33,613 nucleotides of DNA from NCBI GenBank assembly GCA_030038495.1, contig JASHOV010000143.1, forward strand, positions 1 to 33,613, read 5' to 3'. The notes beneath the pieces are model-generated. The model saw only the letters and a list, made by a program, of their open reading frames with translations, did no database searches and was not told where the DNA came from. Below, piece by piece: positions 1 to 33,613 of this stretch. Each line of letters starts with the position of its first letter. Position 1 is the first letter of the stretch. This stretch comes from Streptosporangiaceae bacterium. GTDB lineage: Bacteria; Actinomycetota; Actinomycetes; Streptosporangiales; Streptosporangiaceae. The position numbers and the translations under genes are program-made.

Positions 1-3000
1 CGGGCTCCCAGCGCACAGCCGAGCAGGGCGAGCAATGCCAACGCGGAGGCGATGATCCCGGCATGGTAGATGGTGGCCGGCTGGAAGGTCAGCGTGATGG
101 TGCCGCCCTGGCCTGCCGGGACTATGAACGCCTGCTGCCAGCCGTCCAGGGTGGCCGGTTTCAGTGGCCGGCCGTCGAGGCTGGCTGTCCAGCCGGCATC
201 GAAACCCTCGTGTATCTCGACGTACGCCGCGGCTCCCGGCCCGATTCGCAGCGTGCGGTTGTCGCTGCCCCAGCTCAGGATTCGCAGCTCCCGTGCCCGG
301 GCGGGTCCGGCGGTCGCGGTCGGTGCGCTGGTCAGGCTCGCGCCGGTGACGACGAAGGCGGCAGAGGAGCCGACGCTGAGCCACTGCCGCCCGGCGGTCA
401 GCGTGAGCCTCTCGCCGCGTGTGCACAGGTTCAGCCGGACCGGCAGCAGTTGCACCAGGTCGCCGACGGTCCCCGACACCGAGGTCGAATACCTACGCCC
501 GCCGACGGAAACCGCCGGTCCCTGACCGCACCTGAGGCGAAATTCCGCGCCCGCACGCGGCACGGCCGCGTGCAGGCCGCGAAGTGCGGGGATCGTCACC
601 TTCGCGAGCCCGGTCGGCCGCCGGGGCGAGGACGTGCTCGGGAAGCTCAGGGATATCCTGCTCGTCCGCAGCGCCGGGCTGATCCGCACAACGCCGCCCC
701 GGCGAACCACCTCCAGGCGTGACACGGTGCCGCTGCGGATCAGCACCTTCGTCGGCGCGGCCAGGCCGGGCGCCGCAGTGAGGTCGATCCGGGTGATCGT
801 CCGCTGGCCGTGCCAGCTGAATTCAAGGCCGGGATCGCGGTCGCTCGCGGCCGCGATCCAGGGCAGCCTCGGGCCCGGCTCGTACATGCTGGCCGGGCCG
901 TACTCGGGCAGCCCGTCCCAGTCCGAGGTGGCCGTGACGCGGAACGATGACTTGCCTGGGCCGGCGAGCCTGGTGACCAGCGCGTCCAGGGCCGGTCCGG
1001 CGGTCGGCACCGCCGTCAGCTGAGCCGTCACCGAGCGGGCCGCCGGCACCACGAACGTGCGGTCTAGCCCCAGGCCCGGCGGCAGGCCGCTGCCGGCCTG
1101 CGTCGCGGGCAGGGTCGGCTGCTGGGCAAACGAGAATGCGACGCCAGCCGCCCCCGCGCCCGCGGTCATGTCCTCGGCGGGCTGCAGATCGGTGGTGACT
1201 CGCACTCCGGGGATGTACACCTCGCTGATGCCGGCGCCAGGTCCTCCTGGCACCACGCGCGCGGCGCCGAGAATGGTGATCCGGAGCGTGCGAGTCGGGC
1301 CGGGCGGCACGCGCAGAGGCTGGCTCGCCCCGGTAACGGCGGTGTCGGTGGTGACACTCCCCGCTGCCGTTGTGACCTGCAGCCTAGTGGCGACGGGGCG
1401 GGCTGGAGAGTCGTCGAGCAACCGGATGAGGACTCGGGAGGGCAGGTCGAGGCGGTGGCTGAACGTGATCTGGAGCCACTGGCCAGCGGGCGTGGGGCTG
1501 CCTTCCGCCCATGCCGTCGCCGGGTTGCCGTCAAAGGCGTTAGCCGGGTCGTACTGCGGTCCTTCTGTGATCCAGGACCCGACCGACGATGCGGTGACGC
1601 TCGCGGCGCCCTGGATGACCGCGACCGTCTGGTGGCCGGCCGCGGCTACCGGCAGCAGTTGCCTGGGCGGCCCGCCCGCATCTCCGAGGGCACTGTCCAC
1701 CGGATTAGTGCCATCCGCCGTATAGGTATAAGACTGGGAGTCCTGAGTCGAGCCAAATGAGTTATCGGCCCGGCGCTGCCCATCCGTAACGGCCCAGAGC
1801 GCTGGCGGCCCGGACAGTCGCTGTCCGGCGATCACCGCAGGCTGGCCGATGAGTATGCCCTGCGCCTCAAGCTGCAGCAGGGAGTCAGGGCCGCCGTTGA
1901 CCAGGACTGTGTCGCTGACCGGCAGGGTGGTGACCGGGCCGTCCGGCCGCAGCGCGGCATCGGCAGCCTGGAAGATCTCGACGGCGGGATACGCCTTCGC
2001 GAGCCCCGGCGTGATCCCGGCCAGGTTCGGGTAGCCAAGCGCTACCGCCATCTCGGGCCCGAAGGCGGCGACCCGGCGGAACCCGGACAGCGCCATGGTC
2101 TCGTTGACGACCTGCGGCGGCGTGTAACCGCTCATCGTCGGCGCGGTGTCATTGCGCACGACGACATACCGGATCCCGGCCCGGCCGAGGTACGCGGCCA
2201 GCCCGGGCACATCGCGGCCGGACTCGATCGCCTGCTCGACGGTCTCGAGCAGTACCTGCGAGCCGGCGTTCCCGTACGGCACCAGGCCGCGCTCGACCCA
2301 GGGCGAGCTAGCCAGCGGTTCCAGCGGATCATCGATGGTCTCGCCCCACGTGAACTGGCCGTGCGGGTCGGCGGGCACAACCAGCGCGGTCTGGCGCGGC
2401 GAGTGCACGGCGAGGAAGGCGGCTGCCTGGTACCAGTAGCCGGGCACGGCCGTAAACGAGCCGGCCTGCAGTACCTGGCCGCCGAGCTGGGGCCAGGCGA
2501 GGCCGACCAGGGCCAGGGCCAGCACCGGCGCGGTAGCAGCGCTGCCCGCGAGGTGCGTCCGGCGCAGCGGCAGGCTGAGCCGCCAGCACCGGTCGATGGC
2601 GTGGGCACAGCCCAGCGTGAGCGTGACCGCAAGTACCGGCTCGAGCTTGTACAGGCTGCGGAACGGCGCCAGGGTACCGTTCAGCAGGTTGTCGACCGCC
2701 GTATGCCAGGGACCCCCGAGCGGGCCGTAGTAGCCGGCCAGCGCGACCATTGCGGTCACGCCCGCGCAGATGGTCAGCCATCGACGCTCGGGCATGTCGC
2801 GCCGGGCCAGGCCGGCCAGGCCGATCGCGGATACGCTGGCGGAGGCCAGGATGACCTCGGGGGAGGTGACGGTGGCCCAGCCAGCCGACAGCCACGGAGT
2901 GCCGCCCAGGCTGAAGTAGGCGGTCCAGGTGCCGGTGCCGCGCAGCACGGCGGCCGCAGACATCGTCCGCGTGGTGGTCGCTGCCTGCTCGATGTACGGC

Positions 3001-3920
3001 AGGAAGTTGAACGCGTAGCGACCTTGCAGCAGGAGTGGTATCGCCCACCACGCGGTCGCGGCGGCGACCGCTGCCCCCCACTGCAGGCTGAGCCGGACGC
3101 GCTGCCTGCTTCTGGTGTGGGTGAGGATGTAGAACGCGGGCAGCATCAGCACGGCCAGTGTGCAGACGGCATTGACGCCGCTCATCGCCGCGATGGCCAG
3201 CCCGGACCGCGCGGCGGCCCGGCCGGACGTGGTGTGACCCCGGACGGCAGACACAAGCGGGAGCACCGCCCAGGGCACGATGAGGCCAGGCAGCGCGGTC
3301 GCCGACGTCGACCCGATCAGGATCGTGAAGGTTGGCCACAGGGCAAAGATGGCCCCGGCCAGCAGCCTGGAGGTCTCGCTCCCTATCTCCAGTGCCCGGC
3401 CCAGCTTGACCAGTCCCGTGAACCCGACGGCGAGCAGCAACGCGAGCCACAGGCGCTCGATCAGCCAGATCGGAATGTGCAGGAGCTGACCCGCCAGGTA
3501 GAACGGTGCCATCGGGATCGCGTAGCCGATGTACTGATCCTCGAGGCTGCCCAGCCATTCCCGCGGGTTCCACAGCGACCATAGCCGGGTCAGGAACTGA
3601 CCGGCGTCGATGTCCACGCCGAGCTTGGTGTCATAGAAGATGCGGCCGGTGTCGGTGCTCGCCAGGATGGCCAGCGCGAGCATGAAGGCCACGAGGAACA
3701 GCCAGCGATCCCGCAGGACCCGCTGGCCCGGCGGTGGTGGCGCCTGCGGAGCCGGCTGCGGCTCCGGGGCCGGCGGTGCCGGGGGGGCCGGTGCGTCGAT
3801 GATCGCGGGCAGCGGCATAGTCGCGGCGGTGTCCACCGTATTGACCGGAACGGGACCGCTCAGCTCAAGCGCAGGCCATGGTCGCGGCGGCTGCGGCAGG
3901 TCTGCATCGGCCGAGGTCAT
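1..3920 (-). CDS. aftD-like: Alpha-(1->3)-arabinofuranosyltransferase family membrane protein (DUF3367, AftD-like), 3' end outside window
   Basis: I translated the minus frame from ATG at 3920 (MTSADADLPQPPRPWPALELSGPVPVNT...RDRWLFLVAFMLALAILASTDTGRIFYDTKLGVDIDAGQFLTRLWSLWNPREWLGSLEDQYIGYAIPMAPFYLAGQLLHIPIWLIERLWLALLLAVGFTGLVKLGR). This matches the AftD/DUF3367 N-terminus. The same frame at the window edge reads a hydrophobic segment (AGIIASALALLALLGCALGA), so the gene runs off the left edge and is missing from the ORF track. Confidence 0.88.
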   Translation of the reverse strand, partial: MTSADADLPQPPRPWPALELSGPVPVNTVDTAATMPLPAIIDAPAPPAPPAPEPQPAPQAPPPPGQRVLRDRWLFLVAFMLALAILASTDTGRIFYDTKLGVDIDAGQFLTRLWSLWNPREWLGSLEDQYIGYAIPMAPFYLAGQLLHIPIWLIERLWLALLLAVGFTGLVKLGRALEIGSETSRLLAGAIFALWPTFTILIGSTSATALPGLIVPWAVLPLVSAVRGHTTSGRAAARSGLAIAAMSGVNAVCTLAVLMLPAFYILTHTRSRQRVRLSLQWGAAVAAATAWWAIPLLLQGRYAFNFLPYIEQAATTTRTMSAAAVLRGTGTWTAYFSLGGTPWLSAGWATVTSPEVILASASVSAIGLAGLARRDMPERRWLTICAGVTAMVALAGYYGPLGGPWHTAVDNLLNGTLAPFRSLYKLEPVLAVTLTLGCAHAIDRCWRLSLPLRRTHLAGSAATAPVLALALVGLAWPQLGGQVLQAGSFTAVPGYWYQAAAFLAVHSPRQTALVVPADPHGQFTWGETIDDPLEPLASSPWVERGLVPYGNAGSQVLLETVEQAIESGRDVPGLAAYLGRAGIRYVVVRNDTAPTMSGYTPPQVVNETMALSGFRRVAAFGPEMAVALGYPNLAGITPGLAKAYPAVEIFQAADAALRPDGPVTTLPVSDTVLVNGGPDSLLQLEAQGILIGQPAVIAGQRLSGPPALWAVTDGQRRADNSFGSTQDSQSYTYTADGTNPVDSALGDAGGPPRQLLPVAAAGHQTVAVIQGAASVTASSVGSWITEGPQYDPANAFDGNPATAWAEGSPTPAGQWLQITFSHRLDLPSRVLIRLLDDSPARPVATRLQVTTAAGSVTTDTAVTGASQPLRVPPGPTRTLRITILGAARVVPGGPGAGISEVYIPGVRVTTDLQPAEDMTAGAGAAGVAFSFAQQPTLPATQAGSGLPPGLGLDRTFVVPAARSVTAQLTAVPTAGPALDALVTRLAGPGKSSFRVTATSDWDGLPEYGPASMYEPGPRLPWIAAASDRDPGLEFSWHGQRTITRIDLTAAPGLAAPTKVLIRSGTVSRLEVVRRGGVVRISPALRTSRISLSFPSTSSPRRPTGLAKVTIPALRGLHAAVPRAGAEFRLRCGQGPAVSVGGRRYSTSVSGTVGDLVQLLPVRLNLCTRGERLTLTAGRQWLSVGSSAAFVVTGASLTSAPTATAGPARARELRILSWGSDNRTLRIGPGAAAYVEIHEGFDAGWTASLDGRPLKPATLDGWQQAFIVPAGQGGTITLTFQPATIYHAGIIASALALLALLGCALGA

Positions 3921-4726
3921 GTGGTGCGCCGTGCGATCACGAGCAGATTCCAGGTCACCAGTTCCCTGAGCCAGGGCAGGCGCAGTATGAACCGGCACCA
4001 GCTGGGGTAATAGCGCGGCAGCTGGTCGACAATCTCGACGTCGGCCCGAGCCCGGATCAGGCGCAGGGTGGGCCCCACATGCACCCGGTACAGGTTCTCG
4101 CCGACCGTGTGCTTCGGCGGGCGCCCGTACTTCCGCAGATAGCGGCGCGCAGCAAAGTTCGCGCCGAGAAGGTGCCAGGGCGACATCTCGTGACCGCCCC
4201 ACGGGGAATACCAGTTCGTGAACGACAGGTAAATGAGCCCGCCCGGCCTGATGACCCTGATCATCTCCGCGATCAGCCCGGCCGGATCGGGCACATGCTC
4301 AAGCACGTTCGAGGAGAAGCAGATGTCGGCACTGGCGTCGGCTACCGGGAGCCAGTACCCGTCGGCGAGAACGGCGCCGGGTGGCGGCTCACCCCGCCTG
4401 GCCATCTCCTCGTAGTCCGGCTCGAACGGGTAGCTATGCGCGCCCGCGGCCCTGAATGCCGCCGAGAAATACCCCGGGCCTCCGCCCACATCCACCACGA
4501 TGCGCCCGGCCAGCTCGGTATGCCTGGCCAGCTGGCCGACCGCGTCCGCGGCGATGGCCGAGTAGAACTGGTCAGGGTCGGTCTGTTCCTTCCTGAACAT
4601 CAGGAACAGCCGGACGGACCTGGCTAGACCCTGCCTGGCCCTGCCCGCCGTCGCGCACGGCGCGGTAGCTGGTGCCGGAGGGTCGTGTCGGGCGGCCAGC
4701 CGATCCTCATCTGGTGATCGCAGCAT
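3917..4726 (-). CDS. Class I SAM-dependent methyltransferase
   Basis: 269 aa with motif I IVVDVGGGPGYFSAAF and a post-motif region VLEHVPDPAGLIAEMIRVIRPGGLIYLSF. The stop overlaps the aftD-like start (ATGA). N-terminal start uncertain. Confidence 0.9.
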   Translation of the reverse strand: MLRSPDEDRLAARHDPPAPATAPCATAGRARQGLARSVRLFLMFRKEQTDPDQFYSAIAADAVGQLARHTELAGRIVVDVGGGPGYFSAAFRAAGAHSYPFEPDYEEMARRGEPPPGAVLADGYWLPVADASADICFSSNVLEHVPDPAGLIAEMIRVIRPGGLIYLSFTNWYSPWGGHEMSPWHLLGANFAARRYLRKYGRPPKHTVGENLYRVHVGPTLRLIRARADVEIVDQLPRYYPSWCRFILRLPWLRELVTWNLLVIARRTT

Positions 4727-4907
4727 GGCCGTCTACGTGGTGAGCCCTTCCTGAGTCGCGAATCGTTTCCGGCTGGGCCCGCGGATCAGCGGGGAGGCCC
4801 GCGGAGGAACGTTAGCCACTAGCACTTCGGTGAAATTACCAGAATGATACGTCAATGTCCGGTACACATTACTGGTTGGTACCGAACCGGCATCAAGGCC
4901 GCGAGAC

Positions 4908-6170
4908 ATGACGGAGGGCCTGGAGCGTGATCGCTTGAGTCACGACTCTGCCAGTTGGCAGCGGGCAGTCGCCGCCGAGATGCCGGCGGGCCGCCGGTGG
5001 GAGTCGGCGGGCGCGGAGCTTGGCGGTGACGTGGCGCCGGACGGCCGCCGGCTGCTGTTCGTCGCCTGGCGTGACCTCGCCAATCCGCGAGCCGGGGGGT
5101 CAGAGGTGCTGGTCGACCGGCTGGCGGCCGGGATGCAGGCCCGCGGCGCCGATGTGGCCCTGCTGTGCGGCGGTCCGTCCGCGCAGCGCGCGTACACGGT
5201 GGTGCGCAGCGGCGGGACCTACAGTCAGTTCCTGCGGGCGCCGCTGGCCTACTGGCGCCGGTTCCGCGACAGCGACCTGGTCGTCGAGGTCTGCAATGGC
5301 ATGCCATTCCTCGCGCCTGCCTGGTGCGGCCGACCGCAGATCTGCCTGGTCAACCACGTCCACACCGACCTGTGGCGGATGATGTTCCCGCGACCGGTCG
5401 CCGCCTTCGGCCAGTTTGCCGAGAGCCAGGTGCTGCCGTGGGCGCACAGGAACAACCTTTTCCTGACGGTCTCGAACTCCACCGCCGATGCCCTGCGCGA
5501 GATCGGAGTGGCTGACGACCGAATCCGCCAGATCTGCAACGGCGTCGTACAGCCGGATCCACCGACGCCGCGATCTACCGAACCGCTGTTCCTCGCGCTG
5601 GGCCGGCTGACCGAGTACAAGCGGATAGACCTGCTGCTGCGGGTCTGGCAGCGGGTGCGGACGGTGGTAGGCGGCACGCTGGTCATTGCCGGGGACGGCC
5701 CGGAGCGGCAGCGCCTTGAGGCAGCGGCTGGTCAGGGCGTCATTTTTGCCGGGCGGGTCTCCGAGGAGGAGAAGCACAGGCTGCTGTGCGGGGCCTGGCT
5801 GCTGCTGCACCCGGCCGTGATCGAGGGCTGGGGAATCGTGATTGCCGAGGCCGCGATCCGCGGGACTCCCGCCATCGGCTTCGATGTCCCCGGCGTGCGT
5901 GACTCGGTCGTAGACGGCGAGACCGGCGTGCTGGTCAGGAACGAGGATCAGTACGCCTCCGCGTGGGTTTCGCTCGCTCTTGACCGGGCGCGCACCGAGC
6001 AGATGGGCACGGCCGCCCGAGTCCGGGCCGAGCAGTGGCACTGGTCAGCGGCGGTCGAGGGATTCGCGGCCGTGGTGGACGAGGCGCTGGCTCGGTCCGC
6101 CGGGCGGGCCCGGACCGGTAAACGGTTGATTGCCGGGGAACGAGGCATAAATCTTGATACGCCTGAGTAG
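4908..6170 (+). CDS. GT4 family glycosyltransferase
   Basis: 420 aa. LFVAWRDLANPRAGGSEVLVDRLAAGMQARGADVALLCGG N-terminal Rossmann region; LALGRLTEYKRIDLLLRVW; HPAVIEGWGIVIAEAAIRGTPAIGFDVPGVRDSVVDGETGVLV donor-binding motif. Confidence 0.92.
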   Translation: MTEGLERDRLSHDSASWQRAVAAEMPAGRRWESAGAELGGDVAPDGRRLLFVAWRDLANPRAGGSEVLVDRLAAGMQARGADVALLCGGPSAQRAYTVVRSGGTYSQFLRAPLAYWRRFRDSDLVVEVCNGMPFLAPAWCGRPQICLVNHVHTDLWRMMFPRPVAAFGQFAESQVLPWAHRNNLFLTVSNSTADALREIGVADDRIRQICNGVVQPDPPTPRSTEPLFLALGRLTEYKRIDLLLRVWQRVRTVVGGTLVIAGDGPERQRLEAAAGQGVIFAGRVSEEEKHRLLCGAWLLLHPAVIEGWGIVIAEAAIRGTPAIGFDVPGVRDSVVDGETGVLVRNEDQYASAWVSLALDRARTEQMGTAARVRAEQWHWSAAVEGFAAVVDEALARSAGRARTGKRLIAGERGINLDTPE

Positions 6171-6269
6171 CGTCAGTAGGCTCGGCTGTGCCCTCCGCGC
6201 ACGAGTTCCCGCACGCGCCGCAGATGGCCTGGTGAGCGCATTGACTGAACCCCAGACGGGCAGCCGGCC

Positions 6270-8222
6270 TTGACGATAGAACCGCATCGCGCCCCGCTGC
6301 CGCCGGCCAGCCGGCAACCGCGGGCCGGCGAGCCGATGACGTGGCCCGAGTTCTCCGACCGGGTGCTGCGCGGGAATGCCGTCTCGCTGGCCGCGTACGC
6401 ACTGATCGCCGCGCAGATCATCTGGAAGGGTGCGATCCTCCGCCACTTCTACTTCTGGCAAGACGATTTCATGTTCTTTGACCGGGCCGTCCACATGGGC
6501 TTCACCTGGCAGTACCTGATGAAGGTCCAGGCCGGTCACCTCGATCCAGGTCCGTTCGCGATGTCCTGGGTGCTGGCCAGGATCTCGGAGTACAACTGGA
6601 CGCTCGTGTCTGGGGTGATGCTGGCGGTCTTCCTGGGGAGCTGCTTGGCCCTGCTCAGGCTGCTGCGCACGCTCTTCGGGAACCGGCCCGCGATCCTGAT
6701 ACCACTGGTGATCTACCTGCTGTGCCCGCTCACCGTCCCCGACCTGGCCTGGTGGGCTGAGGCCGTCGAGGGTGTCACGCTCTCCCTTGCGATCTTCATG
6801 AGCCTGGACGCGCATATTCGCTACCTGCGATCCGGGCGGACCCGCTCGATGGTCACGGCAGCGGCATGGCTGCTGGTCGGCATGCTGTTCTCCGATAAAG
6901 GACTAGTGCTGCCGTTCTTCCTCTTCGGCGTGACGAGTGCGTTTTTCGTCGACGGCGGCTGGCTGCGTTCCATGCTCCAGTCCGGTGCACGATACTGGCG
7001 GGCCTGGTCGGTTTACGGCGGACTGGTGGTCGTCTACGGCACGCTGCTCGCAGTACAGCTGACCAAGCCCGGCGCACTGCCGAACAAGGTCGGCTCCCCG
7101 CACGGCGTGGGAACATTCGTGACGGACTTGATGACGGACAGTTTCGTGCCCGGCGCCTTCGGCGGGCCATGGAAGTGGTTCGGGAACGGCATCAACGCCT
7201 TCGCGACACCGCCGGCGGCCCTCATGCGGCTGTCGCTACTGGCGGCGGCGGTGGTCATAGCGGCCACCATCTGGTACCGCAAGTATGCCTGGCGGGCGTG
7301 GGTGCTCCTGGCGCTGTGGATTATCGCTGCGGACGTGGCGCCCATCGTCGTCGGCCGCACCACCCTGCTGGACCCGGCGCTCACCGTGTTCCTTGGCCTG
7401 GACACCCATTACGTGGTCGACGCGGTGCCGATTCTCGCCATCTGCCTGGGGCTGGCCATCTGGCCCGTGGCCGGGCGGCCAGATCTCGGCCGGAACCGGC
7501 CGCAGCGAGCGGTGCCGGCTCAGGTTGCCCCGGTGATGACCGGGTTCGTGCTCGCGGCCTTCGCGCTCGGTTCGGTCTACTCGGTCCAGACCTACGTCGA
7601 GTCGACGACAAGCGCACCGGGCCGGTCCTTTATCGCCACGGCTAGGGAGGCACTCGCCGCGGTGCCGCCCGGCACTCCTGTGGTTGACCAATTCGCTCCG
7701 CCAAGCGTGATGGCTGCGCTCCTGCTCGGGCCTTATGGCTACCAGGATGAGGTGATCGGCAGCATGGCGCCGGGTCGGATCCGCTGGATCCGCAATCCAG
7801 ACGGCGTGATCGCAAACCTCAAGATCTTCACTTCGGATGGGCGCCTGTGGCCAGTGGCGGTAGTCGGCGTTTACAGCAGGCTGATGCCGTCGAGCGCGGG
7901 CGGCTGCTGGCCGGCGCGGGGCGCTACCATCACGGTGCCGCTGAACAGTACGGCGACGGTCACCAACGGTCCGTGGACGCTGCGCATGTCGTACGTAGCC
8001 TCGGTCGCCCAGGACGTTTCTGTGTACTTCGGCGGGCGCTGGACGCAGATCTACCTCAAGAGCGGCGAGAACACCGCGTACCTGCCGGCGGAGGGGAGCG
8101 GTGCGAGCGTGATCGTGATGCCTCCGGATCCTCGTGCCCTGTGCGTCGGCAACATCGCGGTGGGAGGCCTGTTCCAGAACAAATCGGACACGCCGGTTCC
8201 GGCGGTACCGGCGCCGGGATGA
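6270..8222 (+). CDS. Polytopic membrane protein, probable GT-C-like glycosyltransferase of the envelope cluster
   Basis: 650 aa with many hydrophobic segments, an early acidic loop (FYFWQDDFMFFDRA) reminiscent of GT-C catalytic loops, and a soluble C-terminal domain. TTG start at 6270, or ATG at 6336 (MTWPEFSDRVL). Confidence 0.7.
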   Translation: MTIEPHRAPLPPASRQPRAGEPMTWPEFSDRVLRGNAVSLAAYALIAAQIIWKGAILRHFYFWQDDFMFFDRAVHMGFTWQYLMKVQAGHLDPGPFAMSWVLARISEYNWTLVSGVMLAVFLGSCLALLRLLRTLFGNRPAILIPLVIYLLCPLTVPDLAWWAEAVEGVTLSLAIFMSLDAHIRYLRSGRTRSMVTAAAWLLVGMLFSDKGLVLPFFLFGVTSAFFVDGGWLRSMLQSGARYWRAWSVYGGLVVVYGTLLAVQLTKPGALPNKVGSPHGVGTFVTDLMTDSFVPGAFGGPWKWFGNGINAFATPPAALMRLSLLAAAVVIAATIWYRKYAWRAWVLLALWIIAADVAPIVVGRTTLLDPALTVFLGLDTHYVVDAVPILAICLGLAIWPVAGRPDLGRNRPQRAVPAQVAPVMTGFVLAAFALGSVYSVQTYVESTTSAPGRSFIATAREALAAVPPGTPVVDQFAPPSVMAALLLGPYGYQDEVIGSMAPGRIRWIRNPDGVIANLKIFTSDGRLWPVAVVGVYSRLMPSSAGGCWPARGATITVPLNSTATVTNGPWTLRMSYVASVAQDVSVYFGGRWTQIYLKSGENTAYLPAEGSGASVIVMPPDPRALCVGNIAVGGLFQNKSDTPVPAVPAPG

Positions 8223-8276
8223 CGTCCGAACCGCGGCTGAGCCGACGTGACGGCGGGGCACACGCCCGCGCACCAT

Positions 8277-8347
8277 ACATTTCACCGATAATGCACCCCA
8301 CAAATCGGATAAATCGCCCAAAAAAGGGAGCACAATCGGTGAAATGT
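8277..8347. promoter_or_regulatory. Perfect 13-bp inverted repeat (ACATTTCACCGAT / ATCGGTGAAATGT) with 45-nt AT-rich spacer
   Basis: Arms at 8277-8289 and 8335-8347 are exact reverse complements, between two co-directional genes. Confidence 0.7.
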
Positions 8348-8367
8348 TGACGCGCGGCGCGCGATTG

Positions 8368-8387
8368 GGCGGCCGGGAACGGCCGCC
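8368..8387 (+). promoter_or_regulatory. Hairpin: 8-bp GC stem with GGAA (GNRA-type) loop
   Basis: GGCGGCCG-GGAA-CGGCCGCC, perfect stem, just upstream of the next CDS. Confidence 0.55.
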
Positions 8388-8405
8388 AGCCGCCGTGCGC
8401 CGGGA

Positions 8406-9473
8406 GTGATCATTGCTGGAACTATGACAGACAAGTACGATTTAGGCGTGTTCAGTCGCCTGCTGGCCAGCCCGCGAGTGCGGGTGGGCCTGCTGCTGCT
8501 GGTCCTCGGGTTCTGCAGTTACGGCATTTACGTTGAGTGGCCGCAGATGCGCGCCGCACTCGGGCAGCTGCACTGGTACTCGGTTGTGCTGTCCGCTGCG
8601 GGGGCGATGGCCGGCGGCGGTTGCATGATGCTCGCCTGGCGGGCCGTGCTGGCGGACCTAGGCTCGCCGTTGTCGGCGCGCGCGGCCGTGCGGGTGAACT
8701 TCCTCGGTCAGCTGGCGAAATACGTGCCGGGCGCGGTGTGGTCGGTCGCGGCGATGGTCGAGCTCGGACACGACCAAGCCGTCCCCAGAAGGCGCGGCAC
8801 CGCCTCGATCGCCATCGGGCTGGCCATTAGCGTCGCGGTGGGTCTCGCCGTCGCGGCCGTCGCGCTCCCGCTGGCGTCATCGGCGGCCGCCCGCCACTAC
8901 CGCTGGGTGCTGGCAGTCGTGCCCGTCATCGCCCTGTGCCTGTACCCCAGAATTCTCGGCTGGCTCGTGGACCGCGCCCTCAGGCTCGCGCGGATGCAGC
9001 CACTGGAACGCAGGCCGACGGCCGGCGGGCTGGCCCGGGCCATCGGCTGGACGGCACTCGGCTGGCTCTTCCTCGGGTTCCAGGTGTGGATCGTGCTGAC
9101 AAACGTGGCCCGGCACGCGCCGAACTCCTACGTGCTCGCGCTCGGCGCCTACGCACTCGCATGCTCGGCGGGCCTGCTGCTCGTCGTGTTCCCCAGCGGC
9201 ATCGGTCCCCGCGACCTCATTCTCGTGGCCACGCTTGGCGCCGTGGTGCCCCATGGCGCGGCGGTCGTGGTCACGCTGGTGGCCAGGGCGGCGACGACTG
9301 CCTCCGACCTGACCTGGGGTGCGGTGGCCCTGGCGGTAGGCCGGACCGGCCAGCGGCTCACCCGCCGCGCCCACGGCAGGCACCGCAGGCCAGCCGGCGA
9401 GCGCGGGGCACTGCGGGCCAGACGGGTCGAGCCTGGTGCAGGGTCCGAGCCGGTTACCGCCGCGCGCTCGTAG
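8406..9473 (+). CDS. LPG synthase TM-region / flippase-like (UPF0104-type) membrane protein
   Basis: 355 aa, about 8 TM segments. AAVRVNFLGQLAKYVPGAVWSVAAMVELGHDQAVPRRRGTASIAIG is typical of the family; VFPSGIGPRDLILVATLG late motif. ATG at 8424 (MTDKYDL) is a likely start. Confidence 0.85.
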   Translation: MIIAGTMTDKYDLGVFSRLLASPRVRVGLLLLVLGFCSYGIYVEWPQMRAALGQLHWYSVVLSAAGAMAGGGCMMLAWRAVLADLGSPLSARAAVRVNFLGQLAKYVPGAVWSVAAMVELGHDQAVPRRRGTASIAIGLAISVAVGLAVAAVALPLASSAAARHYRWVLAVVPVIALCLYPRILGWLVDRALRLARMQPLERRPTAGGLARAIGWTALGWLFLGFQVWIVLTNVARHAPNSYVLALGAYALACSAGLLLVVFPSGIGPRDLILVATLGAVVPHGAAVVVTLVARAATTASDLTWGAVALAVGRTGQRLTRRAHGRHRRPAGERGALRARRVEPGAGSEPVTAARS

Positions 9474-9545
9474 CCGCTGCAACCAGCGCGAGCCGACCGA
9501 GGAGCACGTGCTGGCGGCACCGATCCCCTGGTGAGCGATGCGCCG

Positions 9546-10547
9546 TTAGCCGTCGGGGCTGGCCACCCGCTCGAGCACATCGATGAGCCGGGTCGTTGCG
9601 GCCGGGTCGGGCGGCTGGCCGTAGGTCATGGCGAATACGTGCCGCCGCGAGCCTGCGAGCGGCACCGTGGTGAGGCCGGGATGCCGGGCCGCCCGCAGGC
9701 AGAGGCCCGGCAGGGTCGTCACGCCGAGGCCGGCCGCGACCAGGGCCTGGACCGCGACGTAGTCGTCGGTGGTGAAGGCAATCTTCGGCGTGAACCCGGC
9801 CGCCTCGCACTGCCGCACCAGGTATTTGCGGCAGCGCTCGCAGCCGGCGATCCACCGGCTGTCGGCGTAGTCAGTCAGGTCAGGGTCGGCCGACCCGGTC
9901 GGCTCGGTCGACTCGGCCGCCACCGCAGCGGCAGCACCGTCGGCATCGGCCGCCCCGGTCGGCCCGGCCGCCCCGGCTGCCCCGCAGCCGCGCCCGTTGG
10001 CTCTTGTCACCATATGCACGGGCTCGTCCAGGATCAGGCGGCCCCTGGTGCCCTCCTCCGTCGGCGACGGCGGGGCCGCGTCCAGGCCCTCCTGGTAGTG
10101 CCGGAAGACCAGGGCCACGTCGACGTAGCCGGCCCGCAGCATCCGCAGCGCCTCCGGGGGCTCGGCCTCGCTCAGCCGCAGGTCCAGGCCGGGCGTCTCG
10201 GCCTCCAGCCGGGCGGCAGCAGCCGGGACCAGGGTGCCGAGGGCCGAAGGGAAGGCCGCGAGGCGCACCCGGCCCTCGCGCAGGCCGACATGGGCCGCCA
10301 GCTCGGCCTCGGCAGCGTCCAGGCGGCCGATGATCTCCTCGGCCCGCTCGGCCAGCATCCGGCCGGCCTCGGTGAGCCGCACACCGCGGCCGGCCCGCTC
10401 CAGCAGCCTGGCGCCGGTCTCGGCCTCCAGCCTGGCAATGTGGTGGCTGATGGACGGCTGGGCATAGTTCAGGGCTCGGGCTGCCGCGGTCACCGAGCCG
10501 TGCCTGGCGATCGCGACCAGCACCCGGAGCCTGGTCACGTCCAGCAT
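9546..10547 (-). CDS. LysR family transcriptional regulator
   Basis: MLDVTRLRVLVAIARHGSVTAAARALNYAQPSISHHIARLEAETGARLLERAGRGVRLTEAG is a canonical LysR HTH. I trimmed the ORF-track start (11279) to the ATG at 10547, which is in the same frame. Confidence 0.93.
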   Translation of the reverse strand: MLDVTRLRVLVAIARHGSVTAAARALNYAQPSISHHIARLEAETGARLLERAGRGVRLTEAGRMLAERAEEIIGRLDAAEAELAAHVGLREGRVRLAAFPSALGTLVPAAAARLEAETPGLDLRLSEAEPPEALRMLRAGYVDVALVFRHYQEGLDAAPPSPTEEGTRGRLILDEPVHMVTRANGRGCGAAGAAGPTGAADADGAAAAVAAESTEPTGSADPDLTDYADSRWIAGCERCRKYLVRQCEAAGFTPKIAFTTDDYVAVQALVAAGLGVTTLPGLCLRAARHPGLTTVPLAGSRRHVFAMTYGQPPDPAATTRLIDVLERVASPDG

Positions 10548-10679
10548 CCACCAACTATAGATCCGCGCGAAATAGGGCCTTCGAGCCATCGACCCAGACC
10601 CTGGTGAGGCCGTCGCTGCCGATATCCGCGCTGGTAGCCGCGGCGGGGGCGCGGCGCGCTGTCGGGCCGGGGCTGGCTG

Positions 10680-11591
10680 ATGCATTATGTGCGGATGAGG
10701 CGGAACGACAGGGTCTGGCGGCCGGCGCCCGGCTGGCCGGACACCCCGCCGGGCTGGGTGCCGCCGCCCGGCTGGCAGCCTCCTGCGGAGTGGCCGGCGG
10801 CTCCGGCCGACTGGGATTTCTGGCAGCCGTCGGAACCACGGGCCGCCGCGCCGCGGGTGCCGACGCCGATCGTTCCCGCCGAGCTGACCAGGGACAGCCT
10901 GGTGCGGGAGACCCGCCTGGTGATGATCGCGGCGCTTTTCCCGTGGATCGTCAGCGCGGTCATCGTCCTCGCGGTGCATCTGGACATCGACAACAGCCTG
11001 ACCCAGCTGCCGACCTTCACGCCGCACCAGCCGGCCTTGAACGTCGTGCTCGGGCTGCTCAGCTACATGCCGACGGCGGCGGTGGTGCCGCTGGTGCTGT
11101 TCCTGCTGACGCGGACCGGGCAGCCACCCTCGAGCCTCGGGCTGACTCGGATGAAATGGGCGGACTTCGGCACCGGGGTCGGGCTGGCCGCCGCGGCGTT
11201 CGGCTGCGAGCTGCTGATCGCGATCGCGTTCGCGCCGCTGGCGCACTCGCGGCTGCTCAACACGGCCAAGGTGCTGCACGTCCCGGCCTATTACGTGATC
11301 TTCGCCATCAGCATGTCACTGATCACGGCGGTGGCCGAGGAGGTGTGCGTCAACGGTTACCTGATCACCCGGCTCGACCAGCTCGGCTGGTCACCGACGA
11401 GCGCCTTCTGGCTCAGCCTGGCGCTGCGGACCTCGTACCACGTGTACTACGGCATCGGGATCGTGTTTACGCTGCCGTTCGGCTACTTCGTGACGCGCTC
11501 GTTCCAGAAGCACCGCAAGCTGAGCCGGCCGATCCTTGCCCACTTCCTCTTTGACACCACGGCCTTTCTCATCGCCATCCTGGTGCACTAG
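10680..11591 (+). CDS. CPBP family intramembrane metalloprotease (type II CAAX-like)
   Basis: N-terminal Pro/Trp repeats (PGWPDTPPGWVPPPGWQPP); motifs AVAEEVCVNGYLITRL, RTSYHVYYG and ILAHFLFDT fit the CPBP motif set. Start possibly ATG at 10695. Confidence 0.85.
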   Translation: MHYVRMRRNDRVWRPAPGWPDTPPGWVPPPGWQPPAEWPAAPADWDFWQPSEPRAAAPRVPTPIVPAELTRDSLVRETRLVMIAALFPWIVSAVIVLAVHLDIDNSLTQLPTFTPHQPALNVVLGLLSYMPTAAVVPLVLFLLTRTGQPPSSLGLTRMKWADFGTGVGLAAAAFGCELLIAIAFAPLAHSRLLNTAKVLHVPAYYVIFAISMSLITAVAEEVCVNGYLITRLDQLGWSPTSAFWLSLALRTSYHVYYGIGIVFTLPFGYFVTRSFQKHRKLSRPILAHFLFDTTAFLIAILVH

Positions 11592-12012
11592 CCGGCCGGC
11601 GAGCCGGTAAGGCGGGACCTGACCCGGTCGGCCCCTGGCACGCCGAGCTGGGTGTACAGTTCCTGGGCCTGCTCCCAGTGCTGGCGGGCCTGCTCGTCCT
11701 GCCCGGCCGCGTGGCAATTATCGGCGAGTTCGTGCCGGACGCGGCGAGCTGGCAGGCTTCGCACAGCGATTCGCCCAGGCTGCGCAGTGTCTTGACCTCG
11801 CTGTGCTGGTTGCCGGTGTGACGATGCAGTGCTAGTGCTCGAATGCCTGGTCGAAGGAGCCCAGCTCGGTCTCGGTGCCGGCGAGGTACACGAGCGTGCG
11901 GGCCGCCGATGCCATTCGGTGCGCCGGCTTCCGCGGTCAGATCGGCGGTCCTGCGGGCGGTGTCCAGCGCGTGGCCGGTGGGCGAGTAAGCCTTCTCTGC
12001 CGGAAAGTCTGC
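11588..12012 (-). pseudogene. Decayed TPR-containing regulator remnant (SARP/AfsR- or XRE-TPR-like C-terminus)
   Basis: Minus strand reads in different frames: ASAARTLVYLAGTETELGSFDQAFEH*, then ALALHRHTGNQHSEVKTLRSLGESLCEACQL, then RHELADNCHAAGQDEQARQHWEQAQELYTQLGVPGADRVRSRLTGSPAG*. These are consecutive TPR-like helices interrupted by frameshifts and a stop. Confidence 0.75.
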
Positions 12013-12144
12013 GGGTCAGAACACGTGGACTAGCACATTCCCTCCCGTTACATTGGCTCGCGGGTCGCGGCCGAGAGCCTGTACGCGGAATCTGAGATCA
12101 CGGGCATCGGCATCGGGTACCTTCCAGCAACCGGATGATCGGAT

Positions 12145-12891
12145 ATGGCGGAGAAATTCTATGCCGCGGCCTTTTGGGGCCCTCGTGCCGAAACGGCGCA
12201 GTCGTGTGCGGCCAGGCTGAGCCGGTTCCTGGTCAGCTTGGCGGATGCGGATCCGCTGCTTGCCTCGTGGTATCGGATAGCGCATAGTCGCGTTTCCTGC
12301 ATGACGCAGCCTGTACGTGTGCATCCGCAGGACCTTGAGGCACTATTGGCCGCCGGCCGGAACTGGCGGGACGATAACGGATCGGTGCTGCCGGAGCTTG
12401 GCTATTCGGCATGGATGTGGAACGGCAATGATGTAGAGGTTGGCCTCCGTGCTAGCTGCGGAATGTATTCGCAGAGACTCGCCAATTCAGTGGTAGTGAA
12501 CTTGCCGAAGGCCGAGGGCGCCGGCGCTGTGCTCTACCGTCCGACGGTGGCGCGAATCACGATGGCGGCACTGGTGGAGTGCTGGCAGCCGGATTGGGCA
12601 ACCCTCAGTAGCTATTCGTTGCGCCGTGCTCAGGACCCGCCGCCCGGCGCGCCCGTGGTGGGCTGGATGACCTATCTGGCAGCGGCGCGGCAAGTCGAGC
12701 CAGTTCAGTTGCCGGGTTGGGTAACTGCCGAGGCGTTGCCCGGCGGAACGCTGCTGACGGTGGCCGACGAGGTCTGGGATGTGACGGAGCGGGCGGTGGT
12801 GCGACTGCGCACGGCTCTGGGCGATTCGCTGTTCCCGCCGGCCGGATGCTTCGCCGTCGGCGGCGTGCCTGTGAGACCGCTGCCCTTCTGA
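12145..12891 (+). CDS. Imm52-like immunity protein (polymorphic toxin immunity family)
   Basis: 248 aa, MAEKFYAAAFWGPRAETAQSCAARLSRFLVSLADADPLLASWY resembles the Imm52 N-terminus. Family assignment is from memory of the motif, not a search. Confidence 0.6.
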   Translation: MAEKFYAAAFWGPRAETAQSCAARLSRFLVSLADADPLLASWYRIAHSRVSCMTQPVRVHPQDLEALLAAGRNWRDDNGSVLPELGYSAWMWNGNDVEVGLRASCGMYSQRLANSVVVNLPKAEGAGAVLYRPTVARITMAALVECWQPDWATLSSYSLRRAQDPPPGAPVVGWMTYLAAARQVEPVQLPGWVTAEALPGGTLLTVADEVWDVTERAVVRLRTALGDSLFPPAGCFAVGGVPVRPLPF

Positions 12892-12922
12892 AAACGTCGA
12901 GTTGTCACCGGTGCCAATGCCT

Positions 12923-12942
12923 GCACTGGGCCGAGGCAGTGC
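12923..12942. terminator. Possible bidirectional terminator hairpin between convergent genes
   Basis: GCACTG-ggccgagg-CAGTGC, 6-bp perfect stem in the 58-bp convergent gap; no U-tract. Confidence 0.25.
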
Positions 12943-12949
12943 GTCACTG

Positions 12950-13648
12950 TCATCGGCCCTTGTTCGTTGCGGCGCCTACCTTCCACTCAGCCTCGGCCCG
13001 TCGGTCAAGCAGAAGATCCACCACACGTTGCGGATCCATACCACTGGGATCAAGCCAGAGTCCGACGTGCGGGAGGCGATCGAGTCCTCGTTCGATGACC
13101 TCCTCAAACTCGTTGACCGGCCGGCCGTCGGCTGCGGCCTGGACCCGGCCGGCGAAAGTCGCGGCCTCGGGGTGATCTGAGTGGCCGTAGCGGTCCGCCA
13201 GGTACGCGGCTTCTTCTGGCAACCGGTCAACCCCGCGCTGCCGTAGCACCGCCACGGGCGGGCGGAGCACTATGAAGTTGACCGGCCGGCCGCTCAGGAT
13301 CTCGGTAAGCGACTCGAACCCTTCGTTGATGATCGCGTCGGTGACGATGGCCGTGATTCCGGCATCCGCGAACGCGGCGGCGACGAGGCACGCGGTACGG
13401 ATGCGCAGCGCATACTGAGCGCCCGCCTCGCCAGTCAGACGCCCGGTGCCGGGGTCGGTGTCGCTGGGCACCGGCCACCGGCAGCCCGACAGGATCAGCC
13501 GCTGCATCTCGTCGCCGTCGACGTGCGCGGCGAGCGGGAGCCGCTGCGCGAGCAGGCGGGCCGTCGTTGTCTTGCCAGCGCACGCGTTGCCGCAGATGAC
13601 CCAGATCATGGCGCCTGCTGCTGGCCGACTGGCCGGTTCGGAAGTCAT
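12950..13648 (-). CDS. AAA/P-loop kinase (zeta toxin / chloramphenicol phosphotransferase-like)
   Basis: MIWVICGNACAGKTTTARLLAQRLPLAAHVDGDEMQRLIL contains Walker A and a following acidic DGDE motif. Confidence 0.75.
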   Translation of the reverse strand: MTSEPASRPAAGAMIWVICGNACAGKTTTARLLAQRLPLAAHVDGDEMQRLILSGCRWPVPSDTDPGTGRLTGEAGAQYALRIRTACLVAAAFADAGITAIVTDAIINEGFESLTEILSGRPVNFIVLRPPVAVLRQRGVDRLPEEAAYLADRYGHSDHPEAATFAGRVQAAADGRPVNEFEEVIERGLDRLPHVGLWLDPSGMDPQRVVDLLLDRRAEAEWKVGAATNKGR

Positions 13649-13681
13649 CAGCCAAGTCTGGCCAGGCCGAGCAGAGGCGCG

Positions 13682-14707
13682 CTAGCCGCGGCCCTCCAGC
13701 AGCGGCGAGGCCGGGTCGCGGGCGGGCCGGGCCGGATCGGCCGCCTGCTGGCGCCGGCGCCAGGCGATCCCGGACAGCGCCTCGAGCACGACCCGGTTCG
13801 CCAGGTAGGCGGTGATTTCGGCATGGTCGTAGGGCGGCGCGACCTCGACGACGTCCATGCCGACCAGCGGCAGTTCCATCGCGATCCGGCGGACCGCGTC
13901 CAGCAGCTGGCGGCCGGTGAACCCACCGGGTTCCGGGGTGCCGGTGCCCGGTGCCATCCCCGGATCGACGACGTCCACGTCGACGGAGAGGAATACGCCC
14001 TCGCATTCGTCGGTCGCGATCGTGAACGCCTCGGAGAGGCATTCATCGAGGCCGCGCGCGACGATCTCGGCCATCTCGAAGCTCCGCATCCGCTGCTCCG
14101 CCATCCACGCCAGTGTCTCCGGCTCCGGCCAGTAGCCGCGCAGCCCCACCTGCAGGAATCGGTCGCCGCGGACGGCGCCGGACTCGATCAGCCTGCGCAT
14201 GGGCGTGCCGTGACCGTGCAGGGCGCCGAACTGGGTGTCGCCGGTGTCCGCGTGCGCATCGAAGTGGATCATGGATACCCGGCCCCAGCCGACGTGCCGG
14301 GCGACGCCGGTCGCGTCCGGCAGCGCGATCGTGTGGTCGCCGCCGAGTATCACCGGCATCGCGCCGCCGTGACAGGCCCGGTGGACTGCCTCCTCCAGGC
14401 GCCGGAGCGACTGCTCGGTGTCGCCGGACAGCATCTCCACATCGCCGGCGTCGCGCACCCCGAGCTCGACCAGCGGGTCGACGCCCAGCGCCAGGTGCGG
14501 CCGGGATGCGTCGTGCGGCAGGTAATCGGTGAACCTGATGGCCTGCGGGCCGAACCTGGCACCCGGCCGGTGGGATGTGCCGCCGTCGAACGGGGCTCCG
14601 ATGATCATGATATCGGTGCCGGCCCAGGACGCTGGGTCGGCCAGGTCGGCCCGTTCCACGCCCAGGAAGGTGGCGTCGGGGCCGTACATGCCGCCAAGTC
14701 TCGTCAC
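13682..14707 (-). CDS. speB: Agmatinase / arginase family ureohydrolase
   Basis: Metal-binding motifs GGDHTIALP, MIHFDAHADTGD and SVDVDVVDPGMAPGTGTPEPGG. Start either GTG 14707 or ATG 14689 in the long open frame. Confidence 0.93.
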   Translation of the reverse strand: MTRLGGMYGPDATFLGVERADLADPASWAGTDIMIIGAPFDGGTSHRPGARFGPQAIRFTDYLPHDASRPHLALGVDPLVELGVRDAGDVEMLSGDTEQSLRRLEEAVHRACHGGAMPVILGGDHTIALPDATGVARHVGWGRVSMIHFDAHADTGDTQFGALHGHGTPMRRLIESGAVRGDRFLQVGLRGYWPEPETLAWMAEQRMRSFEMAEIVARGLDECLSEAFTIATDECEGVFLSVDVDVVDPGMAPGTGTPEPGGFTGRQLLDAVRRIAMELPLVGMDVVEVAPPYDHAEITAYLANRVVLEALSGIAWRRRQQAADPARPARDPASPLLEGRG

Positions 14708-14791
14708 CAGGCTGACTCTACTGCGGCCCGACCAGTGTGAGATCGTGCCAGTGGAGCCACGGGAGCGACGAGAAGAGACAGGAGCCATCGG

Positions 14792-15691
14792 TTGACGCAG
14801 ATTGCCGGAGATGCACGGGCCACCGGGGACGCACAGGCCACCGGGGATCCACGGGTCACCGGGGATCCACGGGTCACCGGGTATGCATGGGCCGCCGGGG
14901 ATGAACGCCTGGGGATCATGGACCTGCTGGCTGCAGAAGGCCGGCGGATCGACCTGCCGGGCCTGTACAACCTGCGCGACCTGGGCGGGTATCCGGCAGC
15001 CGGCGGCCCGACCCCGTGGCGCACCCTGTTCCGGTCCGACGCCCTCCATCAGTTGAGCGGCGCGGGCATAGACCGCCTGTCGGCCCTTGGCCTGCGTACG
15101 ATCGTCGACCTCCGCACGCACGTCGAGGCTGAGATCGCGCCGAGCCCGCTCGACCAATTCAGCGCGCGGCACGCCCACGTTTCCATCCTCGGCGCCAACC
15201 TGCCGGCCTTGCCGCCGCGGCTCGAGGACGTCTATACCCACATAGTCGGGCAGTGCGGGACGGCCATCGCCGACGCGATCAGGCCCCTCTGCGCGGATCG
15301 CGCATTCCCGGCCCTGGTGCACTGCAGCGCGGGCAAGGACCGTACCGGCATCGTCATCGCGATGGTCCTGGCCGTGCTGGGCGTGCCCGACGACGTCATC
15401 GCGGCCGACTACGCTCTCAGCGGCGGCTACCTCGACCCGACGCAGACCGCGGCAATCGGCCAGCTGCGGGCGGGCACCGGACTAGGGGACGAGCTGACCG
15501 AGGAGCTGCTCAGCAGCCCGCCGCAGCTGATCCTGGACGTGCTGGCGTCCGCACGGGAACAGCACGGCTCGGTGTACGGCTACCTGCTCGCGCACGGCCT
15601 CAGCCCGGCGGACCTCGCGGCCCTGCGCACCGTGCTGGCCGGTCCTGGGCTGGCCGGCCCCGGCCTGGCCGGTCCCGGGCTGGCCGGCTAG
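14792..15691 (+). CDS. Tyrosine-protein phosphatase (DSP/Y_phosphatase3 family)
   Basis: LPGLYNLRDLGGYPA N-terminal signature and catalytic HCSAGKDRTGI (CX5R). TTG start with AGGAG upstream; ATG at about 14919 is an alternative start after the repeat tract. Confidence 0.9.
   Translation: MTQIAGDARATGDAQATGDPRVTGDPRVTGYAWAAGDERLGIMDLLAAEGRRIDLPGLYNLRDLGGYPAAGGPTPWRTLFRSDALHQLSGAGIDRLSALGLRTIVDLRTHVEAEIAPSPLDQFSARHAHVSILGANLPALPPRLEDVYTHIVGQCGTAIADAIRPLCADRAFPALVHCSAGKDRTGIVIAMVLAVLGVPDDVIAADYALSGGYLDPTQTAAIGQLRAGTGLGDELTEELLSSPPQLILDVLASAREQHGSVYGYLLAHGLSPADLAALRTVLAGPGLAGPGLAGPGLAG
14805..14894 (+). repeat. 18-bp tandem repeat, 5 units, in-frame (GDxRxT-like hexapeptide)
   Basis: CCGGAGATGCACGGGCCA / CCGGGGACGCACAGGCCA / CCGGGGATCCACGGGTCA (x2) / CCGGGTATGCATGGGCCG. 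Confidence 0.9.
15641..15685 (+). repeat. 15-bp tandem repeat, 3 units, encoding GPGLA at the phosphatase C-terminus
   Basis: GGTCCTGGGCTGGCC / GGCCCCGGCCTGGCC / GGTCCCGGGCTGGCC, followed directly by GGC TAG. Confidence 0.9.
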
Positions 15692-15710
15692 CCCGCCCGG
15701 ACGGCCGGAG

Positions 15711-16175
15711 GTGGCGCTGGACGAGCTCGACAAGCGAATCGTCGCGGCGCTCGTCGAGGATGCCAGGGCTACCTATGCGGAGGTAGGCGCCCTAATCGGG
15801 CTTTCCGCGCCGGCGGTCAAGCGGCGGGTGGACCGGCTGCGCGCATCCGGCGCGATCACCGGCTTCTCGGCCCGTGTCGACCCTTCGGCGCTGGGCTGGA
15901 CCACCGAGGCCTACGTCGAGCTGTTCTGCCGCGGCCGGACCTCGCCCGCCGATATCGCCGCGGCCGTGGGGAAGCACCCCGAGGTGACCAACGCCTGCAC
16001 GGTCACCGGCGAGGCGGATGCCCTGCTGCACATCCGGGCGGCCGACGTCAGGCACTTCGAGCAGGTGATGGAGCGGATCGGCGCCGAGCCCTTCGTCGTC
16101 CGGACACGAAGCGTCATCGTCCTGTCCCGGCTGGTGAACCGGCCGGACATCATCGTGCCAGGAACGGATGCCTAG
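15711..16175 (+). CDS. Lrp/AsnC family transcriptional regulator
   Basis: LDELDKRIVAALVEDARATYAEVGALIGLSAPAVKRRVDRLRASGAITGFSARVDPSALGW: AsnC-type HTH plus RAM-like domain. GTG start. Confidence 0.94.
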   Translation: MALDELDKRIVAALVEDARATYAEVGALIGLSAPAVKRRVDRLRASGAITGFSARVDPSALGWTTEAYVELFCRGRTSPADIAAAVGKHPEVTNACTVTGEADALLHIRAADVRHFEQVMERIGAEPFVVRTRSVIVLSRLVNRPDIIVPGTDA

Positions 16176-16285
16176 CGGCGGCCCTGTCGCGGGAGTTCGC
16201 CAGACCGGGGTGGATATCGTCGGCCTTCGCCGGGATCTGGCCCTCCCGGCGGTTCTGGCCAGCGGGATCGGCTAAAGTGTCGCCC

Positions 16286-16534
16286 ATGACGGAGCGTTAC
16301 GAGGATCCTCGGCCCGGCTCCGGCCGTTCCATGAGCACGGGCGAATTCCGGGCCACGCCGGACGTGTCGGCGAGCACGGCGCAGTTCCAGGCATTCGCGG
16401 AACGCGAAGCCGAGCCCGAGCGCCCGTGGGACATGGGCGTGCCCGGCCGGAGCGTGGCGAAGATGGCGACGCTTGTCGTAATCGTCGCCGTGGTCCTCGC
16501 CGCGATCGCGATCATCGTCGTGACTGTGGCCTAG
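16286..16534 (+). CDS. Small single-TM membrane protein of unknown function
   Basis: MTERYEDPRPGSGRSMSTGEFRATPDVSASTAQFQAFAEREAEPERPWDMGVPGRSVAKMATLVVIVAVVLAAIAIIVVTVA: hydrophilic N-terminus and C-terminal TM helix. Confidence 0.75.
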   Translation: MTERYEDPRPGSGRSMSTGEFRATPDVSASTAQFQAFAEREAEPERPWDMGVPGRSVAKMATLVVIVAVVLAAIAIIVVTVA

Positions 16535-16544
16535 CCGACCTTCG

Positions 16545-18410
16545 GTGTCGGGTCACGGGGGGCCTGAGCAGATTCCGGATGTCGCAGCAAGCGGCACGGC
16601 TGGTTCCGACCCGGAGGAGAAGCACCGGCTTACCGCGCTTGAGGGGATGGCCGCGCTGTCCCTGGACGCGCTGTCGTCGGTGGCCTACGGCCCGCAGGCC
16701 ATCATCATCGTGCTGGCGACCGCCGGCGTCGCGGCGCTGCATTACACGTTGCCGGTCACCATCGCGATCACCGTGCTGCTGGCCGTCCTGGTCGTGTCCT
16801 ACCGGCAGGTCATCGAGGCGTTTCCCAGCGGCGGCGGAGCGTACGCCGTCTCCAAGGCACACCTTGGCGTCCGGCCCAGCCTGCTCGCCGCGGCCTCACT
16901 GGTCGTCGACTACATCCTGAACGCCGCGGTCGGCGTCTCGGCCGGAGTCGAGGCCCTGACCTCCGCTTTCAAGCCCCTCTACCCGGACCGGACCTGGTTG
17001 TGCCTGGGCGTGCTCGCGGTTATCACCGCGGCCAACCTGTGGGGCGTCGCCGAATCCGCCCGGCTGTTCATCATCCCGACGGTACTGTTCATCGCGGGCA
17101 TCTTCGCCGTCATCATCGCCGGGCTGCTGCGAGCCCACCCGCTGGTGCCGGTCGGCGGGTCGGTGCCCTCGACCACCGCCACCGTCGGGATCCTGCTGCT
17201 GCTGCGGGCGTTCGCGTCCGGCTGCTCGGCGCTGACCGGGGTCGAGGCGATCGCCAACGCGGTGCCCTCGTTCCGCAAGCCACGGGTCCGCCGGGCCCAG
17301 CACACCGAGATCGGCCTGGGCGTGACCCTCGGCCTGATGCTGATCGGTATCGCGGTGGTGGCGGACAAGTACCACGCGCTGCCGTCCAGTACCGTGACGA
17401 CCCTGGCTCAGCTCACCGCCGCGTCGCTCGGTAAGAACTTCATTTTCTACGCGATCCAGCTCATCACCACGGTGCTGCTCGCCCTCGCGGCGAACACCTC
17501 CTTCGGCGGGCTCCCTGTGCTGGCCTCGCTGCTGGCCACCGACAACTTCCTGCCGCACCTGTTCTACCTGCGCGCGGCCCGGCAGGTGCGCCGCTACGGC
17601 GTCGTGGTGCTCGCCCTGTTCGCGGGCATCCTGCTCCTGGTGTCCCAGGGCAATACCCAGGCCCTGGTGCCGCTGTTCGCGATCGGGGTCTTCGTCGGCT
17701 TCACGCTCTCGCAGGCCGGCATGGTCAGGCACTGGCGCGAGAATCGCATCGACGGCTGGCGCATGCGCGCGGTCATCAACGGCGTCGGCGCCGTGTTCAC
17801 CACGGTCGCCCTGGCGATCGAGCTGATCAGCAAGTTCACCGAGGGCGCCTGGCTGATCGTCATCGTCGTGCCGCTGCTGGTTGGCCTGTTCAGCCGCATA
17901 CACACGCTCTACCGCCGAATCGGCGCCGCGCTGCACCTGGGCGAGCAGCCGCCGCAGCCGCAGCGCCGCCGGTCGCTGGTGATCGTGCCCGTGGGCGGGA
18001 TGTCCAGGCTGACGGCCGCCGCGGTTTCGACGGCGCTGTCGCTGGGTGACGAGGTGCTCGCGATCACGGTCTGCTATGCCGATCCCGAGGACACCCAGGC
18101 GGACGTGCAGTTCCGCGACCAGTGGGAGGCGTGGCACCCGGAGGTGCCGCTGCTCACCCTGCGCAGCACCCGCCGCGCGCTCGGCCCGCCGGTCGTGGAG
18201 TTCCTGCGCGAGCTTGAGCGCGCGGCCTCCTACGACCAGCACGTCGTGCTGATCCCCGAGGTGCAGCCGGACAAGCCCTGGCACCGCGTCCTGCACAACC
18301 AGCGCGGGTTCGTGCTCGAGCAGGCGATACAGCACGGGACGCAAGACGTGGTCATCTGCCGGCTGCGGTACCGGCTGGCCGCGGTCACCGGCCAGAAGGC
18401 CCCGGATTAG
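16545..18410 (+). CDS. APC superfamily permease, KimA/YdaO-like (putative K+/H+ symporter)
   Basis: 621 aa. LTALEGMAALSLDALSSVAYGPQAIIIVLATAG...VSYRQVIEAFPSGGGAYAVSKAHLG...SLVVDYILNAAVGVSAGVEALTSAF matches the KimA-type APC core; cytosolic C-terminal domain. Confidence 0.8.
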   Translation: MSGHGGPEQIPDVAASGTAGSDPEEKHRLTALEGMAALSLDALSSVAYGPQAIIIVLATAGVAALHYTLPVTIAITVLLAVLVVSYRQVIEAFPSGGGAYAVSKAHLGVRPSLLAAASLVVDYILNAAVGVSAGVEALTSAFKPLYPDRTWLCLGVLAVITAANLWGVAESARLFIIPTVLFIAGIFAVIIAGLLRAHPLVPVGGSVPSTTATVGILLLLRAFASGCSALTGVEAIANAVPSFRKPRVRRAQHTEIGLGVTLGLMLIGIAVVADKYHALPSSTVTTLAQLTAASLGKNFIFYAIQLITTVLLALAANTSFGGLPVLASLLATDNFLPHLFYLRAARQVRRYGVVVLALFAGILLLVSQGNTQALVPLFAIGVFVGFTLSQAGMVRHWRENRIDGWRMRAVINGVGAVFTTVALAIELISKFTEGAWLIVIVVPLLVGLFSRIHTLYRRIGAALHLGEQPPQPQRRRSLVIVPVGGMSRLTAAAVSTALSLGDEVLAITVCYADPEDTQADVQFRDQWEAWHPEVPLLTLRSTRRALGPPVVEFLRELERAASYDQHVVLIPEVQPDKPWHRVLHNQRGFVLEQAIQHGTQDVVICRLRYRLAAVTGQKAPD

Positions 18411-18420
18411 CTGGCGGCGG

Positions 18421-20865
18421 CTAGAAACCGCCGCCGGTTTCCAGCCAGCTGCTCCAGCTGCTGCCCGCGTAGCTGGCGACGGCGATCTTGTAATTGCCGT
18501 CGAGGATGGCTGCCTCGGGCGCACCGGACGGGCCGCTCCACGCGGCCGGGACGCCGACGGCGGTCCGGCCGAGCGAGACCCAGTTCGTCCAGGTCGCCGA
18601 TCCGGCGGCCTGCTGCACGCTGTAGCCGATCTGGCCGTTGCCGAGCTCGCTGAACACCGCCAGCTCGCCGCCGGGCCAGCTGGCGACGGCCGGCGCGGCC
18701 CGCACCTGCATCGTTTCCGGCGGGCCGCTGACCGCCTGCCACCCCGCGCCGGGACTCGGCTGCCAGGCCACATCGAGTACACCGGCGGTGGTCTCGGCGA
18801 ATACCTCGCTCTGCCCGGCGCCGCCGGCAGACACGGTGCCCCCGGCGGGAACTGCGGTGACCGCGGGTACGCCGGTCAGGCCCGTGAGTGTTCCGACCGG
18901 CCGCCACGGCTGCCAGCCGGCCGACGAGTCCGCGGCCGAGGCCAGCGTTCCCTGGCTGGTGATGCAGAAGACCTCGATGCCGCCGCCCGGCGGGGCGTAC
19001 GCCACCGGTGAGCTCGCACAGCTGCCGCCGACGGACGTCCAGGCGGTCCAGCCGGTGTCGTCGTCGGGCGCCTGCTGGCTGGTGAGCTGGACGGTCCCGT
19101 TCTTGTCGGTCACGAACACGGTTACCGTTCCGCCCGGCCCGCGGATGGCGGCGGGGTCTGCGGTGACGGCGCCGGGCGAGCCCGTGCCGATGGCGCCGCC
19201 CCAGCGCCAGCCGTTCGGCTGCCCGAGCTGCTGCCAGGCGTGCACCACCGCGCCGGCCTGGTCCAGCGCGTAGACGGTCAGGCGGCCATCCTGATCGGGT
19301 GCCACCGCCGGGTTGCTGGCCAGGTTCGCCGGCGAGTCGCCAACGCTCCGGGTCCCCGACCAGCCCGATGCTGTGGCGCGGTCCTGGTAGGCGTGCAGCA
19401 GCGTGTCGGCCGCGCCGACGGCGAACCACTCGGCCCGCCCGTCGCTGTTGAGCCCGAGCCCAATCCGGAAGATGGGCGGGAACGTGAAGGGGAACGGCGG
19501 CGTGTACGGCGGCGGGTACGGGACCGGCTGGGAGCCGGCCTGACCGCCGAGATAGACGTCGAGCTGATCGTTGTCGATATTCAGGGTGGAACCGCCCCAC
19601 GTCTCGTTATGCCCGCCCCGGTACTGGTGCAGGCGCTGATGGTCGGTCCACAGGCCGGCCGGCATGTAGCTGCTGTTGGTCGTGGCCTTCCCGTCCCAGT
19701 CGGCATAGTGGATCACGTCGGGCTCGACCATCTGGCCCTGCGCGGCGACGAGGTCGCCGATGTTGGAGAACGACTCGTAGACGCCGGCCTGGTAGCCGTC
19801 GGAGTGCAGCTCGGCGTCCCAGGCGGACAGGAACGCGACCACCTCGCTGCCGCAGTTTCCGTACGCCTCCATGTCGTAGATGAGCGGGGCACCCGCCGGG
19901 ATGCCGAGATTCCGCGCCTGCTGCGCGGCATCGTCGGCCGCGGCGGTACCCTCCTGCGACGCCTCCGAGGCGACGATCGGCGCGTCGCCGAACGCGTCCA
20001 CGCAGCTGGCCTGCAGGCCCACGTAGAACGCGAAGTAGTGCCAGCCCTGGCGCTGGATCGTGTCGATCCACCCCGCGGTCAGGTTGGCCTGCGCGCAGCC
20101 CCGGTTGACCCCGCCGATGTAGATGCCGACGGCCCGGTAGGGCGACTTGAGCCAGTGACTCATGATCGCGGCGGACGGGGCGGAGCAGGTGTCGAACCCG
20201 GCGCCCTCATAAAGGCCCTGCGGCTCGGCCTGCGGGATAGCTGCGGGTCGCACGGGCGCGGCAAGGGCAGCTGTCGCGGCGGCACGGGCGCTGCCGGCGC
20301 TGCCGGCCCGGGCGTGCCTGCTATTACGTGCGGCACTGCCGGTCACCCGGATCGAGGACTGGACGGCGCGGATCAGTGCCAGGTCGCCGCCGTAGGAGAG
20401 GCTGACCTCGACGTCGGCGGCGGGGAGCAGGTCGATGATCGTGTGGGTAACCGGGCTGTCGGGATTCGTCCAGGCGACAGTGCTGCTGCCAGCAGTACTA
20501 CCGAGGGCTGTTCGCCGCGTGGCGGCGCGCACGTCCGGACTGCTCGGGTTGATGGGCATGAGCTGCACCGCACCGGTCTTGCCGCCCATGCCAGCCGCGG
20601 GGCACGCCGGATCGGGGCCCGGCGTGCCGAGATACACGGCATGGCGGTCCAGCCGCGGGCACACCGACGGGCTGCGGGTGAGGTCGAAGACCGGCCAGGA
20701 CGCGGGCACCCGGATCAGTACGTGATCGAAGGTAACTGCGTGCCAGCGGGAGACGGATGCCGTTATCGACGCCGCCCGGGCCTGTCCGGCGCTAGCCGGG
20801 AGCAGCGCCACTACTAAGCAGCTTACGAGAAATACCAGCACGGAACCCAGTCTTCGAAATCCCAT
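18421..20865 (-). CDS. Secreted DUF1906 (glycoside hydrolase-like) protein with C-terminal putative beta-propeller lectin-like repeats
   Basis: Signal peptide ([23 protein letters not shown]). DUF1906 core [32 protein letters not shown]...IYDMEAYG...HQYRGG...[13 protein letters not shown], Pro-rich linker, then about 7 repeats ending in W-x-x-W/VG. Confidence 0.85.
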
Positions 20866-20972
20866 CCTGCAATCGTGCCGGCAACCAGGCAGGAGTGAGA
20901 TGGATTTCTAATAACCGAACGTAGCTAGTTGTTCGCGATCAGTAAGAAGTCGTGAGAAGCCAGAACTTCCGG

Positions 20973-21728
20973 TTACGCATCGTCTGGGTCGGGCTGGTAC
21001 CGGTATCCCATCCCCGGCTCGGTTAGCAGCCAGTGCGGGCGGGCCGAGTCGGGCTCCAGCTTGCGCCGCAGCTGCGCCATGTACAGGCGCAGGTTGCCGG
21101 TCGCATCGGCGTAGCCGGGCCCCCAGACCTCCGCCAGCAGCTGCTGCTGGCTCAGCAGCTTGCCCGGGTTGCGCAGCAGCACCTCGAGCAGGTGCCACTC
21201 GGTGGGCGTGAGCCGGATGTCACTGGTGTTTGCTGCACTGGTGTTTTCGGTACTGGCGGCGACCTCTTCGTCGCGGCCGGGGCGAGGCCTGGGCTGGCGG
21301 ATCACCCGCTTGGCGGCGAGGTCGACGACAAGGTCGCCCAGGCGCACCTGCGGGGCATCGTTGTCGGCGGACATCCGGCGGGTGACCGCGCGCATCCGCG
21401 CCAGCAGTTCGTCCATCCCGAACGGCTTGGTGACGTAGTCGTCCGCGCCCGCGTCGAGGGCCTCGACCTTGTCGGTGCTGTCGGCCCGGCCGGAGAGCAC
21501 GATGATCGGGGCATCGGTCCAGCCCCGCAGGCCGTGGATGACCTCAATACCGTCCAGGTCCGGCAGGCCCAGGTCCAGGATGACGAGGTCAGGCGGGTGC
21601 TTGGCGGCGAGCTCGAGCGCCTCGCTCGCATTCCCGGCGGTGTGCACCTCGTACTGTCGCACCCGAAGGTTGATGCGCAGAGCCCGCAGAATCTGCGGCT
21701 CGTCGTCGATCACCAGGACTGCGGTCAC
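20973..21728 (-). CDS. kdpE: KdpE-like OmpR-family response regulator (copy distal to kdpD)
   Basis: VTAVLVIDDEPQILRALRINLRVRQYEVHTAGNASEALELAAKHPPDLVILDLGLPDLDGIEVIHGLR...KLLSQQQLLAEVWGPGYADATGNLRLYMAQLRRKLE. GTG start at 21728 inferred by homology. Confidence 0.92.
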   Translation of the reverse strand: MTAVLVIDDEPQILRALRINLRVRQYEVHTAGNASEALELAAKHPPDLVILDLGLPDLDGIEVIHGLRGWTDAPIIVLSGRADSTDKVEALDAGADDYVTKPFGMDELLARMRAVTRRMSADNDAPQVRLGDLVVDLAAKRVIRQPRPRPGRDEEVAASTENTSAANTSDIRLTPTEWHLLEVLLRNPGKLLSQQQLLAEVWGPGYADATGNLRLYMAQLRRKLEPDSARPHWLLTEPGMGYRYQPDPDDA

Positions 21729-21798
21729 GTCACCACGCTGCCACGGCGGGCCCGCCGCAGGCCGGCGGAACGCCGGTACGCGCACCGGCGCTTCCGGG

Positions 21799-24477
21799 TC
21801 AACTCATCTCCTCGGTGCTGAGGAACGAGGTCCCCTGATGCTCCGGCGCCTGTCCGTCCGGGCGGGCCGGAGCCGGCACGGCCGGCAGGGACAGCGTCAT
21901 CGTCAGGCCGCCGCCCGGTGTCTCGTCTGGCTCCAGCGTGCCGCCCATCGCCTCGGTCAGCCCGCGGGACAGCGCCAGGCCGAGCCCGACCCCGGTGGTG
22001 TTGTCGGTGTCGCCGAGGCGCTGGAACGGCGCGAACATCTGGTTCCTCTGCTCGGCCGGGATGCCGGGTCCGTGGTCGATGATGCGCAGCTCCACCCGGT
22101 CGTGCAGTGAGCTGCCGGTCAGGACCGGGGGGACGCCGGGTGGCGCATACCGCAGCGCGTTGGCGGTCAGGTTGGCGACGACCCGCTCCAGGATGCCGGG
22201 ATCGACCGCGACTTCAGGCAGGTCATCGGGGATGTCCACGGTCACGGTCCGGCCGCCTGGCCCGAGATCATCCAGCGACCTGGCCACGATCTCGGACAAA
22301 TCGGTCGGCCGCGGGAAAACCGCGAGCGCGCCGGCCTGCAGGCGGCTCATGTCCAGCAGGTTGTCGACCAGGTGCGAGAGCTTGTCCAGCGACTCGTCCG
22401 CGGTCGCAAGCAGCTCGTCGTGATCCGCGGCATCCCATTCGATTTCAGGCGACCGCAGGCTCGTGACCGCCGCCTTGGCCGAGGCCAGCGGCGTGCGCAG
22501 ATCGTGGCTCACCGCCGCGAGCAGCGCAGTGCGCACCCGGTCCGCCTCCGCGATCGGCCGGGCGGCCTCGGCGGCGGCCGACAGCCTGCCCTGCTCCAGG
22601 GCGGCGGCGGCATAGGCGGCGAACGCGCCGAGCACGCGACGGTCGGTGGCAGGCAGCGCCCGGCCGCGCAGGGCCAGCACGAGCGAGTCGCTGATCGGCA
22701 TCTCGACGTCAGCGTCCTCGGGCCGGGAGACCGGCTGGTCGCCGGAGACCCCTACCGCCGACCACCGGCCGCCCCTGGCGGGCAGCGTGCCCCGCCGGGC
22801 CTGGCCGTCAGGGACCAGCGCTGCGTCTGGGTCGGAGCCGGTGCGTTCCAGCAGCGTGACCGATTCCATCCCGAACGCCTCGCGTACGCGGTCAAGGACC
22901 GCGGACAAAGCACGCTGGCCGCGCAGGATGCTGCCCGCTGTGGTCGCGAGCAGCTCCGACTCCGCGCCGGACCTGGCCGCCTGTTTTGTCCGCCGGGCCG
23001 CGGTGTCCACCACCGAGCTGACCACGATCCCGACCGCCACGAAGATCGCCAGCGCGAGAGCGTTGTTGGCCTGGGCGATCGTGAACTTGTGTATCGGCGG
23101 TATGAAGTAGTAGTTCAGCAGCAGCGAGCCGAAGACCGCGGCCAGGATCGCAGGGAAGAACCCGCCGACCAGTGCGACCGCGACCACCCCGGCCTGGAAG
23201 ACCAGCACCTCGGTGGTCAGGTTGACGCCACTGCGCATGGCGGCCAGTGCCAGCGTGAGCAGCGGCATCAGCACCAGCGCGAGGGCGTAGCCGGCCAGCT
23301 GGCGCTGCCTGGTCAGGCCCCCGCTGGCCCGCGGCAGCCCGCGGCCGCGGCCGACGTAGGAGTGGGTGACCATGTGTACGTCGATGTCGCCGGAGGCGCG
23401 CATCGTCCGCGCGCTCACGCCGGGCCCGGTGAGCAGCGATGCCAGCCAGCCGCGCCGGCTCACGCCGAGCACCAGCTGGGTCGCGTTCTCGGCCCGTGCG
23501 AACGTCAGCAGCGCCTCCGGCACGTTGTCGCCGACGATCTGGTGGTAGGTGCCGCCGAGGGACTCGGTGAGCCGTCGCTGGTTCGCGAGCGCGGCCGGGG
23601 ACGCGCCGGTCAGGCCGTCCGAGGTGGTCACGTGCACCGCGAGCAGGTCCCCGCCCGCCGACCTGGCCGCGATCCTGGCGGCTCGCCGGATGAGGGTGTC
23701 GCCCTCCGGGCCGCCGGTCAGCGCGACGACCACCCGCTCGCGGGCCTCCCAGGTGACGTGGATGTCGTGGGCTTCGCGATAGCGCTGCAGGCCCTCGTCC
23801 ACCTTGTCGGCCAGCCACAGCAGAGCCAGCTCGCGCAGCGCGGACAGGTTGCCGATGCGGAAGTAGTTGGTCAGCGCCGCATCGATCTTCTCGGCCTTGT
23901 AGATGTTGCCGTGCGCCATACGGCGCCGCAGCGCCTCCGGCGTCATGTCGACCAGCTCGACCTGGTCGGCGGCCCGCACGACGGCGTCGGGCACCGTCTC
24001 CCGCTGGGGCACGCCGGTGATCTTCTCGACGACGTCGTTCAGCGACTCGAGGTGCTGGATGTTGACGTTGGAGATCACGTCGATTCCGGCATCGAGCAGT
24101 TCGGCCACGTCCTGCCAGCGCTTCTCGTTCCTGGAGCCGGGCACGTTCGTGTGGGCGAACTCGTCAACCAGTGCCACGTCCGGCCCCCGGGCCAGCACGG
24201 CGTCGATGTCCATCTCCTCGAACGTCGTGCCGCGATAGGGCATCTTGGCCCGCGGGATGACCTCGAGGTCGTCGATCTGCTCGGCGGTGTGCGGGCGGCC
24301 GTGCGTCTCCACGAACGCGACCACGACGTCGGTGCCGCGCTCACGACGGCGATGGCCCTCGTTCAGCATGGCGAACGTCTTGCCGACGCCGGCCGCGCAG
24401 CCCAGGTAGATCCGCAGCTGACCCCTGCTGCCGGGCACGCGCGGTGCCGCGTAGTCCGCGAGACCCTCGTTCCCCAT
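21799..24477 (-). CDS. kdpD: Sensor histidine kinase KdpD
   Basis: MGNEGLADYAAPRVPGSRGQLRIYLGCAAGVGKTFAMLNEGHRR, DEFAHTNVPGSRNEKRWQDV, USP-like domain, TM region, AVSHDLRTPLASAKAAVTSLRS H-box and ATPase domain. I trimmed the ORF-track start (24924) to the ATG at 24477. Confidence 0.96.
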   Translation of the reverse strand: MGNEGLADYAAPRVPGSRGQLRIYLGCAAGVGKTFAMLNEGHRRRERGTDVVVAFVETHGRPHTAEQIDDLEVIPRAKMPYRGTTFEEMDIDAVLARGPDVALVDEFAHTNVPGSRNEKRWQDVAELLDAGIDVISNVNIQHLESLNDVVEKITGVPQRETVPDAVVRAADQVELVDMTPEALRRRMAHGNIYKAEKIDAALTNYFRIGNLSALRELALLWLADKVDEGLQRYREAHDIHVTWEARERVVVALTGGPEGDTLIRRAARIAARSAGGDLLAVHVTTSDGLTGASPAALANQRRLTESLGGTYHQIVGDNVPEALLTFARAENATQLVLGVSRRGWLASLLTGPGVSARTMRASGDIDVHMVTHSYVGRGRGLPRASGGLTRQRQLAGYALALVLMPLLTLALAAMRSGVNLTTEVLVFQAGVVAVALVGGFFPAILAAVFGSLLLNYYFIPPIHKFTIAQANNALALAIFVAVGIVVSSVVDTAARRTKQAARSGAESELLATTAGSILRGQRALSAVLDRVREAFGMESVTLLERTGSDPDAALVPDGQARRGTLPARGGRWSAVGVSGDQPVSRPEDADVEMPISDSLVLALRGRALPATDRRVLGAFAAYAAAALEQGRLSAAAEAARPIAEADRVRTALLAAVSHDLRTPLASAKAAVTSLRSPEIEWDAADHDELLATADESLDKLSHLVDNLLDMSRLQAGALAVFPRPTDLSEIVARSLDDLGPGGRTVTVDIPDDLPEVAVDPGILERVVANLTANALRYAPPGVPPVLTGSSLHDRVELRIIDHGPGIPAEQRNQMFAPFQRLGDTDNTTGVGLGLALSRGLTEAMGGTLEPDETPGGGLTMTLSLPAVPAPARPDGQAPEHQGTSFLSTEEMS

Positions 24478-24620
24478 AATAATTCCCTGCGGGTGCGATT
24501 CGGGGTCGGCAGTTAGCCGCCGATCTTGGGATGAATGCCCCTCTCCGCCCGAGGCTATGCCGTCGGTGGCCAGCCATGACCGGGCGGGGTGCACCCGGAG
24601 CTGCCGTTCCCCTTCTCCGC

Positions 24621-25340
24621 TCATGGCTGGTAGCGGTAGCCCATGCCGGGCTCGGTCAGCAGGTGGCGCGGCCGGGGCGGGTCGTCCTCGAGCTTCCTCC
24701 GCAGCCCGGCCATGTGGAATCGCAGGTAGTGGGTGCTGTCCACGGCGGCGGGCCCCCACAGGTCGGCAAGCAGCCGGGTGGCCGGGACGAGCTGGCCGGG
24801 GGAGCGCAGCAGCATCTCGAGCATCCGCCACTCGGTCTTGGTCAGCCGGACGGGCTCCGACTCGGCGCCGACCTCCGGGCCGGAACGCCGGACGACCGTC
24901 CGGGCGGCCAGGTCGATCGTGCAATTCCCGAGGCTGAAGACCTGCCGGCTGGATGGATGCGCGTCGCGCCGCAGGAGGGCGCGCAGCCGGGCCACGAGTT
25001 CATCCATCGAGAACGGCTTGGTGACGTAGTCGTCGGCCCCGGCGTCCAGCGCGCCGATCTTGTCGCCGGAGCCGGCCCGGCCGGAAAGCACGATCACGGG
25101 AACGGCCGACCAGACCCGGAGCTGTCTGATCACGTCGGTGCCGTCCAGGTCGGGCAGCCCCAGGTCGAGCAGCACGGCGTCCGGGGGTCGCCGTGCCGCC
25201 TCGACCAGGGCCTCCCGGCCAGCCGAGGCGGTGGTTACCTCGTAGCCCCGGGCGCGCAGATCAATCCGCAGCGCCCGGAGCAGCGCTGGCTCGTCCTCGA
25301 CGATGAGGACGCGGCCCGAATCAGACGGGGTACTGCTCAT
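24621..25340 (-). CDS. kdpE: KdpE-like response regulator (copy between kdpC and kdpD)
   Basis: MSSTPSDSGRVLIVEDEPALLRALRIDLRARGYEVTTASAGREALVEAARRPPDAVLLDLGLPDLDG...LLADLWGPAAVDSTHYLRFHMAGLRRKLEDDP. Overlaps the kdpC end by 20 bp. Confidence 0.93.
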   Translation of the reverse strand: MSSTPSDSGRVLIVEDEPALLRALRIDLRARGYEVTTASAGREALVEAARRPPDAVLLDLGLPDLDGTDVIRQLRVWSAVPVIVLSGRAGSGDKIGALDAGADDYVTKPFSMDELVARLRALLRRDAHPSSRQVFSLGNCTIDLAARTVVRRSGPEVGAESEPVRLTKTEWRMLEMLLRSPGQLVPATRLLADLWGPAAVDSTHYLRFHMAGLRRKLEDDPPRPRHLLTEPGMGYRYQP

Positions 25341-25998
25341 CGAGCGCGAGGTTCAGCAGCAGCACGTTGACCACCGGCTCGCCCAGGAATCCGAGCGTGC
25401 GACCGGTCGTGTACTTGCTCACCAGCGCCCGCACCTGGGCCGGGCTGATGTGCCTTGCGGCAGCGACCCGGTCCACCTGGATGGCGGCGTTGGCCGGGGT
25501 GATGTCGGGGTCCAGACCGGAGCCCGACGCCGTGACCGCGTCGGCGGGGATCTTCGAGATCGGCACGTGGTCGAACGCGGAGATCTGCGCCTGCCGCTGC
25601 TTGACGAACTGGATCTGGGCCGGATTATTCGGGCCGAGGTTCGACGCGGAGGAGTACAGCGGATTGCAGCCGTAATTGTTCGGCCCGGTGTTCTCGACGT
25701 AATACCTGCCGTTCTTCAGCGTGCCCAGCGACCAGTCCACGATCGCGAACGAGGGCCGCGGCTGGAAGTACTGGGCCAGTGGCTGGCCCTTGGCGTTCAC
25801 GAACTCCTGGCAGAGCAGGCTGGAGCCGACGGTCCGGCCCTTGTAGCTGACCAGCGATCCGTTGGCCTGGTGGTTGAACGCCACCTGCGCGATCCCCCAC
25901 ACGACCACCGGGTAGATGATCCCGGTGATCACGGTAAAGATCAGGAGCGCGCGCAGCCCGGCTATGTGCTGCCGTACGAAACTGGGTAGACGATTCAT
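25321..25998 (-). CDS. kdpC: Potassium-transporting ATPase subunit KdpC
   Basis: FTVITGIIYPVVVWGIAQVAFNHQANGSLV...YFQPRPS...ASGSGLDPDITPANAAIQVDRVAAAR. Confidence 0.97.
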   Translation of the reverse strand: MNRLPSFVRQHIAGLRALLIFTVITGIIYPVVVWGIAQVAFNHQANGSLVSYKGRTVGSSLLCQEFVNAKGQPLAQYFQPRPSFAIVDWSLGTLKNGRYYVENTGPNNYGCNPLYSSASNLGPNNPAQIQFVKQRQAQISAFDHVPISKIPADAVTASGSGLDPDITPANAAIQVDRVAAARHISPAQVRALVSKYTTGRTLGFLGEPVVNVLLLNLALDEQYPV

Positions 25999-26005
25999 GT
26001 TCAGA

Positions 26006-28132
26006 TCACCGGAATCCAGGAATGTTCATGATGATGAGGTCGATTGCCTTGATCCCGATGAACGGGATGATCAGGCCGCCGACGCCGTAGATCCACAGAT
26101 TCCTGCGGAGCATTTGCGTTGCCGACGACGGCCGGTACCTGACGCCGCGCAGGGCCAGCGGGATCAGCGCCACGATGATCAGCGCGTTGAAGATGATCGC
26201 CGAGGTAATCGCCGACTTGGGACTGTGCAGGCCCATGATGTTGAGGTAGTGCAGTCCGTGGAAGACGCCCTCGAACATCGCGGGAATGATCGCGAAGTAC
26301 TTGGCCACGTCGTTGGCGATGGAGAAGGTCGTCAGCGCGCCGCGGGTGATAAGCAGCTGCTTGCCGATCTCCACGATCTCGATGAGCTTCGTCGGGTTGG
26401 AGTCCAGGTCCACCATGTTCCCGGCCTCCTTGGCGGCCGAGGTCCCTGTGTTCATAGCCACGCCGACGTCGGCCTGGGCCAGGGCCGGGGCGTCGTTGGT
26501 GCCGTCCCCGGTCATCGCGACCAGCTTGCCGCCTTCCTGCTCCTTCTTGATCAGCGCCATCTTGTCTTCCGGCGTCGCCTCGGCGAGGAAGTCGTCCACG
26601 CCGGACTCGTCCGCGATGGCCTTGGCGGTTAGCGGGTTGTCGCCGGTGATCATGACGGTGCGGATGCCCATCTTGCGCATCTCCGCGAACCGCTCGGCGA
26701 TGCCCTCCTTGACGATGTCCTTCAGGTAGATGACGCCGAGCGCGCGGGCGGGCTTGCCTGCCTCGTGCTCGGCCACCACCAGCGGGGTACCGCCGACGCC
26801 GGAGATGCCGTCGACCATGCCGGTCAGTTCCTCCGGCGGTGTGCCGCCGTTGTCGCGCACCCACTGGGCCACGGACGCGGCTGCGCCCTTGCGCACCTGC
26901 CGGCCATCGGCCAGGTCGATGCCGCTCATCCTGGTCTGCGCGGTGAACTCCACGAACTCTGCGTGCTGCAGCTCGCCCTCGGGCCGCTCGCGCAGGCCGT
27001 ACTTCTCCTTGGCGAGCACCACGATCGAGCGGCCCTCGGGGGTGTAGTCGGCCATGCTGGACAGCTGCGCCGCGCTGGCGAGCTCGGCGTCCGTGACCCC
27101 GTTGACCGGGAGGAACTCGGTGGCCTGCCGGTTGCCGATGGTGATCGTGCCGGTCTTGTCCAGCAGCAGGGTGTTCACGTCGCCCGCGGCCTCGACCGCG
27201 CGGCCGGACATGGCCAGCACGTTGCGCTGGACCAGCCTGTCCATGCCGGCGATGCCGATCGCCGACAGCAGCGCGCCGATCGTGGTCGGGATCAGCGCGA
27301 CCAGCAGGGCCACCAGGATGACCAGGGTCTGCGGGGCGCCCGAGTAGTAGGCCATCGGCTGCAGCGTGATGACGGCCAGCATGAAAATGATCGTCAGCGA
27401 CGCGAGCAGGATGTTCAGCGCGATCTCGTACGCCGTCTTCTGCCGCATGACCACCTCGACCAGGGCGATCATCCGGTCGATGAAGGTCTCGCCCGGCTTG
27501 GACGTGATCTTCACGATGATCTGGTCGGACAGCACCTTGGTGCCGCCGGTGACCGCGGACCGGTCGCCGCCTGACTCCCGGATGACCGGGGCCGACTCGC
27601 CGGTAATGGCCGACTCGTCCACCGAGGCGATGCCCTCGACCACGTCGCCGTCGCCGGGGATGATCTCGCCGGCCTCGACCACCACGTGATCGCCGAGCGT
27701 GAGCTGGGTGCCGGGGACTTCCTCCTCGGTGAGCTGAGCCTGGCCCGGCGACCAGTTGACCAGCCGCCGTGCCACGGTCTCCCGCTTGGTCTTGCGCAGC
27801 GTCTCCGCCTGGGCCTTGCCCCGGCCCTCCGCCACCGCCTCGGCCAGGTTGGCGAACACGACGGTTAGCCACAGCCAGACCACGATCGTCCAGTTGAAGA
27901 CGCGGCTGCTGCCGGGTCCGGTGACCGCCGTGTAGATGCACAGGAGCGCGCCGACCTCGACAACGAACATCACCGGGTTCTTGATCTGGACCCGCGGGTC
28001 CAGCTTCTTGAACGCGTCAGGAAGCGACCGCCAGATCATCTTGGGGTCAAGGAGCCCCCCGCCGATGCGGCCATTCGCCGCCCCGGCGTCACGGCCTCCG
28101 GCCGGGGCCTCCGGCTGGGTTGTTATAGCCAT
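26006..28132 (-). CDS. kdpB: Potassium-transporting P-type ATPase subunit KdpB
   Basis: P-type ATPase motif [55 protein letters not shown]. Confidence 0.98.
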
Positions 28133-28133
28133 C

Positions 28134-29807
28134 TCAGTGCAGTCCTTCTGCGATCGGGCCCAGGGCGAGTGCGGGGAAGTAAGTCAGGCCGACGAGTATG
28201 AGGATCACGGCGACCACCATGCCGACGAACAGCGGCGTCCTGGTGTCGATCGTGCCCGGGCCCAGGGGAACCGGTTCTCGCTGCCGGGCCAGCGAGCCGG
28301 CCAGACCGAGCGCGAAGATCTCCGGCCCGAACCGGCCGAATAGCATCACGAAGCCACCGAGGGTCTGGTACCACATCGAGCCCGAGCCAAGGCCGGCGAA
28401 CGCGGAGCCGTTGTTATTGGCCATCGAGGCGAACGCGTAGACCACCTCGGTCAGGCCGTGCGGCCCGGGGTTGAAGATCTGCCGCTGGCCGGTCGCGGTG
28501 CCGATTGACAATCCGGCCGCGGTAAGAATCACCACCGGCAGCGTCAGGAAGTACAACGCCGCGTATTTCATCTCGGTCGGCCGGATCTTCTTGCCCAGGT
28601 ACTCCGGCGTCCGGCCGACCATCAGGCCGGCCACGAAGACCGTCACGATGGCCAGGATCAGGATGCCGTACATGCCGGCCCCGACGCCGCCGGGCGCGAT
28701 CTCGCCGAGCGCGATGTCGAACAGGGCGATACCGCCGCCGAACGGTGTCAGCGAATCATGGAAGCAGTTGACCGCGCCGGTGGATGTCACCGTGGTACTC
28801 GCCGCGAACAACGAGCAGCCGGGCGCGCCGAACCTCGTTTCCACGCCCTCCGTGGCGCCGTTCGCGAGCTTCGCGGCGGTGGCACCGCCGATGGCATAGT
28901 GCGCCTCGAAGAAGCTGATGCCGCCGACGGCCATCATCCAGATGATCACCATGACGGCGAGCAGCGCGTAGCCCTGCCTGTTGTCCTTGACCATCTTGCC
29001 GAAGGCGCGCGGGGTCGCGAACGGGATCAGCAGCAGGATGAAGATCGTGAACAAGTTCGTGAACGGGTTCGGGTTCTCGAACGGGTGCGCGGAGTTGGTG
29101 TTGAAGAACCCGCCTCCGTTGTTCCCCATGTCCTTGATGACTTCCATCGAGCCGACCGGGCCGCCGGGGATCGTCTGGTGCGCGCCGGACAGCGTGGTGT
29201 AGGTCTCGTAGGGGTGGAAGTTCATGATCGAGCCGCCGGCGATCAGGATGAGGCCGCCGACGAGGGCCAGCGGGATCAGCAGGCGGAACACGCACCGGGT
29301 GACGTCCACCCAGAAGTTGCCCAGCTTGTCGGTGTGGGACCGGGTGAAGCCGCGGATCATGGCGATCGCGACCACGATGCCCACGGCCGCCGACATGAAC
29401 TGCTGCACGGTCAGGCCGGTCATCTGGGTCAGGTAGCCCATCGTGGACTCGCCGGCGTAGTTCTGCCAGTTCGTGTTCGTCACGAAGGACGCCGCGGTGT
29501 TCCACGCCGTGTCCGGCGGCACGTTGGGCATGCCCTCGCTCAGCAGCAGGAAGTGCTGCAGCCGCTCGATGCCGTACAGGAACAGCACGCTGATCGCCGA
29601 GAAGGCCAGGATGCTCTTGACGTAGGTGCTCCACTTCTGGTCGGCCTTGGAGTCGATCCCCATCAGCCGGTAGATGAAGCGCTCTACCTTCCAGTCCCTG
29701 TCGGAGGTGAAGATCTTCGCCATGTAGTTGCCGAGCGGTATGTAGCACGCGGCAAGGGCGAGGACGAGCAGGCCGAACTGCAGCCAGCCCGCGGTTCCGC
29801 TACTCAT
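28134..29807 (-). CDS. kdpA: Potassium-transporting ATPase subunit KdpA
   Basis: [71 protein letters not shown] selectivity-filter-type motifs. Confidence 0.98.
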
Positions 29808-29897
29808 CTAGAACCTCTCAGGGAGCACGAGTGCCACGAATAGGTACACAGTCAGCAGGAATCCGCCGATCAGGCCGATCCAGTTCTCAGCGCTCAA
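29808..29897 (-). CDS. kdpF: KdpF small membrane subunit (29 aa)
   Basis: Not in ORF track. Minus strand TTG at 29897: (M)SAENWIGLIGGFLLTVYLFVALVLPERF*. The ERF C-terminus and position directly before kdpA are typical of KdpF. An alternative in-frame TTG lies 9 bp upstream. Confidence 0.9.
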   Translation of the reverse strand: MSAENWIGLIGGFLLTVYLFVALVLPERF

Positions 29898-29976
29898 AGC
29901 GCTCAACCCCCTTGACGATGAGCCAGAGCACGCCGAAGGCGAGGATGGTCAGGCCGATATAGAGCAGGTCGTACAT
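29887..29976 (-). CDS. Putative 29-aa single-TM peptide upstream of kdpF
   Basis: Not in ORF track. Minus strand ATG at 29976 with GGAGG Shine-Dalgarno: MYDLLYIGLTILAFGVLWLIVKGVERFER*. Overlaps kdpF by 11 bp. Confidence 0.75.
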   Translation of the reverse strand: MYDLLYIGLTILAFGVLWLIVKGVERFER

Positions 29977-30020
29977 GGTGTCCTCCAGCGGACGCCTCGG
30001 AAGTGCGTTACGTGAGACGA

Positions 30021-30026
30021 TCTATA
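30021..30026 (-). promoter_or_regulatory. kdp: Candidate -10 element (TATAGA) for the kdp operon
   Basis: Minus strand GATTTTATAGATCGTC about 45 nt upstream of the first small ORF; no convincing -35, which would fit activator dependence. Confidence 0.3.
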
Positions 30027-30085
30027 AAATCGCGCTGAGCAGGCGAAATACCGCGTCCATGCGAGACCCATGCAGGGCGGGTCTG

Positions 30086-30119
30086 GTTCCTAACGACTTC
30101 CATGCGGCCGGTTAGGAAC
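30086..30119. promoter_or_regulatory. Perfect 9-bp inverted repeat GTTCCTAAC-N16-GTTAGGAAC
   Basis: Arms 30086-30094 and 30111-30119, between the GT2 stop and the kdp promoter region. Confidence 0.5.
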
Positions 30120-30168
30120 TCATCGGGCACAACGGGCGGACCCGCCGCGGCGGCGAAGATGACCCCGG

Positions 30169-32202
30169 CTACCTCGCTGTCCTCCCAGCCAGCCCCGTGG
30201 TTCCGGCCGGCCCCGTGGTTCCGGCGAGCACCGTGGTTCCGGCCAGCACCGTGGTTCCGGCTGGCACCTCGCGTTCGGCCGGAACCGGGACCCGGGCCGG
30301 GAACGGTCGTGTCGGCAGCGAGATGGCCGCCTCCAGGGTCCCGAGGCGGCGCAGGAACGCGAACGCGAACCAGGTCGGCACCCAGGCAATGCTGCGCCAC
30401 TGGCGGTGCCGGACCGCCAGCGGCAGGGACACGGCCAGCGGCAGCGCCCCGCCCGCGACGTAGAGCAGCGCCAGCACGCCGATGCTGGAGCGGTACCCGG
30501 GGTTGGTGAGCGCGAGCTCGGCCATGAAGATCGGCGCGACCATCCCGGCCTGCAGGGAGAACCAGGAGAAACTGCGGCGCATCGTCCACAGCCAGACCCG
30601 CGGGCCGGCCGAGCCGCTGCGTACCGGCTGGTGCTTGGCATAGGTGTGGAACCCGCCCCGCGCCCACCGGGTTCGCTGCTCGACGAACTCGGCGGCGCTG
30701 GTCGGCACGTCCTCGTAGCAGCGGACGCGCGGATCGAGCACCGACCGCAGGCCCATCCGGCCCAGCTGCATGGTGAGGTCGTTGTCCTCGCCGTTCATGC
30801 CCACCGGATACCCCCCGATGGCCACCACCGGCTCGCGCCGGAACGCGGTGTACGTGCCGGGAATCACCACGACTCCGTCCACCAGGCTCTGGCCGAGCCG
30901 GGCGAACCGGAACTGAAACAGCGCCTCCAGCGTCCGCAGCCGGTGGAACCAGGTCGTGTTGTCGGTGCGCGGCTCCTCCATCGCGCCCACCGAGCCGATG
31001 ACCGGATTGGCGAACCACGGCACGCTGTAGACCAGCGCGTCCGCACCCATCACGCAGTCGGCGTCGATCCTGACCACCACGTCCGCGGACGTCAGCGCGA
31101 GGGCCCGGTTCAGCGCCATCGACTGGCCTGCATTGGGGGCGGTCAGCACCTGACCGGCGGCATGCTGGAGGCGAGCCACGGCCGCCCGCGCGATCGCGGC
31201 GGTGCCGTCGGTCGAACCGTCGTTGGAGACGATCACGCGGACCGGGCCGGCGTACCGGGCCGCGGCCGCGTCGACCGAGGCCAGCAGCCTGGCCACGTTC
31301 TCCGCCTCGTTGTAGGCGGGCACGATGATGTCGACCGGCGGCCGGTTCCGGCCGGGAACGGGCAGCCTGGGCGCCAGCCACCACAGCAGGCAGAGAGGCG
31401 CGAACATCGCCGCAAAGAGCAGGCTGATCGCGTACAGCGGCAGGAACAGCTGCCAGGTTCCCGTGCTGCCGGACACCGTCGAGGTGAATGCGTACGTGCA
31501 GATGATCAGCGAGATCGCGCAGGCGATCGCGCAGCCGGCGAGCACGCTGTCCCAGATCCAGCGCGGCCGCCGGCGCGGAACCGTGGTACTGCGCGGCAGG
31601 ATGAAGCCGGTGACCGTCATCCTGGTCACGACGATGCCGCCGATCAGCAGGTTCACCAGCGTGGCCTCGATCCCGAACGGCGCGACCAGCCAGCCGGTCG
31701 CCACCCCGGCGACGATCATGAGCGCGTGCGCCAGCACCGACATGGCCACGTAGAGGACCGCGTGCGACAGCATCACGAGCCTGCGGCCCGGCCCGGCCCG
31801 GCAGACCAGGGATATGCCGATGATGTAGGCCACCGCGAGGAACAGGGTGGCCGGCCGCAGCCGGGCGACGTAGCCGTTGACGCTGGCCGGGTCGCGGGTA
31901 ATCGCGACCGCGACGGCCCTGACCGCCGCAGCGTACGCCTGCGGCAGACCCGGCCGCCGCAGGCCGACGAACACCAGCCCAAGCGCGGCGCTGATGCCGA
32001 GGAAGGCCCAGGTGCGCGGCCGGTGCCGCGAGGTCGGGACCGGCCGCGGAATCAGCACGACCGCGCGTCCGTCGCCGGAATCCTCCGCGCTGTCCGCGCG
32101 CTGCGGCAGAATGCAGATGGCGGTCATGACGACCAGCAGCATGACGGTCATGCCGAGCAGTGTTATGTCCACGAAATGGACTCCTGATGGCTTTAAACGC
32201 AA
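30169..32202 (-). CDS. GT2 family membrane glycosyltransferase (processive polysaccharide synthase-like)
   Basis: VDIIVPAYNEAENVARLLASV, VSNDGSTDGT, VVRIDADCVMG, GEDNDLTMQLGRMG, EQRTRWARGGFHTYAKH (Q/RxxRW motif), flanking TM helices. Confidence 0.92.
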   Translation of the reverse strand: MRLKPSGVHFVDITLLGMTVMLLVVMTAICILPQRADSAEDSGDGRAVVLIPRPVPTSRHRPRTWAFLGISAALGLVFVGLRRPGLPQAYAAAVRAVAVAITRDPASVNGYVARLRPATLFLAVAYIIGISLVCRAGPGRRLVMLSHAVLYVAMSVLAHALMIVAGVATGWLVAPFGIEATLVNLLIGGIVVTRMTVTGFILPRSTTVPRRRPRWIWDSVLAGCAIACAISLIICTYAFTSTVSGSTGTWQLFLPLYAISLLFAAMFAPLCLLWWLAPRLPVPGRNRPPVDIIVPAYNEAENVARLLASVDAAAARYAGPVRVIVSNDGSTDGTAAIARAAVARLQHAAGQVLTAPNAGQSMALNRALALTSADVVVRIDADCVMGADALVYSVPWFANPVIGSVGAMEEPRTDNTTWFHRLRTLEALFQFRFARLGQSLVDGVVVIPGTYTAFRREPVVAIGGYPVGMNGEDNDLTMQLGRMGLRSVLDPRVRCYEDVPTSAAEFVEQRTRWARGGFHTYAKHQPVRSGSAGPRVWLWTMRRSFSWFSLQAGMVAPIFMAELALTNPGYRSSIGVLALLYVAGGALPLAVSLPLAVRHRQWRSIAWVPTWFAFAFLRRLGTLEAAISLPTRPFPARVPVPAEREVPAGTTVLAGTTVLAGTTGPAGTTGLAGRTAR
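30190..30261. repeat. 18-bp tandem repeat, 4 units, in the 3' end of the GT2 gene (AGTTVL-like hexapeptide)
   Basis: CCAGCCCCGTGGTTCCGG / CCGGCCCCGTGGTTCCGG / CGAGCACCGTGGTTCCGG / CCAGCACCGTGGTTCCGG. Confidence 0.9.
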
Positions 32203-32463
32203 TTAAGGCCGCGGGTCCGCGAACCATGGGGAAGATTACTGGCGAAACGCCATCCGGGCCCGGGCTAATGCGAGGCCAGAGCCATTATGTGCAGACCTGG
32301 TGCACTTAGTATGCCCAGGCGGGCAGGTCGAGAGTTTCCCGGACAGCCCCGTTCCTAATCTACTTCCTAGCCTTTTCTCAAAAAGGTGTCACATCGAAAT
32401 GCCGTGTCCGGACTTGCAGTAACATCCCTGGGGCAGGGCCGCCATTACGGGGGAGGAGCACAG

Positions 32464-33444
32464 GTGACCGCGTCCTTATTCAGGGATCAGCGCGTGATTG
32501 CCCAGCCGGGACCGTCGGCGCCGACGGCCAGACCGCGGGCCAGGGGCACGCGGCGGCGCGGGCCGGCGAGGCAGACAACCGGGGTACAGCGGGCTGGCGG
32601 TGCGCTGATCGCGGTGGCCTGCGTGCTCACGTGCTGCTGGTACGTGGGCCAGATCGCAAGCGCGAACCGGGATGTGATCACCGGATCGGTCACGAGCGCC
32701 GGCGTCATCGACCTCAACTTCGCCGCGGCCGGGGTGGTGGCGGACGTCCTGGTGCACGTGGGCGAGCGAGTACGCAAGGACCAGTTGCTGGCCACCGAGT
32801 TCGCGCCCGATGCCGCCGCGATCGCAACGGCGGACGCCGAGGCGGTCACCGCCGACCGGGCGCAGCTAGGTGCCCAGACTGGCGCGGTGAGCGTGGCCGG
32901 CGACCGCGCGCAGCTGGCCAGGGACGAGGCGAAACTGGCTGCGGACGAGCAGGTGATCGCGCAGAGCCGGATCGTCGCGCCCGCCGCGGGAGTGGTCACC
33001 GCGGTGGATGCGCAGCCGGGCCAGACTGCGGAGCCGGCCGGCATACGCGAGGACGTGGGCGATCCCGCGCCGGCCAGCCCGCCGCCGCTCTTCTCGCTGC
33101 TGCCGCTGTCACCGCAGGTCAGCGCCAAGACGGGGATGACCGGCGCGGCAACGCTGCCGATGATCCAGCTGCAGATCTCGGGCGGCTGGGAGGTGCTCGC
33201 CCTGATACCGGCAAGCACGGCACCGTCGGTAAGGACCGGGCTGGCGGTCCGGGTCTCTGTGCCCGCCGTCGGCCTGGGCGGCGTGCCCGGCGTGGTGCAG
33301 GAATTGCTGGCGGCGCCGGTCGCGACCGCTGAGGGCGACATGTACGAGGCGATCGTGACGGTCGCCAGCCGCAGTCACGGGGCGGAGCCGCCGCTGGAAG
33401 GCATGACCGCCAACATCGCGCTGCCGCCCGATGCCCGGTCGTGA
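32464..33444 (+). CDS. HlyD/MFP-like membrane-anchored adaptor protein (biotin/lipoyl-type)
   Basis: GTG start with GGAGGAG upstream. TM segment ALIAVACVLTCCWYVGQIA; GVVADVLVHVGERVRKDQLLATE lipoyl-like half-motif; short coiled-coil-like Ala-rich region; RIVAPAAGVVTAVDAQPGQTAEPAG second half-motif. Confidence 0.78.
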   Translation: MTASLFRDQRVIAQPGPSAPTARPRARGTRRRGPARQTTGVQRAGGALIAVACVLTCCWYVGQIASANRDVITGSVTSAGVIDLNFAAAGVVADVLVHVGERVRKDQLLATEFAPDAAAIATADAEAVTADRAQLGAQTGAVSVAGDRAQLARDEAKLAADEQVIAQSRIVAPAAGVVTAVDAQPGQTAEPAGIREDVGDPAPASPPPLFSLLPLSPQVSAKTGMTGAATLPMIQLQISGGWEVLALIPASTAPSVRTGLAVRVSVPAVGLGGVPGVVQELLAAPVATAEGDMYEAIVTVASRSHGAEPPLEGMTANIALPPDARS

Positions 33445-33613
33445 ATGCGGCCGCCCGACGAGACGTCACGCGGCGCCGGTTCCTGGGCCTGGCGGCTTCG
33501 GCGGCGGTAACGAGCGCGGCGGTAACGGGCGCGGTGGTGACCGGCGCGGCCGTAGTGGCGGCAGCGGTGACCGGCTGCGCCGCCGGTGACGGCGCCGCTT
33601 CCGATGGCAGCAC
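33441..33613 (+). CDS. Tat-signal/lipoprotein-like secreted protein, N-terminal fragment only
   Basis: GTG overlaps the upstream stop (GTGA). VNAAARRDVTRRRFLGLAASAAVTSAAVTGAVVTGAAVVAAAVTGCAAGDGAASDGS: twin-arginine RRRFLG and a lipobox-like TGC. Runs off the window. Confidence 0.65.
   Translation, partial: MNAAARRDVTRRRFLGLAASAAVTSAAVTGAVVTGAAVVAAAVTGCAAGDGAASDGS

Follow-up and report, generated by a model that had tools for sequence, protein, structure and literature searches.

A conserved one-helix protein encoded at the head of the kdp operon, a probable lineage-specific fifth subunit of the Kdp potassium pump

The kdp operon in the window, by which we mean the whole 33,613-nt stretch of Streptosporangiaceae DNA that was analysed, raises the question of whether the bases preceding kdpF encode a further component of the potassium pump. 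The E. coli enzyme KdpFABC, known from cryo-EM (PMC6255902, PMC12629597), is the textbook pump and is described as having four subunits. The initial annotation had claimed that a 29-codon membrane peptide with its own ribosome-binding site lies upstream of kdpF, and we located this reading frame, to which we give the provisional name Z (kdpZ-like), in the following setting.

29982..29986, minus strand: ribosome-binding site GGAGG of Z, ending 5 nt before the ATG
29887..29976, minus strand: Z, ATG start, 29 codons plus stop, MYDLLYIGLTILAFGVLWLIVKGVERFER
29968..29970, minus strand: Asp3 codon of Z, a near-invariant acidic residue that co-varies with Arg82 of KdpA
29889..29906, minus strand: two tandem copies of TTGAGCGCT, which form the two Glu-Arg codon pairs of the Z tail
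29887..29897, minus strand: 11-bp overlap of Z and kdpF, with the TGA of Z inside the GCT-GAG codons of kdpF
29808..29897, minus strand: kdpF, TTG start, 29 codons plus stop (PF09604, E 2e-7)
28134..29807, minus strand: kdpA, channel-like subunit, 557 aa (PF03814, E 5.9e-215)
29562..29576, minus strand: KdpA codons 78-82 (Tyr-Gly-Ile-Glu-Arg); Tyr78 and Arg82 form the predicted docking site for Z, where the second transmembrane helix ends
26006..28132, minus strand: kdpB, P-type ATPase subunit, 708 aa (PF00122, PF00702)
25321..25998, minus strand: kdpC, 225 aa (PF02669)
21799..24924, minus strand: kdpD, sensor kinase (PF02702, PF13493, PF00512, PF02518)
20973..21785, minus strand: kdpE, response regulator (PF00072, PF00486)

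Since kdpA, kdpB, kdpC, kdpD and kdpE were all recognized downstream by Pfam, the window carries a full Z-F-A-B-C-D-E operon. The peptide that had been proposed as KdpF matches PF09604 at 31.2 bits against a cut-off of 21.2, and its stop codon directly abuts the kdpA ATG at 29807. Regarding Z itself, a single transmembrane helix is predicted, with Asp3 at its N-terminal end and Lys/Arg at its C-terminal end; the window's Z had no Pfam match and no match to the NCBIfam KdpF model. Adjoining the operon, an 18-bp tandem repeat of approximately four copies (window 30188-30287) occupies the 3' end of a glycosyltransferase-2 open reading frame (30169-32202, minus strand).

Reading frames of this kind were found upstream of kdpF/kdpA in Actinomycetota, Alpha- and Betaproteobacteria, Acidobacteriota, Chloroflexota, Deinococcota and Bacillota, and in public kdpA loci of Actinomycetota, Alphaproteobacteria, Chloroflexota and Acidobacteriota a Z-like frame precedes kdpF almost throughout. 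Conservation next to kdpF in relatives, the absence of which would have refuted the proposal according to the initial annotation, was observed across at least six phyla. The members are mostly 27 aa long, start with M-x-Asp and end with [DE]-[RK]-L, and Asp3 reached at least 90% within the alignment of 54 diverse members from which a profile was built. This profile scored at least 8 bits upstream of most of 375 kdpA genes versus approximately 1 in 1131 shuffled upstream regions. By group, the positive loci were 76/108 in Pseudomonadota, 63/86 in Actinomycetota, 42/46 in Chloroflexota and 20/31 in Acidobacteriota, together with 79/79 in the "named" set, which was retrieved by similarity to the window's KdpA and is therefore biased toward near relatives. 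None of the 54 members exceeded a curated NCBIfam cut-off, fell consistently into a Pfam family or matched a PDB chain.

In whole genomes, Z is nearly exclusive to kdp. Across 349 Pseudomonadota genomes, all 58 matches at E<=0.001 were located at kdp heads; in the sole matching genome without a listed kdpA (G212), kdpF adjoins Z at 0.3 kb from the contig end. Eight further genomes each contained a single strong match, and matches above 1e-3 among relatives of the window lay within larger reading frames and seem to be fortuitous. An exception from another phylum is an orphan Z-kdpF pair that is not followed by kdpA (L378:1183-1372, G021 contig 173); it may be what is left of an operon, an artificial join in the assembly or a pair that exists on its own. 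A chance open reading frame as the explanation of Z was ruled out by the shuffled controls, this linkage and the selection described below.

The family is patchy in its distribution. Z was absent from the Enterobacterales examined (E. coli, Klebsiella, Proteus and Arsenophonus), operons with a Pseudomonas-type KdpF and the Lactobacillales examined, as well as from Halobacterium and the cyanobacterial and Acinetobacter records examined, and viral contigs yielded no relatives of the Bacillota members. Over the KdpA tree (354 rows), Z presence changes to absence or back at least 13 times, and a scan of KdpA columns was performed between Z-bearing and Z-lacking systems. Residues 82 and 78 ranked highest; they are separated by a single helical turn, where the second transmembrane helix ends. 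E. coli KdpA has Phe78 and Leu82, and the window's KdpA has Tyr78 and Arg82. Over 347 rows, phi was 0.96 for residue 82 and 0.85 for residue 78, with the next column at 0.55, and among the columns of Z, position 3 scored 0.72 and the next 0.18. Arg82 accompanied an acidic residue at Z position 3 in 238 of 240 rows and was missing in two; where this position was non-acidic, Arg82 was missing in 31 of 31 rows and present in none. The latter rows include Nocardia and Mycobacteriaceae, which keep Z with Val or Ile at position 3 and have Leu or Ala at KdpA 82. Mycobacteriales thus retain Z though both partners of the pair have been lost, and some members of the family can accordingly do without it.

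Because related sequences inflate such covariation figures, phylogenetically independent pairs were used, of which 8.5 were for and 0.2 against the association in the uncurated data (median p 0.008) and 8.5 for and 0 against (p 0.004) after eight hand-read loci were added and L267 was left out, a curation that followed sight of the Arg82 rule. The Z-bearing rows alone offered two independent contrasts only in the tree. In unguided mutual information rankings (APC or normalised; Z against KdpA or KdpB), the pair of Z position 3 and KdpA 82 was not on top, because both columns are very conserved, and these rankings gave no usable contact map. Arg82 was kept in 7 of 70 Z-negative rows, including L269, which has a divergent Z on reading, L372, which is a second kdp copy, and L267, which has neither Z nor kdpF; the four from Acidobacteriota lack Tyr78. 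In the Acidobacteriota loci L186, L189 and L196, which have no Z and carry KdpA Arg82 without Tyr78, a different and longer hydrophobic open reading frame was noted before kdpF, and it is possibly a replacement partner.

The rule was also applied to 13 plasmid-borne or mis-filed operons from outside the data in which it was found, each scored by KdpA residue 82 alone, and it was correct in all 13. In each of the nine operons with Arg82 (Streptomyces, Phenylobacterium, Subdoligranulum, Niallia, Lichenicola, Azospirillum brasilense, Listeria innocua pLI100, Bacillus badius and Deinococcus ficus), a helix bearing an acidic residue close to its beginning was found upstream, and no such helix was seen in the four non-Arg operons, namely, Synechocystis (386 nt upstream only), a Listeria chromosome, Arsenophonus and Lacticaseibacillus paracasei. 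The Niallia member was missed by the profile (2 bits) and was pointed to only by Arg82.

Considering the covariation together with the correct calls in unseen operons, it is most probable that Z, a small membrane protein with one helix, forms a lineage-specific fifth subunit of the Kdp pump (KdpZFABC); an Asp3-Arg82 contact would dock it on the second transmembrane helix of KdpA. The initial annotation had left the choice between a second, unannotated micro-subunit and a regulator, and its proposal gains support from conservation in at least six phyla beside kdpF, purifying selection and the covariation with KdpA 82. A regulator of KdpD or of another membrane protein outside the pump, a role reported for the KdpF peptide upon overproduction in mycobacteria, would fit the presence of kdpD in the same operon in the window and the description of membrane peptides, including KdpF, as possible regulators of sensor kinases in PMC3618439. 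However, the strongest covariation of Z was with KdpA, in comparisons that covered KdpA and KdpB, and whole clades in which KdpA lacks Arg82 also lack Z. Since the covariation favours a subunit over a regulator, we regard a regulator in place of a subunit as unlikely; regulation may be an additional role of Z.

Z is also constrained as a protein. When substitutions in Z were counted on the kdpA tree, Nocardia showed 42 non-synonymous and 71 synonymous changes against an expected non-synonymous share of 71% (p 6e-14, implied omega approximately 0.24), and the window's clade showed 111 and 73 (p 3.5e-4, omega approximately 0.59), the weaker constraint arising from the interchange of hydrophobic residues. 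Shifted frames of Z showed no comparable constraint, and the dN/dS check that had been suggested for the upstream peptide thus returned purifying selection in both groups. In addition, the sequence of Z is retained when the gene order changes: L320 and L324 have Z between kdpF and kdpA (F-Z-A), Deinococcus ficus L399 has it between kdpB and kdpF (B-Z-F-A-C), and L376 has it between kdpF and kdpB (F-Z-B-C-A), with an overlap of Z and the kdpB start. The rearranged order kdpF-Z-kdpB-kdpC-kdpA was seen in both L376 and L377, which are relatives of the window's genus.

The junction with kdpF was also compared across loci. The 11-bp overlap that had been claimed for the window is exact, and the second copy of TTGAGCGCT also contains the kdpF start. 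The two in-frame TTG starts that the repeat had been said to create for kdpF stand on unequal footing: the repeat is real, and the downstream TTG is the one conserved in relatives. The upstream TTG, which would give a 32-aa KdpF, is present only where the Val codon of Z before ERFER is GTT and not GTC, a minority of the window's clade, and it is therefore a by-product; as an alternative start of kdpF it was rejected, being unconserved in relatives. An overlap of 4 nt was the commonest (57 of 119 loci), one of 11 nt was seen in 23 of 119, and a short gap of 2-14 nt takes the place of the overlap in many operons. In most relatives, Z ends in ...CTG-TGA and kdpF begins with GTG, which gives the 4-nt overlap, whereas the junction in the window's clade reads ..TTTGAGCGCTGA or ..CTTGAGCGCTGA and kdpF begins with TTG, which gives the 11-nt overlap. 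If a single nucleotide were lost at this junction, the TTG start of kdpF and the additional Glu-Arg tail of Z would arise together in a single step. The overlap probably couples translation of the two genes, which would lead to matched amounts of their products; such coupling is not central to the proposal, given the gaps in many operons and the interchangeable gene order.

These overlaps, a good Shine-Dalgarno sequence before Z in most loci and the mapped start site of M. smegmatis, which at 120 nt before the kdpF GTG leaves room for a leader (PMC5401905), would also suit a cis-acting element that works by being translated, opening the kdpF start or coupling it to Z, and whose peptide is itself inert. 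We consider this very unlikely, because the amino-acid sequence is conserved across phyla with omega below 1, residue 3 co-varies with KdpA, the gap of 2-14 nt separates the genes in many operons, and Z may follow kdpF or kdpB instead, gene-order swaps that are not the behaviour of a pure kdpF leader. The stretch before kdpF has previously been described as a 120-nt 5' UTR in M. smegmatis (PMC5401905) and as a structured UTR of approximately 100 nt in Caulobacter. In the Mycobacteriaceae loci L011 and L057, Z starts 80 nt before kdpF, and to judge from these relatives the M. smegmatis UTR would contain Z, such that a stretch formerly called a long 5' untranslated region would be explained as coding.

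KdpF (PF09604, TIGR02115) resembles Z in its length of approximately 29 aa, single transmembrane helix, presence in the same operon, usual adjacency and probable role in the complex, whereas it is present in E. coli, where Z is absent, and the conserved residues of Z (Asp3 and C-terminal [DE]-R-L) are different. The origin of Z as a duplicated KdpF, to which the shared length, single helices and Glu-Arg-Leu/Phe ends in Actinomycetota might point, was rejected as highly improbable, since there is no profile similarity between the two (hhalign probability 0.7%, below the 3.2% of a reversed control) and in most loci each of the two HMMs picks out a different one of the adjacent genes.

With Z taken as a subunit of the pump, the following arrangement may be proposed. 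The kdp operon would yield Z as its first product, and Z would cross the membrane once. It has no basic residues at positions 1-6 and has them at positions 22 and 26, a charge pattern that, under the positive-inside rule, places the N-terminus outside and the positively charged C-terminus inside. KdpA consists of four M1-pore-M2 repeats (PMC6255902), and residue 82, which ends the first M1 approximately 30 residues before the first filter stretch, is expected on the outer side; the two charges would therefore meet at the outer membrane face. Near the first pore loop, where the second transmembrane helix of KdpA has its outer end, Asp3 would form a pair with Arg82 that Tyr78 supports, and by neutralising a buried arginine it would lock Z onto KdpA and stabilise or tune the channel subunit. 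The simplest reading is that a docking salt bridge would set Z against KdpA beside the pore entrance; such binding may influence assembly, stability, affinity or gating, or serve as protection. In a large part of bacteria, covering at least six phyla, the pump is probably a five-subunit KdpZFABC complex in which the Asp3-Arg82 salt bridge anchors Z at the outer end of the second KdpA helix, next to the first pore loop; the E. coli enzyme with its four subunits would then represent a derived or alternative form.

The E. coli complex has the same KdpA, KdpB, KdpC and KdpF core and operon as the Z-bearing systems and differs in its KdpA residues Leu82 and Phe78 and in the absence of Z, which E. 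coli either lost or never had, and work in E. coli could therefore not show a fifth subunit. To our knowledge, the structures of KdpFABC are all from E. coli, and we found no structure of a Kdp complex from any Z-bearing species. If the present proposal is true, a subunit has been missed, which would change the purification and study of the pump in most other bacteria, and the single charge pair Asp3-Arg82 is open to simple mutant tests. One-helix accessory proteins on large membrane complexes have precedents in CydX and AcrZ (PMC4325964, PMC7267776), although these belong to different complexes and Z has no Pfam or NCBIfam sequence match.

An operon with the order kdpZYABCXDE is mentioned for Clostridium acetobutylicum in a passage of PMC5401905 that cites Treuner-Lange (1997). 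Its kdpZ, like Z, precedes the gene in the kdpF position of a Bacillota kdp operon, and Bacillota loci in the present study carry Z; by description and gene position, it may be a member of the same family. The products of orfZ and orfY of this species are reportedly hydrophobic peptides, and orfZ is said to be small. The Alicyclobacillus operon kdpZFABCN is similar to that of C. acetobutylicum. In the open-access literature searched, we found no report of the whole Z family or of a contact with KdpA. The designation Z provides a name for a gene that annotation has omitted or mislabelled: the RefSeq protein WP_212667346.1 (Mycetohabitans, 34 aa, "potassium ABC transporter ATPase") is the Z gene at L115:993-1097, which overlaps kdpF, and the RefSeq name is misleading because a protein of this size is neither an ABC transporter nor an ATPase.

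Two variants of the locus were also observed. In L007, L063, L065, L074-L076, L080 and L085, Z bears a polar, mostly acidic C-terminal tail of 15-25 residues. In the Acidobacteriota loci L188 and L195, a third short open reading frame with one predicted helix (e.g., VNVIYAVGSSGIGLLVIYLLYRFGKKEGAA) lies between Z and kdpF, approximately 80-230 bases before kdpA, and some kdp operons may accordingly encode three micro-proteins.
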